Positions 1-64,000 of a stretch of DNA of 64,000 nucleotides are shown here, piece by piece. Source of the DNA: Erythrobacteraceae bacterium CFH 75059 (GTDB taxonomy: Bacteria > Pseudomonadota > Alphaproteobacteria > Sphingomonadales > Sphingomonadaceae); the NCBI GenBank assembly GCA_004331795.1, contig SJSR01000001.1:434001-498000 (forward strand), read 5' to 3'. The translations under genes were made by a program, and so were the position numbers. The notes beneath the pieces were generated by a model. It made no database searches, was not told the DNA's origin, and saw only the letters and a list, made by a program, of their open reading frames with translations. Each line of letters begins with the position of its first letter. The stretch's first letter is position 1.

Positions 1-351
1 GAAGGGCGCTGGGGCATTCTGCTCTACCTGCGGCAGGAAGGACGCGGCATCGGTCTCGTCAACAAGCTGCGCGCCTACCGCCTTCAGGATCAGGGCTTCG
101 ACACCGTGGATGCCAACGAGCGACTCGGCCTGCCGGACGAATCACGCGATTTCGCCACCGCGGCGGCCATGCTGCGCCTGATGGAGGTGCGCGCGGTCCG
201 CCTCCTGACCAACAATCCGGCCAAGGTCGCGGCGCTGACGGAGGCCGGCATCACCGTCGAGGAACGCGTTCCGCACCAGACGGGCAGCAACGCGCACAAC
301 CTGCGCTACCTCAGGACGAAGCGCGACCGGGCGGGTCATCTGCTGGGCTGA
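1..351 (+). CDS. ribA: GTP cyclohydrolase II, C-terminal part
   Basis: The gene enters from the left edge, in frame from base 1, so only about 116 C-terminal residues are visible. GTP cyclohydrolase II opens the imidazole ring of GTP in the first step of riboflavin synthesis. The visible part begins with the conserved RQEGRGIGL segment (about residues 11-19 of the fragment), then [10 protein letters not shown] and LTNNPAK, all hallmarks of the RibA C-terminal half. The stop at 349-351 lies inside the end of the convergent psd gene (41-bp overlap). The zinc-binding cysteines would lie before the window. A RibBA fusion cannot be excluded because the N-terminal part is not visible. Confidence 0.93.
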
Positions 352-1207
352 CGGCGGCGTCGAGCCGTTCGCCGATCGCCTCGCCCATCCTGAGCACCGA
401 CAGTTCGCCAAGTTCGTCCCGCCAGCGGATCCGTCCCGGCTCGAACAGGAGCACGACGGTCGAGCCAAGGAGGAAACGTCCCATTTCCGCCCCCGCCTCC
501 AGCCGGACGCTGTCGGGGCCCAATGCGGGATAATGCCGCGTCAGCGGCTTGCCATCGCCCCCGCGCGCCAGCCCGCCCCACACCGTCTTGATGCTGGCGA
601 CGATCATGGCGCCGACCATGACCACCGCCACGCTGCCCAGGTCGGTGTCGAACACGCAGACGAGCCGCTCGTTGCGCGCGAACAGGCCGCGCACGCCCCG
701 CGCGGTCGCCGTGTTCACGGAAAACAGCCGCCCCGGCACGTGCCGGGTCCAGCGCAGGGTTCCGCTCACCGGCATGTGCACGCGGTGGTAGTCGCGCGGG
801 CTGAGATAGATGGTGGCGAACTCCCCGCCGGCGAAGCGGCGCGCAGCGTCCGCATCGCCGCCGAGCAGTTCGGCGGCGGTGAACTCCCGTCCTTTCGCCT
901 GAAGGATGCGGCCCCCGGTGATGCGGCCAAGCTGGCTCACCGCCCCGTCGGCCGGGCTGAGCACGAACCGCGCCGGGTCCGCCAGCGGGCGGGCGCCCGG
1001 CTTCAGCGCGCGCGTGAAGAAGTCGTTGAAGGACCGGTAATCCTCCATGCCCCGCTCCGCCTCCTCCATGTCGACGTCGTAGGCGCGGATGAAGCGGCGG
1101 ATGAGCTGATGGCGCACACGCGCGTTGCTGCTGGCGGCGAAGCGGCCGGCGATGCGGGTGAGTGCGCGCTGCGGCGCGACGTGCTGGAGCCAGACGAACA
1201 GCGACAT
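311..1207 (-). CDS. psd: Phosphatidylserine decarboxylase proenzyme
   Basis: Membrane-bound pyruvoyl enzyme that converts phosphatidylserine to phosphatidylethanolamine. The 298-residue product has FNDFFTR near the N-terminus, [18 protein letters not shown], and the self-cleavage motif LGST at about residues 247-250. Ser249 would become the pyruvoyl group of the small subunit. This is the long bacterial form (about 300 aa) rather than the short PssA-linked form of many alphaproteobacteria (about 215-230 aa), and pssA is not adjacent. The ATG at 1207 is favoured because homology begins directly after it; longer in-frame extensions lack family similarity. A short upstream open frame ends in a TGATG overlap with this start. 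Confidence 0.93.
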
Positions 1208-1437
1208 CAGCCCCTCGTCCCGCCCGGCGGCGGCGGGTCGCAGGCGCAGGAGCCGCGGCCGCTCGCCGCCTGCAGCCCGACACCGGAGCGCAGCGCGCCG
1301 CATTGCGGGCAGAAGCGCCGTGCCCGTCCCGGCGCCGCCCTGCCCGCGACCTGCCGTCTCGTGGGGCGGCCGGGACCGGACACGGATTGGTCTGCCCTCA
1401 TGGGGATGTTCAAGACAGCAAGGCGCCGCCGGGTCAA
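1207..1437 (-). CDS. Hypothetical small Cys-containing protein
   Basis: An open frame of up to 76 residues immediately upstream of psd. Its stop overlaps the psd start (TGATG), which is suggestive of translational coupling. It carries FCPQCG (CxxC) about halfway along and a later CAC, which could be half of a zinc ribbon. The first codon here is TTG; an internal ATG at 1401 would give 64 residues. No convincing ribosome binding site is visible for either. I do not recognise a family and it may be a chance frame in GC-rich DNA. Confidence 0.25.
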   Translation of the reverse strand: MTRRRLAVLNIPMRADQSVSGPGRPTRRQVAGRAAPGRARRFCPQCGALRSGVGLQAASGRGSCACDPPPPGGTRG

Positions 1438-1511
1438 GCGCCAAGGAGACCACCCGATTGCGCGGCCGGCGGCCAGCGTCTATCTGCGCAGCGTTCAACG
1501 GAGATCACGCG

Positions 1512-1853
1512 ATGCAGCCTCGCCATGCCCTGCTTGCCCTCGCGCCGCTGGCGCTGACCCTTGCTGCCTGCGGCGAGTTCGAGAACGCGTCCGCCGAAGC
1601 GCAGGCGGACACGGTGGAGATCCCGGCCGACGAGCCGCTCGCCAACGTGGCGGAGGAACCGGTGGCCGATCCGGCCGCCGGCACCGATGTTCCGGCCGCC
1701 GACGTCATCGCCAGCGATGCCGAAGGAGGCGCGGGCACGCTCGGCCCGGACATCGCCGACCAGGCGCCGCCCGCCACCCCCGGCGCGTCGCCAGCGGCCC
1801 CGGCCGGCGCCGCCGCGACGCCCTCGCCCGCCGCACCCGCCACGCCGCGCTGA
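1512..1853 (+). CDS. Small Ala/Pro-rich lipoprotein
   Basis: A 113-residue protein with a classical lipoprotein signal: a short basic start, a hydrophobic stretch and the lipobox LAAC at about residues 16-19, so it should be anchored through the diacylglyceryl cysteine. The mature part is low complexity, rich in Ala, Pro, Glu and Asp, with no recognisable domain. A GGAG at 1499-1502 is a reasonable ribosome binding site for the ATG at 1512. The dehydratase gene begins 6 bp downstream, so the two may be co-transcribed, although a shared function is not evident. Function unknown. Confidence 0.72.
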   Translation: MQPRHALLALAPLALTLAACGEFENASAEAQADTVEIPADEPLANVAEEPVADPAAGTDVPAADVIASDAEGGAGTLGPDIADQAPPATPGASPAAPAGAAATPSPAAPATPR

Positions 1854-1859
1854 TCCTGC

Positions 1860-2735
1860 GTGACGGCGTCACGCTGGCGCAACTGGATCGGGCCGGTTCA
1901 GCGATCCTCGGACCAGGCCACGGAATCGCTGCTGGCGCGGTGGCTCGCCACGTTCGACCGTCCGCCCGTTGCCGGTTCATGGCTGCCGCAGGGGCTGCAT
2001 TTCTGCCTGTGCCCTCCGGATGCACCCACACGCGAGCTGGGCGAGGACGGGCATCCGGACCGCAGCCGCGAGGGCGGCAGTTTCCTGCCGCCGGTGCCGC
2101 TGGAGCGGCGCATGTGGGCGGGCAGTCGGATCACCTTTCACGCGCCGCTGGAACGCGAAGCGGCCGTCACCCGCACCAGCCGCATCCTCAACATCACCGA
2201 AAAGAGCGGGCGCAGCGGCCTGCTCGTCTTCGCCGAGATCGAGCATGTGACCGAGTCCGGCGCAGCCGTGCGCGTGCACGAAGTGCAGACGCTGGTCTTT
2301 CGCCCGGCCGCGCCAAGGGACGCGCCGCTCGCTCCGCCGCCGCCCCCGACGGCGGAGCCGTTCGCGCCGGAAGGCTGGACGCGCCACCGCACGCTGGTCC
2401 CCGACGAGCGGCTGCTGTTCCGCTACTCGGCCCTCACCTTCAACACCCACCGCATCCACTATGACGCGCCCTACGCGCGCGAGGTGGAGCGCTATCGCGG
2501 GCTGGTCGTGCACGGGCCGCTGCTCGCCTCGCTGCTGCTCCAGCTGGCGGCGGACCATTGCGGCGACAACGCGCTGAGCGAGTTCACCTTCCAGGCGCGC
2601 AGTCCCGCCATCTGCGGCGATGCGCTCCACCTCGCGCTTGCGGACGAAGGCGCGATCCTGACGCTGAGGGCGGTGGCGCAGGACGGGCGCGTCGTGGTGG
2701 ACGCCTCCGCCCGCCGGGCTCAGGGCAAAGGGTAG
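1860..2735 (+). CDS. Double-hotdog MaoC-like acyl-CoA dehydratase
   Basis: A 291-residue protein resembling the mesaconyl-C4-CoA hydratase / HTD2-type family: an N-terminal FAS1-like dehydratase region with ERRMWAGSRI, then a C-terminal MaoC hotdog with RYSALTFNTHRIHYDAPYA and GLVVHGPL. Such enzymes hydrate enoyl-CoA or mesaconyl/itaconyl-CoA type substrates. The start is GTG at 1860, 6 bp after the lipoprotein gene; no ATG lies close by in frame. The 3' end overlaps the convergent ppk2 gene by 16 bp. The exact substrate cannot be read from sequence. Confidence 0.82.
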   Translation: MTASRWRNWIGPVQRSSDQATESLLARWLATFDRPPVAGSWLPQGLHFCLCPPDAPTRELGEDGHPDRSREGGSFLPPVPLERRMWAGSRITFHAPLEREAAVTRTSRILNITEKSGRSGLLVFAEIEHVTESGAAVRVHEVQTLVFRPAAPRDAPLAPPPPPTAEPFAPEGWTRHRTLVPDERLLFRYSALTFNTHRIHYDAPYAREVERYRGLVVHGPLLASLLLQLAADHCGDNALSEFTFQARSPAICGDALHLALADEGAILTLRAVAQDGRVVVDASARRAQGKG

Positions 2736-3505
2736 CCGGGCAGCGGCTTCACCACGCCGAACGTTTCGCGCTGCGGCGGCTCCTCAAGGGGCGGCAGGAC
2801 GATGTCCTCCTCGGCGACCCGGGTGTCCGGAAGCCGGTCGAGCAGATCGCGGATCAGCGTGAGCCGCCCGCGTCGCTGGTCGTTGAAATCGACCAGCGTC
2901 CACGGCGCGTGCGGAGTGTGCGTGGCGCGCAGCATCGCCTCGCGGGCCTCGGTGTAGGCATGGTACAGGCGCCGCGCGGCGAGATCGACCGGCGACAGCT
3001 TCCAGCGCTTGAGCGGGTCGGCCAGCCGTTCCGCCAGCCGCTGCTCCTGTTGCCGCTGATCGGTGGTGAGCCAGTACTTGAACAGCAGCATTCCGTCATC
3101 GACCAGCATCTTCTCGAACACGGGTGCCGCGGCAAGGAACTCCTCGACCTCCTGCGGCGCGGCATACCCCATCACCCGCTCCACCCCGGCCCGGTTGTAC
3201 CACGACCGGTCGAACAGGACGATTTCGCCCCGGGCGGGAAGATGCGGCACGTAACGCTGGAAGGACCATTGGCCCCGCTCGCGCTCGGTCGGCGCCGGCA
3301 GGGCGACCACGTGGCACTGGCGCGGATTGAGGCGGCGGCTGATCGCGCCGATGGCACCTCCCTTGCCGGCCGCGTCGCGCCCTTCGAACAGGATGCAGAC
3401 GCGCTGCCCGGTCGCCTTGACCCAGCGCGCCATGGCGACAAGCTCCTGCTCCAGCGGAGCAAGATGCGTCTCGTAGTCGCGGCGTTTCAGTTGCGGTTCT
3501 TCCAC
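2720..3505 (-). CDS. ppk2: Polyphosphate kinase 2 (PPK2)
   Basis: Soluble kinase that transfers phosphate between polyphosphate and nucleoside di- or monophosphates. Walker A FEGRDAAGKGG lies at about residues 40-50, and the PPK2 lid/Walker B region FDRSWYNRAG at about 98-107. At 261 residues it is a single-domain PPK2. I chose GTG at 3505 because a GGGGGGC stretch sits just upstream and homology starts there. The longer frame from 3595 would run into the start of divergent phhA and adds residues unlike the family. Whether it prefers nucleoside mono- or diphosphates (class I, II or III) is not resolved. Confidence 0.9.
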   Translation of the reverse strand: MEEPQLKRRDYETHLAPLEQELVAMARWVKATGQRVCILFEGRDAAGKGGAIGAISRRLNPRQCHVVALPAPTERERGQWSFQRYVPHLPARGEIVLFDRSWYNRAGVERVMGYAAPQEVEEFLAAAPVFEKMLVDDGMLLFKYWLTTDQRQQEQRLAERLADPLKRWKLSPVDLAARRLYHAYTEAREAMLRATHTPHAPWTLVDFNDQRRGRLTLIRDLLDRLPDTRVAEEDIVLPPLEEPPQRETFGVVKPLPGYPLP

Positions 3506-3587
3506 TTGCCCCCCGCGCGGTGCTACACTCCGGGCGACCCGCAGAACAGCACGCGGCCCCGCCGCCGCGCAAGAGAGGACAGCGCCG

Positions 3588-4529
3588 ATGGCCACGCTTC
3601 AGCAGGAACGACCGCAGGATTTCTCGCGCCTGCCCGACATGGACGGGACGGTGTTCACCGCGCCGCTGCAACGGCCCGCGCATGTCGGCGAGGACTGGCT
3701 GGAGCCTGAGCAGACCCGCTATTCCGCCGAGGATCACGCCATCTGGGACGACCTTTTCGCCCGGCAGATGGACGTGCTGCCCGGGCGGGCGGCGTCGGCC
3801 TTCCTGCGCGGGCTGGAGAAGCTGGACCTTGGCCGCGGCGGCGTGCCGGACTTCCGCCAGCTGAGCGAGGAACTGGGGGCGCTCACCGGCTGGTCGGTGG
3901 TGCCGGTGCCGATGCTGATCCCCGACCACGTGTTCTTCTGGCACCTCGCGAACCGGCGCTTCCCAGCCGGAAACTTCATCCGCACCCGCGAGACGTTCGA
4001 CTACATCCAGGAGCCGGACGTCTTCCACGACGTGTTCGGCCATGTGCCGCTGCTCACCGACCCGGTGTTTGCGGACTACATGCAGGAATACGGGCGCGCC
4101 GGGTGGAAGGCGATGCGGCACAACCGGCTCAAGGCTTTGGGCGCGCTCTACTGGTACACGGTCGAGTTCGGCCTCATCCAGGAGCCGGACGGGATCAAGG
4201 CCTACGGGGCCGGCATCCTGTCGGGACCGACGGAGGTGGTGTTCGCGGTGGAAGGGCAGAGCCCGAACCGGATCATGCTGAATGTCGACCGGGTGATGCG
4301 GACCGATTACGTCATCAGCGACCTTCAGCCGACCTACTTCGTCATCGAAAGCTTCGAGGATCTGTTCCGGCAGACGGTCGAGCGCGACTTCGAACGGCTG
4401 TACCAGTCGCTGCCTCCCGCCTTCACCTACGCCAATTCGGCCGTGCTCGACCTCGACAACGTGGTGCATCGCGGCACGCAGGAGTATCTGCTGCGCGGCG
4501 GCCGCGGCAGCGGCGCCCAGCCGGTCTGA
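3588..4529 (+). CDS. phhA: Phenylalanine 4-monooxygenase
   Basis: Cytosolic non-haem iron, pterin-dependent enzyme that hydroxylates phenylalanine to tyrosine. The 313-residue protein shows the catalytic-domain signature PDVFHDVFGHVP with predicted iron ligands His147 and His152, and the third ligand Glu193 in YTVEFG. There is no regulatory ACT domain, as is normal for bacterial forms. The ATG at 3588 is preceded by GAGAGGA at a good distance. It diverges from ppk2 with only about 80 bp between starts, which must carry both promoters. No phhB (pterin carbinolamine dehydratase) lies beside it. Confidence 0.95.
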   Translation: MATLQQERPQDFSRLPDMDGTVFTAPLQRPAHVGEDWLEPEQTRYSAEDHAIWDDLFARQMDVLPGRAASAFLRGLEKLDLGRGGVPDFRQLSEELGALTGWSVVPVPMLIPDHVFFWHLANRRFPAGNFIRTRETFDYIQEPDVFHDVFGHVPLLTDPVFADYMQEYGRAGWKAMRHNRLKALGALYWYTVEFGLIQEPDGIKAYGAGILSGPTEVVFAVEGQSPNRIMLNVDRVMRTDYVISDLQPTYFVIESFEDLFRQTVERDFERLYQSLPPAFTYANSAVLDLDNVVHRGTQEYLLRGGRGSGAQPV

Positions 4530-4585
4530 GACCCGCGCGCGTCCGTCGCGCCCGCAGCCACACCGGGAAGCCGATGGGCAGAAAA

Positions 4586-4615
4586 ATGGCGGCGCCCGCT
4601 CAGGAGCGCCGCCAT
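4586..4615 (-). terminator. Rho-independent terminator of the small lipoprotein gene
   Basis: Perfect 10-bp stem (ATGGCGGCGC with its complement) around a 10-nt loop. On the minus strand the stem runs directly into a T tract (AAAAA at 4582-4586 on the plus strand). It lies 18 bp beyond the stop of the minus-strand lipoprotein gene and also faces the end of phhA. Confidence 0.82.
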
Positions 4616-4632
4616 CATACGCGTCTCCGCGC

Positions 4633-4911
4633 TCAGCGGACCGTGGTCGTGGTGGTCGTCCCGGCGGCCTGATCCATGGCTTCGCCCTGCGCTTCCATGG
4701 CGTCGGCGCGGTCTTCCGCACGATCCGTGATCGCGTCTTCCTGCGCGTCGGTGATCGCGCCCTGCGCCTCGAGCTGTTCGGCGCGTTCGTTCACGATCTC
4801 GGCCTGCTGCTCGCCCTGCGCTTCCATGGCGTTCTCGTTCGGCCCTTCGCAGGCCGCCAGCGCCACGGACGCCGTCGCGGCCAGCACGGCCGACTTGATC
4901 ATGGTCTTCAT
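4633..4911 (-). CDS. Small Glu/Ala-rich lipoprotein
   Basis: A 92-residue predicted lipoprotein with signal peptide and lipobox LAAC at about residues 18-21. The mature part is acidic, Glu/Ala/Gln-rich and likely helical, with the pattern MEAQGE appearing twice and a related LEAQGA between them, ending in a Thr run. No enzymatic motif is visible. It has its own terminator downstream and an inverted repeat upstream at 4945-4981, so it is probably expressed as a single gene. Function unknown; a structural or envelope-stress role would be a guess. Confidence 0.75.
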   Translation of the reverse strand: MKTMIKSAVLAATASVALAACEGPNENAMEAQGEQQAEIVNERAEQLEAQGAITDAQEDAITDRAEDRADAMEAQGEAMDQAAGTTTTTTVR

Positions 4912-4944
4912 GTCGTTTTTCCCCTCTGGTGGAGAGACGGGCCT

Positions 4945-4981
4945 AGCAACAAAGCTGCTGCTCAGGAACAGAATTGTTGCT
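4945..4981. promoter_or_regulatory. 8-bp inverted repeat upstream of the small lipoprotein gene
   Basis: AGCAACAA and its perfect complement TTGTTGCT are separated by 21 bp, in the gap between the end of uppP and the start of the lipoprotein gene. There is no T tract on either strand, so an operator or mRNA structure is more likely than a terminator. No protein partner is suggested. Confidence 0.35.
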
Positions 4982-5032
4982 CGCCCGGCCGCGCGCCGAC
5001 CGGCGGGTGGGCTGCGCGCCGGGTCCGCTTGC

Positions 5033-5845
5033 TCAGCGGGCGAGCAGCCAGAGGAGCGCGACGCTTCCGAGCACGATGCGGTAATAGGCGAACGGGCTGA
5101 ACCCGTGCCGGGTGATGTAGGCCACGAAGGCGCGGATCACGATCAGCGCCACGACGAAGCTGGTCACGAAGCCGATCGCGATCTCTTCCCAGCCGATCAG
5201 CGTATTGCCGCTGAGCAGTCCCTCGGGCTCCGACACGATCTTCACCACGGCCGCGCCGAGCATCGTCGGAACGGCGAGGAAGAAGGAGAATTCGGCCGCG
5301 GTCTTGCGCCCCACCCCGAGCGTCAGGGCACCGAGGATGCTGGCCGCCGACCGGCTGGTGCCGGGGATCATCGCCAGGCACTGCATGAAGCCGATGCCGA
5401 TCGCGACCGTCCACGGGAGATCGGCGACGCCGGTCTCGTAGCTCGGCTTGATCAGACGCTCGACCAGCAGGATCGCCACTCCGCCGACGATCAGCGCGAC
5501 CGCCACGACGAGGGGCGTCTCCAGCATGTAGTCGATGGCGTCCTTGACGACGAGCCCGATCACCGCCGCTGGCAGGAAGCCCAGCACGATGTTGCGGGCA
5601 AAGCGCCACGCCGTCGCGTCGCGGCGGAGGAGGCCGGCGCCCATCGACCAGAAGGTGCTGCGGTAGGCGACCACGACCGCCAGGATGGCGCCAAGCTGGA
5701 TGACGATGTTGAACTGTGCCCACTGCGCCGGGTCGTAGCCGAAGAATTCGGTCGCCAGGATGAGGTGCCCTGTCGAGGAGACCGGCAGAAACTCGGTCAG
5801 CCCTTCGAGAATGCCGAGGAGGAAGGCGGTGAGGGTGGTATCCAT
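5033..5845 (-). CDS. uppP: Undecaprenyl-diphosphatase (BacA/UppP)
   Basis: Integral membrane phosphatase that recycles undecaprenyl pyrophosphate for peptidoglycan and O-antigen synthesis and gives bacitracin tolerance. The 270-residue product has both family motifs: EGLTEFLPVSSTGH at about residues 14-27, with the catalytic Glu/His region, and PGTSRS at 161-166, with multiple hydrophobic segments throughout. The start MDTTLT at 5845 matches the family N-terminus better than the upstream in-frame ATG at 5884. The ABC exporter gene ends 44 bp upstream on the same strand, so the two could be co-transcribed. Confidence 0.95.
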   Translation of the reverse strand: MDTTLTAFLLGILEGLTEFLPVSSTGHLILATEFFGYDPAQWAQFNIVIQLGAILAVVVAYRSTFWSMGAGLLRRDATAWRFARNIVLGFLPAAVIGLVVKDAIDYMLETPLVVAVALIVGGVAILLVERLIKPSYETGVADLPWTVAIGIGFMQCLAMIPGTSRSAASILGALTLGVGRKTAAEFSFFLAVPTMLGAAVVKIVSEPEGLLSGNTLIGWEEIAIGFVTSFVVALIVIRAFVAYITRHGFSPFAYYRIVLGSVALLWLLAR

Positions 5846-5889
5846 GTCCCGCGTGGCCAAGCCAGCCGCGCCTCGCGAAGTCAAACGGT

Positions 5890-7752
5890 TTAGGCGGCCT
5901 GCTGTCCGAACTGCAGCGCGGCGAGGTGGGCGTAGAGGCCGCCCTGGCGGCTCAGTTCGTCGTGCGTGCCGCGTTCGACGATGCGGCCGTTCTCCATCAC
6001 CACGATCCGGTCGGCCGCCCTCACGGTGGACAGCCGGTGCGCAATGACCAGTGTCGTGCGCCCCTTCATCAGCCGGTCGAGCGCCTGCTGCACCAGCCGC
6101 TCCGATTCGGCGTCGAGCGCGCTGGTCGCCTCGTCCAGCAGCAGGATGGGCGCATCGCGCAGGATGGCCCGTGCGATGGCGATGCGCTGCTGCTGGCCGC
6201 CGGACAGGCGGGTGCCGTCCTCACCGAGATAGGTGTCGAGCCCTTCGGGCAGATCCCGCAGGAACCCCTCGGCGTTGGCCGCCTGCGCCGCCGCCCAGAT
6301 CTCCTCGTCGCTGGCGCTCCAGCGGCCATAGCGCAGGTTGTCGCGGGCGTTGGCCGAGAACAGCACGCCCTCCTGCGGGACCAGAGCCATGCGCTGGCGG
6401 ATCGCCGCAGGGTCGGCCTGCGTCAGCGGAACGCCGTCGAGCCGGATGGTCCCGCTCTGCGGATCGTAGAACCGCTCGGCCAGCTGGAAGATGGTGGACT
6501 TGCCCGCGCCCGACGGGCCGACGATGGCGACCGTCTCGCCCGGTTCGATCTCGAGGCTGAAGTCGCTGATCGCCGGCAGGTCCGGCCGGGTCGGGTAGCG
6601 GAACGTGACCTGCCGGAACGACAGGCTGCCCCGCGGCGGTTCGGGCAGGCGCTGCGGACGGGTGGGCGGGGCGATGGCGGGCCGCTCCGCCAGCAGCTCG
6701 CTCAGCCGGGCGGCGGCGCCCGCTCCGCGCAGCAGGTCGCCGAACACCTCCGTCAGCGCGCTGAAGGCGCCGGCCACCAGCCCTCCGGTGATGACGAAGG
6801 CGGCGATGGTGCCACCGGTGACCTCGCCCCCGGCGACCGCGAGCGCACCGCGCCACATCACAAGGGTGATCGCCCCGAACACGGCCACGATGATGAGCGC
6901 GGTCATTGCCGCGCGGATGGCAATCCTGCGCCGCGCCACGGCGAAGGTGTCCTCCACCGCGTCCCGGAAACGGCGGGCCTCGCGCGCCTCCTGGTTGAAG
7001 GCCTGCACGACCTTCATCGCCGCGAGCGTCTCGGACACGAGCGCCCCGACCGTGGCCACGCGGTCTTGGCTGGAGCGCGAGACGTTGCGCAGGCGCCGCC
7101 CGGCGACAACCACCAGCGGCAGCAGCACCGCCAGCCCGAACAGCAGGGCAAGCGTGAGCCGCGGCATCAGGTAGAACAGGTACACCGTGCCGCCCACGCC
7201 CATCAGCGCGTTGCGCAGCGCGACCGAGATGGTGGTGCCGACCACCTGTTCGATGATGGCCGTGTCGGCGGTCATCCGGCTGGCGATCTCGCGCGGGCTG
7301 TTCTCCTCGTAGAAGGACGGGGCGAGGCGCAGCAGGTTGGCCTGCACCTTGAGGCGGACGTCCGCGACCACCCGCTCGCCCAGCCAGCTGACGAAGTAGA
7401 AGCGCATGGCCGTGCCGATGCCGAGCACCACGACGATGCCGAGGAGATAGCGGAACCAGCGGCCGATGTCCGCCGGATCGCCCCCGGCCGCGAAGCCGCG
7501 GTCGATGATGAGCTTGAACCCGGCCGGGATGGCGAGCGTCGCCCCGGCGGTGATCACGAGCGCGGTCAGCGCCAGCGCCACCTTGTCCGGGTAGCGCCGG
7601 GCGGCATCCCAGATCATCCGCAGCGGGCCGAGCGAGCGGACCGGCGGCGCGGCTGCAACGGGCGTGTCGGGGGCGTCGGGAGCAGACTGCGGCGCAGCGT
7701 CCTCATCCACCGGGAAGGCAGCGGCGCCGCGGGCGGGATCGTGCGCGGTCAT
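5890..7752 (-). CDS. ABC transporter, fused permease-ATPase exporter
   Basis: A 620-residue half-transporter of the MsbA/lipid-exporter type. An N-terminal acidic and Pro/Ala-rich tail (about 1-45) precedes a six-helix transmembrane domain (about 55-345). The nucleotide-binding domain has Walker A GPSGAGKST (412-420), signature LSGGQ (516-520), and Walker B ILLLDEATS (about 536-543). It should act as a homodimer in the inner membrane. Substrate is not deducible; lipid or drug export is typical. The ATG at 7752 is the chosen start, with one at 7788 as an alternative. The phaZ gene diverges about 190 bp away. Confidence 0.9.
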   Translation of the reverse strand: MTAHDPARGAAAFPVDEDAAPQSAPDAPDTPVAAAPPVRSLGPLRMIWDAARRYPDKVALALTALVITAGATLAIPAGFKLIIDRGFAAGGDPADIGRWFRYLLGIVVVLGIGTAMRFYFVSWLGERVVADVRLKVQANLLRLAPSFYEENSPREIASRMTADTAIIEQVVGTTISVALRNALMGVGGTVYLFYLMPRLTLALLFGLAVLLPLVVVAGRRLRNVSRSSQDRVATVGALVSETLAAMKVVQAFNQEAREARRFRDAVEDTFAVARRRIAIRAAMTALIIVAVFGAITLVMWRGALAVAGGEVTGGTIAAFVITGGLVAGAFSALTEVFGDLLRGAGAAARLSELLAERPAIAPPTRPQRLPEPPRGSLSFRQVTFRYPTRPDLPAISDFSLEIEPGETVAIVGPSGAGKSTIFQLAERFYDPQSGTIRLDGVPLTQADPAAIRQRMALVPQEGVLFSANARDNLRYGRWSASDEEIWAAAQAANAEGFLRDLPEGLDTYLGEDGTRLSGGQQQRIAIARAILRDAPILLLDEATSALDAESERLVQQALDRLMKGRTTLVIAHRLSTVRAADRIVVMENGRIVERGTHDELSRQGGLYAHLAALQFGQQAA

Positions 7753-7941
7753 GGTCCGCCCATAGCCGGGCCGGCGCCGCTTTGCCATCAGCAAGGCATC
7801 GTCCCGCACAGCCGCGGCGCCCCGCTGCCCGCGGGAAAAATCCCGCATTGCAACCGACCGCCCCCGCCGCCATCTTGCAGCATCTGCACTGCTGCGGCCC
7901 CGGCGGGGCGGCGCGCGAAAACGACAACACGGGGAGCGGCC

Positions 7942-9162
7942 ATGCTTTACGACGCTTACGAACTCCAGCGGACCTGGCTCGACAGCGCGAGCGCCTGGGC
8001 AAGCATCGGCGCCGAGATGCTGTCGAACCCCGCCAACCCGCTGGGCTACACCGGCATCGGCCCTGTTGCCGCGTCCGCGCTGCAGGTGTTCGCCCACGCC
8101 GCCGCGCCGCGCGGCAAGCCCGCCTTCGGCATCCGGAGCGTCGAGGTCGCGGGACAGGCGCACGACGTGCACGAGGCGGTCGTGACGGAGCGCCCGTTTG
8201 GCTCGCTGCGCGCCTTTCGCCGCGACGGTCTGCCCGAGGATGCGCCGCGCCTGCTGATCGTCGCGCCGATGAGCGGGCATTTCGCCACCCTGCTGCGCGG
8301 AACGGTCGAGCGCATGGTGCACAGCACCCATGTGTTCATCACCGACTGGGCGGACGCGCGCACGGTGCCGCTTGGCGCCGGGCGGTTCGACCTCGACGAC
8401 TACATCGACTATCTGATCGACTTTCTCGGCGTGGTGGGACCGGGCGCGCACATGATGGCGGTGTGCCAGCCGTCCGTGCCGGCGCTCGCGGCGACCGCCA
8501 TCATGAACCGGGCGCAGCATCCCGCGACGCCGCGGACGCTCACCATGATGGGCGGGCCGATCGACACCCGCCGCTCGCCGACATCGGTCAACACCCTTGC
8601 GATGGAGCGCCCGATCAGCTGGTTCCGGCAGAACGTCATCGCCACGGTTCCGGCGCGCTATCCCGGTGCGGGCCGGCGCGTCTATCCCGGCTTCCTGCAA
8701 CTCGCCGGGTTCATGAGCATGAATCTGGGCAACCACCTGATGAGCCACTACGAGATGTTCAAGCATCTCACCGTCGGCGACCACGCCAGCGCCCAGGCGA
8801 CCAAGGACTTCTACGAAGAATACCGCAGCGTCTGCGACATGACGGCCGAGTTCTACCTCCAGACCGTCGAGGAGGTGTTCCAGAAGCACTCTCTGCCGCG
8901 CGGCGTCTTCACCCATCGCGGCGAGGTCGTCGACCCGGCCGCGATCACGCAGACGGCGCTGCTCGCGATCGAGGGGGAGCGCGACGACATTTCCGGTCTG
9001 GGCCAGACGCGCGCCGCGCTCGATCTCGCCACCTCCCTGCCCGTCGCCTCCAAGCGGTACTTCATGGCGGAAGGCGCGGGCCACTACGGCATCTTCAACG
9101 GCAGCCGCTGGCGCACCCGCATCGCGCCCGTTGTCGAGGAGTGGATCGCCGCCCACAGCTGA
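7942..9162 (+). CDS. phaZ: Intracellular polyhydroxyalkanoate depolymerase
   Basis: Degrades storage polyhydroxybutyrate inside the cell. The 406-residue protein matches the PhaZ1/PhaZa family (about 400-420 aa) with the start MLYDAYELQR and the lipase-box-like CQPSVP, in which Cys175 replaces the usual nucleophilic serine, as known for Ralstonia-type intracellular depolymerases. The final AEGAGHYGIFNG provides the catalytic histidine. There is no signal peptide, fitting granule-associated cytosolic action. The ATG at 7942 follows GGGGAGC. Other PHA-related genes in the window (phaB, thiolase, MaoC) are not adjacent. Confidence 0.93.
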   Translation: MLYDAYELQRTWLDSASAWASIGAEMLSNPANPLGYTGIGPVAASALQVFAHAAAPRGKPAFGIRSVEVAGQAHDVHEAVVTERPFGSLRAFRRDGLPEDAPRLLIVAPMSGHFATLLRGTVERMVHSTHVFITDWADARTVPLGAGRFDLDDYIDYLIDFLGVVGPGAHMMAVCQPSVPALAATAIMNRAQHPATPRTLTMMGGPIDTRRSPTSVNTLAMERPISWFRQNVIATVPARYPGAGRRVYPGFLQLAGFMSMNLGNHLMSHYEMFKHLTVGDHASAQATKDFYEEYRSVCDMTAEFYLQTVEEVFQKHSLPRGVFTHRGEVVDPAAITQTALLAIEGERDDISGLGQTRAALDLATSLPVASKRYFMAEGAGHYGIFNGSRWRTRIAPVVEEWIAAHS

Positions 9163-9271
9163 AGAACAGCATCCGCCGCAGCCGCCGGCGATGCCGCCCA
9201 CACGCCTTCTTCATCCCGCCCGCCCCTTTCGCTAGTGTCGGGACCGGACACCGCCACGGGAGCCTGCGCCG

Positions 9272-10639
9272 ATGATCGTCACCGTCAACCCCGCCACGGG
9301 CGAGGAACTCCATCGCTACGACGAGCTTGACGAGGCGGGGATCGACCGCGCGCTGGACCGGGCGGCGGACGCCTTCGGACGCTGGCGCCGCAGCCCGCTG
9401 GAGGAGCGCACGGCCCTGCTGGCCCGTCTCGCGGGCGTGTACGAGGGGAACATCGACCGGCTCGCGCGGCAGGCCTCGCTGGAAATGGGCAAGACCTTCG
9501 CCTCCGCAAAGGCCGAGGTCGCGAAATGCGCCGCGCTTTTCCGCCACCTCGCCGAGAACGGCCCGGCCATGCTGGAGCCGGAGGTCTGGTCGTTGCCAGA
9601 TGGCGCGCGGGCGGAGGGGCACTGGCTGCCGCTCGGCCCGGTGCTGGCGGTGATGCCGTGGAACTTCCCCTACTGGCAGGTGGTCCGCTTCCTTGCTCCC
9701 ACGATCCTCGCCGGCAATGTCGGCCTGCTGAAGCACGCCAGCAGCGTGCAGGGCGTCGCCGCGTTGCTGGAGGAGATGATGGGCGAGGCGGGCGCGCCCG
9801 AGGGGCTGTTCCAGAACCTGCCGATCCGCGCCCGCGCGGTCGAGGGCATCATTGCCGACGACCGCGTCGTGGCGGCGACCCTGACCGGGAGCGAAGGCGC
9901 AGGCGCGGCGGTGGCCGAGGCCGCCGGGCGTCACCTCAAGAAGGTGGTGCTGGAACTCGGCGGGTCCGACCCGTTCATCGTCATGCCATCCGCCGACCTC
10001 GACGACGCGGTCAGGAACGCGGTCAGGGCACGCATCCAGAACACCGGCCAGTCTTGCATCTGCGGCAAGCGGATGATCGTCCATGGCGAGATCTACGACG
10101 CCTTCCTCGAACGGTTCGTCGATGCGATGGCGCAGGTGCGGGCGGGAGATCCGTTCGACGAGGCGAGCGACATGGGGCCGCTCTCCAGCGCGGAGCAGCG
10201 CGACACGGTGCTGAAACAGGTCGCCACGGCCCGCGAGGAAGGCGCGACAGTGGTCCTCGAACCGCGCGCACCGGATGGTCCGGGCGCCTACCTCACCGCC
10301 GGCGTGCTAACGGACGTGCCACCGGACAGCGCGACGGCGCGCGACGAGATCTTCGGTCCCGTGGCGCAGGTCTGCCGCGCCGCCGACATCGACGAGGCCA
10401 TCGCCCGCGCCAATGACATTCCGTTCGGTCTCGGCTCCTCCGTCTGGACGCAGGACAGTGGCGAGCAGGATCGCTTCATCCGCGAGATCGAGGCCGGGAT
10501 GACGGCGGTGAACCAGGTGCTCGCCAGCGACGTGCGCGCGCCGTTCGGGGGAACCAAGAAATCAGGGCACGGGCGCGAGCTGTCGGAGCACGGGCTGCGC
10601 GAATTCATGAACCTGAAAACGGTGATGCTGCCGCGCTGA
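9272..10639 (+). CDS. NAD(P)-dependent aldehyde dehydrogenase (succinate-semialdehyde type)
   Basis: A 455-residue aldehyde dehydrogenase of the Sad/YneI-like succinate-semialdehyde subgroup. Visible motifs are MPWNFPYWQ (cofactor and oxyanion Asn, about 128-136), ELGGSDPF with general base Glu228, GQSCICGKR with catalytic Cys262, and the C-terminal FGGTKKSGHGRE. Soluble and probably tetrameric. The likely reaction is oxidation of succinate semialdehyde to succinate, but substrate assignment in this family is weak from sequence alone. It may have its own transcript, with a GC-rich hairpin directly after the stop. Confidence 0.88.
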   Translation: MIVTVNPATGEELHRYDELDEAGIDRALDRAADAFGRWRRSPLEERTALLARLAGVYEGNIDRLARQASLEMGKTFASAKAEVAKCAALFRHLAENGPAMLEPEVWSLPDGARAEGHWLPLGPVLAVMPWNFPYWQVVRFLAPTILAGNVGLLKHASSVQGVAALLEEMMGEAGAPEGLFQNLPIRARAVEGIIADDRVVAATLTGSEGAGAAVAEAAGRHLKKVVLELGGSDPFIVMPSADLDDAVRNAVRARIQNTGQSCICGKRMIVHGEIYDAFLERFVDAMAQVRAGDPFDEASDMGPLSSAEQRDTVLKQVATAREEGATVVLEPRAPDGPGAYLTAGVLTDVPPDSATARDEIFGPVAQVCRAADIDEAIARANDIPFGLGSSVWTQDSGEQDRFIREIEAGMTAVNQVLASDVRAPFGGTKKSGHGRELSEHGLREFMNLKTVMLPR

Positions 10640-10642
10640 CGG

Positions 10643-10673
10643 GCGCGCCGGCCCACGGACAGTCCCGGCGCGC
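10643..10673 (+). terminator. GC-rich hairpin after the aldehyde dehydrogenase gene
   Basis: Perfect 9-bp stem (GCGCGCCGG with its complement CCGGCGCGC) around a 13-nt loop, starting 3 bp after the stop codon. There is no U tract, so it may be a weak or Rho-assisted terminator or a 3'-end stabiliser. Confidence 0.4.
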
Positions 10674-10774
10674 TGCGGCAGCCAGCAGCCGGTCCCGACG
10701 CCCAGCCCGGCGAAGGAAGGCCCGCGCGGCCGGCAGCGGCATGCTTGCCGCCCCGGCGCAGCGCGGCGCCCGCG

Positions 10775-11956
10775 TCAGAACACCTCGAACAGCCCCGCCG
10801 CGCCCATGCCGCCGCCCACGCACATGGTCACGACGACGTGGCGGGCGCCGCGCCGCTTGCCTTCGATCAAGGCGTGGCCGGTGCAGCGCGCGCCGGTCAT
10901 GCCGTAGGGGTGACCGATGGAGATCGATCCGCCGGAGACGTTCAGCAGCTCATCGGGGATGCCAAGCTTGTCACGGCAGTACAGGACCTGCACCGCGAAC
11001 GCCTCGTTCAGCTCCCACAGACCGATGTCGTCCATCTTGAGCCCGAAGCGGTCCAGCAGCGCCGGGATCGCATAGACCGGCCCGATGCCCATCTCGTCCG
11101 GCTCGGTGCCGGCGACGGCCATCCCGACATAGCGGCCCAGCGGCTGCAACCCGCGCTGCTCGGCCACTTTGGCCTCCATCAGCACGCAGGCCGAGGCGCC
11201 GTCGGACAGTTGCGAGGCGTTGCCGGCGGTGATCGTCGTGCCCTCGCCCATGACAGGCTTGAGGCTCTGCAGGCCTTCGAGCGTGGTGTCGGGACGGTTC
11301 CCCTCGTCCTTGGCGAGGGTTACCTCGCGGTCGGACACCTCGCCCGTCGCCTTGTCCTGCACCTTCATGGTGGTGGTGACGGGCACGATCTCGTCGTCGA
11401 AGCGCCCCTGCGCCTGCGCCTCGGCGGTGCGCCGCTGCGACTGAAGCGCGTATTCGTCCTGCGCCTCGCGCGAGATGCCGTAACGCTGCGCGACCGTCTC
11501 GGCGGTCTGCAGCATGGGCATGTAGATCGCCTTGTGCATGGCGATGAGCGACGGGTCGGGCTGGACCCGCATCTCGGCCGTCTGCACCAGGCTGATCGAT
11601 TCCTGCCCGCCGGCCGCGACCACGTCCATGCGGTCAACCACGATCTGCTTGGCGGCGGTGGCGATCGCCATCAGCCCGCTGGCGCATTGCCGGTCGAGGC
11701 TCATGCCCGACACCGACACCGGCGCCCCCGCGCGCAGCGCCACCTGCCGGGCGATGTTGCCGGCCTGCGTCCCCTGCTGGAGCGCGCTGCCCCAGACCAC
11801 GTCCTGCAGCTCGCCCGCCTCGATACCTGCCCGCTCGATGGCCGGCGCAAGGGCGTAGCTCCCGAGGGTCGGTCCCAGGGTGGCGTTGAACCCGCCCCGA
11901 TAGGCGCGTCCGATGGCGGTGCGGGCGGTGGAGACGATGACGGCGTCACGGGACAT
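10775..11956 (-). CDS. Acetyl-CoA C-acyltransferase (thiolase)
   Basis: A 393-residue thiolase. Nucleophilic Cys91 lies in DRQCASGL, with the general acid/base pair in [12 protein letters not shown] and the final TMCVGGGMG. It could condense acetyl-CoA (PhaA-like) or cleave 3-ketoacyl-CoA (FadA-like); the sequence does not settle which. It lies 45 bp downstream of the MaoC-type hydratase gene on the same strand, and the pair suggests beta-oxidation or short-chain acyl-CoA metabolism. It converges with the aldehyde dehydrogenase gene. Confidence 0.92.
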
Positions 11957-12001
11957 GGGATCAGTTCCTCTGGCTGGTGGAAGGTAAGGCGACGGGAGTT
12001 G

Positions 12002-12451
12002 TCAGACGAACAGCTGCGTGATCCACTCGCAGACCAGCGCGGGCTTGTCCTCGCCTTCGATCTCGATGGTGATCTCCACCGTCTGCTGCCACTGGCCGGG
12101 CCGCTTCTCGGTCATTTCGAGGAGTTTCCAGTGGCCGCGGATGCGCTTGCCCGCGCGGACGGGGTTGATGAAGCGGGTCTTGTTGCCGCCGTAGTTCAGC
12201 CCCATCCGGACACCCTCGGGCCGGGGAAGATCGGAATTCTGCGACAGGTAGGGAATCATCGACAGGGTGAGGAAGCCGTGCGCGATGGTGCCGCCGAACG
12301 GCGTCATCTTCGCCATTTCCTCGTTGACGTGGATGAACTGGTGATCGCCCGTCGCGTCGGCGAACTGGTTGATCCGCTCCTGCGTGATCTCCACCCACTC
12401 GCTCGAGCCGAGCGACTGCCCGACCTTGGTGCTCATCTCCTGCGGCGTCAT
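12002..12451 (-). CDS. MaoC family dehydratase (enoyl-CoA hydratase 2-like)
   Basis: A 149-residue single hotdog domain with the hydratase-2 motif FADATGDHQFIH, giving catalytic Asp36 and His41, followed by PFGGTIAHGFLTLS. Members hydrate trans-2-enoyl-CoA to (R)-3-hydroxyacyl-CoA (PhaJ-like, feeding PHA synthesis) or act on related thioesters. It precedes the thiolase gene by 45 bp, probably as one operon. The HD-GYP gene ends 85 bp upstream on the same strand. Exact chain-length preference is unknown. Confidence 0.88.
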   Translation of the reverse strand: MTPQEMSTKVGQSLGSSEWVEITQERINQFADATGDHQFIHVNEEMAKMTPFGGTIAHGFLTLSMIPYLSQNSDLPRPEGVRMGLNYGGNKTRFINPVRAGKRIRGHWKLLEMTEKRPGQWQQTVEITIEIEGEDKPALVCEWITQLFV

Positions 12452-12536
12452 AGGGTCGCTCTCCGATCGGCTGAAACCTCGCCGATGCCATGCCGCGCGC
12501 GGCGGGGCAACGCAAGCACGGCGCGCCGGGCGACCG

Positions 12537-13898
12537 TCAGCCGCTTTCCAGCACCTCCGTCAGAGCGGCAAAGCAGGCGGGATCGACCGCGCGCCCAACC
12601 TCCGCAGCCATGACCTCCAGCGCCCGCTGGCGCGGCATGGCGGCGCGGTAGGGCCGGTCCGCGGTCAGCGCGTCATAGAAATCGCAGGTGGTGATGATGC
12701 GCGTCTCGACGCGGATCTGTTCGCCGCGCAGGCCAAGCGGATAGCCGGTGCCGTCAAGCCGCTCGTGATGGGCGGCGGCAAGATCGGCCATGTCCGACAG
12801 GACGCCGATGCGCCCGAGGATCCGGTTCGTGTGCGCGGCATGCTCGCGCATCTCCACCCACTCCGCTTCGGTGAGCGTGCCCGGCTTGTCCAGAACGGCG
12901 CTCGACACCCCGAGCTTGCCGATGTCGTGCAACGCCGCGGCCCGGCGCAGAGGCCGGATGCGATCTGCGGGCACGCCCATCTGCCGGGCGAGATCTTCGG
13001 CGTAGCGGGCCACGCGGCCCGAATGGCCCGCGGTGTAGGGGCTCTTGGCGTCGATGACCTGACCGAAGGCAAGGGTGATCGCGTCGAGCCAGTCGTCGTC
13101 CACGGGCGCATCCTCGACCGGAGCGCGGGCCGCGACAAGCGCATCGATCAGCGGCGACTCGAGATCGCGCCAGAACGCCTCATCCTCCGCCAGCGACGCA
13201 AAGGCGCGCGCGGCTTCGGGATCGAGCCATGTGCCCGCTCGGCGCGCAACCTCGTCCTGCGCCGCGACGCGGCCACCGGTCTGATGAAACACGTCCGCCA
13301 CTTGCGCCAGCAGCGCGAGACGAGCGCCGAGCGGGATCGCCTGTCCGGTCAGCCCGTCCGGGCGGCCCGTGCCGTTCCAGTGCTCGTCCAGATGGTAGAT
13401 GCCCTGCGCCACGGCCTCGTCGCGTCGCAGACTGCGGGCAATCTCTGCCCCGCGGGTGCAGCGCGCGAGGATCATGTCCTGCGCGATCTCGTCGCCGTGG
13501 CGCAGGATGTTCGCCACCGCGCCGATCCGCCGCGTCCAGGACGCGGACGCTCCGGTTTCGCGGAACACGAACCGCAAGGTCGATGGCAGCCCCGGCGGCA
13601 CCGTCTTCCACCTGCGCTTGAAGGTGCGGTCGTCGGCGAGATAGAGTTCGGCAATCCGCGCGGCGTTGCTGGAGCAGCCCAGATCCTTCAGCAGCGCCGT
13701 ATAATGGACGTGGGCCGTCTGCGCCGGGTCCGCGCCCAGCCGTTCCGCCACCCGCCCGGCAATGTAGCAGCACCGGACCGCGTGCCCGGCCGGCTGCCCC
13801 TCCGTCAGATCGAGAGCATAGCTGAACGCGCCGGCAACATCGCCGAAGCTGATCGTGCCCGATGCGGCACAAAGAGCGGCATGCTGCATCCTCGGCAT
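12537..13898 (-). CDS. Tandem HD-GYP domain protein, first domain degenerate
   Basis: A 453-residue protein with two HD-GYP-like halves. The C-terminal half (about 270-450) keeps the c-di-GMP phosphodiesterase signature: HDIGK at 324-328 and HHERLDGTGYP at 377-387. The N-terminal half (about 25-210) has the same order of motifs, but the HD pair is replaced by KDLGCSS (71-77) and the GYP part reads HWNGTGRPDG (173-182). There is no membrane segment or receiver domain, so it is cytosolic. The likely role is breakdown of cyclic di-GMP, with the first half as a sensory or dimerisation module. Confidence 0.87.
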   Translation of the reverse strand: MPRMQHAALCAASGTISFGDVAGAFSYALDLTEGQPAGHAVRCCYIAGRVAERLGADPAQTAHVHYTALLKDLGCSSNAARIAELYLADDRTFKRRWKTVPPGLPSTLRFVFRETGASASWTRRIGAVANILRHGDEIAQDMILARCTRGAEIARSLRRDEAVAQGIYHLDEHWNGTGRPDGLTGQAIPLGARLALLAQVADVFHQTGGRVAAQDEVARRAGTWLDPEAARAFASLAEDEAFWRDLESPLIDALVAARAPVEDAPVDDDWLDAITLAFGQVIDAKSPYTAGHSGRVARYAEDLARQMGVPADRIRPLRRAAALHDIGKLGVSSAVLDKPGTLTEAEWVEMREHAAHTNRILGRIGVLSDMADLAAAHHERLDGTGYPLGLRGEQIRVETRIITTCDFYDALTADRPYRAAMPRQRALEVMAAEVGRAVDPACFAALTEVLESG

Positions 13899-14010
13899 TC
13901 TGCGCCGCCATCATGAGGAAACGGTGAGCAATGCTCCTTAACAGGGGTTTGGATCAGGGCTCCGCATGCCTGCGGGAGGGGACGTCATGCGGCCTCGCAG
14001 GGACAAAAAA

Positions 14011-14036
14011 GGGCCGGTCGCATGCACGACCGGCCC
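14011..14036 (-). terminator. Rho-independent terminator of the PEP-CTERM gene
   Basis: Perfect 10-bp stem GGGCCGGTCG with its complement around a 6-nt loop. On the minus strand it is followed by six T residues (AAAAAA at 14005-14010 on the plus strand). It lies 28 bp past the stop of the PEP-CTERM gene. Confidence 0.85.
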
Positions 14037-14064
14037 CGCTTTGCGTGAGGAAGGGACCCGCGCG

Positions 14065-14724
14065 TCAGAGCGCGTAGCGCACCCGCACTTCGCGGGTCTT
14101 GCGAGCCCGCATCGACGCACCGATGAAGCCGAAGCCCAGCAGCATCAACGCCCAAGTACCCGGCTCCGGCACGGCCGCCTGGATGGCGATGTTGTCCACC
14201 TCGAAGGCGTTCCGGCTCGACGACAGGCGCAGGGCCCCGATGTTGAACTGGTCCGCGCCGGTGATGGTCAGGTACGCCAGCGGGTTGGTGATGGGCGAGG
14301 ACTGGTTGCCGTTGGGGTTCACCGCCGCGTCGAACCCGGTGAAGCTCGCCAGGACGGTGGTCAGGTCACGGCCCAGCACTTCCAGCGTGTTGAAGTCGTC
14401 CACCGATCCCCAGATGAAGGAGATCTGGCCGATCGACGCGAAGGCGGACAGGTTGAGAATGCCCGGCGAGCCATCGGACGGGCCGACGGTCCAGTATCCG
14501 CCGGTGCTGCCGAACGGCTGGGCCGCGACACCGCTCACACTGCCGAAGCGGACCTGCCCGCCGGTGGCTTCGGCCGGTGCGCCCGAATCGAAGGTGAAGG
14601 TCGGCGTCGGCCCGCTGTAGGGGTTGGTGCCGGGAACTGACGTCAGGACAATGGCAGCGCTCGCGCCGCTGGCCATGCCAAGGGTCGCAAGTGCCGCAGT
14701 AGCAGCGAGAAGCTTCATGCGCAT
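14065..14724 (-). CDS. PEPxxWA-CTERM sorting-domain exported protein
   Basis: A 219-residue exported protein with a signal peptide (cleavage near ASAA, residues 21-24) and the C-terminal sorting tail VPEPGTWALMLLGFGFIG followed by basic residues, the PEPxxWA form typical of sphingomonads. Such proteins are processed by exosortase at the inner membrane and are often linked to extracellular polysaccharide. The middle region is Gly/Ser/Thr/Asn-rich and beta-prone, of unknown function. AAGGACC lies before the ATG at 14724. It is a stand-alone gene with its own terminator; no exosortase gene lies in this window. Confidence 0.88.
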   Translation of the reverse strand: MRMKLLAATAALATLGMASGASAAIVLTSVPGTNPYSGPTPTFTFDSGAPAEATGGQVRFGSVSGVAAQPFGSTGGYWTVGPSDGSPGILNLSAFASIGQISFIWGSVDDFNTLEVLGRDLTTVLASFTGFDAAVNPNGNQSSPITNPLAYLTITGADQFNIGALRLSSSRNAFEVDNIAIQAAVPEPGTWALMLLGFGFIGASMRARKTREVRVRYAL

Positions 14725-15085
14725 GTCGTAGGTCCTTCATGCATCGCGGTTCAAAGACAGTGCCGCTCCGATTGCAGCGACACTCGAGAATGCGACCCTC
14801 GGGCAATGCTCATGAGGTGCTGCACACCTTCACCAACACATCTGCCTCGCTGCGCAATCTACCCCTAAACAGATCGTTAACCAAGTATAAAGAATTCGCG
14901 AGAGTCAGGCGCTTAGACAGCATGTGCCGTTCCGGAACACAGGCTTGTGCTTATTCGCGTCCATAGATGGCTGCGCCGCTTCTTCCGCAGGACTCTCCGT
15001 GATTCAGCAACTTGAGGGCGTGCGACGGCTTGGTCGGGCCGGCGCGGGACGGCGCGGCGCTTTCGACTTGCGCCGCATTTCCGAC
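14725..15085. other. Non-coding gap between the PEP-CTERM gene and ung
   Basis: About 360 bp in which I see no credible gene. The stretch 14840-14960 is noticeably more AT-rich than its surroundings and presumably holds the promoter of the PEP-CTERM gene. A 7-bp stem-loop (GCGGCGC and its complement, 15054-15076) lies just beyond the ung stop but lacks a T tract. A 75-codon plus-strand frame (14739-14966) looks like chance. Confidence 0.6.
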
Positions 15086-15763
15086 TCACCAGTCTATCGG
15101 CGCTTCACCGTGCGATGTGAGAAACGCGTTGGCGCGGCTGAACGGGCGCGAGCCGAAGAAGCCGCGGTGGGCCGACAGGGGGGAAGGATGGGGGCTGAAC
15201 AGCCACAGGTGGCGTTCGCCGGCGCGCGCCCGCAGCGGTGCGAGCGCCGCCTGCGCCTGCGCGCCCCAGCCCATGAACACCAGCGGCCGTCCCTGGCAGG
15301 CGAGCGCCTCCAGGCACCTGTCCGTCAGCGCCTCCCAGCCAAGGCCCGCGTGGCTGGCAGGCTGTCCCGCGCGGACCGTCAGGACGCGGTTGAGGAGCAG
15401 CACGCCTCCCCGCGCCCAGGCAGCGAGATCGGCCGGGGCGGACGCCGCGCCGCCCAGATCCTCCGCGCGCTCGCGCAGGATGTTCTGCAACGACGGGGGC
15501 GGACGCACGCCCGGCGGCACGGCGAAGGCCAAGCCGTTCGCCTGTCCCGGACCGTGATAGGGATCCTGCCCGAGAATGACGACCCGGACGCTCGCGAAGG
15601 GGGTCAGGGCGAGCGCGCGCAGGCGGCAGGTCGGTGACGGATAGACCGCGACGCCGGCCGCTTCCTCGTCGGCCAGCCGGCGGGCGAGCGCCTGCAGCCG
15701 TGGTCCTCGAAGCACCGCGCCGGCGGCGGCGCGCCAGCCCTGCTCAAGCTCATCGGGGTTCAT
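15086..15763 (-). CDS. ung: Uracil-DNA glycosylase, family 1
   Basis: Removes uracil from DNA in base-excision repair. The 225-residue protein has the water-activating motif GQDPYH at residues 65-70 (Asp67) and the DNA-minor-groove motif HPSPLSAHRGFFGS near the C-terminus. VFMGWGAQAQ occupies the position of the usual VFLLWG strand. The start MNPDELEQGW is the only good one in frame. It diverges from the RNase D-like gene with 80 bp between starts. Confidence 0.94.
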   Translation of the reverse strand: MNPDELEQGWRAAAGAVLRGPRLQALARRLADEEAAGVAVYPSPTCRLRALALTPFASVRVVILGQDPYHGPGQANGLAFAVPPGVRPPPSLQNILRERAEDLGGAASAPADLAAWARGGVLLLNRVLTVRAGQPASHAGLGWEALTDRCLEALACQGRPLVFMGWGAQAQAALAPLRARAGERHLWLFSPHPSPLSAHRGFFGSRPFSRANAFLTSHGEAPIDW

Positions 15764-15843
15764 GCGGGGCCAGGGTAGCGCGGCACACCCCGGCGTTCCA
15801 GCGCCCCTTTCCCTTGCCGGCGATCGCGCCTAAGGCTGGCGCG

Positions 15844-16461
15844 ATGGCTGTGCACTTCCACGAGAACGACTTGCCCGAGGGCGCCCTTGCCGACGGGGCA
15901 GTGGCCGTGGACACCGAGACGATGGGGCTGGTGACCCGCCGCGACCGGCTGTGCGTGGTGCAGATCAGCGACGGGCGCGGCGACGAGCATCTCGTGCGGT
16001 TCGCGCCCGGCAGCGACTACGCGGCGCCCCGGCTCAAGGCCGTGCTCGGTGATCCGGCGCGGCTCAAGCTGTTCCATTTCGCCCGCTTCGACCTCGCGGC
16101 GCTTCAGCATTACCTCGGCGTGATGGCGGCGCCGGTGTTCTGCACCAAGATCGCCAGCAAGCTGACCCGCACCTACACCGATCGCCACGGGCTCAAGAAC
16201 CTGGTGAGCGAACTGCTCGGAGCGGACATCTCCAAGGCGCAGCAGTCGTCGGACTGGGGTGGCCCGGATCTTTCGGAGGCGCAGCGCGACTATGCCGCGA
16301 GCGACGTGCGCTACCTCCATGCGCTGCACGAAGTGCTGACCGCGCGGCTGGTGCGCGAGAACCGGCTCCACCTCGCGCAGGCGTGCTTCGATTTCCTGCC
16401 GACGCGCGCCCTGCTCGATCTGGCCGGATGGGACGATGCCGACATCTTCAGCCACGAGTAA
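15844..16461 (+). CDS. RNase D-like 3'-5' exoribonuclease
   Basis: A 205-residue protein made of the DEDD exonuclease domain alone. DTET at residues 23-26 gives the first two acidic ligands, FHFARFD and YAASDVRYL the remaining exonuclease motifs. It lacks the HRDC domains of full RNase D (about 370 aa), as is common for the short alphaproteobacterial paralogue. The likely role is 3' trimming of RNA. It lies just upstream of lptC, an arrangement I associate with sphingomonads (from memory). ATG at 15844. Confidence 0.88.
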   Translation: MAVHFHENDLPEGALADGAVAVDTETMGLVTRRDRLCVVQISDGRGDEHLVRFAPGSDYAAPRLKAVLGDPARLKLFHFARFDLAALQHYLGVMAAPVFCTKIASKLTRTYTDRHGLKNLVSELLGADISKAQQSSDWGGPDLSEAQRDYAASDVRYLHALHEVLTARLVRENRLHLAQACFDFLPTRALLDLAGWDDADIFSHE

Positions 16462-16485
16462 GCGCCGGGACGCTAGCGCCGGCGC

Positions 16486-17154
16486 ATGGTGAGGCACACA
16501 TCGCCCGTCGAGACCGCCGATGCGCGCGCCTTGCGCGGCCGGCGGCAGCGTTTCGCCGCGCCGGGCGGCTTCCACGACCGCCTCATCCGCATCCTCGCCG
16601 TGGCGCTGCCGATGGCGATCGGGGTGGTTGCCGCGCTGGTGATCATCGTGCCGCTCAGTCCGCGGGGCGAAGTCAGCTTCCTGCTCGACCGCAACCGCGC
16701 CGAAGTCACGGAGAACCGGCTCAGCGTCGACAACGCGCTGTACCGCGGGCTGGACCGCGAGAACCGTCCCTTTTCGCTCAAGGCGGGCGAGGCGGTCCAG
16801 CACACCCAGGCCGAGGGGCTGGTGCGGCTGCGCGACCTCGTGGCGCAGTTGCTCCTGCCCGAAGGCCCGGCGCGTGTGACGGCGCAGGGCGGGATCTATG
16901 ACCTGCGGGAGCAGCGCGTGACCGCCGACGGGCCGGTGCTGTTCACCGCCGCCGACGGCTATCGCATGCTCGCCCGGGGCGTGGCGGTGGACATGACCAA
17001 CCGCCGGCTGGTCGGCCAAGACGGCGTGTCGGGCGAGGTGCCGGCGGGCACGTTCCGCGCCGACCGGCTCGAGGCGGATCTCGCCACCCGCACCATCACC
17101 CTTGACGGCAATGCCCGGATCACCATGGTCCCCGGACGTTTGAGGATGCCATGA
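16486..17154 (+). CDS. lptC: LPS export protein LptC
   Basis: Bitopic inner-membrane component of the Lpt bridge that takes lipopolysaccharide from LptBFG to LptA. The 222-residue product has one transmembrane helix near residues 35-57 followed by a periplasmic OstA/LptC-like beta-jellyroll, with LRDLVAQLLLPEGPARVTAQGGIYD typical of repeat strands (quoted in part: VTAQGGIYD). It overlaps lptA by 4 bp (ATGA), so the two are coupled. lptB would be expected after lptA but is not present; holA converges there instead. Confidence 0.85.
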   Translation: MVRHTSPVETADARALRGRRQRFAAPGGFHDRLIRILAVALPMAIGVVAALVIIVPLSPRGEVSFLLDRNRAEVTENRLSVDNALYRGLDRENRPFSLKAGEAVQHTQAEGLVRLRDLVAQLLLPEGPARVTAQGGIYDLREQRVTADGPVLFTAADGYRMLARGVAVDMTNRRLVGQDGVSGEVPAGTFRADRLEADLATRTITLDGNARITMVPGRLRMP

Positions 17155-17705
17155 TGACCTCGCTTTCCTCGCTTGCCCCCCTCGCCCTCCGCGGCTTCCT
17201 GATCAGCCTGCTCGCCACGCTGGCGCTGGCGTCCGGGTTCGCCCTCCAGGCCCAGGCCTTCGGCAACCACAACACCAACGCTCCGGTCAATTTCGCCGCC
17301 GACCGCATCCAGCTTCAGGATCGGGAAAACCGGGTGGTGCTGAGCGGCGACGTGGTGATCAACCAGGCCGCCCTCACGCTGAGAGCCGCGCGGACGCTGA
17401 TCAACTACACCGATGCGGGCAGCCTCCAGATCCAGCGGATGACCGCGACCGGCGGGGTGCGGGTGACGCGCGGCAACGAGACCGCCACGGGCGATGTCGC
17501 GGTTTACGACTTCGACCGCCGCATCATCACCATGTCCGGCGATGTGCGACTCAGCCAGGGCCCGGACAATCTGCGGGGCGGACGGCTGGTGATCGACCTG
17601 ACGAGCGGCATCGCCACCATGGACGGCGGCTCCCGCGCCCCGGTCGACGTCCCGGGGGCCGGACCGGGCCGGGTGACGGGCACCTTCACCGTTCCCGCGC
17701 GCTGA
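17151..17705 (+). CDS. lptA: LPS transport periplasmic protein LptA
   Basis: A 184-residue periplasmic protein with an N-terminal signal peptide ending near LQAQA (about residues 32-36) and an OstA-like domain: FAADRIQLQDRENRVVLSG then GDVVINQAALTLRA and GNETATGDVAVYDF. LptA forms the periplasmic bridge carrying LPS to LptD/E. Its first ATG overlaps the lptC stop, and a second ATG follows immediately (ATGATG). The 3' end overlaps convergent holA by 20 bp. Confidence 0.88.
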   Translation: MMTSLSSLAPLALRGFLISLLATLALASGFALQAQAFGNHNTNAPVNFAADRIQLQDRENRVVLSGDVVINQAALTLRAARTLINYTDAGSLQIQRMTATGGVRVTRGNETATGDVAVYDFDRRIITMSGDVRLSQGPDNLRGGRLVIDLTSGIATMDGGSRAPVDVPGAGPGRVTGTFTVPAR

Positions 17706-18756
17706 CCCGCGTCGCGTCCCGCCGCGCCGCCGCGCGGGCGATCATGGCCAGCTCCTGCCGCAGCAGGACCGATGCCGCGCGGCTGTCGGTCAGCATCGCC
17801 CGGTGCAGCAGGGCGACCCGCTCCACCAGCCGGGCGATTTCCGCCGGTGGCCAGCGGCGCGCCTGCGCCTCGACGGCGCCCCGGTCGCGCCAGAACAGCC
17901 GGCGGGCCTTCTGTTCGGCCTCGAGCGCCTGGGCGAGCGGACGGCCGGCGGCCGTCTCGCGGGCGATGCGCTCGAGCTGCGCCACCCGCCGCTCGAGCGC
18001 GAGCAGCACGGTGACCGCACCGAGCTGCTGACTGGCGAGGCGTCCCAGCTCGTCCGCCAGCCGCCCGACCTTTCCGCCGAGAACGGCATCCACCACCGGC
18101 TGCACGCTGTCGTCCGCCGTCACGGCGGCGATGCTGTCCAGCGCCTCCGCCGTCGCGGTGCGCGGGCTTGTCGGCGCGGCATCGAGCAGCAGCGCCAGCT
18201 TCTCCACCTCGGCCGCGGCGATGCCGATGTCGAGACCGGCGGCCGCCGCGATGCGTTCGGCCAGCTGCGCGGAGAGCCGCACGCCGGCGGCATCGCCAAG
18301 CCTCCGCACCGTCTCGGTGACCGAGCGCAGATCCGGCGGCCAGAACACGACGACCGCCGCGTCGCCGCGCCCTTCGAGCAGCCGCGCCGTCCGCGACTTG
18401 TCCGTGGCGCCGGTCGCATGGACGATCACCGGACAGGCGGCACCCGCCCCGGCGGCGCCCGTTTCCAGCAGCGTCTGCACGGCATCGTGCGCCTCGTCGC
18501 CGCTGACCCGGACGAGGATGTGCCGGGCGCCGCCGAACAGCGACTGCGACCGCGCCTCATCGCCGAGCCGGCCCGGATCGCCGCGCAGGTCCGCGCCTGC
18601 CAGGTCGACCCGCTCGCCGGGGTCGGGCAGGTGGGCAATCAGCGCATGCGCGGCGGCGAGCGCACCGGCCTCGTCCGGTCCGCACAGGAACACCACCGAC
18701 GCGCTGCGCGCCAGCGCCGCGGCCCGCCCGGCAAACTCGCGGTTTGTCAGCTTCAT
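17686..18756 (-). CDS. holA: DNA polymerase III delta subunit
   Basis: Clamp-loader subunit that opens the sliding clamp. The 356-residue product begins MKLTNREFAGRAAAL and shows the delta-family pattern: an N-terminal AAA+-like domain without a Walker A, then domain II/III with VEKLALLLDAAP and the C-terminal collar helices ending in LRQELAMIARAAA. It is the last gene of the DUF3576-leuS-lptE-holA run, starting 13 bp after lptE. The start at 18756 was chosen because the frame upstream encodes no family similarity. Confidence 0.88.
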   Translation of the reverse strand: MKLTNREFAGRAAALARSASVVFLCGPDEAGALAAAHALIAHLPDPGERVDLAGADLRGDPGRLGDEARSQSLFGGARHILVRVSGDEAHDAVQTLLETGAAGAGAACPVIVHATGATDKSRTARLLEGRGDAAVVVFWPPDLRSVTETVRRLGDAAGVRLSAQLAERIAAAAGLDIGIAAAEVEKLALLLDAAPTSPRTATAEALDSIAAVTADDSVQPVVDAVLGGKVGRLADELGRLASQQLGAVTVLLALERRVAQLERIARETAAGRPLAQALEAEQKARRLFWRDRGAVEAQARRWPPAEIARLVERVALLHRAMLTDSRAASVLLRQELAMIARAAARRDATRVSARER

Positions 18757-18769
18757 CGGCGCGCCGGCC

Positions 18770-19258
18770 TCAGCGGCCGCGCATGGCCAGCGCGAGGTCG
18801 GTCGCGATCCGCTCCGCCACTTCCAGCGCCAGGTTCTCCAGGGCCCGCTGCTCGGCCGCGATCGTGGCGTAGTCGCTCGACACGACGTCGATCCCGGCAT
18901 CGCTGCCGGCGGTGGCATCAAGGACGATCGCGCCGGTTTCGAGGTCGACGAGCTGATAGCGGGCGCGCAGGATGCGGCGCTCGCGGCTGATCGTGTCGTC
19001 CGACAGGATCCCCAGAGTCTCGAGCTGGTCGTCGAGCCGGACGTCCAGCCGGTAACGGATCGCGCCGCTGCCGGCCGGCGCGAGCCGGTCCACGAGGGCG
19101 TTGCGCATCAGCCACCCGGCCCGCCCGGCGATGGGCGCCACCTCGATCCCGGCCATCGCGCCGGCGACGGGCCCGCTGCCCCCGGCACCGTACAGGGGCT
19201 GAAGGCTGCACGCCGGCAGCGCCAGCAGCAGGGCGCACAGGGCGAAGAGGCGCCTCAT
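18770..19258 (-). CDS. lptE: LPS assembly lipoprotein LptE
   Basis: A 162-residue outer-membrane lipoprotein (lipobox LPAC at about residues 14-17 after a hydrophobic signal) that plugs the LptD barrel. The SLQPLYG motif directly after the cysteine is characteristic of alphaproteobacterial LptE. Its ATG overlaps the leuS stop (ATGA), and holA follows after 13 bp. With lptC and lptA 1-2 kb away on the other strand, much of the LPS transport machinery is in this region, though in separate transcripts. Confidence 0.87.
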
Positions 19259-21762
19259 GTCACGATGTTGACCAGCCGGTCGGGCACGACGATCACCTTG
19301 CGCACCGGCGCGCCGGCCATGGCCCGCTGCACGTTGGCGCTCGCGAGCGCCAGCGCCTCGAGCTGCGCTCCGTCGGTCCCACGCGCGACGGTGAGGGTGT
19401 CGCGCAGCTTGCCCTTGACCTGCACCGCCACGGTGACCTCGTCCTCGACCAGAAGGTCGGGATCGACCTGAGGCCACGACGCCTCCGCGATCAGGCCGGC
19501 CTCGCCGATCCCGGCCCACGCCTCTTCGGCCAGATGCGGCATCATCGGGCTGACGAGCAGCAGCAGGGTGCGGATCGCCTCCGACCGGCTGGCCGATGGC
19601 GGCGCCCGCTCGATCTCGCCGGCAAGGCTGTAGAGCTTGGCCACCGCCTTGTTGAACTGGAGCCCCTCGATGTCCTGCGCCACGCCGGCCACGGTCTGAT
19701 GCACCCGCCGGTCGAGCGCCCGGTTGACGCCGGCGGCCTGCGGATCACGCTGCCCGAACAGCCGCCACAGCCGGTGGACGAACCGGGCGCAGCCCTCGAT
19801 GCCGGCCTCGGACCATGGCAGGTCGCGCTCGGGCGGAGAGTCCGACAACATGAACCAGCGCACCGCATCCGCGCCGAAGCGGTCGATGATCGCATCCGGG
19901 TCGACGACGTTCTTCTTGGATTTCGACATCTTGACGACGCGGCCGGCCGTGACCGGCGCGCCGTCGGCGATGCGGACCCAGTCGGCGCCGTCCCGGCGGA
20001 CCTCGCCGGGTGACAGCCAGCTGCCGTCCCCCAGGCTGTAGGTCTCGTGCGTCACCATTCCTTGCGTGAACAGCGATGCAAACGGCTCCTCCAGCGCGAT
20101 CCGGCCGACATGGGCCAGGGCGCGGGTCCAGAAGCGGGCATAGAGGAGATGCAGGATCGCATGTTCCACCCCGCCGATATACTGGTCCACGGGGAGCCAG
20201 CGAGCGATCTCCGCCGGATCGAACGGCCGGTCCGCTGGCTGGCTCGCGAACCGCAGAAAATACCACGAGGAATCGACAAAGGTGTCCAGCGTGTCCGTTT
20301 CCCGCCGCGCCGCGCGGCCGCAGCGGGGACACGGGACGTGCTTCCAGGTCGGATGACGTTCGAGCGGGTTGCCGGGGGTCGCGAAATCCACGTCCTCCGG
20401 CAGGACGACCGGCAGTTGCTCGCGGGGGACGGGCACGACCCCGCAAGCCTCGCAATGGATGAAGGGGATCGGCGTGCCCCAGTACCGCTGGCGGCTGACA
20501 CCCCAGTCGCGCAGGCGCCAGACGGTCTTGCCCTCGCCCCAGCCCTCCGCCTCGGCCCGCGCGACGACGGCCGCGATCGCCTCGGCAACGCGCATGCCGT
20601 CGAGGAAATCCGAATTGACGAGCACTCCGTCCGCCGTGTCCGCCTCCGCCAGCGGCGCGTCCGCCTCGTGCACGGACGGGGCGACGACGCGCAGGATGGG
20701 TAGACCGCAGGTGCTGGCAAACTCGAAGTCGCGCTGGTCGTGCCCGGGCACGCCCATGATCGCCCCGGTGCCGTAGTCCATCAGCACGAAATTGGCGATG
20801 TAGACGGGCAGCTGCGCGCCGGTGAAAGGATGGGCCGCCATGACCCCGATCCGCAGGCCGCGCTTTTCCGCCGTCTCCAGTTCGGCCGCGGTGGTGCCGC
20901 CTTTCCTGCACTGTTCGACGAAGGCGGCGGCCTCCACGTCCGTCTCCGCCGCGGCGCGGGCGAGCGGATGATCGGGCGCGACGGCAACGAAGCTCGCGCC
21001 GAAGATCGTGTCGGGACGGGTGGAATACACCTCGACGCTGCCCCCGTCGGAGAGGCGGAAGCGGAATTGTAGCCCCGTACTCCTGCCGATCCAGTTCTCC
21101 TGCATCAGCCGCACCTTGTCCGGCCAGGTGTCGAGCGTCCCCAGCCCGTCGAGCAGCGCGTCGGCAAAGGCCGTGATCTTCAGGAACCATTGATCGAGCT
21201 TGCGCCGTTCCACCAGCGCGCCCGAGCGCCACCCGCGCCCGTCGATCACCTGTTCGTTGGCCAGCACGGTCCGGTCGACCGGATCCCAGTTCACCTCCGA
21301 CTCGCGCCGGTACACAAGACCGGCCTCGTAGAGGTCGAGGAACAGCGCCTGTTCATGCCCGTAGTAGCCGGGGTCGCAGGTGGCGAACTCGCGGCTCCAG
21401 TCGAGCGCGAAGCCGATCCGCTTCAGCTGCGCCCGCATTGTCGCGATGTTGTCGCGCGTCCAGGCGCCGGGATGCACGCCCTTCTCCATCGCCGCGTTCT
21501 CGGCCGGCATGCCGAACGCGTCCCAGCCCATCGGGTGCAGCACCGCGTGCCCGGTCATGCGCTTGTAGCGCGCGAGCACGTCGCCCATGGTGTAGTTGCG
21601 CACGTGACCCATGTGGATGCGCCCGGACGGATACGGGAACATCTCCAGCACATAGGCCTTGGGGCGGTCGCCGTGGCGGTCGGCGGCGAAGCAGCCCGCC
21701 TCGTCCCACGCGCGTTGCCAGCGGGCCTCGGCGGCCGCCGGGTCGAAGTGCCTGTCGCTCAT
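19255..21762 (-). CDS. leuS: Leucyl-tRNA synthetase
   Basis: Class I aminoacyl-tRNA synthetase of 835 residues. The HIGH-like motif [11 protein letters not shown] lies at about residues 43-53, a CP1 editing domain in the middle (about 230-420), two CxxC pairs of a zinc module, and the KMSKS loop at about residue 611. The start [10 protein letters not shown] at 21762 fits the family; an in-frame ATG five codons earlier is possible. It lies 31 bp downstream of the DUF3576 gene and overlaps lptE. Confidence 0.97.
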
Positions 21763-21793
21763 TGCCCCCCCGTGCACGGTTCGCTGACGGCGG

Positions 21794-22297
21794 TCAGGAG
21801 GCGAGCGCCTCGCGCCGCAGGTCGCGGGCCCGGGTGAGAATGATGTCCTCCAGCCGCTGCACCGTTGCCGCCTGGACGGGCGCCTCGAGCCAGGTGCCGT
21901 TCTGCAGCACCTGCCGGCTGGCCGCGACGCGCAGCGCGTCGGCGCGCAGGTCGCGGTCGAGAATGGTGATGGTGATCTTCACCCGCTCGCCCGGCTGCTG
22001 CGGCTGCGCGTACCAGTCGGTGATGATCACCCCGCCATTGGCGTCGGCCTGCAGCAGCGGCGCGAAGCTGACCGCCTCGAGAGCGGCGCGCCACAGGAAG
22101 GCGTTGACGCCGATGGAGGTGACCTGCGCGGCGGCGGCGTCCGCACGCGGACGGTCCGATCCGCCGCATCCGGCCAGCGCCGCGAGGCTTGCGAGAAGGG
22201 CCAAGGAGGCAGTCGTGCGGCGGGCGACGCGGTGGTGTGGATGAGGCACGGCGGGTTCCTGAAGCTGCTGGAGGAACGGCACCGTCGCCGCCTCCAT
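21794..22297 (-). CDS. DUF3576 family lipoprotein
   Basis: A conserved alphaproteobacterial protein of unknown function, normally just upstream of leuS as here. It has a hydrophobic segment with the lipobox LAGC, then the DUF3576 core with [21 protein letters not shown] and [21 protein letters not shown]. Two starts are possible: ATG at 22297 with AGGATC nearby, or GTG at 22249 with GGAACC upstream, which would give a more typical 28-residue lipoprotein signal. It is the first gene of the leuS-lptE-holA operon. Confidence 0.85.
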
Positions 22298-22606
22298 GGT
22301 GATCCTAATAGCTTCCCGGCGCGGCGGGGCAAGGCACCCCGTGTCTGGCGGACCCGAGGAGGCCGGCAGCCGCGCGCGGACCCGCGGGACATGGCCGGTG
22401 CGGGCGTGAACTCCCACTGAACTGGCCGGTGCGGGCGGACTGTGGACCTCGCGCCACAGCCAGGCGGAATCCGGAGCCTGCGAAGAGTCCTGCCTCTATC
22501 AACCCGCATCGCCCCTGCTCTATAGAAGGGCATTGTCCGGTGGAAGGAACTGCCGGACGAGTCAGGCTTTTGACTCAACAGCAGACGGGGCAAGAACGCA
22601 GGCGAC
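22298..22606. other. Intergenic gap with a short direct repeat
   Basis: About 310 bp between divergent genes (DUF3576 and the beta-rich exported protein), so it should hold two promoters. A 14-bp sequence beginning GGCCGGTGCGG occurs twice about 34 bp apart (near 22393 and 22425). Nothing else is recognisable and no credible gene is seen. Confidence 0.5.
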
Positions 22607-23395
22607 ATGGCACGCAGGTCCATCTCCGCCGGATTGACGAGACCGGGCTTCCTGCTCGCGGCGGCCTTGTGCGCCGCGGCGCTGCCGGCTGCGGTTCAGG
22701 CGGTGGTGCCTTCCGCCTCGGGGAGCGAGGCCGCACCCGCTCTTGGCGGACTGGGACTGTTCACGCCGGCGGGTATGGACCCTGAACTCGTTCGCCGCGC
22801 CCACGCGATTGCGCAGGAACGCGGGCTTCAGTTCACGCCGGCCGGATCCATCACCCGCACGGCGCGACCGATCACCGTCGCGGTGCGTGTCGATCAGGAC
22901 GTGGCGCGCGTCGTCACGGTGCAGCGCGCGGTCAAGACGGCCGGCGCGACCGTGATGGGCACGCACGCGCCGCCCGTCACCCTCACGCCGACCCGCTTCG
23001 ATCTTGGCGCGGCGCGCGGCTATCAGGCGTTCGCCCAGCCCGCCGCGCCCGTCCGGCTGACGGCTCCGGCTGCGCGGCGCGTCGATGTCGACGACGTGCC
23101 CATGGCCGATCTGGCGCAGTTCGGCCGCCGCCTCGTCGAGCCTGCGGGCCGCCCGTCGCGTTTCTCCTCCCGCGTCGCCCTCGCAACCGAGGAAGGGGCG
23201 CCTGGACGCACCCCGCGCACGCTCGAGGCGCTGGGCGAGCAGAGCGTCGATGTCAGCGGCTCGTTCCGCGTCCTGCGCAATCTGGATGTCACCGCCGGGG
23301 TCCGCCTGTCGCAGGATCGCGACCGCATCGCCCCGCTGACCGACGCGCAGCAGGACGACAAGGCGGTGTACGTGGGAACCCAGTTCCGGTTCTGA
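22607..23395 (+). CDS. Hypothetical exported protein ending in a barrel-like strand
   Basis: A 262-residue protein with an N-terminal signal peptide (hydrophobic residues about 13-32, probable cleavage at VQA). The C-terminal part contains alternating beta-type segments (VDVSGSFRVLRNLDVTAGVRL, quoted in part: LDVTAGVRL) and ends in TQFRF, a terminal aromatic typical of outer-membrane beta-barrels recognised by BamA. The length and single clear barrel segment are unlike a complete porin. I do not recognise the family. No neighbouring gene suggests a role; phaB begins 124 bp later on the same strand. Confidence 0.65.
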   Translation: MARRSISAGLTRPGFLLAAALCAAALPAAVQAVVPSASGSEAAPALGGLGLFTPAGMDPELVRRAHAIAQERGLQFTPAGSITRTARPITVAVRVDQDVARVVTVQRAVKTAGATVMGTHAPPVTLTPTRFDLGAARGYQAFAQPAAPVRLTAPAARRVDVDDVPMADLAQFGRRLVEPAGRPSRFSSRVALATEEGAPGRTPRTLEALGEQSVDVSGSFRVLRNLDVTAGVRLSQDRDRIAPLTDAQQDDKAVYVGTQFRF

Positions 23396-23519
23396 ACGCT
23401 GCGCCGGTGTGCGTGCGACGGACACGGACGTGCGGCGAGGCCGCATCGCCCGCGCTCGTCGCGGCGCCACGGTTGACGTGACGGCACGTCAGAAGACGGC
23501 CGCAGTGGGAGAGAAGGCT

Positions 23520-24242
23520 ATGGCACGCGTCGCGATCGTGACGGGTGGAACGCGCGGCATAGGCCGCGCGATCTGCGAACACCTCAAAGCCGACGGCTTC
23601 ACCGTCGTCGCCAACTACGCCGGCAACGAGGACGCCGCCCGGCAGGCGGGCGAGGAACTGGGCATCGCCACCTACAAGTGGGACGTCGGCGACCACCAGG
23701 CCTGCCTCGACGGATGCGAACGGGTGGCCAAGGAGGTCGGTCCGGTCGACGTGGTGGTCAACAATGCCGGCATCACCCGCGACGGCACCCTGCACCGCAT
23801 GAGCTTCGAGGACTGGAACGAGGTCATGCGGATCAATCTGGGCGGTTGCTTCAACATGGCGAAGGCCTGCTTTCCCGGCATGCGCGAACGCGGCTGGGGC
23901 CGGATCGTCAACATCGGCTCGATCAACGGACAGGCGGGGCAGTACGGGCAGGTCAACTACGCTGCCGCCAAATCGGGGATCCACGGCTTCACCAAGGCGC
24001 TGGCGCAGGAGGGCGCCAAGTTCGGCGTGACCGTCAACGCCATCGCGCCGGGCTACATCGACACCGACATGGTCGCCGCCGTGCCGCCGGCCGTGCTGGA
24101 GAAGATCGTCGCCAGGATCCCGGTCGGCCGCCTCGGCCAGGCACACGAGATCGCCCGCGGCGTGTCGTTCCTGTGCAGCGAGGACGCCGGTTTCGTCACC
24201 GGCTCGACGCTGAGCATCAATGGCGGACAGCACATGTACTGA
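23520..24242 (+). CDS. phaB: Acetoacetyl-CoA reductase
   Basis: A 240-residue short-chain dehydrogenase of the PhaB type, which reduces acetoacetyl-CoA to (R)-3-hydroxybutyryl-CoA for PHB synthesis. Cofactor motif TGGTRGIGR (8-16), NNAG, catalytic Ser in NIGSING and YAAAKSG are present, and the PhaB-typical [12 protein letters not shown] and INGGQHMY ends support this over FabG. The ATG at 23520 is preceded by GAGAAGG. phaA and phaC are not adjacent; a thiolase lies 12 kb away. Confidence 0.9.
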
Positions 24243-24330
24243 CCGCTGCTGCGGCCTCCAGCGGGGGGCGGGTGCACCCGTCGGGACCGCGCGATCCGCC
24301 AGCCGGGTCGACGCGCTGTGAAGATTCGGT

Positions 24331-24350
24331 ATTTCCACGCGCATGGAAAT
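24331..24350. promoter_or_regulatory. ArsR-type operator palindrome overlapping the arsR start
   Basis: ATTTCCA and its perfect complement TGGAAAT, 6 bp apart. The right arm contains the arsR start codon region (ATG at 24343). This placement and the TTTCCA/TGGAAA arms fit an autoregulatory ArsR operator at the head of an ars operon. Confidence 0.55.
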
Positions 24351-24662
24351 GTCGGGAGCCGCGGAAGCCTTGGGCGCGCTGGCGCAGGAGCATCGGCTCG
24401 GCCTGTTCCGGCTGCTGGTGCAGGGGGAGAGGACGGCCTGTCCGCAGGCACCATCGCCTCGACGCTCGGGCTGCCGAACTCGTCGCTGTCCTTTCATCTG
24501 GCCCATCTCGTCCGCGCCGGACTGGCCCCCATGCGGCGGGAGGGCCGTTCGCTGAACTACTCGGCCGGTGACTTGGCCATGAACGCGCTGGTCGGCTTCC
24601 TGCTCGAAAATTGCTGTGGCGGAGCGGCCTGCGGCCCCGCCCTTGCGGAGATTCCTCGATGA
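24343..24662 (+). pseudogene. arsR: ArsR-family arsenic repressor, frameshifted at a G run
   Basis: The N-terminal 28 or so codons in one frame (SGAAEALGALAQEHRLGLFRLL, quoted in part: LAQEHRLGLFRLL) match the start of ArsR/SmtB repressors. The winged-helix remainder (TIASTLGLPNSSLSFHLAHL, quoted in part: LPNSSLSFHLAHL, and a C-terminal ENCCGG thiol cluster) continues in the -1 frame. The switch falls at a GGGGG tract at 24423-24427; one extra G would restore a single frame of about 106 residues. The rest is undamaged, so this is either a recent 1-bp loss, a sequencing error in the homopolymer, or -1 slippage. The stop overlaps the arsC start (ATGA). Confidence 0.8.
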
Positions 24663-25075
24663 GCGTCACCATCTACCACAATCCCGCCTGCGGAACGTCG
24701 CGCAACACGCTGGCGCTGATCCGCGCCACCGGCACGGAGCCGCGCGTCATCCATTATCTCGACACGCCCCCCTCGCGGGCCGAACTGGTCGCGCTGATCC
24801 AGGTGATGGGCATCACGCCGCGCGCCCTGTTGCGGCAGAAGGGCACGCCCTATGCCGAGCTGGGGCTGGACGATCCGTCGCTCGACGACGGGGCGCTGAT
24901 CGACGCGATGGTGGCGAACCCCGTCCTGATCAACCGTCCGATCGTCGCCGGACCGCGCGGAACGGCGCTGTGCCGCCCGTCCGAACGGGTGCTGGACCTG
25001 CTGGACCGGCCGCTTCCCGGCGATTTCGCGAAGGAAGACGGCGAGATCGTGCCGGCCGGATCCGGCGGACGATGA
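24659..25075 (+). CDS. arsC: Arsenate reductase (glutaredoxin type)
   Basis: A 138-residue ArsC that reduces arsenate to arsenite with glutathione and glutaredoxin. The active-site segment YHNPACGTSRN places the catalytic Cys at residue 11, followed by the family pattern HYLDTPPSRAEL and NPVLINRPIV. The frame is intact. It overlaps arsR upstream and its stop overlaps the start of the acr3 remnant downstream (ATGA), so this was one polycistronic unit. With the efflux gene truncated, reduction without export would be of doubtful benefit unless another exporter exists. Confidence 0.93.
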   Translation: MSVTIYHNPACGTSRNTLALIRATGTEPRVIHYLDTPPSRAELVALIQVMGITPRALLRQKGTPYAELGLDDPSLDDGALIDAMVANPVLINRPIVAGPRGTALCRPSERVLDLLDRPLPGDFAKEDGEIVPAGSGGR

Positions 25076-25152
25076 ACGCCACCGCTGCGCCTGCCGCCGC
25101 GCAGGCGACCGCGCTCGGCCTGTTCGAGCGCTGGCTGTCGGGGTGGGTCGGT
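25072..25152 (+). pseudogene. acr3: Acr3 arsenite permease, N-terminal remnant
   Basis: Starting at the ATG that overlaps the arsC stop, about 27 codons read as the N-terminus of an Acr3-type arsenite efflux permease: an Ala/Thr-rich lead followed by LGLFERWLSGWVG. Similarity stops at about 25150, just where the first membrane helix should continue, and the following 195 bp to fumC carry no permease-like sequence. The rest of the gene (about 320 codons) has been deleted. The assignment rests on one short conserved block plus operon position. Confidence 0.65.
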
Positions 25153-25348
25153 TTTCGATCCCAGATCGAGGCGGTGCGACGGGCGTCGAGTCGGGCGCCT
25201 TCGACGTTTGCGCATTCCCTAACGCGGCACGCGGCGCTAAGCGGCGCGTCATGCACGACACACCTGCCTGGACGCCCTTTCGTCTCCGTCTCCTGAACCG
25301 TGTCACATGCGGTCCATGTCTCGGTCTCGCCGCTGCCGGAGGTGCGGC

Positions 25349-26746
25349 ATGAGCGGCACGCGGCAGGAAACCGACTCCATCGGCACCATCGAGGTCGCCG
25401 ACGAGCGCCTGTGGGGCGCGCAGACGCAGCGGTCCTTGCAGAACTTCCGCATCGGCGGCGAGCGGATCCCGCTTGAAATCGTGCACGCCCTCGGCCGCAT
25501 CAAGCGGGCCGCGGCGCGCACGAATCACAAGCTCGGCCTGCTCGACGCGCGACTGGCGGACGCGATCGCCGATGCCGCGCAGCAGGTCGCGGACGGGCGG
25601 CTCGACGACGAGTTTCCGCTGGTCGTGTGGCAGACCGGGTCCGGCACGCAGTCGAACATGAACGCCAACGAGGTCATCGCCGCCGTCGCCTCGGAGGCGC
25701 TGGGCGGGCGTCGGGGCGAGAAGAAGCCGGTTCACCCCAACGACCACGTCAACATGAGCCAGTCGTCGAACGACACCTTTCCGACCGCGATCCACATCGC
25801 GGTGGCGAGCGTGCTGAACGCGCGGCTCCTTCCCGCGCTCGAGGCGCTGCACGCGGACCTCGCCGGCAAGGCGCGCGCGTGGGATCACATCATCAAGATC
25901 GGCCGCACCCACACGCAGGATGCGACGCCGCTCACGCTGGGGCAGAACTTCGGAGGCTACGCGCGCCAGATCGAAGCCGGGATCGAGCGCGTGCGCCTCA
26001 CCCTGCCGGGACTGTACGAGCTGGCGCAGGGCGGCACGGCGGTCGGCACCGGGCTGAACGCGCCCAAGGGCTTCGCCCAGGCCTTTGCCGAGGAAATCGC
26101 CCGCGACACCGGGCTGCCCTTCACCACCGCGCCCGACAAGTTCGAGGCGCTGGCCAGCCAGGATGCGCTGGTGTTCGCGCACGGGGCGCTCAACACGCTG
26201 GCGGCCTCGCTCTACAAGATCGCCAACGACATCCGCCTGCTCGGCTCCGGCCCGCGCGCCGGACTGGGCGAGCTGGCGCTGCCGGCGAACGAGCCGGGGT
26301 CGTCGATCATGCCGGGCAAGGTCAACCCCACCCAGTGCGAGGCGATGACGCAGGTCTGCGCGCAGGTCATCGGCAACCATGCCGCCGTCACCTTCGCCGG
26401 AACCCAGGGGCAGTTCGAGCTGAACGTCTATCGCCCGGTGGTGGGCTACAACGTGCTCCAGTCGGTGCGCCTGCTCGCCGATGCGGCCGACAGCTTCCGC
26501 GAAAACCTGCTGGCGGGGCTGGAACCGCGCGAGGACAACATCCGCCGGGGGGTCGAGAATTCGCTGATGCTGGTCACGGCGCTTGCTCCGTCCATCGGCT
26601 ACGACAAGGCCGCCAAGATCGCCAAGACCGCGCACGAGACGGGACAGACCCTGCGCGCGGCGGCGCTCGCCAGCGGCGACGTGACCGCCGAGGACTACGA
26701 CCGGGTGGTGCGTCCCGAGACGATGCTTGGCCCCGACCGCGACTGA
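25349..26746 (+). CDS. fumC: Fumarate hydratase class II
   Basis: TCA-cycle enzyme interconverting fumarate and malate. The 465-residue protein has [13 protein letters not shown], the B-site [17 protein letters not shown], and the superfamily signature [11 protein letters not shown] at about residues 316-326 with the catalytic serine. Oxygen-stable, iron-independent and homotetrameric. A strong GGAGGT at 25339-25344 supports the ATG at 25349. It follows the ars operon relic and is probably transcribed from the 195-bp gap. Confidence 0.96.
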
Positions 26747-26780
26747 GACGGCGCTGGGGGACGGGCCGGAAGCCCGGCGC

Positions 26781-26806
26781 GGAACCGGATCGCCCCTGCA
26801 CGGGTT
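26781..26806 (+). promoter_or_regulatory. Candidate EcfG-type promoter of the PRC-barrel gene
   Basis: GGAAC, 17 bp, then GGTT, close to the alphaproteobacterial general-stress sigma factor EcfG consensus (GGAAC, 16-17 bp, CGTT). It lies 32 bp before the start codon of the PRC-barrel lipoprotein, a suitable distance. Confidence 0.42.
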
Positions 26807-26837
26807 GAGAGACCAAACCGATCAGGAGACATGCTCC

Positions 26838-27278
26838 ATGCGCCTGCGCCTGCTTCCCGTCCTGTTCACCGCTCCGCTGGCTCTGGCGGCGTGCAACCAG
26901 AACTCCGGCACCACCGCGACGACCGAGGGTCAAACGGCGGTCGCGACGGCGCCGGCGGCCGCTCCGGGTCAGCCGGCGGGCACGGTGGCGGCGGGCGACA
27001 TCGTGGCGCTCGGCCTGACCGAGCGGCAACTGCTCGACGCCGACCTGATCGACCCGTCGGGCCGTGACATCGGCGATGTGGAAGGGGTGCTCCGCAACGC
27101 GTCCGGGCAGGTCGACAGGCTGCTTGTCGAGGTCGAGAACACGAGCCCCGACCGCTACGTGCATGTGCCCATTGACGGGCTGGCGGTGGTGCAGCGCGGG
27201 GACGACATCGATCTGTCGACCTCCATGACCCAGCAGCAGCTCGCCGCGCTGCCGGCCGTCGACCGCAACGCGCGCTGA
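26838..27278 (+). CDS. PRC-barrel domain lipoprotein
   Basis: A 146-residue predicted lipoprotein (lipobox LAAC at about residues 16-19) with an Ala/Thr/Pro linker and one PRC-barrel-like domain: LLDADLIDPSGRDIGDVEGVL (quoted in part: SGRDIGDVEGVL), then VEVENTSPDRYVHVPIDGL. PRC barrels bind RNA or anchor other proteins; in sphingomonads such envelope forms are often stress-associated. AGGAG precedes the ATG at 26838 and an EcfG-like promoter lies upstream. No partner gene is obvious. Confidence 0.78.
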   Translation: MRLRLLPVLFTAPLALAACNQNSGTTATTEGQTAVATAPAAAPGQPAGTVAAGDIVALGLTERQLLDADLIDPSGRDIGDVEGVLRNASGQVDRLLVEVENTSPDRYVHVPIDGLAVVQRGDDIDLSTSMTQQQLAALPAVDRNAR

Positions 27279-27316
27279 AGCCGGACGCATCCGCCGGGGT
27301 CGGCTGCACGGAGTTG

Positions 27317-27625
27317 ATGCCGCTCGTTCGCGCTTCGGGCAGACCGGATGCGGACGTGCCGTATCATCCGCCGGTCAAGCAGTCGGTGACGCTTGCCGGC
27401 CACCAGACCTCGGTCAGCCTCGAACCGCTATACTGGGAACTGCTGCGCACGGCCGCGCAAGAGGAGGGCAAGTCCCTCAACGCGCTGGTCGCGGCGATCG
27501 ACGCGGAACGGCTGCGCGTGGCAAGGCCGCCGGGTCTTGCCGGCGCGATCCGCGTCTGGCTCACCATGCGGCTGATCGGGATGGCGGGGGACGGCGCAGC
27601 CCTGCGCCCGTCCCCGCCGGAGTGA
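27317..27625 (+). CDS. Ribbon-helix-helix domain protein
   Basis: A 102-residue protein whose middle part (about residues 20-65) matches the RHH family found in many alphaproteobacteria: KQSVTLAGHQTSVSLE forms the beta strand region, then YWELLRTAAQEEGKSLNALVAAID gives the two helices (quoted in part: GKSLNALVAAID). It may bind DNA as a dimer. The start is uncertain: ATG at 27317 has GGAG very close, TTG at 27314 and GTG at 27356 are alternatives, and the last begins right before conserved sequence. No antitoxin-toxin partner lies beside it. Confidence 0.78.
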   Translation: MPLVRASGRPDADVPYHPPVKQSVTLAGHQTSVSLEPLYWELLRTAAQEEGKSLNALVAAIDAERLRVARPPGLAGAIRVWLTMRLIGMAGDGAALRPSPPE

Positions 27626-27640
27626 CACCCGCAGGTGTCA
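27623..27640. terminator. Symmetric hairpin holding both convergent stop codons
   Basis: TGACACC and its complement GGTGTCA around a 4-nt loop. The left arm begins with the stop codon of the RHH gene (27623-27625) and the right arm ends with that of the minus-strand small membrane protein (27638-27640). There is no T tract; a bidirectional weak terminator or mRNA 3' structure is likely. Confidence 0.45.
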
Positions 27641-27865
27641 GTAGGTCGCGGGCGGATCGCTCGCCGGGAAGGTCTGGTCGAGCGCCTCGTCCGTCTTGCT
27701 CCACGACTGGGCGTTGTCCCGCATGGACGACACGCCCGCGTCGCGGATGGTCGCATCGCCCTGGTTGCCGGCGAAGGCCGGACGGGACGGGTTGGCGAAG
27801 TTCTTTTCGTAGTACTTGTAGCCGGCGTAGCCGAGGCCGCCGAGAACAGCGAGTTTGAGCAACAT
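27638..27865 (-). CDS. Small predicted membrane-anchored protein
   Basis: A 75-residue protein beginning MLLKLAVLGGLGYAGYKYYEK, a glycine-rich hydrophobic N-terminal segment that could be one membrane helix, followed by a polar tail of about 50 residues. I do not recognise a named domain. A GGAG with proper spacing precedes the ATG, and a GGAAA-16 bp-CGTT element lies upstream, so it may be part of the general stress response. Convergent with the RHH gene. Confidence 0.7.
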   Translation of the reverse strand: MLLKLAVLGGLGYAGYKYYEKNFANPSRPAFAGNQGDATIRDAGVSSMRDNAQSWSKTDEALDQTFPASDPPATY

Positions 27866-27928
27866 GTCGAGTCTCCTTACGGCGCATTAACCCGCAAGGC
27901 GCGGATTGGGTCCGCTCCGTCTGCCGCA

Positions 27929-27953
27929 AACGGGAGGCTAGACGTCATTTTCC
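27929..27953 (-). promoter_or_regulatory. Candidate EcfG-like promoter of the small membrane protein
   Basis: On the minus strand GGAAA, 16 bp, CGTT, one base off the EcfG consensus GGAAC. The -35 part lies within the last codons of murA. It is 63 bp from the start codon. Confidence 0.33.
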
Positions 27954-29221
27954 CGGCGGATGTCCGCACCGGCGAGGGCCAGCTTCTCCTCCAGCCGCTC
28001 GTAGCCGCGGTCGAGATGGTAGATCCGCCGCACCTGCGTCTCGCCCTCGGCCGCCAGCGCGGCAATGACGAGACTCATCGACGCGCGCAGATCGGTGGCC
28101 ATCACCTCGGCCCCCACCAGCCGCGCGGGGCCGTGCACCGTGGCCGTTCGCCCGGCCGTTTCGATCACCGCGCCCATGCGGCGCAATTCGGGCACGTGCA
28201 TGTAGCGGTTCTCGAAGATCGTCTCGTGCAGGACGCTGTCGCCCTGCGCCTGGGTCAGCAGGCTCATCAGCTGCGCCTGCATGTCGGTGGCAAGGCCCGG
28301 ATAGGGCGCCGTTTCGAGGTCGACGGCGCGCAGGCCCTCGTTGGCGGCGACCGTGACGCCGCGCGGGTCGTGCGACACCTCGACACCCGCTCTGCGCAGC
28401 GCGTCGATCGTCGCGCCCATGGTGTCCGCGTCAGCGCCCTCGAGCCGCACCGAACCGCCGGTGATGGCCGCAGCGCACGCATAGGAGCCGGCTTCGATCC
28501 TGTCGGGCATCACCCGGTAGGTGGCTCCATGAAGGCGAGGCACGCCGGTGATCACCAGCTCGCCGCTGCCGATCCCCTCGATCTGCGCCCCCATGGCGGT
28601 GAGCAGCCGGCACAGATCGACGATCTCCGGCTCCCTCGCGGCGTTCGAAAGCCTGGAGACGCCCTTGGCCAGCACCGCCGCCATGACTGCGTTCTCGGTG
28701 GCTCCGACCGACACCACGGGGAATCGGAAGTCCCCTCCGGCCAGCCCGCCGCCCGGCGCCACCGCACGCACATAGCCCTGCGCCAGCTCGACCCTCGCAC
28801 CCAGCGCCTCGAGCGCCTTGAGGTGCAGATCGATCGGCCGGTCGCCGATGGCACAGCCGCCGGGCAGCGACACGGTGGCATCGCCCGCGCGGGCCAGCAA
28901 CGGTCCCAGGACCAGGATCGAGGCCCTCATCCGGCGCACGAGGTCGTAGGGCGCCACGGTGGAGGTCAGCCGCGTCGCCTCCAGTGTCACGACGCGCCCG
29001 AAATCGTCTGGCCGCGATCCCTGAATGGTGTGCGCGACGCCGAACTGCCCCATGAGGTGCTGGAACCCGTCGATGTCGGCCAGCCGCGGCAGGTTGCGCA
29101 GGGTGACCGGCTCGTCCGTCAGCAGCGCGCAGGGCAGCAGGGTCAGGGCGGAATTCTTGGCCCCCGAGATCGGGATGGTGCCCGACAGCCGGTTGCCGCC
29201 GCGGATGATCAGCTTGTCCAT
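27938..29221 (-). CDS. murA: UDP-N-acetylglucosamine 1-carboxyvinyltransferase
   Basis: First committed step of peptidoglycan synthesis, transferring enolpyruvate from PEP to UDP-GlcNAc; target of fosfomycin. The 427-residue protein has ISGAKNSAL near the N-terminus and the active-site loop [11 protein letters not shown] with Cys at about residue 123, so fosfomycin sensitivity of the enzyme is expected (family knowledge). The start MDKLIIRGG at 29221 has AAGGG upstream; a GTG two codons earlier is possible. It diverges from galU with 86 bp between starts. Confidence 0.96.
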
Positions 29222-29307
29222 CGCCACCCTTTAGCTTGGTCCCGGCGCGGAACAAGATGGCTGCCGGCGGTTGACGCCCGCCCGACCCGCCGCCAAGGCC
29301 CGGCACC

Positions 29308-30195
29308 ATGAGCAGCCACAAACCCATCCGCAAGGCCGTGTTCCCGGTTGCCGGGCTCGGCACCCGTTTTCTGCCGGCCACCAAGGCGATCCCCAAGGAG
29401 CTTTTGCCGGTGGTCGACCGCCCGCTGATCCAGTACGCGGTGGACGAGGCGCGCGAGGTGGGGATCGAGCAGATGATCTTCGTCACCGGCCGGGGCAAGA
29501 CCGCCATCGTCGAGCATTTCGACATCGCCTACGAGCTTGAGGACACCATGCGCGAGCGGGGCAAGGATCTGTCGGTCCTCGATCCGACCCGCGCGACCCC
29601 CGGCGACATCATTACCGTTCGCCAGCAGGTGCCGCTGGGGCTTGGCCACGCCATCTGGTGCGCGCGGGCCATCGTCGGCGACGAGCCGTTCGCCATCCTG
29701 CTGCCCGACGAGCTGATGGTCGCGGCCAAAGGCGGCGGGACCGGGTGCATGACCCAGATGGTCGACGCCTACCGCGAGGTGGGGGGCAACCTCGTCTCGG
29801 TGCTGGAGGTTCCGCACGAGGAGGTCAGCTCCTACGGGGTTATCGCGCCGGGCGCGAGCCGGGGCGCGTTGACGGAGGTGACGGGCCTTGTGGAAAAGCC
29901 GGCGGTTGCCGACGCCCCGTCGAACAAGATCGTGTCGGGCCGCTACATCCTGCAGCCGGACGTCATGCGTGTCCTGGAGACGCAGGGCAAGGGCGCGGGA
30001 GGCGAAATCCAGCTCACCGACGCCATGGCGCAGATGATCGGCCGGCAACCCTTCCACGCCGTGACCTTTGCCGGCAGGCGCTTCGATTGCGGCAGCAAGA
30101 CCGGTTTTGTCGAGGCCACTCTTGCCCTCGCGCTCGAGCGCGCCGACATGGGTGCGGAGGTGCGCGCCATGGCGGAACGGCTGCTCAGGGACTGA
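29308..30195 (+). CDS. galU: UTP-glucose-1-phosphate uridylyltransferase
   Basis: Makes UDP-glucose for polysaccharide, LPS core and exopolysaccharide synthesis. The 295-residue protein has the nucleotide-binding start FPVAGLGTRFLPATKAIPKE (residues about 12-31, quoted in full at 20), then VDEAREVGIEQ, LPDEL and the sugar-binding VEKP. The length is normal for bacterial GalU. It stands alone, with a large hairpin after it. Confidence 0.95.
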   Translation: MSSHKPIRKAVFPVAGLGTRFLPATKAIPKELLPVVDRPLIQYAVDEAREVGIEQMIFVTGRGKTAIVEHFDIAYELEDTMRERGKDLSVLDPTRATPGDIITVRQQVPLGLGHAIWCARAIVGDEPFAILLPDELMVAAKGGGTGCMTQMVDAYREVGGNLVSVLEVPHEEVSSYGVIAPGASRGALTEVTGLVEKPAVADAPSNKIVSGRYILQPDVMRVLETQGKGAGGEIQLTDAMAQMIGRQPFHAVTFAGRRFDCGSKTGFVEATLALALERADMGAEVRAMAERLLRD

Positions 30196-30256
30196 CGGCG
30201 GCACCAGGCGCGCGGAACGCCTTGGCAGGTTTGTCTCGCGCGGGGCGCCGGCGCCT

Positions 30257-30300
30257 CGAGGCCAGCCCGGCCTGGGCAAGGGTTGCCAAGGCCGGCCTCG
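30257..30300 (+). terminator. Large imperfect hairpin downstream of galU
   Basis: CGAGGCC and its complement GGCCTCG close a long, partly paired structure of 44 nt in which GGCC and TTGCC/GGCAA segments can also pair. GTTTCT follows it. It is a candidate galU terminator about 60 bp past the stop; the T tract is weak. Confidence 0.42.
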
Positions 30301-30383
30301 GTTTCTAAGCGCAGGGCCATGCGGTGGGAGCACGGAGGACGCCGGCGACGCGCGGCACGCCGGAACGCAAGGTCTGCCCGGGC

Positions 30384-33233
30384 ATGATCCTGCTGCTCAC
30401 CTGCATGCTGCCGTTTCTCGGCGCGCTGGCCGTTGCGCTCGCCGCGCGGACGGGGCGTAACACGCAGGCGATCCTTGCCGGTGCCGCAACGTCGGCCGCC
30501 CTTGTGCTTATTCTGCTCCAGGCGCCGCAGGTGCTCGCGGGCACCACGAGCGCCTTTGCCATGCCCTGGGTTCCGGCTCTCGGTCTTGAGGCGTCGCTGT
30601 TCATGGATCCGCTCGGACTGATGTTCGCCGGCCTGATCCTCGGCATCGGCATCCTGATCATCACTTACGCCCGCTTCTACCTCGCGGCCGAGGATTCGAT
30701 GCCGCGATTTCTCACATTCCTGATGCTGTTTCAGGGCGCGATGCTGGGCATCGTCCTGTCGGACAACGTCCTGCTGCTGCTGATCTTCTGGGAGCTGACG
30801 AGCCTGTCGTCCTTCCTGCTGATCGGCTTCTGGAGCCACAAGGCAGAAGGGCGGCAGGGCGCGCGCATGGCGCTGGCGGTGACGGGCGGCGGGGGGCTGG
30901 CGCTGATCGCGGGGCTGCTGATCCTCGGCCGTGTGGCGGGCTCCTACAACCTGACCGACATCCTGCTGGCCGGTCTCGTCATCCAGGGCTCGCCCCTGTA
31001 CACGCCGGCGCTGGTCCTGATCCTGGTCGGCTGCTTCGCCAAGTCGGCACAGTTCCCGTTCCACTTCTGGCTGCCGCGGGCCATGGCTGCGCCGACTCCG
31101 GTCAGCGCCTATCTTCACAGCGCCACCATGGTGAAGGCGGGCGTGTTCCTGCTGGCGCGGCTGTGGCCGGTGCTCTCGGGGACGGAGCTGTGGTTCTATC
31201 TCGTGGCGACCACCGGCATGGTGACGATGTTCGTCGGCGCCGCGATCGCCCTGTTCAAGGACGATCTGAAGGCTCTGCTCGCCTATTCCACCGTCAGCCA
31301 CCTCGGCCTGCTGACGATGCTGCTCGGCTTCGGGACGCCCATGGCTGCGGTGGTCGCCGTGTTCCACATCCTGAATCACGCGACCTTCAAGGCGGCGCTG
31401 TTCATGAACGCCGGGATTGTCGATCACGAGGTCGGAACCCGCGACGTGCGCCGGCTGGGCGGCCTGGTGCATCTGATGCCGATCGCCACCACCATCGCGG
31501 TGGTCGCCGGCCTGTCGATGGCCGGGCTTCCGCCATTCAACGGCTTCATTTCCAAGGAGATGATGCTGGAGGAGGCGGGCCGGACCGTCTGGGCCGAACT
31601 GACATGGCTGATCCCGCTGGTGGCGACGCTCGCGGCGCTGCTCTCGGCCGCCTACTCCTTCCGCTATGTCAGCCACGTGTTCTTCGGCCCGCGCCGTCAT
31701 GACTATCCCCGCGCGCCGCATGATCCCGGCGCCGGGCTGTGGGGTCCGCCGGCGGTTCTGGCCGCGCTCGTCGTGCTCATCGGATTCTTCCCCGCCACGA
31801 TCGCTGGCCCGCTGGTGCAGCCGGTCGCGGCGGCGGTGATCGGGGCCGAGCCGCCCTATTTCGCGCTCAAGATGTGGCACGGGTTCACCCCCGCCCTGTT
31901 CATGAGCGTGCTGGCCGTCGCCGGCGGAGCCGCCGTGCTGTGGCGCCATGGCGAGGCGGTGCGGATGTGGCAGCGCGTGCCGGTGCCGGATGCGAAGCGC
32001 GCCTTCGACGCCGTCGTCGCGGCCTTGGTCGGGGCGAGTCGCGTCGTCACCGACACGCTGCACACCGGCACGCTTCAGCGGTCGCTGTTCGTGCTGTTTG
32101 CCGCCACCTTCCTCCTTGCGGTCGAGGGGTTGAGCGTCGGCGGACTGGGCGGCGCGACCCGCGCCGGCATCCCAGCCTCGGGGGTCGCCGTGGCCGCGTG
32201 GCTCGCTCTGGTCGCCGGCGCGGTGGCGGTGGTCGTCTCGGCGCGGCAGCGGTTCCTGGCGCTCATCTACATCAGCGTCATCGGCCTCATCGTCTCGCTC
32301 GGCTTCGTCTATCTGTCCGCGCCCGATCTCGCGCTGACGCAGATTTCCGTCGAGGTGGTGACGATCCTGCTGCTGCTGCTCGCGCTCAATCTCCTGCCCA
32401 AGACACCGCAGCCGACGAGTTCGCGCCTGCGGCGGGCGCGCGACGCCGTGCTGGCAGGCATCGTCGGCGCCGGCGTCGGCTGGCTGGCGCTGGCAGTCAT
32501 GACCCGGGCGCCGCGCGACCCAATCTCGGCCTTCCACTGGGCGCAGGCGAAGCCGGGCGGAGGCGGAACCAACGTGGTCAACGTGACACTGGTGGATTTC
32601 CGCGGCTTCGACACCTTCGGCGAGATCATCGTGCTCGGCATCGCCGCGCTGGCCATCTACGCCTTGCTCAAAACGGCGGTCAGAGGGGTGGCGGGTCGGC
32701 GGCTTCTCGCCTGGGTGCCGGAGACGCCGGAATCGCCGGAGAGGCACCCGATGATGCTGGTGGTGGCGAGCCGCCTCGTGCTGCCGATCGCGCTGGTCGT
32801 CGGGCTGTTCCTGTTCCTGCGCGGGCACAATCTGCCCGGCGGCGGCTTCATCGCCGGTCTGGTGTTCTCCATCGCGCTTCTCGTGCAGTTCATGGCGTCG
32901 GGCTATGCCTGGGCCGATGCGCGCAAGCGGCTCGAGCGGCACACGCTGATTGCCGGCGGCGTGCTGGTGGCGGCGGCGACGGGTCTGGGATCTCTCGCCT
33001 TCGGCGCGCCCTTCCTGACCAGCACCTTTGAATACATCACCTGGCCGCTCGTCGGGCAGTTCGAGCTGGCCTCGGCGCTGCTGTTCGATGTGGGCGTGTC
33101 GCTGGCGGTGGTGGGCGCGGTGCTGCTGGCGCTTGGTCAGCTGGCCAATCTGATGCAGCGGGCCGCGCGGCTCGAGGTGGACGCCGAACCCATGGACATC
33201 GACCCGACACGCGGCGCGGGAGCGGTGCGATGA
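30384..33233 (+). CDS. mrpA: Mrp-type monovalent cation/proton antiporter, fused subunits A and B
   Basis: A 949-residue polytopic membrane protein. The N-terminal two thirds match MrpA/PhaA, a relative of complex I NuoL: PLGLMFAGLILGIGILIITYARFY (quoted in part: GILIITYARFY), FWELTSLSSFLLIGFW, ALLAYSTVSHLGLL and PFNGFISKEMMLEE. The C-terminal part (from about residue 790, MMLVVASRLVLPI and GHNLPGGGFIAGL) is the MnhB domain, so A and B are one polypeptide. First gene of mrpABCDEFG; it overlaps mrpC by 4 bp. Likely exchanges Na+ or K+ for H+ in alkaline or salt stress. Confidence 0.93.
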   Translation: MILLLTCMLPFLGALAVALAARTGRNTQAILAGAATSAALVLILLQAPQVLAGTTSAFAMPWVPALGLEASLFMDPLGLMFAGLILGIGILIITYARFYLAAEDSMPRFLTFLMLFQGAMLGIVLSDNVLLLLIFWELTSLSSFLLIGFWSHKAEGRQGARMALAVTGGGGLALIAGLLILGRVAGSYNLTDILLAGLVIQGSPLYTPALVLILVGCFAKSAQFPFHFWLPRAMAAPTPVSAYLHSATMVKAGVFLLARLWPVLSGTELWFYLVATTGMVTMFVGAAIALFKDDLKALLAYSTVSHLGLLTMLLGFGTPMAAVVAVFHILNHATFKAALFMNAGIVDHEVGTRDVRRLGGLVHLMPIATTIAVVAGLSMAGLPPFNGFISKEMMLEEAGRTVWAELTWLIPLVATLAALLSAAYSFRYVSHVFFGPRRHDYPRAPHDPGAGLWGPPAVLAALVVLIGFFPATIAGPLVQPVAAAVIGAEPPYFALKMWHGFTPALFMSVLAVAGGAAVLWRHGEAVRMWQRVPVPDAKRAFDAVVAALVGASRVVTDTLHTGTLQRSLFVLFAATFLLAVEGLSVGGLGGATRAGIPASGVAVAAWLALVAGAVAVVVSARQRFLALIYISVIGLIVSLGFVYLSAPDLALTQISVEVVTILLLLLALNLLPKTPQPTSSRLRRARDAVLAGIVGAGVGWLALAVMTRAPRDPISAFHWAQAKPGGGGTNVVNVTLVDFRGFDTFGEIIVLGIAALAIYALLKTAVRGVAGRRLLAWVPETPESPERHPMMLVVASRLVLPIALVVGLFLFLRGHNLPGGGFIAGLVFSIALLVQFMASGYAWADARKRLERHTLIAGGVLVAAATGLGSLAFGAPFLTSTFEYITWPLVGQFELASALLFDVGVSLAVVGAVLLALGQLANLMQRAARLEVDAEPMDIDPTRGAGAVR

Positions 33234-33619
33234 CGGTCGAACTGCTCGTTGCCAGCGCCATCGGAGTGATGACCGCTGCCGGCGTGTATCTGTGCCTGAG
33301 AGGCTCGACCTTCTCGGTGGTCCTCGGGCTGGCGATGCTGTCCTATGCCATCAACGCCTTCCTCTTCTCGATGGGCCGGCTGGTTGTGGACCGGCCTCCG
33401 ATCTACGATCCTTCGGCGCCCGGCTTCACCGATCCGCTGCCACAGGCGCTCGTGCTGACGGCGATCGTGATCGCGTTCGGTATGACCGCTCTGGTGGTGG
33501 TGCTTGCCCTGCGGTCCTATCTCGAATCGGGCACGGACGACGTGAACGGTGCGGGTGCCGAACCGCCCCCGGCGGACGGGGACGCACCGGACGATCCGGC
33601 GGAGCCGCCATGCACCTGA
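33230..33619 (+). CDS. mrpC: Mrp antiporter subunit C
   Basis: A 129-residue NuoK-like subunit with three membrane helices: ELLVASAIGVMTAAGVYLCL (quoted at 20), then SVVLGLAMLSYAINAFLF and LPQALVLTAIVIAFGMTALV (20). The conserved DPLPQALVLTAIVI region is typical of MnhC/MrpC. Its start overlaps mrpAB by 4 bp and its end overlaps mrpD by 10 bp, so the operon is translationally coupled. The C-terminal tail is acidic and Pro-rich. Confidence 0.93.
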   Translation: MTVELLVASAIGVMTAAGVYLCLRGSTFSVVLGLAMLSYAINAFLFSMGRLVVDRPPIYDPSAPGFTDPLPQALVLTAIVIAFGMTALVVVLALRSYLESGTDDVNGAGAEPPPADGDAPDDPAEPPCT

Positions 33620-35136
33620 TCGTTGCGCCCGTCCTCGTCCCGGCCGTGCTGGCAGCGCTGATGCTGCTCAGGCCCGCGCGGCTGACCCGGCTGGGTCAGC
33701 GCCTGTCCATCCTCGCCATGCTGGCGCAGCTCGCCATCGCGGTCGCGCTGATCGTGCTGAGCGCGGACGGCGAGGTGCGGGTCTACGAGCTGGGCAGCTG
33801 GCCCGCGCCCTACGGCATCGTGCTGGTCCTCGACCGGCTGGCCGCGCTGATGCTGCTGCTCGCCAGCGTGCTGGGGCTGGCGGTCCTCGCACACGCCGTG
33901 CTGACCCGTCACGATCAGCAGGGCTGGCATTTCCACCCGCTGTTCCAGTTCCAGATGCTGGGGCTGAACGGCGCCTTCCTCACCGGCGACCTGTTCAACC
34001 TGTTCGTGTTCTTCGAGGTGCTGCTGATCGCCTCCTACGGCCTGCTCCTGCACGGGCAGGGGGCGGCGCGCCTGCAGGCCGGGGTGCAATACGTGGTGGT
34101 GAACCTCGTCGGCTCCACCATCTTCCTCGTCGCCATCGGCGTGCTCTACGGCACGACCGGCACGCTCAACTTCGCCGACATGGCGCTGCGGGTCAGCACC
34201 GCTCCGCCGGAGGAGCAGGCCCTGATCCGCGCGGGGGCACAGATCCTCATCGCGGTGTTCGCGCTCAAGGCCGCGCTGCTGCCGCTCCACCTGTGGCTTC
34301 CCCGCGCCTACGCCAGCACCTCGGCGCCAGTGGCGGCCCTGTTCGCCATTCTCACCAAGGTGGGCGTCTATTCCATCATCCGCGTCACCACGTTGGTGTT
34401 CGGCGAAGAGGCCGGCGCGGCGGCCTGGGCGCCTGCGGGATGGCTGCTGCCGGCCGCCCTGCTCAGCGTACTTGTGGGGTTTGTCGGCCTGCTTGCCGCG
34501 CGGGAGCTGCGCCTCGGGGCCGCCTTCGGCGTGATTGGCTCCACCGGCACGCTGATGGTGGCGGCCTCCGTGTTCACCCCCGAGACAACCGCGGCGGCGC
34601 TGTTCTACCTGCCACACTCCACCCTCGCGGCCGCCTTGCTGTTTCTGGTGGCCGATCTGGTCCTCCGCCGCCGGGGAGAGCGGCAGGACCGGCTGGAGCC
34701 GGGGCCGTCCATGCCCGGCGCCGGCTTGCTGGCAGTCCTGTTCCTGCTGTCGGCCATCGCGCTGGCGGGACTGCCGCCGCTCTCGGGCTTCGTCGGCAAG
34801 CTGCTGATCCTGGCGTCGGTGGCCGACAACCCCGCTGCGTGGTGGATCTGGGGCACAATCCTCGTCACCACCTTCCTTGCCATCCTCGCACTGGCCAGAG
34901 CCGGCAGTGTCCTGTTCTGGACGCGGGACGATGCTCCTCCGCACCGGGAGCGTGTCCGAGCGGCCGTGCACGCGCCCCGCCTGGCGGCGCCCGCACTGAT
35001 GCTGGTCGCGGCGCTCGGTGCGCTGACGGTGTTTGCCGGCCCCGCCACCGCCTACACCCGCGCTGCCGCGGACCAGCTGCACAGCCGCACGGCGTACATC
35101 ACCGCCGTGCTGCCGGACTCAGGAGTCCGCCGGTGA
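33610..35136 (+). CDS. mrpD: Mrp antiporter subunit D
   Basis: A 508-residue NuoN/NuoM-like proton-channel subunit. Recognisable blocks: FLTGDLFNLFVFFEVLLIAS with the conserved Glu, FALKAALLPLHLWLPRAYA with the conserved Lys, LTKVGVYSIIRV, and LAGLPPLSGFVGKLLI. About 13-14 membrane helices. It overlaps mrpC by 10 bp and shares its last base with the mrpE start (TGATG). Essential for cation/proton exchange in characterised Mrp systems. Confidence 0.94.
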   Translation: MHLIVAPVLVPAVLAALMLLRPARLTRLGQRLSILAMLAQLAIAVALIVLSADGEVRVYELGSWPAPYGIVLVLDRLAALMLLLASVLGLAVLAHAVLTRHDQQGWHFHPLFQFQMLGLNGAFLTGDLFNLFVFFEVLLIASYGLLLHGQGAARLQAGVQYVVVNLVGSTIFLVAIGVLYGTTGTLNFADMALRVSTAPPEEQALIRAGAQILIAVFALKAALLPLHLWLPRAYASTSAPVAALFAILTKVGVYSIIRVTTLVFGEEAGAAAWAPAGWLLPAALLSVLVGFVGLLAARELRLGAAFGVIGSTGTLMVAASVFTPETTAAALFYLPHSTLAAALLFLVADLVLRRRGERQDRLEPGPSMPGAGLLAVLFLLSAIALAGLPPLSGFVGKLLILASVADNPAAWWIWGTILVTTFLAILALARAGSVLFWTRDDAPPHRERVRAAVHAPRLAAPALMLVAALGALTVFAGPATAYTRAAADQLHSRTAYITAVLPDSGVRR

Positions 35137-35624
35137 TGAAGCGTCTGCTCCCGCACCCTCTCCTGACGGTCACGCTGGTGGCGGTGTGGCTGCTGCTGCT
35201 GAACGGGTTCAGCATCGGGGCGCTCGTCGTCGGCTTCGTCATCGGCATCGTTGTCCCCCTGTTCACCGCGCCGTACTGGCCCGGCCGGCCGCGGGTGCGC
35301 CTTGGCTGGCCGCTGATCGATTATCTGGCGATTGTCCTGTGGGACATCGTCGTCGCCAACTTCCAGGTGGCCGCGATCATCCTGTTCCGCCGCAACCGCG
35401 ACCTGCGCTCGCGCTGGCTCGTGGTTCCGCTCGACGTGCGGCAGCCCGAGGCCATCACCCTGCTCGCCGGCACCGTCAGCCTGACGCCGGGCACGGTGTC
35501 GTCGGACATCGCCGCCGACGGACGCGCACTTCTGGTCCACACGCTCGACGCTGCCGATCCCGCGGCCGAGGTGGCGCGCATCAAGCAGCGTTACGAACGC
35601 CGGATCGCGAGGATCTTCACATGA
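35136..35624 (+). CDS. mrpE: Mrp antiporter subunit E
   Basis: A 162-residue subunit with two or three N-terminal membrane helices (about residues 10-65) and a cytosolic C-terminal domain carrying RSRWLVVPLDVRQPEAITLL (20) and the family hallmark TLTPGT in the variant SLTPGTVSSDI. The ATG at 35136 overlaps the mrpD stop; mrpF overlaps its end by 4 bp. Confidence 0.92.
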   Translation: MKRLLPHPLLTVTLVAVWLLLLNGFSIGALVVGFVIGIVVPLFTAPYWPGRPRVRLGWPLIDYLAIVLWDIVVANFQVAAIILFRRNRDLRSRWLVVPLDVRQPEAITLLAGTVSLTPGTVSSDIAADGRALLVHTLDAADPAAEVARIKQRYERRIARIFT

Positions 35625-35890
35625 TCGCAACGGCACTGGTCATCGGCTTCGCGCTCATCACGGCGGCCATCCTGCTCAATCTGTGGCGGCTGTTTGCCGG
35701 GCCAACCCCGTCCGACCGGATCCTGGCGCTCGACACGCTCGTCATCAACGCCATCGCGCTGACCGTGATGTTCGGGATCTACGAGCGCACCGCCTTCTAT
35801 TTCGAGGCAGGGGTGCTCCTCGCCCTCGTCGGCTTTGTCAGCTCCGTGGCCTATGCCAAGTTCCTGCTGCGCGGGGACATCGTGGAATGA
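35621..35890 (+). CDS. mrpF: Mrp antiporter subunit F
   Basis: An 89-residue, three-helix membrane subunit with RLFAGPTPSDRILALDTLVI, the conserved GPT..DRILALD signature of MrpF. Overlaps mrpE and mrpG by 4 bp each (ATGA). Required for assembly of the Mrp complex in known systems. Confidence 0.92.
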   Translation: MIATALVIGFALITAAILLNLWRLFAGPTPSDRILALDTLVINAIALTVMFGIYERTAFYFEAGVLLALVGFVSSVAYAKFLLRGDIVE

Positions 35891-36303
35891 CCGGGGCGAT
35901 GGCGCTTGCCGAACTCCTCATCAGCGCGCTTATCGTGCTTGGCGGAGCGTTCGCCTTCATCGGCTCGTGGGGACTGACGCGCCTGCCCTCGCTCATGACC
36001 CGGCTGCACGGTCCGACCAAGGCGACGACGCTCGGGGTGGGCAGCATTCTCATCGCCTCGATGCTGTTCTTTCCGATCTACGAACGCAGCTTCACCGCGC
36101 ACGAGCTGCTCATCACGATGTTCCTGTTCATCACCGCGCCGATCACCGCCAACATGATCGCCAAGGCGCACCTCCACCGCCAGGGACACGGCGTCGATCC
36201 CAATCCTGCGGACAGCACCGACGCGACGATCCCGGAGCCGGAACGCTGGTCGACCTTTACGCGTCCGCCGCGCGAACAGGAGCCGCTTCCGCCGGCCGAA
36301 TGA
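35887..36303 (+). CDS. mrpG: Mrp antiporter subunit G
   Basis: A 138-residue subunit with three membrane helices in the first 95 residues and the family segment LGGAFAFIGSWGLTRLPSL followed by MTRLHGPTKATTLGVGSIL (each under 20). A polar Pro/Glu-rich tail follows. It ends the antiporter operon 8 bp from the convergent transporter gene; no terminator hairpin is evident in that gap. Confidence 0.93.
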   Translation: MTGAMALAELLISALIVLGGAFAFIGSWGLTRLPSLMTRLHGPTKATTLGVGSILIASMLFFPIYERSFTAHELLITMFLFITAPITANMIAKAHLHRQGHGVDPNPADSTDATIPEPERWSTFTRPPREQEPLPPAE

Positions 36304-36311
36304 ACCCGCGT

Positions 36312-37604
36312 TCAGGCGGGGCGCCGGGCAAAATAGCCGTAGAGCGCGATGAGGACGTAGCAGACCGCCGGAACCACCAAGGCAAAGGCGAGGCCCGCCC
36401 GGTCGGCGACCGCCCCCGTCAGCGGCGGGATCACCGCGCCGCCGACAATGGCCACGTTGATCAGCCCGGAGCCGTCGGCAAGGCGCGGACCGAGTTTCTC
36501 GCAGGCCAGCGAGAAGATGGTCGGAAACATGATGGAATTCATCAGCCCGATCGCCAGCAGGCTGTACCCGGCCACCGCTCCCGCGGAGTTGGCGGAGATC
36601 AGCAGCAGCACGATCGCGCCGCCCGCCGTCGCGCTCAGCGCCTTGCCGGGGCTGACGACCCGGAGCACCGCCGAGCCGATGAACCGCCCCACCATGGCAC
36701 CTCCCCAGTACAGGCCGATCATCCAGCCGATCACGCTCTCCGGCTGGCCGAAGACACGCGCCTCGCTCAGATAGTTGATGATGATCGAGCCGATGGCGAC
36801 CTCGGCGCCCACATACAGGAAGATGCACGCCGCGCCGAAGCCGAAGCGCCGCCGGCGCAGCAGGTCGAAGCCGCCGAAGCGCGCCGCGGGCGCGTGCGCC
36901 TCCTCGCGGAGCCGGTTGCGGAACAGCCACACGGCAAGAGCGACCACGGCAATGGCGGCGGCGAGGCCCAGATAGCCTTGCCAGATCGCCTCGCTTTCGG
37001 CCCGCCGGTAGGCGGCCAGTTCAGCTCCGGCGAGATCCGCCGCACTGACCGAAGCCAGACTGCCGAGGATCAACGTCGCGCCGATGACGGGGAAGACGGT
37101 CGTGCCGAGCGAATTGAACGCCTGTGCAAAGGTCAGCCGGCTGTGGGCCGTGCGCGCCGGTCCGAGGAGACTGATCAGCGGGTTAGCGACCACCTGCACG
37201 ACCACGACGCCGGCGGCGAGCACGAACAGGGCAAGCAGGAACAGCGCGTAGACTGCGAACTGGCTGGCGGGAATGAACAGCAGGCAGCCGGCCATCATGA
37301 TCAGCAGGCCGGTCACGGCACCGCGCATGTAGCCGATCCGCTTCACCAGCCGCGCACCGGGAATGCCGATGAGCGCGTAAGCCGCGAAAAAGCAGGTCTG
37401 GATCAGCATGGCCTGCGTCCAGGACAGCGTGAACAGCTCCTTGAGCTTGGGGATGAGCACGTCGTTCAAGGACGTGATGCCGCCGAAGATGAAGAACAGG
37501 GCAAAGACGAAGTAGCGCAGGCTCGCCGCTTGCGCGGTGCTGCCGAGATCCGAGTCAAGCGCCTCGCCAGCCGGATCGGCCGCCACTTCACCGGTCATGG
37601 CCAT
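36312..37604 (-). CDS. MFS sugar transporter, FucP/GluP family
   Basis: A 430-residue 12-helix transporter. FFIFGGITSLNDVLIPKLKE near the N-terminus is the FucP-family hallmark with the conserved Asn-Asp pair that couples proton to sugar uptake. VQVVANPLISLLGP and FAQAFNSLGTTVFPVIG follow, also family-typical. Likely substrates are fucose, glucose, galactose or N-acetylglucosamine; not decidable here. The ATG at 37604 has GAGG upstream. It diverges from the glycosyltransferase gene with 165 bp between starts; no catabolic genes are adjacent. Confidence 0.88.
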   Translation of the reverse strand: MAMTGEVAADPAGEALDSDLGSTAQAASLRYFVFALFFIFGGITSLNDVLIPKLKELFTLSWTQAMLIQTCFFAAYALIGIPGARLVKRIGYMRGAVTGLLIMMAGCLLFIPASQFAVYALFLLALFVLAAGVVVVQVVANPLISLLGPARTAHSRLTFAQAFNSLGTTVFPVIGATLILGSLASVSAADLAGAELAAYRRAESEAIWQGYLGLAAAIAVVALAVWLFRNRLREEAHAPAARFGGFDLLRRRRFGFGAACIFLYVGAEVAIGSIIINYLSEARVFGQPESVIGWMIGLYWGGAMVGRFIGSAVLRVVSPGKALSATAGGAIVLLLISANSAGAVAGYSLLAIGLMNSIMFPTIFSLACEKLGPRLADGSGLINVAIVGGAVIPPLTGAVADRAGLAFALVVPAVCYVLIALYGYFARRPA

Positions 37605-37769
37605 CAGTCCTCGCTCCCCCCGCCGCTCGCCATCGGCGAACCGCAGCCGCCAAGGAGCGGTGTTGTTGAAGCTTGCCCCGCCGGTGTCAAGCCGCTCGCG
37701 CCCGAGCGAAAGCAACGGTTTGGTCCCGGAGACGGAACCGAGTGGGCGTCGCTGACATTTGACCGAGGC

Positions 37770-39041
37770 ATGAACCGCGCTCACACACCGTCCGCACACA
37801 AGAGCCGGCGCGGCGGTCCGGAAGGCGCAAGCGAGAACGCCGAGGCCGGCGACCTCGTCGAGACTGTCCTCGGGTCCCACCCCTTCGCTGGTGCTCCGGT
37901 GCTGCGTGCCAGCGCCTGCGAAGGGCTGCAGCACTGGCGCGAAACGGGCGGTTTCCAGGTGGTTGCCATTCCGGCGCATCAGGAAGAGGATTACATCCCC
38001 GCCGCGCTCGACGCCCTCGCGCACGCCGCGAAGGACGCGTCACGGCCGCCGCTGGTGGTGGTGGTGGTGAACAACAGCGAGGACGGAACCTGGCCGCAAA
38101 GCCGCAAGCACCTGCAGCGTTCCGGCCTTCCGCATCTCGTTCTCGACATCGTCCTTGCCGACGGGCAGGCGCATGTGGGGTTCGCCCGGCGACTGGCCAT
38201 GGATCTTGCGGCGCGGATCGCTCCGGCGGGGATGATCCTCAGCACGGACGCAGACAGCCAGGTCGATCCGGGATGGCTGATCGCGGCCAACACCGCTCTG
38301 AACGATGCGGCGCTGGCTTGCGGCACCATCCGCGTCGACCCGCGCGAGCTTGCCGCTCTTCCCCCCACCGTTCTCGCCAGCGGGGAGGCCGAGGCAGAAC
38401 TCGAAGGCGCGCTCGACCGGCTGTGGCGGCGGATCACCGGCATCACCGCGCGGGGTTTCGCCAACAAGGGGTCCGGTGCAAACCTCGTCATCCGGGCACG
38501 GGATTACCACGCCGTCGGCGGCCTTCCCGTCACGCCCGTCGGCGAAGACCGTGCCCTCCATGCCGCGGTGGAGCGTGCGGGACTGGCCATCCGGCACGCC
38601 GCAGAGCTGATCGTCACCACCAGTTGCCGGACGGCCTGCCGCGCTCCGGGCGGAATGGCGGACTGCCTGGCGACACGGTCGGTCGAGGCGGACCCGCCGC
38701 TCGACGCCGAGCTCATGCCCGCCGCCACCCTGCTGCGCCGGGCGCTGGTGACACGCGCGCTGCTTCACGGCGATGCCCGCTTGCAGGCGCGGTTGACCCC
38801 GCTGCTCGGCCTGTCGGAGGCGAGCTGGCGCGCTCTGGCTGCGGGGCCGTCGCCGCTGGCAGCGGCGCGGTCTTCGGGCGCGACGTGCCTTGCTGCCCGA
38901 CGCCTGCACATGACGGAGGGCTGGCGCGAGGCGCGCCTTGCCCGCTCGTGGTGGGACGCGCTCGGCATGGGGATCGACCCGGTCGCACTGCTCGGCCAGG
39001 CGGGCGACGGCGCCACGCCCGCGGCGGCGGCGTGTGGCTGA
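37770..39041 (+). CDS. Family 2 glycosyltransferase (first gene of an uncharacterised block)
   Basis: A 423-residue protein with a GT-A fold starting at about residue 63 (FQVVAIPAHQEEDYIP), VVVVVNNSEDGTW, the metal-binding DAD at 160-162 in STDADSQVDPGWL, and a GED/R acceptor-site motif PVGEDRAL at about 256-263. There are no membrane helices or signal peptide, so it is cytosolic. The C-terminal 120 residues are of unknown type. It overlaps the acyl-CoA dehydrogenase gene by 8 bp and heads the block that also holds a PIG-L deacetylase and a NodS-like methyltransferase. Donor and acceptor are unknown. Confidence 0.85.
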   Translation: MNRAHTPSAHKSRRGGPEGASENAEAGDLVETVLGSHPFAGAPVLRASACEGLQHWRETGGFQVVAIPAHQEEDYIPAALDALAHAAKDASRPPLVVVVVNNSEDGTWPQSRKHLQRSGLPHLVLDIVLADGQAHVGFARRLAMDLAARIAPAGMILSTDADSQVDPGWLIAANTALNDAALACGTIRVDPRELAALPPTVLASGEAEAELEGALDRLWRRITGITARGFANKGSGANLVIRARDYHAVGGLPVTPVGEDRALHAAVERAGLAIRHAAELIVTTSCRTACRAPGGMADCLATRSVEADPPLDAELMPAATLLRRALVTRALLHGDARLQARLTPLLGLSEASWRALAAGPSPLAAARSSGATCLAARRLHMTEGWREARLARSWWDALGMGIDPVALLGQAGDGATPAAAACG

Positions 39042-40107
39042 AGCGGACTCCGTCCGGCCCGAATGGCACGAGGCGCTGCGGCGCCGCGCGGGCGAGCGCG
39101 ACGCGTCGCTGGCGTCGGTGCGACGGGATCTGACGATCCTTGCCGAAGGCGGGCTGGCCACAGCGCCACTGCCGGAGGCGGCCGGAGGTCAAGGCTGGTC
39201 CGATGGGCCGCAGGCGGTCGCGCAGCTGATGGCGGTGTTGCGGCAGCTTGGCGGCATCGACCTGTCGCTGGCGCGTCTTTTCGAAGGGCACGTCAACGCG
39301 ATCAAGCTGATCGGACGCTACGGCGCGGCCGCGGAGGCGTCCCTCGTCTGGGACGCTGTGCGCGCGGGCCAGTGGACGGGCGTGTGGGGCGCCGACGACA
39401 ACCCCGCCGTGACCTTCGACGGGAGGCTGCTGCACGGCCGCAAGCGCTTTGCCTCCGGACTCGGGCTCGTGTCGCTGGTCGTCGTCATCGTCAGCGAGGG
39501 GGATGCGCCGCTGATGGTTCTGGCGCGGGCCGACGACGAACACCGCGCCAGCCTCGCGAGCTGGAATGTCGCCGGCATGGAAGCCAGCCGATCCGGCACA
39601 TACGATTTCTCCGGCGTTCCCGGCCGCCCGTTCGGGCAGCCCGGCGACTACCTCGTGGAGCCGGCGTTCGAAGGCGGGGTGTGGCGGTATTGCGCCGCGC
39701 ATCTGGGCGCAGCGGAGGCGCTGCGCGATGCGGCGGCCTTGCATGTGCAGCAAAAGGGCGCGGCACCGACGGCGGACGCCGACCGCCTCGTCGAGACGGC
39801 GCTCGCGTGCGAGACGGCGCGGCTGTGGATCGAGGCGGCGGCGCGCCGGGTTGAAGCCGCGCCGCGCGGCGACACGGGCGCGGCGGCTCTGGCGCTGCTG
39901 TGCCGCGAGGTGACCGAGCGCGCCTGCGTGGAGGTCATGCGCCAGGTCGACCGCACTGTCGGAACGGCAGGTCACGCGCGCGGCTGCGTCTTCGACCGCA
40001 TGCGCCGCGACCTTGGTCTGTTCCTCCGGCAGGCCGATCTCGACGGCAAATGGCGGCGCGCGGCCGACCGGCTGGCCGAGCGGGGCTGGTCGGCGGAGGC
40101 GCTGTGA
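39034..40107 (+). CDS. Divergent acyl-CoA dehydrogenase-like flavoprotein
   Basis: A 357-residue protein resembling acyl-CoA dehydrogenases: an N-terminal helical domain (EGGLATAPLPEAAGGQGW), a central beta domain (TGVWGADDNPAVTFDG, GRKRFASGLGLVS), and a C-terminal helical bundle. It is slightly shorter than typical (about 380 aa), and I do not see the usual catalytic Glu context or the conserved C-terminal Arg/Gly signature. It may therefore be an oxidase, hydroxylase-like or non-catalytic member. GTG start at 39034, overlapping the glycosyltransferase gene; it overlaps the PIG-L gene by 4 bp. Confidence 0.78.
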   Translation: MAEADSVRPEWHEALRRRAGERDASLASVRRDLTILAEGGLATAPLPEAAGGQGWSDGPQAVAQLMAVLRQLGGIDLSLARLFEGHVNAIKLIGRYGAAAEASLVWDAVRAGQWTGVWGADDNPAVTFDGRLLHGRKRFASGLGLVSLVVVIVSEGDAPLMVLARADDEHRASLASWNVAGMEASRSGTYDFSGVPGRPFGQPGDYLVEPAFEGGVWRYCAAHLGAAEALRDAAALHVQQKGAAPTADADRLVETALACETARLWIEAAARRVEAAPRGDTGAAALALLCREVTERACVEVMRQVDRTVGTAGHARGCVFDRMRRDLGLFLRQADLDGKWRRAADRLAERGWSAEAL

Positions 40108-40841
40108 TCCCCGACCGCCCCGAAGGCGCCCTTCTCGACGCGGTGGCCGCGGCGCCGGCGGCGGACGTCGACGCACTCGCTCCGGGACCGGTGCTGCTGC
40201 TCTCGCCCCATCCCGATGACGAGGTTCTCGGCGCGGGACTGGCGATGGACGCGGCGCTGGGCGCGGGCCGCCCCGTTCTCGTCCTGCTGGTGACGGACGG
40301 TGCCGCATCCCACCCCGGCTCGCGCACCCACCCTCCGCAAGCTGTTCGCGCACTGCGTCGCGCAGAGTTCCGCCAGGCGCTGGCAGAACTGGGCGGAGGC
40401 GGCGCACAGCACGACACGCTCGAGTTCGCCGACAGCACCCTGACGGTCGACTCCGCCGTGCTGATAGCGAACCGGATCACCGAACGGATCGGGTCTTTTC
40501 GTCCGGCGGTCATCTGGACGACATGGTCAGGCGATCCGCACTGCGACCACGAGGCGACCGCTTCGGCGGCGGCGCTTGTGGGTTCGCGGCTCGGTGTTCC
40601 CGTCTGGGAGTACGCGGTCTGGGGACGGTTCGGGGCAAGGCCGGTTCCCCCGCGCCACCGGCTTTGCCGCTTCCTTCACCCGGACGGCCTGCCCCGCAAA
40701 CAGCGTGCAGCACACGCCTACCGGTCGCAGTTCACGGCGCTCATCCGCGATGACCCTGACGGCTTCCGCATGCCATCTGCGCTTCTGGCGCATTTCCTCA
40801 GCGCACCGGAAGTCTTCATCGGCCCGGCTGCACGGGCGTGA
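40104..40841 (+). CDS. PIG-L family deacetylase
   Basis: A 245-residue zinc hydrolase of the LmbE/PIG-L type, which removes acetyl groups from N-acetylglucosaminyl compounds. The zinc site motif PHPDDE lies at residues 35-40, with the third ligand in GDPHCDHEAT at about 142-151, and VLLVTDGAASHPGS in between. No membrane segment. GTG start at 40104, overlapping the preceding gene (GTGA); the methyltransferase start overlaps its stop in the same way. In the block it would deacetylate the product of the glycosyltransferase. Confidence 0.9.
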   Translation: MIPDRPEGALLDAVAAAPAADVDALAPGPVLLLSPHPDDEVLGAGLAMDAALGAGRPVLVLLVTDGAASHPGSRTHPPQAVRALRRAEFRQALAELGGGGAQHDTLEFADSTLTVDSAVLIANRITERIGSFRPAVIWTTWSGDPHCDHEATASAAALVGSRLGVPVWEYAVWGRFGARPVPPRHRLCRFLHPDGLPRKQRAAHAYRSQFTALIRDDPDGFRMPSALLAHFLSAPEVFIGPAARA

Positions 40842-41413
40842 GCAACAGCGCGCCCTCCCGCCGCGCGGTGTTCGATGCGCTGTATGCCGGCGGCGCCGAT
40901 CCGTGGCAGGTGACATCCAGCGCCTACGAGCAGGAGAAATACGCCGAGACGCTGAACGCGCTGCCGGATCGCCGCTTCGCCCACGGGCTGGAGATCGGCT
41001 GCGGGATTGGCGTGCTGAGCGCCCGGCTGCTGGAGCGCTGTGGATCCCTGACGGCCATCGACGTCTCGCCGGAAGCCACCGCGCGGGCGCGGGTCCGCCT
41101 CGGCGGAGCGGCGCGAGTCCTCACCGGCGAGGTGCCCGGCGACTGGCCGGCGGGCAGCTACGACCTCGTCGTCCTGTCGGAGATCCTCTATTTCCTCGAC
41201 GCCGGCGAGGTGGAGACCGCAGCGCGGCTGACCGCGCGCGATCTCCAGCCGGGCGGCTGCTGCCTGCTGGTGAACTGGACCGGACCCAACGAATGCGCGC
41301 TCGACGGCGACGAGGCCGCGGAGCTTTTCCTCGCCGCCTTCACCCGCACGCGCCCCGGCGCGCGTCATGGCACGCGCCACGAGCGGTACCGGATCGACCG
41401 GCTGCTCGCATGA
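40838..41413 (+). CDS. NodS-like class I SAM-dependent methyltransferase
   Basis: A 191-residue methyltransferase resembling NodS, the Nod-factor N-methyltransferase. ADPWQVTSSAYEQEKYAETL matches the NodS N-terminal signature DPW..S.YE..KY, followed by SAM motif I LEIGCGIGVLS (51-61), AIDVSPEA, and LVVLSEILYFLD. GTG start at 40838, overlapping the PIG-L stop. In NodB/NodS logic the enzyme would methylate the amine exposed by the deacetylase; that order here is inference from gene context. Confidence 0.87.
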   Translation: MSNSAPSRRAVFDALYAGGADPWQVTSSAYEQEKYAETLNALPDRRFAHGLEIGCGIGVLSARLLERCGSLTAIDVSPEATARARVRLGGAARVLTGEVPGDWPAGSYDLVVLSEILYFLDAGEVETAARLTARDLQPGGCCLLVNWTGPNECALDGDEAAELFLAAFTRTRPGARHGTRHERYRIDRLLA

Positions 41414-41483
41414 CAGCGCCGTGTCGTCCGCCGCAGCGGCTGTTTTCCTTGACGCGCGGACCGGGCATCCGGAAGCAGAAGGC

Positions 41484-42362
41484 ATGACGACGCTGCGCAT
41501 TGCTCTCGAATGGTTTCTCAACCCCGATCACCTTCCGCTGCTCGCCGCGCGCGACCTGCTGCGCGATCAGGGGATCGACCTCGACCTCGTCGTTCCCGAC
41601 GATCACTACGACGGCTTCGACGCACTGGCGCGCGGCGAGGTCGATGCGGTCGTCAACGAACCGCTCCATCTTGTCGAGCGGCGCGAGATCGCGCTCGTCT
41701 CCCATGGCTGCTTCTTCGTCACACAGGGCGGCGTCTTGATGCACCGGGCGGCGCTGGAGCGGCTTGCGCAAGGCCAGCCGGTGCGGATTGCATCACCCGT
41801 GTCGACGCCCACGACGGACCAGCTGTGCCGCGACATCCTTGCCGGCTGGCTGCGCAGCACCCGGCAGACGAAATCATTGCCGGAGGTCGCGATCCAGCCT
41901 GCCGGCTTCAACCACGTCGACAATCTCGCCGCTGGGTTTGACGGCGCGTGGCTGGCGTTCGGCAACGTCGAGGGCGTGGCGGCGCGGGTTCGCGGGCTCG
42001 ACACGCAGCTTGTCACCACCGCCGAGGCCGGCATCCCGCAGTTTTCCGCACTCGAGCTGATCGGTCGTCGCGACGCTGACACGCAGCAGGCGGCGGCGAT
42101 CGCTGCTCTTGTCGCCGCTCTCGACACCGCCATCCCCGCGCTGTGCGCGGCGCCGGAGCGGGCGAGGGCGCTGTGGTATGCGTGCAGCGGCGATGCGCCG
42201 AGCGCCGAAGGCGACGCCATCGTCGCGGCCACGCTTCCCTGCTTCATCGCTCCTGTCGTGCCCCGCCGTGACCGCTGGCAGCCGATGTGGGCCTATCTGC
42301 ACGCGCATGGAGGCGATGTGGTGGAGGAAGAACGGTTCGCCGCCATGTTCCCGACCGGTTGA
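41484..42362 (+). CDS. THI5/NMT1-like substrate-binding protein without signal peptide
   Basis: A 292-residue protein of the periplasmic-binding-protein fold, THI5/NMT1 type: it starts MTTLRIALEWFLNPDHLPLL, then VVPDDHYDGFDALARGEVDAVVNEP and GVLMHRAALE. No signal peptide or lipobox precedes the homology, so it is predicted cytosolic, and no ABC permease or ATPase is adjacent. Bacterial relatives bind thiamine precursors or other aromatic ligands; the yeast member makes the pyrimidine moiety itself. It starts 70 bp after the methyltransferase and ends 18 bp from the convergent helicase. Ligand unknown. Confidence 0.75.
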   Translation: MTTLRIALEWFLNPDHLPLLAARDLLRDQGIDLDLVVPDDHYDGFDALARGEVDAVVNEPLHLVERREIALVSHGCFFVTQGGVLMHRAALERLAQGQPVRIASPVSTPTTDQLCRDILAGWLRSTRQTKSLPEVAIQPAGFNHVDNLAAGFDGAWLAFGNVEGVAARVRGLDTQLVTTAEAGIPQFSALELIGRRDADTQQAAAIAALVAALDTAIPALCAAPERARALWYACSGDAPSAEGDAIVAATLPCFIAPVVPRRDRWQPMWAYLHAHGGDVVEEERFAAMFPTG

Positions 42363-42380
42363 GGCGGCGCTCGGACCGGC

Positions 42381-45300
42381 TCACGAATGCAGCTGTTCCA
42401 GCACCTCGGCCACCCGCTGCGCCCGGGCGCCGGGATCCTCGTGCTCCTCGCGCAGCAGCCACCGTTCGCCTGACACCTCCAGCCCGGCCGCGGGCCAGCC
42501 GCGTGTCGAGGTGCCCGCGCGCGGCGTGAAGGCTATGGCACCCGGCCCCGCGTCGACGCGCGCCACGCCGACGCGGCGCGCCAGAATGCGGCTGCGCACC
42601 TCGCTCAGCAGCATCAGCGCATCCTGCGGTGGATCGCCGAAACGGTCGGCAAGTTCCGCCTCGAAGGCGTCAACGTCGCTCTGGCTGTCGAGGCGGGCGA
42701 GCCGGCCATAAGTCTGCAGCCGCAGGTCCTCCTCGGGCAGCCAGCTTTCGGGCAGCCGTCCGGCGCCACCGAGGTTCAGTTCCGGCTGCCAGTCCTCGAC
42801 CTCCTCGCCGCGCGCGCTGCGCAGGGCAAGTCCGAGCAGGTGCTGGTACAGGTCGACCCCGATGAGCCGCATGTGACCGCTCTGCGTGTCTCCGACGAGG
42901 TCGCCGGCTCCCCGCAGGTCGAGATCGCGCGCGCTGATGGCGAACCCGGCGCCGAGCCGGTCGAAGGCCTGCAGGGTGCGCAGCCGCTTGGTCGTGGCTG
43001 CGGCGATCCGCGCATCGGCCTCGGTCAGCAGCAGGATCTGACCGCGGCGGTTGCCCCGGCCCACCCGCCCGCGCAGCTGGTGAAGCTGCGACAGGCCGAA
43101 CCTGTCGGCCCGGCAGACGATCATCGTGTTGGCGCGCGGGACGTCCAGCCCGGCTTCGATGATGTTGGTGGCAAGCAGCACATCGCCCCGACCGGCGGCG
43201 AAATCCGTCATGATCGTGTCGAGATCGCCCGCGTTCATCTTGCCGTGCGCGCGCAGCACCTCGCCCTCGGGAAAGGTGCGGGCGAGACGGGCGGCGACGT
43301 CGTCCATGTCCTCGATCCGGGGGACGACGACGAAGCTCTGGCCGCGCCGGGCACGCTCCCGCACCAGCGCCGCCCGGACGAGCGCGTCATCCCACTGCGA
43401 CAAGGTGGTGCGGATCGGCTGGCGCCGCGCCGGCGGTGTGGCAATCACCGACAGCTGCTGCAGCCCGACGAGCGCCGCCTGGAGAGTGCGCGGAATCGGC
43501 GTGGCGGACAGGGTGAGGACATGCCCGTCATGCAGGGAGCGCAGCTTGTTCTTGTCGGCGGCGCCGAAGCGCTGTTCCTCGTCGATGACGACCAGCTTGA
43601 GATTGGCGTAGCGCAGCGCGCGCCCGGCCACCGCCCCGGTGCCGACGACGACCGCGATGCTGCCGTCGTTCAGACCGGCCGCAACCTCGCGGCGCTCGGC
43701 CGGCGTGGAGAGGCGCGACAGGCCGGCAACCTTGATCCCCGAGCGGGCAAAGCGCTGCTGGAACAGGGCCAGGTGCTGCCGCACGAGCACGGTCGTCGGT
43801 GCCGCGACGGCAACCTGCCCACCGGCCAGCGCGACGAGCGCGGCCGCCCGCAGCGCCACCTCCGTCTTGCCGTAGCCGACGTCGCCGATCACCAGCCGGT
43901 CCATGCGGCGGCCGGCGGCAAGATCGTCGCGCACGGCGGCGATTGCGCGGGCCTGGTCCGGGGTTTCCGTGAAAGGGAAGCCGCTGGAGAACCGTTCATA
44001 GGCGGCGGGGTCGGGTTCGATCGGCTCCATCGCGCTTGCGCTGCGCTCGGCCGCCAGCGCCACCAGCGCCCGTGCTGTCTCCGCCAGCGCTACAGAAAGC
44101 TCGGCCCGCCGTTTCTCCCACGATGACCCGTCCAGCTTGTCGAGCCGCACCGCATCCGCCTCGCCGCCGTAGCGCCAGATGCGTGCCGCCTCGCTCGCCG
44201 GGACCAGCCGGCGCGCATCGTCCGCGAATTCTAGCACGAAGGCGTCGCCCGCCGGCGTGCCGTCCGGGGCCGGCAGGGTCTCAAGCCCGCACAGGCGGCA
44301 CAGGCCGTGATCCTCGTGCACCACCACATCGCCGACGTGCAGCTGTGCCTGCCCGTCGAGCACGAGGTGCTCGGACAGCGGCGCGCCGCCGCTTCCCGCG
44401 GCGCGGCTGCCCAGCAGATCGGCCGCGGCCAGCACCATCAATCCGGGCGAACGGAACCCGGCATCGGCCGGCGCCTCAAGCACGGCGACACCGCCGAGAG
44501 GGATGGCGGCAGCCTCCTGCCAGCTTCCAACCTCAACAGGATCACGCTTCAGGCGCCGGGAGAGCCGCGGCCGCAGGAAGCGCAGGTCGCGGCGGCTGCC
44601 AGTCACCAGAAGCCTGCCGCCTTCGGTCAGCAGCGGGCCGACCTCCCGGACGAGCGCCGCGAGGGGATTGGCACGCTCGACGAAGCGGGTCACGGCCTCG
44701 GCGTCATCTTGGTTCCAGTCGAGCCGCCCTCGCGCCTCGACCTCCGCCTGCCAGGCGCTTTCGTCCACAAGCCGCGCGATCCGCCGGCCGAATCGCGCCG
44801 CGTCGTCGGCCAGCGCGCGGAACGCGTCCCGGCGCGCCCGGACCCGCGGCTCCTCGACGACCCGCGCATCGCCGCAATGCGCGAGCAACGACACCGCAGC
44901 CTCGCCGGCCGGCTCGCGCGCCTGACCGATGGTCACCGACGCAAGCTCGTCCTCGGAACGCTGATCCGCGGGGTCGTAGGAGCGGATCGCCACGATCGGC
45001 TGCGCGCCCGCCGGCGTCTCTCCCTGTTCGAGCTCGATGCGGAACGGCAGGGGTGCATCGGCCGGATAAACGTCGATGACCGCGCCGCGCACGGCGAATT
45101 CGCCCGGCTCGTCGACCCGCTCGTCGGCGACATAGCCGAGATCGGCGCATTGCGCGGCAAAGGCAACGGGCTCGATCGTGTCGCCGACCCGCACGACCGG
45201 CGGCGTCGCGGCGAACGCCTGCGGCGGCGCATAAAGCTGCGCGGTCGCTTCGGCGCTGGTGATGCAGGCAAGCCGATCCTTTGTCGCCTCGGCAAGTTGC

Positions 45301-45695
45301 CGCAGCGCCGCGACCCGCGCACCGGCATTCGCCGCCGATGCGGGCGCGTCGTCGCCGGGCAGCGCGTCGCTGGCGGGGATGAACAGCACCGGATGATCCG
45401 GCATCAGCGCGCGCACCAGCTCGGCCAGTGTCGCCGCGCGTCCGTCATCCTCGGCGACGTAGAGCAGGCACCCCTCGGCCGTGGCCTCGACGATCCGGAC
45501 CGCCGTCCGCAGGAGCGGAGCAGACGCCCCGCCCTTTCGGGGAGCAGCTTCGGAAAGCGACTGAGGCGGCACCTCGTCTGCCGCCGCGTTCCCCCCGCTG
45601 TTCAGCACCGCTCCGCCTTTGAAAGGCGTGGGGCTGGAATGTGGTGTCGCGGCATGAACAACGGCTTTCGTGTCGAACGGCCTGGCACCTGGCAT
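42381..45695 (-). CDS. Mfd-type transcription-repair coupling helicase, possibly a divergent second copy
   Basis: A protein of up to 1104 residues with the Mfd architecture: UvrB-like N-terminal part (DERVDEPGEFAVRGAVIDVYP), RNA-polymerase-interaction domain (VGDVVVHEDHGLCRL), superfamily 2 helicase with Walker A GDVGYGKTE at about residues 603-611 and DEEQRFG near 700, LTLSATPIPRTL, QLRGRVGR, and a C-terminal TRCF domain. Several blocks differ from canonical Mfd (for example ADKNKLRSLHDGHV in place of the usual HKE..K), so it may be a paralogue. Residues about 18-60 come from a palindrome-rich segment, so the true start is uncertain. Confidence 0.8.
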   Translation of the reverse strand: MPGARPFDTKAVVHAATPHSSPTPFKGGAVLNSGGNAAADEVPPQSLSEAAPRKGGASAPLLRTAVRIVEATAEGCLLYVAEDDGRAATLAELVRALMPDHPVLFIPASDALPGDDAPASAANAGARVAALRQLAEATKDRLACITSAEATAQLYAPPQAFAATPPVVRVGDTIEPVAFAAQCADLGYVADERVDEPGEFAVRGAVIDVYPADAPLPFRIELEQGETPAGAQPIVAIRSYDPADQRSEDELASVTIGQAREPAGEAAVSLLAHCGDARVVEEPRVRARRDAFRALADDAARFGRRIARLVDESAWQAEVEARGRLDWNQDDAEAVTRFVERANPLAALVREVGPLLTEGGRLLVTGSRRDLRFLRPRLSRRLKRDPVEVGSWQEAAAIPLGGVAVLEAPADAGFRSPGLMVLAAADLLGSRAAGSGGAPLSEHLVLDGQAQLHVGDVVVHEDHGLCRLCGLETLPAPDGTPAGDAFVLEFADDARRLVPASEAARIWRYGGEADAVRLDKLDGSSWEKRRAELSVALAETARALVALAAERSASAMEPIEPDPAAYERFSSGFPFTETPDQARAIAAVRDDLAAGRRMDRLVIGDVGYGKTEVALRAAALVALAGGQVAVAAPTTVLVRQHLALFQQRFARSGIKVAGLSRLSTPAERREVAAGLNDGSIAVVVGTGAVAGRALRYANLKLVVIDEEQRFGAADKNKLRSLHDGHVLTLSATPIPRTLQAALVGLQQLSVIATPPARRQPIRTTLSQWDDALVRAALVRERARRGQSFVVVPRIEDMDDVAARLARTFPEGEVLRAHGKMNAGDLDTIMTDFAAGRGDVLLATNIIEAGLDVPRANTMIVCRADRFGLSQLHQLRGRVGRGNRRGQILLLTEADARIAAATTKRLRTLQAFDRLGAGFAISARDLDLRGAGDLVGDTQSGHMRLIGVDLYQHLLGLALRSARGEEVEDWQPELNLGGAGRLPESWLPEEDLRLQTYGRLARLDSQSDVDAFEAELADRFGDPPQDALMLLSEVRSRILARRVGVARVDAGPGAIAFTPRAGTSTRGWPAAGLEVSGERWLLREEHEDPGARAQRVAEVLEQLHS
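45511..45635. repeat. Palindrome-rich element within the helicase 5' end
   Basis: Three stem-loops in tandem: CCCCG/CGGGG (45527-45542), GGCGGCA/TGCCGCC with a 7-nt loop (45565-45585), and the palindrome CGCCTTTGAAAGGCG (45614-45628). In the helicase frame it encodes a Ser/Pro/Gly-rich stretch with no resemblance to Mfd. It looks like a small palindromic repeat element read through in frame. Confidence 0.5.
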
Positions 45696-45799
45696 GCAGC
45701 CCGGCTGCCGGCGCAGGACCCGGGCAGCCTGGTGTCACACCTGTCGCGTCGGCAGGAGGTGCAGGCGAAACGGCAACGCCCGCAGCCAGTTCCGCGAAC

Positions 45800-46168
45800 C
45801 TACAGCGAACCTCCCGCCGCCCACGCGCGCGCATGTTCGAGGGCATCGTCGGCATGGCGCCGCGACTCATCCGGCGCCTCCCGCCGGGTGCTCAGCAGCA
45901 CCTCCAGAGGCAGTTTCTCGTCGAAGCGCAGGCCGATCATCGGACCTTTCTCCCACACGACGTCGCCGAACATCTCCCACCGCAGCCAGCGCAGAAAGCC
46001 GGACGTGATGGACAGGGGCGCTCGGGTCGCGATCCGCGCACCCGTCTGAGACAGGTCGAGCAGCAGGACAGGTTCCGTCGCCGACACGGTGATGAGGCTC
46101 GCCGCCAGCTTGAGACGCAGCCGCTGGTGGTCACGCCTGCCGATATGTGACGGGCTGTTGTCAGCCAT
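45800..46168 (-). CDS. PilZ domain protein
   Basis: A 122-residue single-domain protein. RRDHQRLRLKLAASL gives the basic RxxxR motif of the c-di-GMP switch and LDLSQTGARIAT the following [D/N]xSxxG motif, so both parts of the cyclic di-GMP binding site are present. It would act as a cytosolic c-di-GMP receptor, target unknown. The start MADNSP at 46168 leaves the motif near the N-terminus; an upstream ATG at 46201 is possible. A palindrome lies about 55 bp upstream. The window's HD-GYP protein is a potential opponent in the same signalling. Confidence 0.85.
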   Translation of the reverse strand: MADNSPSHIGRRDHQRLRLKLAASLITVSATEPVLLLDLSQTGARIATRAPLSITSGFLRWLRWEMFGDVVWEKGPMIGLRFDEKLPLEVLLSTRREAPDESRRHADDALEHARAWAAGGSL

Positions 46169-46222
46169 TTCCGCAGGATAGCCGATTTTCACACACTGCA
46201 TAGCGCCAGTGTTGCGCCAAAG

Positions 46223-46241
46223 GTTTACCCGGCGGGTAAAC
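46223..46241. promoter_or_regulatory. Palindromic operator-like site upstream of the PilZ gene
   Basis: GTTTACCC, 3 bp, GGGTAAAC: perfect 8-bp arms in the gap between the acyl-CoA synthetase stop and the PilZ gene. It is AT-richer than its surroundings, without a T tract, and has the size of a dimeric repressor site. Confidence 0.5.
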
Positions 46242-46252
46242 AGGTTCCTAGG

Positions 46253-47806
46253 TCATCCTCCGGCGCCGCCCGCCCTCGCGGCAAACTCCGCCTTCAGCCG
46301 GTGCTTGTATAGCTTGCCGTTCGCCTCGCGCGGCAGTTGCGCGCGAACTTCGTAGCGCCGCGGCATCTTGTACCGCGCAAGGCGCGGCGCCAGCCATTTC
46401 TCGAGTTCGCGGCCAAGCTCTTCGGCTCGGGCGCCGGGATCGGCGGGCTGGACGACGGCCACGACCTGTTCGCCCATTTCCGGGTCGGGCACGCCGATCA
46501 CCGCCGCGTCGACGACGGCCGGATGGCCGACGAGGTGGTTCTCGATCTCCTGGGGGTAGATGTTGACGCCGCCCGAGATGATCATGTGGCTCTGCCGGTC
46601 GGTGAGGGTCAGGAACCCGTCCGCGTCGACCCGGCCGATGTCGCCCAGCGTCGTCCAGCCTTGCGGATGGGTCACCGCGGCCGTCTTGGCGGCATCGTTG
46701 TGATAGGCGAAGGGTTGCGGCGCATCCCAGTAGACAAGCCCCGTCTCGCCGGCGGGCAGCTCTGCTCCCTGCTCGTCGCAGATGTGCAGCGTGCCGTAGA
46801 TCGCCCGTCCCACCGAGCCGGGATGCTCCAGCCAGTCGGCGCTGTTGATGAGGGTCATGCCGTTGCCTTCGCTGCCCGCGTAATATTCGAGCAGGATCGG
46901 CCCCCACCACGCGATCATCTCCCGCTTGACCTCGACCGGGCACGGCGCGGCGGCATGGACGGCCCGAGCATGGGAGGACAGGTCGTAGCGGTGTCGCACC
47001 TCCTCCGGCAGTTTCAGCAACCGGACGAAATGGGTCGGCACCCACTGGCTGCTGTTGACCCGGTGGCGCTCGATCGCGGCGAGTGCGCCTTCCGCATCGA
47101 ACCGCTCCATCACCACCACCGTACCGCCCAGCCGGTGCACCGTCATCGCCCAGCGCAGCGGCGCGGCATGGTAGAGCGGACCCGGCGACAGGTAGACGCA
47201 GCTGCCATCGGCGGGAAAGCCGAATCCGCCCGCCACCAGCATCACCAACGGTCCCGCCACGAGCGGGTCCGGGTCGGGCGGGGCGACGGGCCTGATGCCC
47301 TTGGGCCGCCCGGTCGTGCCCGAGGAGTAGAGCATCTCGTATCCTGCCACCGGATCGGGCAGCGGCTCCGCCGACTGCTCGGCCAGCATGGGGCCGGCCG
47401 CCCGCGGGTCTTCCTCGGCGGCGTCCATCACGATGGCCTGCACCGTCTCGCCGGCGCCCATGCCGCACACGTCGCGTGCCAGATCACCGAAACGGGCCGA
47501 GGTGACCAGCACGCGCGACCCGCTGTCCTCGAGAATGTACGCGACCTCCGAAGCGGTCAGGTGGGTCGAGATGGGCACCAGAACCGTCCCGATCCGCTGT
47601 GACGCCCATGCGAGAGGCAGGTATTCCAGCCGGTTCTCCATCAGCAGGCCGAACGCGTCTCCGGGCGCAAGACCCAGCCGACGCAGCAGCCGCGCCATGC
47701 GGTTCGCCAGGGCGTCCATCTCGGCGTAGCTCAGCCGCTCGCCGGAGCCGGCCATGATCACGGCCGGATGATCGGGTCGGCTTTTCGCATGGGTGATGGG
47801 ATGCAT
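46253..47806 (-). CDS. AMP-dependent acyl-CoA synthetase/ligase
   Basis: A 517-residue adenylate-forming enzyme that activates a carboxylic acid to its CoA thioester. Motif I YSSGTTGRPKGI lies at about 159-170, EYYAGSEGNGMT is the A5 region, GWTTLGDIGRVD the A7 region with the ATP-ribose Asp, and the last lysine block LPREANGKLYKH is complete. There is no membrane segment. The chain length or aromatic preference of the substrate cannot be read. A 14-bp palindrome lies about 50 bp upstream and another just downstream. Confidence 0.9.
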   Translation of the reverse strand: MHPITHAKSRPDHPAVIMAGSGERLSYAEMDALANRMARLLRRLGLAPGDAFGLLMENRLEYLPLAWASQRIGTVLVPISTHLTASEVAYILEDSGSRVLVTSARFGDLARDVCGMGAGETVQAIVMDAAEEDPRAAGPMLAEQSAEPLPDPVAGYEMLYSSGTTGRPKGIRPVAPPDPDPLVAGPLVMLVAGGFGFPADGSCVYLSPGPLYHAAPLRWAMTVHRLGGTVVVMERFDAEGALAAIERHRVNSSQWVPTHFVRLLKLPEEVRHRYDLSSHARAVHAAAPCPVEVKREMIAWWGPILLEYYAGSEGNGMTLINSADWLEHPGSVGRAIYGTLHICDEQGAELPAGETGLVYWDAPQPFAYHNDAAKTAAVTHPQGWTTLGDIGRVDADGFLTLTDRQSHMIISGGVNIYPQEIENHLVGHPAVVDAAVIGVPDPEMGEQVVAVVQPADPGARAEELGRELEKWLAPRLARYKMPRRYEVRAQLPREANGKLYKHRLKAEFAARAGGAGG

Positions 47807-47853
47807 CGCGGTGTGTTCTCCTCGGCTCCGCGGGTCCGGGGCGCTTGGGGCCC

Positions 47854-47867
47854 CACCAGCGCTGGTG
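47854..47867. promoter_or_regulatory. 14-bp perfect palindrome upstream of the acyl-CoA synthetase gene
   Basis: CACCAGCGCTGGTG, perfectly self-complementary, centred about 55 bp before the start codon of the minus-strand synthetase gene. Position and symmetry fit a repressor or activator site; no regulator gene is adjacent. Confidence 0.45.
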
Positions 47868-47941
47868 AGCGGAGACTAGTCCGGGAGAACAGGCCCGCTC
47901 AACCCGTTTGGCGCGGCGGGCAGAAGAAGGGACGGCCGTGT

Positions 47942-48658
47942 TCAGCGCGCGAGGGGCGTCTGCCCGTTGCCCAGCGCGAACTGCCGCTGAGTGTCAGTCT
48001 GCGCCATGTAGGGGAGCGGATCGACCGGCTGTCCGGCGATGCGGACTTCGTAATGGAGGTGCGGGCCGGTCGAGCGGCCGGTCGAGCCGACGAAGCCGAT
48101 CAGCTGGCCCTTGGTCACGCGTTCGCCCGGCGCGACAACCTTGCCCGACAGGTGGGCATAGCGGGTTTGCATGTCGCCGCCATGCTCGATCTGGATGTAG
48201 TTGCCGTAGGCACCGTAGAACTGCGCCATGCTGACCGTGCCGTCGGCAGTGGCGTAAACGGGCGTGCCGGTGGGCGCGGCGAGGTCGATGCCGTGGTGCT
48301 GGCGACGCCCGCCAAGAACCGGATGCGAGCGCATACCGAACTGGCTGGTGAAGCGCGCCCCTTCGAGCGGCATTCCCGACGGGACGGCGATGGCGGGCAG
48401 ACGGCCGAGCGGCGCCGGACCGGATCCCTGGCGGTCCAGCGCACGCCACTGTGCGTAAAGCTGGCGATACTGGGCATCGCCGTCACCCACCACCGTCGGC
48501 GAGGCGTTTTCGTCGAGCATCCCGGTGTTGGCGACCAGCAGCGTCCCGCTCGCCCGCGGCTTCTCGGCAGCGGCGGGCGCCGACGCAACCAGTCCAATTC
48601 CCGCGAGCACCGCCAGACATGCGTGCGCAAGCCCCGTCCAACCACCGGCTGCCGTCAT
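47942..48658 (-). CDS. M23 family metallopeptidase (LytM domain)
   Basis: A 238-residue exported peptidase-like protein with a signal peptide (about residues 10-37, ending near APAAA). The LytM domain shows HHGIDLAAPTGTPVYA with the first zinc ligands (HxxxD) and GPHLHYEVRIAG with the HxH ligands, so it should be catalytically active on peptidoglycan cross-links. AAGGA precedes the ATG at 48658. No coiled coil is seen, unlike EnvC-type activators. Probably a cell-wall endopeptidase in growth or division. Confidence 0.9.
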   Translation of the reverse strand: MTAAGGWTGLAHACLAVLAGIGLVASAPAAAEKPRASGTLLVANTGMLDENASPTVVGDGDAQYRQLYAQWRALDRQGSGPAPLGRLPAIAVPSGMPLEGARFTSQFGMRSHPVLGGRRQHHGIDLAAPTGTPVYATADGTVSMAQFYGAYGNYIQIEHGGDMQTRYAHLSGKVVAPGERVTKGQLIGFVGSTGRSTGPHLHYEVRIAGQPVDPLPYMAQTDTQRQFALGNGQTPLAR

Positions 48659-48938
48659 CTGTCCCGTCCTTTTCTTCGGCACCGTTGCCCGGCGCCGCGA
48701 CCCCAATCGACCCAACCCGCAGGAACTTCGAAAAAAACCGCCAGTCAGCGGGAACATTTTCAAGCCCTGCGTGTAGGCATGGGTTAAGCCGAGATGGCCG
48801 GTGCATGGCAAGGCCGAGGCGGCACCGTTACGACAAGCTGCAAGATGAACGCGTTGAAATGAAGGCAGGCGGGTGCCGACCCGTGCTGCAGCAGCCGGCA
48901 TCCTAACAGGACGTAAACGCGCGCTCGACGCACACCCG

Positions 48939-49457
48939 CTAAGGAGCCTGGGCGCCCGGAGCCCAGCCCGCCGAGACACGCTGCCGGGCCGCTTCGAGAA
49001 CCGCCTCGGCATGCCCGCTCACCCGCACATTGCGCCAGATCCGGGCGATCCGCAGGTCCGGTCCGATGAGCAGGGTGGTGCGGACCATGCCGGTGAAGGT
49101 GCGCCCGTAAAGCTGTTTGCGGGTCCAGATGCCGAGACGCCCGGACAACGGCTCCTCCCCCGTGTCGGAAGCCAGCGTCACCCGCAGGCCGTGACGGGCG
49201 CTGAACCGCGTGTGCGAATCGGGTGTGTCCCTGCTGATGCCGATGACCGGCAGTCCAAGCGCCACGAACTGGTCGAGAAGGGCGGAGAAGTCCTGTGCTT
49301 CGCGCGTGCAGCCGGGCGTGTTGTCGCGCGGGTAGAAGAACAGCACCGCGCCCGTCCCGGCGAGATCGGCGCGGGTCAGGACACCGCCATCCGCAACCGG
49401 CATCGCGAAGTCGGGCAAACCCGTACCGGGCACGAGAACGTCATCGGCTGTGGTCAT
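48939..49457 (-). CDS. bcp: Thiol peroxidase, Bcp/PrxQ type
   Basis: A 172-residue peroxiredoxin that reduces hydroperoxides. The peroxidatic cysteine lies in FYPRDNTPGCTREAQDF at about residue 50. The residue usually serving as resolving Cys five positions later is Gln here, so resolution must use another thiol or a 1-Cys mechanism. The start overlaps the glnE stop by 4 bp (ATGA), so it is translated from the glnE transcript, an arrangement I recall as common in sphingomonads. Confidence 0.9.
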   Translation of the reverse strand: MTTADDVLVPGTGLPDFAMPVADGGVLTRADLAGTGAVLFFYPRDNTPGCTREAQDFSALLDQFVALGLPVIGISRDTPDSHTRFSARHGLRVTLASDTGEEPLSGRLGIWTRKQLYGRTFTGMVRTTLLIGPDLRIARIWRNVRVSGHAEAVLEAARQRVSAGWAPGAQAP

Positions 49458-52120
49458 GAAAGCGGCAACTCCGTCTCGAAATGCTGACGCCAGGCCCGTG
49501 CCACGACAAGCCGGGCCGTGTCGACCGCGCGAAGCAGCGCCGCGGCATCGGTCATCCCGCAGGTCCGCGCCAGCGCTGCCGCGGCGGCAGCGGCCGGCAC
49601 CTGTCCGTCGGGCGCCAGCAGGCGGGCGGCGATCAGCACCCGGTTCAGCGTGTCATGCGCCTCGAGAAGATCCTCGTCGCACAGATGCGCCTCGATCATC
49701 CGGCGCAGCACCGCCGCGAGGTCCGGATCAAGGAACCGGCGTTCGCGCAGCTGCAGGTAGTGGAGCAGGAATTCGAGGTCCGTGAGGCCGCCCCGCATGC
49801 GCTTCGTGTCGAGCGGGCCTGATGGCGGGCCGTGCGCCGCCATGTCGGCCCGCATCTTCAGCACGTCGCGGCGCAACGTGTCTGCGCGGCGGGGTTGTTC
49901 CAGCACTGCGGCGATGACAGTGTCGACCGCATACCGGGCGGCGGGCGATCCCGTGATCACGCGCGCCCGCATCAGCGCCATGTGTTCCCAGGTCCAGGCT
50001 TCCTCGTGCTGATAGCGGGCGAACGCGTCCATGCTGACGGCCAGCGGTCCCTTGCTCCCCTGCGGGCGCAGGCGGGTGTCGACCTCGTAGAGGCTCCCTT
50101 GCGCCGTCGGCACTGCCAGCGAGGCGCTGACCCGCTGCGCAAGGCGGTTGAAGTACAGCGTCGTTCCCAGCGGGCGCGGCCCGTCCGACTGGCGGTCGAG
50201 ATCGCCGGTGAACAGGTAGATCAGATCGAGGTCGGACGCGTGGGTCAGCAGGCCGCCGCCCAGTCGCCCGAGTCCAAGGACGATCAGCTCGCCGCCCTCG
50301 AGCCGTCCATGCGCACCGGCGAAGGCATCCTGCGTCACCGCCTGGCCCCGCCGCAGCCCCGCGTCGGCCAGGCGCGCTAGGGCGGCACCGATCAGGAGAG
50401 GGTCGTGGGCGCTCTCGATCAATTGCACGCCGAGGGCGAAGCGGACTTCTCCGGTCACGATGCGGATGCCGTTCAGCTGTGCCTCCAGACCGGGTCCGGC
50501 TCCTGCGCGACCCATCTGCGCAGCGAGTTCTTCAGCCGTGCCGGGCAGGTCCAGAGCGCTGCGGTCGATCAGCGCGTCGAGCAGCGTCGGCCGGCGGGCA
50601 AGCTGTTCGGCGAGCGGCGGCGCCAGCGAAAGGATGCTTGAAAGCGTGACGATCAGCGCCGGCCTCGCCTCGAGCAGGCGGAACATGTTGACCGCCGAGG
50701 GCAATCGTTCGAGCAGCCCTTCCATCCGTCCCGCTGCCTGATCAGGACTGCCTGTCTCCAGCAGCGCGTCAATAAGGCGCGGCGCCACGTCGGCAAGCGC
50801 CCGTCGCGCCGCCTCGCTGCGCAGCACGCGGAACCGGGCCGGCGTCCAGGCGGCGATCCGCTGTTCGAGGTGCGCGCGCTCCGCGTCGACGGCGGGCCCG
50901 ACCGCAGGCCGGGGTGCCTGCTGCTGCTGGAGCAGGGCGTCGAAGGCGCTGGCCACGGGAGCGCAGACGGCGCGCAGATGGTCCAGCCATGCGCTGCCCG
51001 TCGGCCATCCGCCAAGGCGCGCCACATCCTCCAGCGCATCGCCCGCGGGCAAGGTGTGCGTCTGCTGGTCGCCGACCATCTGCAGCCGGTGCTCGGCCGT
51101 GCGGAGCACGCGGTAGCTGTCCGCGAGCGCCGCAGCCTGCCCGGCCGGCAGCAGCCCTGCTTCGGCGAGTGCGTTCAGCGCGTCCAGAGTGGCGGCGGAG
51201 CGCAGCGCCGGGTTGCGGCCCCCGTGGATCAGCTGCAGCGCCTGCGCCAGAAATTCGATCTCGCGGATGCCGCCGCGTCCGAGCTTCAGGTTGAAACCCG
51301 GCTCGGGCGCCGGAGGACCGCGCTGCTCCGTGCGGATCCGCGCCACCAGCTGACGAATATCATCAATCGTGCCGAAATCGAGCGACCGGCGCCAGACGAA
51401 GGGACGGATCGCATCGAGGAATGCGCCGCCCGTCTCCAGATCGCCGGCGGCGGCGCGCGCCTTGATGAAGGCGGCACGCTCCCATGGCAGGGCGCTGCCT
51501 TCATAATGGCTCAGCGCGGCCGCGATCGGCACGGCCGGCGGACTGACCTCGCTTGCGGGACGCAGCCGCAGGTCGACCCGGAACACGAAGCCGTCGGCGG
51601 TGACGGCGGCAAGGAGCTGGACGAGTCCGCGCGCATAGCGCTGCGCCGCCTCGCCCGGTTCATCGCGCGGGCGGCGGGGCAGGGTGTCCGGCTCGTACAG
51701 CAGGATCGGGTCGATGTCGGACGAATAGTTCAGCTCGCGCCCGCCATGCTTGCCGAGTGCCAGCACGACAAACCCGCGCAGCGGCTCCGCCGCGTGGCCG
51801 GTGCGCTGGGCGATCACTGTCCGCGAGGCCCGGTCCAGCGCCCGGTCGGCAAGGGCGCTGAGGGTGTGCGTCACCCGTTCGAGGCCAACCGCGCCGGCAA
51901 GATCGCCGATGGCCAGCACCAGCGACACCGCCGCCCTCTGCCGGCGCAGCACCGCGCCCAGCTCGCCGCCTGCGTCCCCTTGGGCGTAGGCCGCGGCGAG
52001 CGCATCCTCGAACCGCCCGGCTCCGAGCAGCGCCGCGAGATCCGGGAACCGCTGCTGCTGGCGCGCGAGGAAGGGCGCATGCGCGCGCGCGCGGTCCAGC
52101 GCCTCCGTCCATTCCGCCAT
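49454..52120 (-). CDS. glnE: Bifunctional glutamine synthetase adenylyltransferase/deadenylase
   Basis: An 888-residue regulator that adenylylates or deadenylylates glutamine synthetase in response to nitrogen status through PII. It contains two nucleotidyltransferase halves: GKHGGRELNYSSDID in the N-terminal half (deadenylase) and GLGRLGGGLLTHASDLDLIYLF (quoted in part: GGLLTHASDLDLIY) in the C-terminal half (adenylylase), with GlnD-PII-uridylyltransferase-like helical regions. It is somewhat shorter than enterobacterial GlnE (about 945 aa), as usual in sphingomonads. It forms an operon with bcp. Confidence 0.94.
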   Translation of the reverse strand: MAEWTEALDRARAHAPFLARQQQRFPDLAALLGAGRFEDALAAAYAQGDAGGELGAVLRRQRAAVSLVLAIGDLAGAVGLERVTHTLSALADRALDRASRTVIAQRTGHAAEPLRGFVVLALGKHGGRELNYSSDIDPILLYEPDTLPRRPRDEPGEAAQRYARGLVQLLAAVTADGFVFRVDLRLRPASEVSPPAVPIAAALSHYEGSALPWERAAFIKARAAAGDLETGGAFLDAIRPFVWRRSLDFGTIDDIRQLVARIRTEQRGPPAPEPGFNLKLGRGGIREIEFLAQALQLIHGGRNPALRSAATLDALNALAEAGLLPAGQAAALADSYRVLRTAEHRLQMVGDQQTHTLPAGDALEDVARLGGWPTGSAWLDHLRAVCAPVASAFDALLQQQQAPRPAVGPAVDAERAHLEQRIAAWTPARFRVLRSEAARRALADVAPRLIDALLETGSPDQAAGRMEGLLERLPSAVNMFRLLEARPALIVTLSSILSLAPPLAEQLARRPTLLDALIDRSALDLPGTAEELAAQMGRAGAGPGLEAQLNGIRIVTGEVRFALGVQLIESAHDPLLIGAALARLADAGLRRGQAVTQDAFAGAHGRLEGGELIVLGLGRLGGGLLTHASDLDLIYLFTGDLDRQSDGPRPLGTTLYFNRLAQRVSASLAVPTAQGSLYEVDTRLRPQGSKGPLAVSMDAFARYQHEEAWTWEHMALMRARVITGSPAARYAVDTVIAAVLEQPRRADTLRRDVLKMRADMAAHGPPSGPLDTKRMRGGLTDLEFLLHYLQLRERRFLDPDLAAVLRRMIEAHLCDEDLLEAHDTLNRVLIAARLLAPDGQVPAAAAAAALARTCGMTDAAALLRAVDTARLVVARAWRQHFETELPLS

Positions 52121-52222
52121 GCAGCCTTATCGGCCGGCAGCATTGGTGCGCGCAAGGGGACGCAATGGCTCCGGCGCCCTTGTCAGCGGCACGGGTGGGT
52201 GCGAGAAGAGGCCGAATTTCCG

Positions 52223-53935
52223 TTGCGCTGGAGAACGTTCTTGCTGTTCAGAGCCGGTTCCATCCTTGCCGCGCTGCTCGCGGCGTCCTGCACCACGCTG
52301 CCGGACACCGCCCGCACGGCGTCGGCGCTCGACATTCCCGCCGCCGGCGAGCCTGGGCGGATCAGCCAGGCGACGATGATCGACGTGACGCGCGAGCTGT
52401 CATCGGACTCCTTCGAGGGACGTGCGCCGGGCACACCGGGCGAGGACAAGACGGTGGCCCTGCTCACCGAGCGGTTCGCCCGCGCCGGGCTTCGCCCCGG
52501 CAACAACGGCTCGTGGGTGCAGGATGTCCCCCTCGTCGAGATCACCGGCCGCGACCACCAGCCGCTGGTGGTGCAGGGTGCGGGCGTCGATCTGCGCTTC
52601 GCCTTCGGCTCGCAATGGGTGGGCGTCACGCCACGCGAGGAGGCGCGCACCCGTCTCGCCGACAGCGAGCTGGTGTTCGTCGGCCATGGAATCGTCGCGC
52701 CGGAACGCGGCTGGAACGACTATGCCGGCGTCGACATGCGCGGCAAGACGGCCGTCATCCTCGTCAACGATCCGGACTACGCGCAGGAGACGGTCGGCGG
52801 GCTCTTCAACGGGCGCGCGATGACCTATTACGGGCGCTGGACCTACAAGTACGAGGAAGCCGCACGCCAGGGCGCGGCGGGCGCCATCATCGTGCATGAC
52901 ACCTTTCCGGCGGCCTATGGCTGGAACGTGGTCGAATCGTCCTGGACCGGACCGCAGGCCTATGCCCGCCGCGGCCCGGATGCGCCGCCGCTGACGGTCA
53001 TGAACGGCTGGGTGCAGAAGGACGTGGCCGAGACCATCCTGCGCGCCGCGGGGCAGGACCTGACCCGGCTGAGCGCGGCGGCCAAGCAGCAGGGTTTTCG
53101 CCCCGTCCCGCTCGGCCTGAAGGTGTCGACGGCGTTCGCCAACGACGTGCGCAGCTTTGCCTCGCGCAATGTCATCGGCATCCTGCCCGGCACGAGCCGC
53201 GCCGACGAATACGTGATGCACACGGCCCACTGGGACCATCTGGGGCGCTGCACGCCGGACGAGACGGGCGACGACATCTGCAACGGCGCAATCGACAACG
53301 CCACGGGCACTGCCGCGCTGGTGGCGCTGGCCGAAGCGCATGCCGCCGCCGGGCCGACGGCGCGCACGCAGGTGTTCCTGGCCGTGACCGCAGAGGAGTC
53401 GGGCCTTCTGGGCGCCCATTACTACGCCGAAAATCCGGTGTTCCCGCTCAACCGCACGGTTGGCGGGATCAACATGGACGCGCTCCAGATGGCGGGCCCG
53501 GCGCGAGACGTGACGGTGATCGGCGGCGGAAAGAGCGATCTCGACGCCTTCCTCGCCGCCGCCCTGCGTTCGCTCGGCCGCGTGGCGACGCCGGAACCCA
53601 GCCCGCAGAATGGCTACTATTACCGCTCCGACCATTTCGCCTTTGCCCGGCGCGGCGTGCCGTTCCTCTACGTCAACGGCGGTCAGGATCTGATCGAAGG
53701 CGGGCGCGCCGCCGGTGCGGCCATCGCCGCCGACTACACGCAGAACCGCTACCACGGACCCAAGGACGAGTTCGATCCCTCCTGGGACTGGTCGGGTGTC
53801 ATGGCCGACCTTCAGCTCTACTACCGCCTCGGGCGCAAGCTGGGCAATTCGACGAGCTGGCCGAACTGGGTCGAGGGCGACGAGTTCCGCGCCATCCGTG
53901 ACCGCTCCTGCGCCCAGGCGGGCGCGGGCTGCTGA
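52223..53935 (+). CDS. M28 family zinc aminopeptidase, exported
   Basis: A protein of about 570 residues with a hydrophobic N-terminus and AASC lipobox-like site (about residues 19-22), a PA-type inserted domain (ELVFVGHGIVAPERGWNDYAG in part, then GAAGAIIVHD), and the M28 catalytic core. Zinc ligands are visible in HTAHWDHLG, NGAIDNATG, AEESGLLG, INMDALQM and YRSDHFAFARRGVPF. It should trim peptides in the periplasm or at the membrane. The start is uncertain: TTG at 52223 gives a clean signal, GTG at 52199 is the alternative; no ATG exists there. Confidence 0.85.
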   Translation: MRWRTFLLFRAGSILAALLAASCTTLPDTARTASALDIPAAGEPGRISQATMIDVTRELSSDSFEGRAPGTPGEDKTVALLTERFARAGLRPGNNGSWVQDVPLVEITGRDHQPLVVQGAGVDLRFAFGSQWVGVTPREEARTRLADSELVFVGHGIVAPERGWNDYAGVDMRGKTAVILVNDPDYAQETVGGLFNGRAMTYYGRWTYKYEEAARQGAAGAIIVHDTFPAAYGWNVVESSWTGPQAYARRGPDAPPLTVMNGWVQKDVAETILRAAGQDLTRLSAAAKQQGFRPVPLGLKVSTAFANDVRSFASRNVIGILPGTSRADEYVMHTAHWDHLGRCTPDETGDDICNGAIDNATGTAALVALAEAHAAAGPTARTQVFLAVTAEESGLLGAHYYAENPVFPLNRTVGGINMDALQMAGPARDVTVIGGGKSDLDAFLAAALRSLGRVATPEPSPQNGYYYRSDHFAFARRGVPFLYVNGGQDLIEGGRAAGAAIAADYTQNRYHGPKDEFDPSWDWSGVMADLQLYYRLGRKLGNSTSWPNWVEGDEFRAIRDRSCAQAGAGC

Positions 53936-53945
53936 TCCGCCGGCC

Positions 53946-54926
53946 GTGTCCGTCCTGATGCCGCCCGAATGGGCGCCGCAACGCTGGCTGTGGATCGGCT
54001 TTCCCCACGCCGCCGCCGAATGGCCCGGCATCCTGCCGCACGCGCAGGAACAGATCGCCGCCTTCGCCAACGCCGTCGCCGACAGCGGACAGGAGGTGCG
54101 GCTGCTGGTGCGCGATGCCGCCAACGCGGCGCGCGCGCGGCTGCTGGTCAGCGAGCGCGTGGCGCTGGAAGAGCGGGAGTACGGCGACATCTGGCTGCGC
54201 GACACCGGCCCTTTGGTCGTGCGCGCTGCGGACGGCACGCTGGCTGCGCGGCGTTTCGCGTTCAACGGGTGGGGTGGCAAGTATCTGATGCCGGGCGACG
54301 AAACGGTTGGCGCCGTGCTGGCCCGCGATGCGGAGCTGCCGCTCGATGAAAGCGACTGGGTGCTCGAAGGCGGCGCCGTGGACGGCGACGGCACGGGAGT
54401 GGCGGTGACCACGGAGGAGTGCCTGCTCAACACCAACCGGAACCCGCAGCTTTCGCGGGCCGAGATCGAGGAACGGCTCGCCCGCGATCTGGGCTTCACC
54501 CGTGTGTGCTGGCTCGGGCGGGGCCTGGTCAACGACCACACCGACGGCCATGTCGACAACCTTGCCCGCTTCGTCGCGCCGGGTGCGATCGTCCTTGCCG
54601 AGCCGGACGGCGACGACGACCCCAACGCGGCCGTCTATGCCGATGCGCGGGCACGGGGACAGGCGTTCGGCCTCACCGTGCATCCGATCCCGTCGCCGGG
54701 CCGGGTCACCCGGGGCGAGTTCGTGGAACCGGCGAGCTACGCCAATTTCGCCATCACCTCCCGCCTCGTCGTGGTGCCGACTTTCGGAGTGCCGCAGGAC
54801 GAACAGGCGGTGGCGGCCATCGGCGCGCTGTTCCCCGACCGCGAGACGATTGGCCTGCGCGCCGACGCGGTGCTTGCCGGAGGCGGCGGGTTCCACTGCG
54901 CCAGCCAGCAGATGCCGGCCGGGTGA
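53946..54926 (+). CDS. aguA: Agmatine deiminase
   Basis: A 326-residue member of the peptidyl-arginine-deiminase-like fold that converts agmatine to N-carbamoylputrescine. MPPEWAPQRWLWIGFPH opens it, with IWLRDTGPL, catalytic His in NDHTDGHVDNLARF (about 197-210) and the catalytic Cys in GGGFHCASQQMP near residue 318. GTG at 53946 is taken as start; ATG at 53958 is equally possible. The usual partner N-carbamoylputrescine amidohydrolase (aguB) is not in this window. It follows the peptidase gene by 10 bp. Confidence 0.92.
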   Translation: MSVLMPPEWAPQRWLWIGFPHAAAEWPGILPHAQEQIAAFANAVADSGQEVRLLVRDAANAARARLLVSERVALEEREYGDIWLRDTGPLVVRAADGTLAARRFAFNGWGGKYLMPGDETVGAVLARDAELPLDESDWVLEGGAVDGDGTGVAVTTEECLLNTNRNPQLSRAEIEERLARDLGFTRVCWLGRGLVNDHTDGHVDNLARFVAPGAIVLAEPDGDDDPNAAVYADARARGQAFGLTVHPIPSPGRVTRGEFVEPASYANFAITSRLVVVPTFGVPQDEQAVAAIGALFPDRETIGLRADAVLAGGGGFHCASQQMPAG

Positions 54927-54978
54927 TCCGGTTGCCGCCGTTTACCCTTCGTTAGGAGATTGCCTCCATTGTGGAGCA

Positions 54979-55116
54979 ATGCACCGCGTCCTGCCTCATC
55001 GCCACCAGCGGCTGCGCGCCCCTGTCGAGCCAGCGGAGATCGCGCGGGGGGCGCTGGTGCTGTTCTGTGCCGGCGCGCTGATTGCCGCCGGACCGCTCCT
55101 GCCGGTGATCGGCTAG
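54979..55116 (+). CDS. 45-residue predicted membrane peptide
   Basis: A small open frame with a good ribosome binding site (GGAG at 54973-54976) just before the ATG. The N-terminal half is basic and His/Arg-rich; the C-terminal half (residues about 23-45) is one hydrophobic helix with RGALVLFCAGALIAAGPLLP. It fits a single-span membrane miniprotein. It lies between aguA and a convergent TSUP transporter. I do not recognise the family. Confidence 0.5.
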   Translation: MHRVLPHRHQRLRAPVEPAEIARGALVLFCAGALIAAGPLLPVIG

Positions 55117-55120
55117 GCTC

Positions 55121-55867
55121 CTACACCAGCAGCTTGAGCAGGGCGGCTCCCGCCGCTGCGCCCAGCACCGTCACGACAAAGCTCCGCCACACCCGGTCGC
55201 TGATCCGGCCGAAGGCCAGCGCGCCGAGCCAGTTGCCCATGACCACCAGCGGAAACAGCAGCGCGGCAAGCCACAACAGCCGCCATTGCAGCACACCCAG
55301 CGCAGCGCCCGACGCCAGCCCGGCCGCGGCCGCGACCGAGAAGATGAGCAGCATGGACGCCTTGGCGATGTGGCGGGGCACGGCTCTGCGCACATAGAAC
55401 GGCACCACCGGCACACCGGGCATGCCGGCAAACCCCGTCAGCAGTCCCGCGGCGATGCCCGTGCCCGCGGTTTCCGCAGCGCCCGGCCGGACCGCAGCGC
55501 GCGCGGGCATCAGCACCGCGCCAAAGGCCGCCAGCGCGACCGCCGCGATCAGCAGGCGCGCCAGATCGGGCGGCGTGGTCGCGAGCAGGAGCAGCCCCGG
55601 CGCCGTGGCCAGCACGATCCAGCCGCAGATGACCAGCGCGCTGCGCTCCGCCTGCCCCAGCAGCCGCCGCAATTCGACCAGGCCGATGAACACCGCCAGA
55701 AAGTTGGTGACGAGCACCGCTTCGACCGGCGGTAGGGCGAGCGCCAGCACCGGCACCAGCAGGATCGCCATTCCGAACCCCGCAAGGCCGCGCACGAACG
55801 CCGCACCAAGCGTGGCGAGCGCCGCAACGCCGATCTGCAGCGGGGTGTAACCCGCGAGCAGGTCCAT
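55121..55867 (-). CDS. TSUP family (TauE/SafE) membrane transporter
   Basis: A 248-residue polytopic protein with the duplicated TSUP pattern: AFVRGLAGFGMAILLVPVLAL (in part: GLAGFGMAILLVP) in the first half and AAGLLTGFAGMPGVPVVPFY (20) in the second. About eight helices. Members export sulfite, sulfoacetate or other organic anions; the substrate is not deducible. The ATG at 55867 lies 44 bp before the DUF305 stop on the same strand, so it may be read from the thrS transcript. Confidence 0.87.
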   Translation of the reverse strand: MDLLAGYTPLQIGVAALATLGAAFVRGLAGFGMAILLVPVLALALPPVEAVLVTNFLAVFIGLVELRRLLGQAERSALVICGWIVLATAPGLLLLATTPPDLARLLIAAVALAAFGAVLMPARAAVRPGAAETAGTGIAAGLLTGFAGMPGVPVVPFYVRRAVPRHIAKASMLLIFSVAAAAGLASGAALGVLQWRLLWLAALLFPLVVMGNWLGALAFGRISDRVWRSFVVTVLGAAAGAALLKLLV

Positions 55868-55911
55868 GCCCGTTCGGAGCCCTCAGCCTGCGGCCGTTTG
55901 TGCCGGCTCGC

Positions 55912-56352
55912 TCAATGTCCGCCGGCGTGGTGAGCCGGTGCCGCCGGAGCGGGTGTCGACCCGGCCACGCCCCGGGCCGCGAGAAAGGCCTGCAGCTGCG
56001 CGATTTCGGCTTCCTGAGCGCGGATGATCTCCTGCGCCAGCTGACGCATCTCGGGGTCGCTGCCGTATTGCAGCTGCACTCGCGCCATGTCGATGGCGCC
56101 CTGATGATGCGGGATCATGCCCTTGGCAAAGGCGACGTCGGGATCGGCGTCGACGGCTGCAGCCATGCCGGCGTGCATCCGCGCATTGGCCTGGCTGTAG
56201 GCCTCCTGCGCTGGGGTCAGCGGCGTGGCCGCGGCCTCGGCGGCAGGCGGCGTTGCGGCCGGCGACCGGGCGGCATTGTCCGGCTGCGGCTGACCGCACC
56301 CCGCCATGCCGGCGAGAAGCAGCACCACCAGGGGCATACGGGCACCGCTCAT
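55912..56352 (-). CDS. DUF305 family lipoprotein
   Basis: A 146-residue predicted lipoprotein (lipobox MAGC at about residues 16-19) with a Pro/Ala linker and a four-helix DUF305 domain: [24 protein letters not shown] and [16 protein letters not shown]. The His/Met pattern in this ferritin-like domain binds copper in characterised relatives. The tail ends HHAGGH, another possible metal site. Its start overlaps the thrS stop by 4 bp (ATGA), an unusual pairing of a tRNA synthetase with an envelope metal protein. Confidence 0.87.
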
Positions 56353-58358
56353 CGGTCAACACTCCTGCTCCCCAGATCCGGCGGCAATGCCCCTGCCATC
56401 AGCATGGCCACAGCGTCGGCCAGCGGCAGGACGCGCTGCTGCGGCTCGCCCAGCGTGCGCAGGGCCACCGTACCTTCCTCCGCCTCGCGCTTGCCGACGA
56501 CCAGAAGGTGCGGCACCTTGGCCAGCGAGTGTTCGCGCACCTTGTAGTTGATCTTCTCGTTGCGCAGGTCCGTCTCCGTCCGCAGGCCCGCCGCGCGCAG
56601 CTGCGCAGCCACCTGCGTGGCGTAGTCGTCCGCGTCCGACACGATGGTGGCGACGACCGCCTGCACCGGGGCCAGCCACAGCGGCAGCCTGCCCGCATAG
56701 TGTTCGATCAGGATGCCGATGAACCGTTCGTAGGATCCGAAGATCGCCCGGTGCAGCATCACGGGACGGTGCCTGGACCCGTCCTCGCCCACATAGGTCG
56801 CGTCGAGGCGTGCGGGCAGCACCCGGTCCGACTGGATGGTGCCCACCTGCCACGTGCGCCCGATCGCGTCGGTGAGGTGCCATTCCAGCTTGGGCGCGTA
56901 GAACGCGCCCTCGCCCGGCAGCTCTTCCCACTCGACACCCAGCGCGCGCAGCGCATCGCGCAACTCGCCCTCGGCCTTGTCCCAGTCCGCGTCCGATCCG
57001 AACCGCTGCTCTGGTCGCAGCGCCAGCTTGATGGCGTAGGTGAAGCCGAAGTCGCGGTAGACCGCATCGGCCAGCTCGACGAACCGGCGCACCTCCTCGA
57101 CCACCTGCCCTTCGGTGCAGAAGATGTGCGCGTCATCCTGCGTGAACTGGCGCACCCGCATCAGCCCGTGCAGCGCCCCGTGCGGCTCGTTGCGGTGGCA
57201 GCAGCCCATCTCTCCCAACCGGATCGGCAGGTCGCGGTAGGAGGTGATGCCCTGCTTGAAGACGAGGACGTGCGCCGGACAGTTCATCGGCTTGATGGCC
57301 ATCCAGTCGGCGTCGGGCGCAACACGGGGCGAGGCCACGCCGGCCTCCGCGTCGACATCGGGCACGATGTCGGGCACGGCGAACATGTTCTGCGCATACT
57401 TGCCCCAGTGCCCCGAGGCTTCCCACTGGCGTACGTCCATCAGCTGCGGCGTCTTGATTTCGCGATAGCCGCCCGCGTCCATCCGGCGGCGCATATACGC
57501 TTCCAGCTCGCGCCAGATGGTGTAGCCGTTGGGGTGCCAGAAGACGGAGCCGTGCGCCTCTTCCTGGAGGTGGAACAAATCCATTTCGCGGCCGAGCTTG
57601 CGATGGTCGCGCTTGGCCGCTTCCTCCAGCCGCAGAAGGTGCGCATCGAGCTGCTTCTTGTTCAGCCAGCCGGTGCCGTAGATGCGCGACAGCATGGCGT
57701 TCTTCTGGTCGCCGCGCCAGTATGCGCCCGACACCCGCGTCAGCTTGAACGCCTGCGGATCCAGCTTGCCGGTGGAGGCGAGATGAGGCCCGCGGCACAG
57801 GTCGAGCCATGCACCCGAACGGTACACGGTGAGTTCCTCGCCCTCGGGCAGCTCGGCCGCCCATTCTGCCTTGAACCGTTCGCCCTGTTCGTCGAACCAG
57901 CGGATCAGCGCCTCGCGCTCCCACACCTCGCGGACGAGCGGTTCGTCCCGCCCGATGATGCGGCGCATCTCCTCCTCGATCGCCGGCAGGTCTTCCTCGG
58001 TGAAAGGGCCGCGGTCGGGGGCGGGAGCGAAATCGTAGTAGAACCCGTCCTCCGTTGCCGGACCAAAGGTGATCTGCGTGCCCGGAAACAGGTTCTGCAC
58101 CGCCTCGGCCAGCACGTGGGCATAGTCGTGACGCACCAGCTCGAGCGCGTCCGCCTCGTCGCGGCTCGTCACCAGTTCGAGGCGTGCGTCCCCTTCCAGC
58201 GGGCGGTTGAGGTCGCGCAGCTCGCCGTTGACGCGCGCGGCGAGCGCGGCCTTGGCCAGCCCTGCCCCGATCGCCGCCGCCACATCGGCCGGAGTGCTGC
58301 CGCGCGGCACTTCGCGCACGGAACCGTCGGGCAGGCTGATCTTGAGAAGCTGCGTCAT
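56349..58358 (-). CDS. thrS: Threonyl-tRNA synthetase
   Basis: Class II synthetase of 669 residues: TGS domain (about 1-62), editing domain with [12 protein letters not shown], catalytic core with motif 2 [15 protein letters not shown], zinc-site residues in [13 protein letters not shown] and DAHIFC, motif 3 near [15 protein letters not shown], and a C-terminal anticodon-binding domain. The ATG at 58358 matches the family start. First gene of an apparent thrS-DUF305-TSUP run; the alpha/beta hydrolase gene diverges about 140 bp away. Confidence 0.97.
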
Positions 58359-58495
58359 GGTGATCGTGTCCACAGGGTTTGCGCGCCCCCATGGCACAAG
58401 CGCGGGCGCAGCAAAAGGCGTGTGGCACCCCTTAGGGCGACACGGCGCGTCCGGCAAAGGGGGCGCGGCCTTGCAAACGCGCGGCCGCCGGCCAC

Positions 58496-59266
58496 ATGGC
58501 GGCGATGAACGACACTTCCGATCTGCCGCCGGCAGAGTTCCACCGCATGACCGGGGATGGCCGGCGCGTCGCGTATCGGCGGCAGGAGGGGCGCGGGCCG
58601 ACGCTGGTGTTCCTTCCCGGCTACATGTCCGACATGAGGGGGAGCAAGGCCACCGCCCTGTGGCGCTGGGCAGCGGAGCAGGGCCGCGCCTGTCTCCTCC
58701 TCGACTACTCGGGCTGCGGCGAGAGCGGCGGCACCTTCGCGAGCGGCACCCTGACCCGCTGGAGCGAGGAGGTGCAGGAGCTCGTCTCGGTTCTTGCGCC
58801 CGGTCCGCTCGTGCTGATCGGCTCGTCCATGGGCGGGTGGCTCATGCTGCTGGTGGCGGAGGCTCTGGGCGCCCGCGTCACCGGCCTCGTCGGCATCGCC
58901 GCGGCCCCGGATTTCACCGGGTGGGGCTATGACGCGGCGGAGCAAGGGCGTCTCGCGGCGGGGCACACCGTGCATCAACACAATCCCTACGGCCCCGAAC
59001 CGACGCCGACCCACCCGGCGTTCTGGCAGGACGCGCAGGCGCTGCGCCTCCTGCACCGTCCGGTCGCGATCACGGCGCCGGTCCGGCTCATCCACGGACA
59101 GCGGGACGCAGACGTGCCATGGGAGATCAGCCTCAGGCTGGCTGAGAAGCTGCGTTCGGACGACATACAGGTGACACTGGTCAAGGATGGCGACCACCGC
59201 CTGTCACGCGCTCAGGACATCGCCCTGCTGCTGCAGGTGATCGCCGCCCTGCCCGCCGGAGATTGA
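58496..59266 (+). CDS. Alpha/beta hydrolase
   Basis: A 256-residue serine hydrolase fold protein. The nucleophile elbow is GSSMGG (Ser at about residue 105), with [11 protein letters not shown] in the oxyanion/cap region, the acid Asp in [10 protein letters not shown] and the His in KDGDHRLSR. It resembles the cytosolic BEM46/YqiA-type esterases of alphaproteobacteria; the substrate is unknown. The start is ATG at 58496 or 58505. It begins a three-gene run with the TPR protein (1-bp gap) and the luciferase-like monooxygenase. Confidence 0.85.
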
Positions 59267-59267
59267 C

Positions 59268-60146
59268 ATGAACGCGCTGCTCCTTGCCTTTTTCGCCATG
59301 CAGGCCGGCACCATCGGCCCCGCCTTGCCCGGCGATCCGATGGCCGTTCCGACCCTTCCGCCCCCTCCGGCGCGGAGCGCGGGTGCCCCGTTGGATGCGG
59401 CACCGGCGCCGGAACCGGCGCATTCCGGACGGCTGGAACGCTGCCTTGCCGCGCTGCCCGCGGCGGCGGCGGAGGCGCTGAGCGCAGGCGACGCATGGCT
59501 GCGCGAGGCGCAGGGCCCTCTCCGCGCCGAGGCGCAGCATTGCCGCGGGATGGCGCTGATTGGTCTCGGCCGGCATCAGGAGGCGCGCGAGGCGTTCTCG
59601 GCCGGGCAGGCGGCGGTGGCGAACGACGATCTGCCCTACCGGGCGCGCCTGCTCGCCCTTGCCGGAAATGCGGCCCTGCTCGGCGCGGACGCGGCCGCGG
59701 CGCTGCCCCTGCTCGAGCAGGCGCGAAGCGTCGCGCTGGCATCGGGAGAGCAGGAACTCGCGTTCAGCGTGCAGCTCGACGCCGCGACCGCCCGGGCGCA
59801 GCTCGGCCAGCTGAGCGAAGCGCGGGCAAGCCTTGCCGCCGCCCGCGCGCTCCAGCCACGCAGCGCCGAGGTTCTGCTCCTGTCGGCCGTCCTTGCTCGG
59901 GCTGCGGGAGATCTGGCCGAGGCACAGACCCTGATCACCGAGGCGGCCGCGCTCGCCCCGCGCGAGCCGCGCGTGGCTCTCGAAGCAGGGGTGATCGCCG
60001 CCATGGCAGGACAGCCGGAGGCGGCCGCCCGCTCGTGGCGTTCGGTCGTTGCGCTCGCGCCCGGCACCGACGCAGCGCGGACGGCCGAGAACTATCTGGC
60101 CCAGTTCGAGGACACGGGGGCGCAGGACGGCACGGCCACCCGATGA
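59268..60146 (+). CDS. Tetratricopeptide-repeat protein, probably exported
   Basis: A 292-residue protein with a short hydrophobic N-terminus (residues 2-15, a possible signal or anchor), a Pro/Ala linker, and from about residue 70 on a run of TPR-like helix pairs: GMALIGLGRHQEAREAF, ATARAQLGQLSEARASL, AVLARAAGDLAEAQTLI and AGVIAAMAGQPEAAARSW. It likely serves as a protein-protein scaffold. It starts 1 bp after the hydrolase stop and overlaps the monooxygenase start (ATGA). No specific role is evident. Confidence 0.8.
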   Translation: MNALLLAFFAMQAGTIGPALPGDPMAVPTLPPPPARSAGAPLDAAPAPEPAHSGRLERCLAALPAAAAEALSAGDAWLREAQGPLRAEAQHCRGMALIGLGRHQEAREAFSAGQAAVANDDLPYRARLLALAGNAALLGADAAAALPLLEQARSVALASGEQELAFSVQLDAATARAQLGQLSEARASLAAARALQPRSAEVLLLSAVLARAAGDLAEAQTLITEAAALAPREPRVALEAGVIAAMAGQPEAAARSWRSVVALAPGTDAARTAENYLAQFEDTGAQDGTATR

Positions 60147-61156
60147 CGGACCTGTCGGTTCTCGATCTCGTGCCGGTGCGCGAGGGCGCGGATCTTGCGG
60201 AGGCGTTCAGCGCGGCCATCGCTCTGGCTCAGGCGGCAGAAGCGCTCGGCTACCGCCGCTACTGGGTGGCGGAGCATCACCTGATGGAGGGCATCGGCGG
60301 CGCGGCCACCGCAGTGGTGCTGGCGCGGATCGGCGCGGCGACGCGGACGATCCGGATCGGTGCCGGCGGCATCATGCTGCCCAACCATTCACCCCTGCAG
60401 ATCGCCGAGCAGTTCGGCACGCTGGACGCGCTGTTCCCCGGCCGGGTCGATCTGGGGCTGGGCCGGGCGCCGGGCGCGGGACCGCAGCTCGGCCACGCCC
60501 TACGCCGCGACCTCCACGCTGCCGCGGCACGGTTCCCGCAGGACGTGGCGGAGCTGCGCGCCTTGCTGACGGGCGAACCGGACCTGCCGCTCCGGGCGAC
60601 GCCCGGCCATGGCGCGGCGGTCGCGCTGTGGCTGCTGGGCTCGAGCCTGTTCGGCGCGGATCTCGCGGCGCGGCTGGGGCTGCCCTATGCCTTCGCCTCC
60701 CATTTCGCGCCTGACCATCTCGATGCGGCGCTCGCTCTTTACCGGAGCCGGTTCACCGCGTCCGCGACGCTGGCGCAGCCGCATGTCATGGTGGCGATGA
60801 ACGTGTTCTGCGCGCCCACGGCCGAGGAGGCGGAAAGGATCGCCTCCAGCCAGGCGCAGGCCTTCGTGCGCCTGCGCAGCGGCGACCCGGGCCGGCTGCC
60901 GCCGCCTGTCGCGGAGTACCGCGCCACCTTGCCGCCGCCGCTGCGAGCCATGCTCGATCACCTCGGCCAGGCGCAGGCCGTCGGCACGCCGGAAATGGTG
61001 GCGGAGCAGATCACGCGCTTCTGCGCCCGCACCGGCGCCGACGAGGTGATCGTCGCCGGGTCCACCTACGACCCGGAGGCGCGGGTGCGGTCCCTCGCGC
61101 TCACGATGGAGGCGCTCGCCGCCGGCGGCATGGCGCGCCGGTCCGCAAGCGCCTGA
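60143..61156 (+). CDS. Luciferase-like flavin-dependent monooxygenase
   Basis: A 337-residue bacterial-luciferase-family enzyme, group of the alkanal-type LLM oxidoreductases (MsnO8-like). LDLVPVREGADLAEA opens the barrel, then YWVAEHHLMEGIGGAA, GAGGIMLPNHSPLQIAEQFGTL (in part: IMLPNHSPLQIAEQF) and GRVDLGLGRAPG, all typical. It uses reduced flavin from a separate reductase. Substrate unknown. The ATG at 60143 overlaps the TPR gene stop. Last gene of the hydrolase-TPR-monooxygenase run. Confidence 0.88.
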   Translation: MTDLSVLDLVPVREGADLAEAFSAAIALAQAAEALGYRRYWVAEHHLMEGIGGAATAVVLARIGAATRTIRIGAGGIMLPNHSPLQIAEQFGTLDALFPGRVDLGLGRAPGAGPQLGHALRRDLHAAAARFPQDVAELRALLTGEPDLPLRATPGHGAAVALWLLGSSLFGADLAARLGLPYAFASHFAPDHLDAALALYRSRFTASATLAQPHVMVAMNVFCAPTAEEAERIASSQAQAFVRLRSGDPGRLPPPVAEYRATLPPPLRAMLDHLGQAQAVGTPEMVAEQITRFCARTGADEVIVAGSTYDPEARVRSLALTMEALAAGGMARRSASA

Positions 61157-61286
61157 ACGCACGGCCCGAACGTCTGCGCGGCTGGCGCTTGCGTGACCCT
61201 GTGTCGCGGCCTAAGCGCTCGTCATTCGCCCGATCCGGGTCGGGCATCGTTTCGCGCAGGGGACCGGCGCCAATCGGCGGGCCGGG

Positions 61287-64000
61287 ATGGTAAACCGAAC
61301 AATGGCCGACACACAGGAACTGCAGGCTCCGCATACCGATCGCGCGGCGCCCGATCTCCGCTCCCTCCTGATCCGGCGCATCGAGCAGCTGATGCTGCCG
61401 GGCGACACTCCGTTTCCGCAGCCAAAGCTCGGCGACGCGGTCGCCTTCCTGCTGGAGGCGGCGGCGCAGCGCCGGCCCCGGCGCGCGGTCGTGACGGTCG
61501 ACTCGGCACTCGACGACCGCCGCTTCACCCGCTTCGCGGTGATCAACGACGACATGCCGTTCCTCGTCGACTCGATCGCCGCGGTGATCGCGGCTGAAGG
61601 GCTGAGCATCGACCGGCTGGTGCACCCGGTGGTGGCGGTGCGGCGGGACGAAGGCGGACAACTGCGCGCCATATTCCCGCCGGGCGAAGCCGCGGAAGGC
61701 AGCGCGCGCGAGTCGATGGTCTACATCGAAACGGTGCGGATGGACGCGCGCAGCCGCCGCCGCATCGCCTCCAGCATCCGCACCGCGCTCGAGGACGTGC
61801 GCGCCGCGGTCGGGGACTGGACGCGGATGCAGCGCGTCATGGAGGAGGATGCGGCGCGGCTCGACGACGCGGAGTCGGCCGCCCTTCTGCGCTGGCTGAA
61901 TGCGGGCATGCTGACCCAGCTCGGCCATGTCACCCGCCGGCGGGACGGCACCGCGACGGCGCGCCTCGGCATCTGCCGCAAGAGCACGCCCGAGCCGCTC
62001 ACCGACGCGTCCTACGAACGCGCCTTCGCCTGGTTCGATGCGGCCGAGAATGCCGGGAGCGAATTGCTCATCATCAAGGCCAACCACCTCTCCTTCGTTC
62101 ACCGGCGGGTGCCGCTGGACCTGTTCCTGGTGCCGGAACGCAGCGGCGGCGTGACCACGGCGCTTTCGGTGCACGCGGGCGTGTGGACCAGTGCGGCGCT
62201 CGCCGCTCCGGCACCGCAGGTTCCCCGGCTGCGCCGCCAGTTGCAGGCGCTCCTCGACCGGCTGGGCATCGACGCCACCGGGCATGCCGGCAAGGCGCTG
62301 GTCCACGCGTTCACCGCCCTGCCGCACGATCTGCTGATCGGCTTCGACGACGAGAGCACGGCGCGCGTCGTCACGGCCATGATGACGCTGATGGACCGGC
62401 CGCGTCCACGGGTGGTGCTGGTGGAGTCGTCGCTTGCCCGCCACCTGTTCGCGTTCGTCTGGCTGCCGCGCGACCTTCTCTCGACGCAGGTGCGCCTGCG
62501 GATCCAGCGTCTTCTGGAAGAGGGCAACGAGGCCGCCCTCCTCAACTGGAGCCTGGAGGTCGAAGGCGGCAATCTGGCCCTGCTGCGCTTCGCGCTCGAC
62601 GTGCGCACCTCGCGCACCCGCGTCACCGAGGCGCTGCTCGAAGAGCGGCTGCAGGACATGCTGCGCGGCTGGCAGGAGGCGGTGGAGCGCGAACTGAGCC
62701 GGCTCGAGGACGCCAGCCGGGCGGCGGTGGTGGCCGCGCGGCTCGCCGAGGTCTTTCCCATCGGCTACCGCATCCACTACGGCGCCGCCGAGGCGGCTCA
62801 GGACATTGCGCGCCTGCGCCGCCTCGTGCCTCCCGGCGCGGCGGGAGACGGGGACCAGCGCGGCGTGCGCCTCTACCGCAAGGAGGAGGATGAAACGGGC
62901 GTTCTGCGGCTCAAGCTCTACCAGGCGGAAGGCACGCTGGCCCTGTCCGATGCGGTGCCGGTGCTCGAGAATTTCGGCTTCCATGTCCAGAGCGAGATGC
63001 CGACCCTGCTGGACGGGGGCCGCGCCGGCGCCATCCACGACTTCCTGCTGGGCACCTCGGCGCCGGAGCTGGCCGCCCGCGCCATGGAGCGGGCAGAGGT
63101 GATCGAGGACGCGATTGCCGCCGTGCTGAACGGCCATGCGGAGAATGACGGCTTCTACCGGCTGGTGGTGGAGACGACGCTCGATGCCCGGGCCGCCGGC
63201 TGGCTGCGGGCGCTGTATCATTACCTGCGCCAGACCGGGCTGACCTTCACCCTCGACACGGTGACCGGCGCGCTCCTGCGGGCGCCGCAGGTGACGGCGA
63301 ACATCGTGCGGCTGTTCGTCGCCCTGCACGACCCCGCCTTCGCCGGCTCGCGCGAAGCGGAAGCCGAAGAGGCGCGGGCGCACATCCGCCAGGCCCTCGT
63401 CTCCGTGAGCGCGATCAACGACGACCGGATCCTGCGCCTGTTCGCCGCGCTGGTGGAATCGCTGCTGCGGACCAACGCCTTTGCTCCGTCCGGCCAGGAG
63501 GCGCTGGCGTTCAAGATCGACCCGGCAAGTCTGCCAGCCCTTGCCCGGCCGCTGCCATGGCGGGAGATCTGGGTGTACAGCCGCCGGGTCGAGGGCATTC
63601 ACCTGCGCGCCGGGCCGGTCGCCCGCGGCGGCCTGCGCTGGTCGGATCGCCGCGACGACTTCCGCACGGAGGTGCTGGGGCTGCTCAAGGCGCAGCGGGT
63701 CAAGAACGCGGTGATCGTTCCCACGGGCGCCAAGGGCGGCTTCTATCCCAAGCAGCTGCCCTCGCCCGCCATCGACCGCGCCGGCTGGGCAGCGGAGGGG
63801 CAGGCGGCCTACGAAGTCTTCATCCGCGCGCTGCTGTCGATCACCGACAACCTCTCGGCCCGCAAGGTCATCCACCCGCCCGAAGTGGTGGTGCGCGACG
63901 GCGCCGACCCCTACTTCGTGGTGGCCGCCGACAAGGGCACCGCGCGGTTTTCCGATGTCGCCAACGCCATCGCTCTCGAGAAAGGGTTCTGGCTGGGCGA
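61287..64000 (+). CDS. gdhB: NAD-specific glutamate dehydrogenase, large GDH-180 type (cut by window end)
   Basis: About 904 N-terminal residues of the roughly 1550-1600-residue enzyme that deaminates glutamate to 2-oxoglutarate with NAD. The N-terminal regulatory part contains FAVINDDMPFLVDSIAA and ELLIIKANHLSFVHRRVPLD (20); the catalytic part begins near residue 760 with RAGPVARGGLRWSDR, then KAQRVKNAVIVPTGAKGGF with the conserved lysine. The frame stays open to the right edge. The start is ATG at 61287 or 61302. It complements glnE in nitrogen control. The gene symbol follows Pseudomonas usage. Confidence 0.93.
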   Translation, partial: MVNRTMADTQELQAPHTDRAAPDLRSLLIRRIEQLMLPGDTPFPQPKLGDAVAFLLEAAAQRRPRRAVVTVDSALDDRRFTRFAVINDDMPFLVDSIAAVIAAEGLSIDRLVHPVVAVRRDEGGQLRAIFPPGEAAEGSARESMVYIETVRMDARSRRRIASSIRTALEDVRAAVGDWTRMQRVMEEDAARLDDAESAALLRWLNAGMLTQLGHVTRRRDGTATARLGICRKSTPEPLTDASYERAFAWFDAAENAGSELLIIKANHLSFVHRRVPLDLFLVPERSGGVTTALSVHAGVWTSAALAAPAPQVPRLRRQLQALLDRLGIDATGHAGKALVHAFTALPHDLLIGFDDESTARVVTAMMTLMDRPRPRVVLVESSLARHLFAFVWLPRDLLSTQVRLRIQRLLEEGNEAALLNWSLEVEGGNLALLRFALDVRTSRTRVTEALLEERLQDMLRGWQEAVERELSRLEDASRAAVVAARLAEVFPIGYRIHYGAAEAAQDIARLRRLVPPGAAGDGDQRGVRLYRKEEDETGVLRLKLYQAEGTLALSDAVPVLENFGFHVQSEMPTLLDGGRAGAIHDFLLGTSAPELAARAMERAEVIEDAIAAVLNGHAENDGFYRLVVETTLDARAAGWLRALYHYLRQTGLTFTLDTVTGALLRAPQVTANIVRLFVALHDPAFAGSREAEAEEARAHIRQALVSVSAINDDRILRLFAALVESLLRTNAFAPSGQEALAFKIDPASLPALARPLPWREIWVYSRRVEGIHLRAGPVARGGLRWSDRRDDFRTEVLGLLKAQRVKNAVIVPTGAKGGFYPKQLPSPAIDRAGWAAEGQAAYEVFIRALLSITDNLSARKVIHPPEVVVRDGADPYFVVAADKGTARFSDVANAIALEKGFWLG

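Follow-up and report, generated by a model that had tools for sequence, protein, structure and literature searches.

In Nod factor synthesis, NodC, NodB and NodS act as GT2 glycosyltransferase, N-deacetylase and methyltransferase, respectively. A glycosyltransferase and a PIG-L deacetylase open the mycothiol and bacillithiol pathways, and the nitrososynthases DnmZ and KijD3 act on amino sugars. A related assemblage of genes is drawn beside bluf65 in Acinetobacter nosocomialis; according to the figure legend it comprises DUF2171, acyl-CoA dehydrogenase, GlcNAc-PI de-N-acetylase, methyltransferase and glycosyltransferase (PMC9020721). We have analysed a set of four overlapping genes in a stretch of 64,000 nucleotides (the window) from Erythrobacteraceae bacterium CFH 75059, encoding a GT2 glycosyltransferase, a flavoenzyme homologue of the acyl-CoA dehydrogenase (ACAD) fold, a PIG-L deacetylase and a methyltransferase (MT). 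The set is a real, widespread conserved module which is not a product of chance, as the four genes recur together across phyla.

Results

The four genes lie on the forward (+) strand of the window. The GT2 gene (37770..39041, 423 aa) begins with ATG and is followed by genes encoding the ACAD-fold flavoenzyme homologue (39034..40107, 357 aa), a PIG-L (LmbE) family N-deacetylase (40104..40841, 245 aa) and a NodS-family SAM methyltransferase (40838..41413, 191 aa). The latter three have GTG starts and overlap the preceding gene by 8 bp, 4 bp (GTGA) and 4 bp (GTGA), respectively, the ORF coordinates agreeing with the layout given in the original prediction, from which the putative start codons are also taken. 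As the conserved part of GT2 begins near residue 60, its true start could be downstream. The proposal that all four proteins are cytosolic is consistent with their hydropathy, the highest 19-residue Kyte-Doolittle means being 1.08 for GT2, 2.00 for ACAD, 1.57 for PIG-L and 1.25 for MT; the ACAD peak (from residue 145) corresponds to beta strands in the predicted structure, and for both GT2 and ACAD the model is of a compact, soluble protein. The module is flanked by genes for an MFS transporter, an NMT1-like protein and a TRCF-type helicase. The downstream NMT1-like gene was rejected as a module member, tblastn detecting 0 matches in 34 other loci, many of which are only 2–4 kb long.

We identified module genes in 66 loci, which come from Acinetobacter, Deinococcus and Nostoc as well as from the class of the window and further genomes of its phylum. 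The sample is uneven, since loci were collected through their resemblance to ACAD or PIG-L and depended on the records selected. The original prediction mentioned similar co-occurrence in alphaproteobacteria, where the module is indeed present, but its spread is far wider. The order ACAD-PIGL-MT is retained in at least 55 of the 66 loci, a lower bound because one query, the 419-aa L017 ORF, spans PIG-L and MT and some MT are labelled PIGL (e.g. L079, L082). The suggested examination of gene order in relatives therefore revealed a conserved rather than a random arrangement. The position of GT2 varies, being upstream, downstream or convergent. Using the window ACAD as query against named genomes, 18 loci were obtained, with PIG-L and MT adjoining in all 18 and GT2 in 16. 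Two or more adjacent core genes occur in 31 of 398 genomes of the window's phylum, and ACAD-PIGL-MT is also found in Pandoraea and Kitasatospora. Protein clusters were detected for ACAD in 65, MT in 62, PIGL in 61 and GT2 in 52 of the 66 loci; this clustering is free of the PIGL/MT mislabelling but misses GT2 inside long merged ORFs, that of the window among them. Pairwise divergence of the module proteins is correlated (r 0.54–0.78) which, combined with order and co-occurrence maintained across phyla, upholds the view that the four genes act together.

The 66 loci do not include L098, which shares a contig with L030, L108–L112, or L049 and L055, in which no further core genes were detected next to ACAD. 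Two rows were dropped from the alignments, the L038 GT2, whose chosen start precedes a stop with an open start further on, and the L037 PIG-L, which contains an in-frame stop. PIG-L was not found by BLAST in L058, L059, L070 and L081, and no substitute deacetylase was present among the genes scanned in L058 (4), L059 (1) and L081 (2). L070 has a histone-deacetylase-family gene close to the module, on the opposite strand and behind a transporter. Because PIG-L was not found in these four loci and several loci carry three further glycosyltransferases, the product may vary. The module is often plasmid-borne.

Three of the four proteins score above the Pfam cut-offs of their families. GT2 matches Pfam Glycos_transf_2 with 32.8 bits (cut-off 23.3), and D160-A-D162 and E259-D260 are invariant in 15 aligned rows. 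Structure as a guide to the GT2 donor was abandoned, as its fold neighbours use many, including UDP-GlcNAc, UDP-glucose and GDP-fucose. PIG-L matches PF02585 with 81.3 bits (cut-off 28.2); H36, D38, D39, E40, H146, D148 and H149 of the HPDDE and HxDH motifs are invariant in 17 aligned rows and P37 is retained in all but one. Its solved relatives include PH0499, at 68.6 bits, and a protein named as a diacetylchitobiose deacetylase, at 66.7 bits. MT matches Pfam NodS (PF05401) with 64.7 bits against a cut-off of 24, and all 17 aligned rows have D21-P22-W23 and E31, residues which are matched in NodS. The described NodS match thus extends to the Pfam family but not to the NCBIfam equivalog NF041650, for which 72.4 bits is far below the required 300. 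Among solved structures, MT is related to 4isc (150 bits), which is without assigned function, and then to NodS (97.6 bits). The intact deacetylase and NodS-family motifs suggest that PIG-L and MT could carry out de-N-acetylation followed by N-methylation of an amino sugar. To this extent the proposed Nod-like chemistry is retained, but Pfam detected no match to a NodA or NodB-type family in any of the four proteins or in that of the gene following them.

The ACAD-fold protein scores below both Pfam cut-offs for acyl-CoA dehydrogenase (19.2 versus 22.9 and 16.6 versus 22.4), while a Deinococcus relative passes. The predicted model has the ACAD fold, aligning with several ACADs at Z of about 35 and rmsd of 2.4–2.6 over 333–341 residues, and profile matches to ACADs reach 55 bits across most of the protein. 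The first Foldseek row is an annotated putative acyl-CoA dehydrogenase. Acyl-CoA dehydrogenases and monooxygenases tie as structural matches (Z 34–36), and fold was therefore dropped as a means of discriminating between them. DnmZ and KijD3 are also among the Foldseek matches. Among proteins of solved structure, the closest in sequence is DszC, a flavin monooxygenase (75.6 bits, profile positions 11–221 of 371). At the place of the acyl-CoA dehydrogenase catalytic Glu, Q333 is invariant in 18 aligned rows; in the alignment, the Glu of the YEGT-type motif is Gln in 16 of 16 module proteins versus Glu in 6 of 6 ACADs. The motif D-L-x-x-[FY]-x-[RC]-Q occurs in 64 of 65 relatives, the remaining one having RQ in an altered motif. 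Local spacing near the Gln is like that of the DszC-type group. The C-terminal HDP motif is absent from all 16 module proteins, which carry RQA, RQS or similar, and present in the 6 DszC-type proteins used. A conserved EGG was seen by eye near the helix G site at which isovaleryl-CoA dehydrogenase-type proteins have an alternative Glu, in an alignment with no knowingly included protein of this type. No flavin reductase is among the identified recurrent module neighbours. Description of this protein as a divergent acyl-CoA dehydrogenase is thus appropriate with respect to divergence and the shared fold; however, judged from sequence, it is probably not a dehydrogenase since Gln replaces the catalytic Glu. 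In the annotated plasmid records examined, a protein designated acyl-CoA dehydrogenase lacks the family's usual catalytic residue.

Relatives frequently carry the module beside stress genes. Of the 66 module loci, 21 have a catalase, of the heme type or the unrelated Mn type, no further than 9.5 kb away (20 of 60 after near copies are merged), compared with 0 of 16 control loci, a small set of generic ACAD and PIG-L loci. No catalase is nearby in 45 of the 66, 8 of the 66 loci being shorter than 15 kb. In whole genomes, a catalase lies within 10 kb of the module in 9 of 39 (10 loci), compared with 0.42 expected (Poisson P 8e-10), an expectation which leaves out heme-family matches below about 120 bits and two G218 Mn fragments; the G296 catalase count is one too high, which raises the expected value only. 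On a Novosphingobium plasmid, catalase, three glycosyltransferases, ACAD, PIG-L, MT and a glycosyltransferase are tightly packed on one strand. Genes for trehalose synthesis or for sucrose-phosphate synthase/phosphatase adjoin the module in some relatives. Of 45 loci from the class of the window, 10 carry an EcfG-type promoter motif, compared with 0 of 21 others, an enrichment which is weaker (P 0.02) if four upstream intervals per locus are counted.

These stress neighbours are visible in relatives and absent from the window itself: catalase, trehalose and sucrose genes are not found around the window module, and its genome has no match to the heme or Mn catalase families. An EcfG-like sequence, GGAAC-N17-CATT, lies 5' of GT2 (37734..37759, + strand) with one mismatch to the EcfG-type motif. 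The window contains 12 matches versus 10.5 expected, so that this site is no better than random; the idea that EcfG controls the operon here was rejected and no promoter is claimed.

Discussion

We consider the chances evenly balanced that the four genes constitute one short cytosolic pathway producing an N-methylated amino-sugar glycoside for general-stress or oxidative/desiccation survival. GT2 would transfer an N-acetylhexosamine, most likely GlcNAc, to an acceptor, the PIG-L enzyme would remove the acetyl group, the NodS-like enzyme would methylate the freed amine and the ACAD-fold flavoenzyme may oxidise this or a linked compound, steps whose order is itself tentative. The catalase, trehalose and sucrose genes neighbouring the module in relatives, the strongest indication of its role, are together with the EcfG-type motif the reason for reading it as a stress-protection pathway, a role which the window copy may share.

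Alternatively, a de-N-acetylated, N-methylated sugar could be added to, or modified on, exopolysaccharide or LPS under stress. The identical seven-gene order GT4-GT2-GT28-ACAD-PIGL-MT-GTA in five loci points in this direction, as does a similar set in Novosphingobium P6W. In Sphingomonas melonis, EcfG activates an overlapping glycosyltransferase gene set, the last labelled exopolysaccharide biosynthesis, which may or may not be the module (PMC6599016). However, among identified neighbour clusters of at least five loci, DUF421/YetF is the sole membrane protein and no flippase, polymerase or lipid-carrier transferase occurs, while the GT2 and ACAD models appear soluble. A surface glycan is thus unlikely, although a serious contender.

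A true dehydrogenase, acting on an acyl-type intermediate and yielding a product with an unsaturated acyl group, appears improbable. The tied Z values, the first Foldseek row and the profile matches to ACADs favour it; the Gln in place of Glu and the DszC-like local spacing do not, and acyltransferase, carrier protein and ETF are absent by Pfam from the five proteins scanned.

We regard as very doubtful an amino-sugar-based compound that would buffer redox state in the manner of mycothiol or bacillithiol. The glycosyltransferase and PIG-L pairing, the catalase neighbours in relatives and a weak PIG-L similarity to BshB1 (37 bits), BshB2 (34.3) and Mca (19.5) are compatible with such a compound, but these scores are far below the equivalog cut-offs of 182.5, 195.25 and 277.15, respectively, a cysteine ligase is absent from the block (Pfam) and from identified recurrent neighbours, and methylation would change the amine that receives cysteine. 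That the four enzymes belong to unrelated pathways and merely share an operon can practically be dismissed: their classes differ and we know of no pathway using all four types, but this is already contradicted by the conserved order, the recurrence in the window's class and phylum, Acinetobacter, Deinococcus and Nostoc despite GT2 moves, the occurrence of ACAD-PIGL-MT in Pandoraea and Kitasatospora and the correlated divergence.

With respect to the N-methylated amino-sugar glycoside, a conserved set beside two unrelated catalase families and trehalose or sucrose synthesis would indicate an undescribed stress metabolite common to several phyla. In a far more speculative version, with little chance of being correct, the flavoenzyme N-oxygenates the methylated amine, so that the sugar of the glycoside would be an N-methyl-hydroxylamine, nitrone or nitroso compound acting as a naturally occurring trap for radicals; if so, this trap, made beside catalases, would be their small-molecule counterpart in the defence against peroxide. 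Of the genes that depend on EcfG in S. melonis, about 40% are without assigned function (PMC6599016), and for genes of this kind the module offers a specific hypothesis involving a metabolite.

Among the papers listed by the literature search, which covered work outside subscription journals and preprints and could miss older gene names, none was seen to assign a function or product to the gene set, in line with the original prediction. The A. johnsonii gene order is identical to the A. nosocomialis bluf65 neighbourhood, which is drawn as neighbours only, apparently with no function or name for the set (PMC9020721). With Nod factor synthesis, the module has in common a GT2, an N-deacetylase and a NodS-family methyltransferase; it differs in that the deacetylase is PIG-L rather than NodB type, the predicted GT2 is soluble, the block is without an acyltransferase and a flavoenzyme is added. 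A PIG-L deacetylase with a glycosyltransferase is shared with mycothiol and bacillithiol synthesis (MshB, BshB), in which the glycosyltransferase is GT4 rather than GT2, whereas the module has no cysteine ligase in the block and additionally contains the methyltransferase and flavoenzyme. DszC/TdsC and DnmZ/KijD3 have the same fold as the module flavoenzyme, which lacks the ACAD-type Glu and is distinguished by RQA, RQS or similar in place of the HDP of the DszC type.

Gene organization and distribution of the module

Four ORFs on the forward strand of the window encode a GT2 glycosyltransferase (37770-39041), a protein of the acyl-CoA dehydrogenase fold (ACAD; 39034-40107), a PIG-L deacetylase (PIGL; 40104-40841) and a NodS-like methyltransferase (MT; 40838-41413). 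As originally predicted, they overlap by 8, 4 and 4 bp and three start with GTG. In a scan of the window proteins, Pfam cut-offs were exceeded by the GT2, PIG-L and NodS families; the second protein is ACAD-like, yet falls under both ACAD cut-offs. No NCBIfam cut-off is met by any of the four proteins among the matches listed, which for the MT are the best 25 of 26 families. The flanks in this 2.26 Mb, 17-contig genome carry an MFS transporter on the opposite strand, a TRCF-type helicase and, 70 bp downstream, an NMT1/THI5-like protein gene (41484-42362) which was not found in the other loci searched by tblastn (34 loci, many only 2-4 kb).

The four-gene set is a real module. With the window ACAD as query, 18 loci were recovered in named genomes, among them Acuticoccus, Qipengyuania, Citromicrobium, Amorphus, Palleronia and Fulvimarina. 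PIGL and MT adjoin ACAD in all 18 and GT2 in 16, both loci without GT2 (L034, L042) being at contig ends. A profile built from 18 ACAD rows matched 39 of 398 genomes of the window's phylum at E 1e-15 or better, with at least two core genes adjacent in 31 and, in the other 8, an ACAD-family gene without adjacent core genes. Among 59 genomes of the window's family, a PIG-L match occurs in 15 and the module in 8, the window's own counted; the one other genome of its genus gave no match and, of 190 genomes of its class searched with a single sequence, 6 matched, three of them (its own, G012 and G033) clearly with the module. Distribution is therefore patchy. ACAD-PIGL-MT is plasmid-borne in Bradyrhizobium, Roseomonas, Sulfitobacter, Komagataeibacter, Acinetobacter, Sphingobium, Novosphingobium, Paracoccus, Jiella, Pandoraea and the actinomycete Kitasatospora, mostly with a glycosyltransferase (GT) listed nearby; none is listed beside it on the Roseomonas, Pandoraea and Kitasatospora plasmids. 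All four genes are present in Nostoc, and Deinococcus radiodurans has ACAD and PIGL with MT about 3 kb further on. An ACAD relative without other module genes occurs in a Methylobacterium and on a second Deinococcus plasmid.

Conservation of the four-gene order, raised with the original prediction, holds for ACAD-PIGL-MT, kept in at least 55 of 66 module loci, but not for GT2, whose position varies. The window's order, GT2-ACAD-PIGL-MT, is found in 25 loci and ACAD-PIGL-MT-GT2 in 13, plus 3 with a further match of unclear nature; GT2 is convergent in 5 and not in reach in 6. Divergence correlates between the four proteins in pairwise comparison (r 0.54-0.78; 46-55 loci; reached in 0 of 999 permutations), to which host ancestry contributes. 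An extra PIG-L-labelled match lies behind GT2 or MT in L073, L074, L077 and L078, where the query is possibly chimeric and the HPDD-type motif was not found.

Predicted chemistry of the module enzymes

The second protein is probably not an acyl-CoA dehydrogenase. Its AlphaFold model (pLDDT 89.5) retrieves a putative acyl-CoA dehydrogenase as the top Foldseek row, with flavin monooxygenases and the nitrososynthase DnmZ in the rows after it, and on structural realignment ACADs and monooxygenases tie. In profile searches DszC is the highest-scoring solved protein (75.6 bits over positions 11-221 of 371), ACADs reaching 55 bits and covering most of the length. Sixteen module proteins were placed in one alignment together with six ACADs and six proteins of the DszC type from the collected loci. 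All 16 carry Gln at the position of the ACAD Glu, share a one-residue shorter loop with the DszC type and, unlike that type, lack its HDP; the flavoenzyme therefore looks like a third group beside ACADs and the DszC type. Of 65 module ACAD-fold proteins, 64 contain the motif D-L-x-x-[FY]-x-[RC]-Q. In L047 (8543-10879, a Deinococcus radiodurans plasmid) and L055 (8516-11026), an ACAD-like domain is fused to a ~420-aa N-terminal part, which in L047 matches neither Pfam (E 0.01) nor any PDB sequence; glycosyltransferase and UDP-galactopyranose mutase genes follow the fusion gene in L055.

PIG-L residues HPDDE and HxDH are conserved across 17 aligned rows, A replacing P37 in one. Among solved structures it best matches PH0499 (a diacetylchitobiose deacetylase), TT1542 and a protein named as a diacetylchitobiose deacetylase; BshB1 and MshB rank lower. 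The nearest solved relative of the MT is PDB 4isc (150 bits), a methyltransferase structure without assigned function, NodS being next (97.6 bits). GT2 has a GT-A fold with DAD and ED conserved, and structure comparison did not distinguish its donor. In L037 the otherwise intact PIG-L gene (10942-11697) contains an in-frame stop, reflecting a pseudogene or a sequencing error.

The four genes fit best as one pathway whose product, a glycoside of an N-methylated amino sugar, would be protective; we infer the sugar, the acceptor, the step order and the oxidation step alike. The main alternative product, in view of the longer gene set of some relatives, is a surface glycan. GT4-GT2-GT28-ACAD-PIGL-MT-GTA is common to five loci (L054, L061, L062, L101, L102), with a similar set on the Novosphingobium P6W plasmid.

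Stress-related neighbours

The protective reading draws on neighbours in relatives. Within 9.5 kb of the module, 13 of the 66 loci have a KatE-type catalase and 8 others a Mn-catalase, of an unrelated family, giving 21/66 versus 0/16 generic ACAD/PIG-L control loci (Fisher P 0.008), or 20/60 with near copies merged. In whole genomes, a catalase occurs within 10 kb in 9 of 39 versus 0.42 expected (P 8e-10); these nine span five host families, and P is 8e-5 with each family counted once. Catalase is immediately upstream of GT2 in L036, L038 and L039, and first in the entire gene run on the P6W plasmid. Also in the neighbourhood are Zn-alcohol dehydrogenase (16/66 versus 1/16 controls), a Crp/Fnr regulator (10/66 versus 1/16) and, at that comparison's cut-off, DUF892 (3/66 versus 0/16; 6 by neighbour clusters) and DUF421 (4/66 versus 0/16; 8 by neighbour clusters). 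OtsB homologues occur in five loci, GlgX/GH77-type enzymes in five (four of them near copies), sucrose-phosphate synthase/phosphatase in L056 and L070 with a homologue in L066, and Ku with LigD in Bradyrhizobium.

Two distant hosts, that of L046 (3691-4122) and, according to PMC9020721, Acinetobacter nosocomialis, have a BLUF photoreceptor gene close to the module. On the Kitasatospora plasmid (L108), a ferritin-like gene follows ACAD-PIGL-MT, with a spore photoproduct lyase family gene near.

Of 45 loci from the window's class, 10 have an EcfG-type motif, the promoter motif of the general stress sigma factor, upstream of GT2 or ACAD, against 1.2 to 4.7 expected by the number of upstream windows counted (P 4e-7 to 0.02); none of the other 21 loci has one. 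With other bounds the scan gave 6/38, one at a PIG-L-only locus. In the window, the EcfG-like motif is at chance level, the immediate flanks hold none of the relatives' stress-type neighbours and the source genome has no match to the heme or Mn catalase families; a stress role of this copy would be one extended from relatives. In Sphingomonas melonis, the EcfG regulon, as described in PMC6599016, includes a glycosyltransferase operon together with catalases, Ku, a Zn-alcohol dehydrogenase and trehalose genes, the same kinds of genes as neighbour the module in relatives, a likeness that lies in the neighbours.
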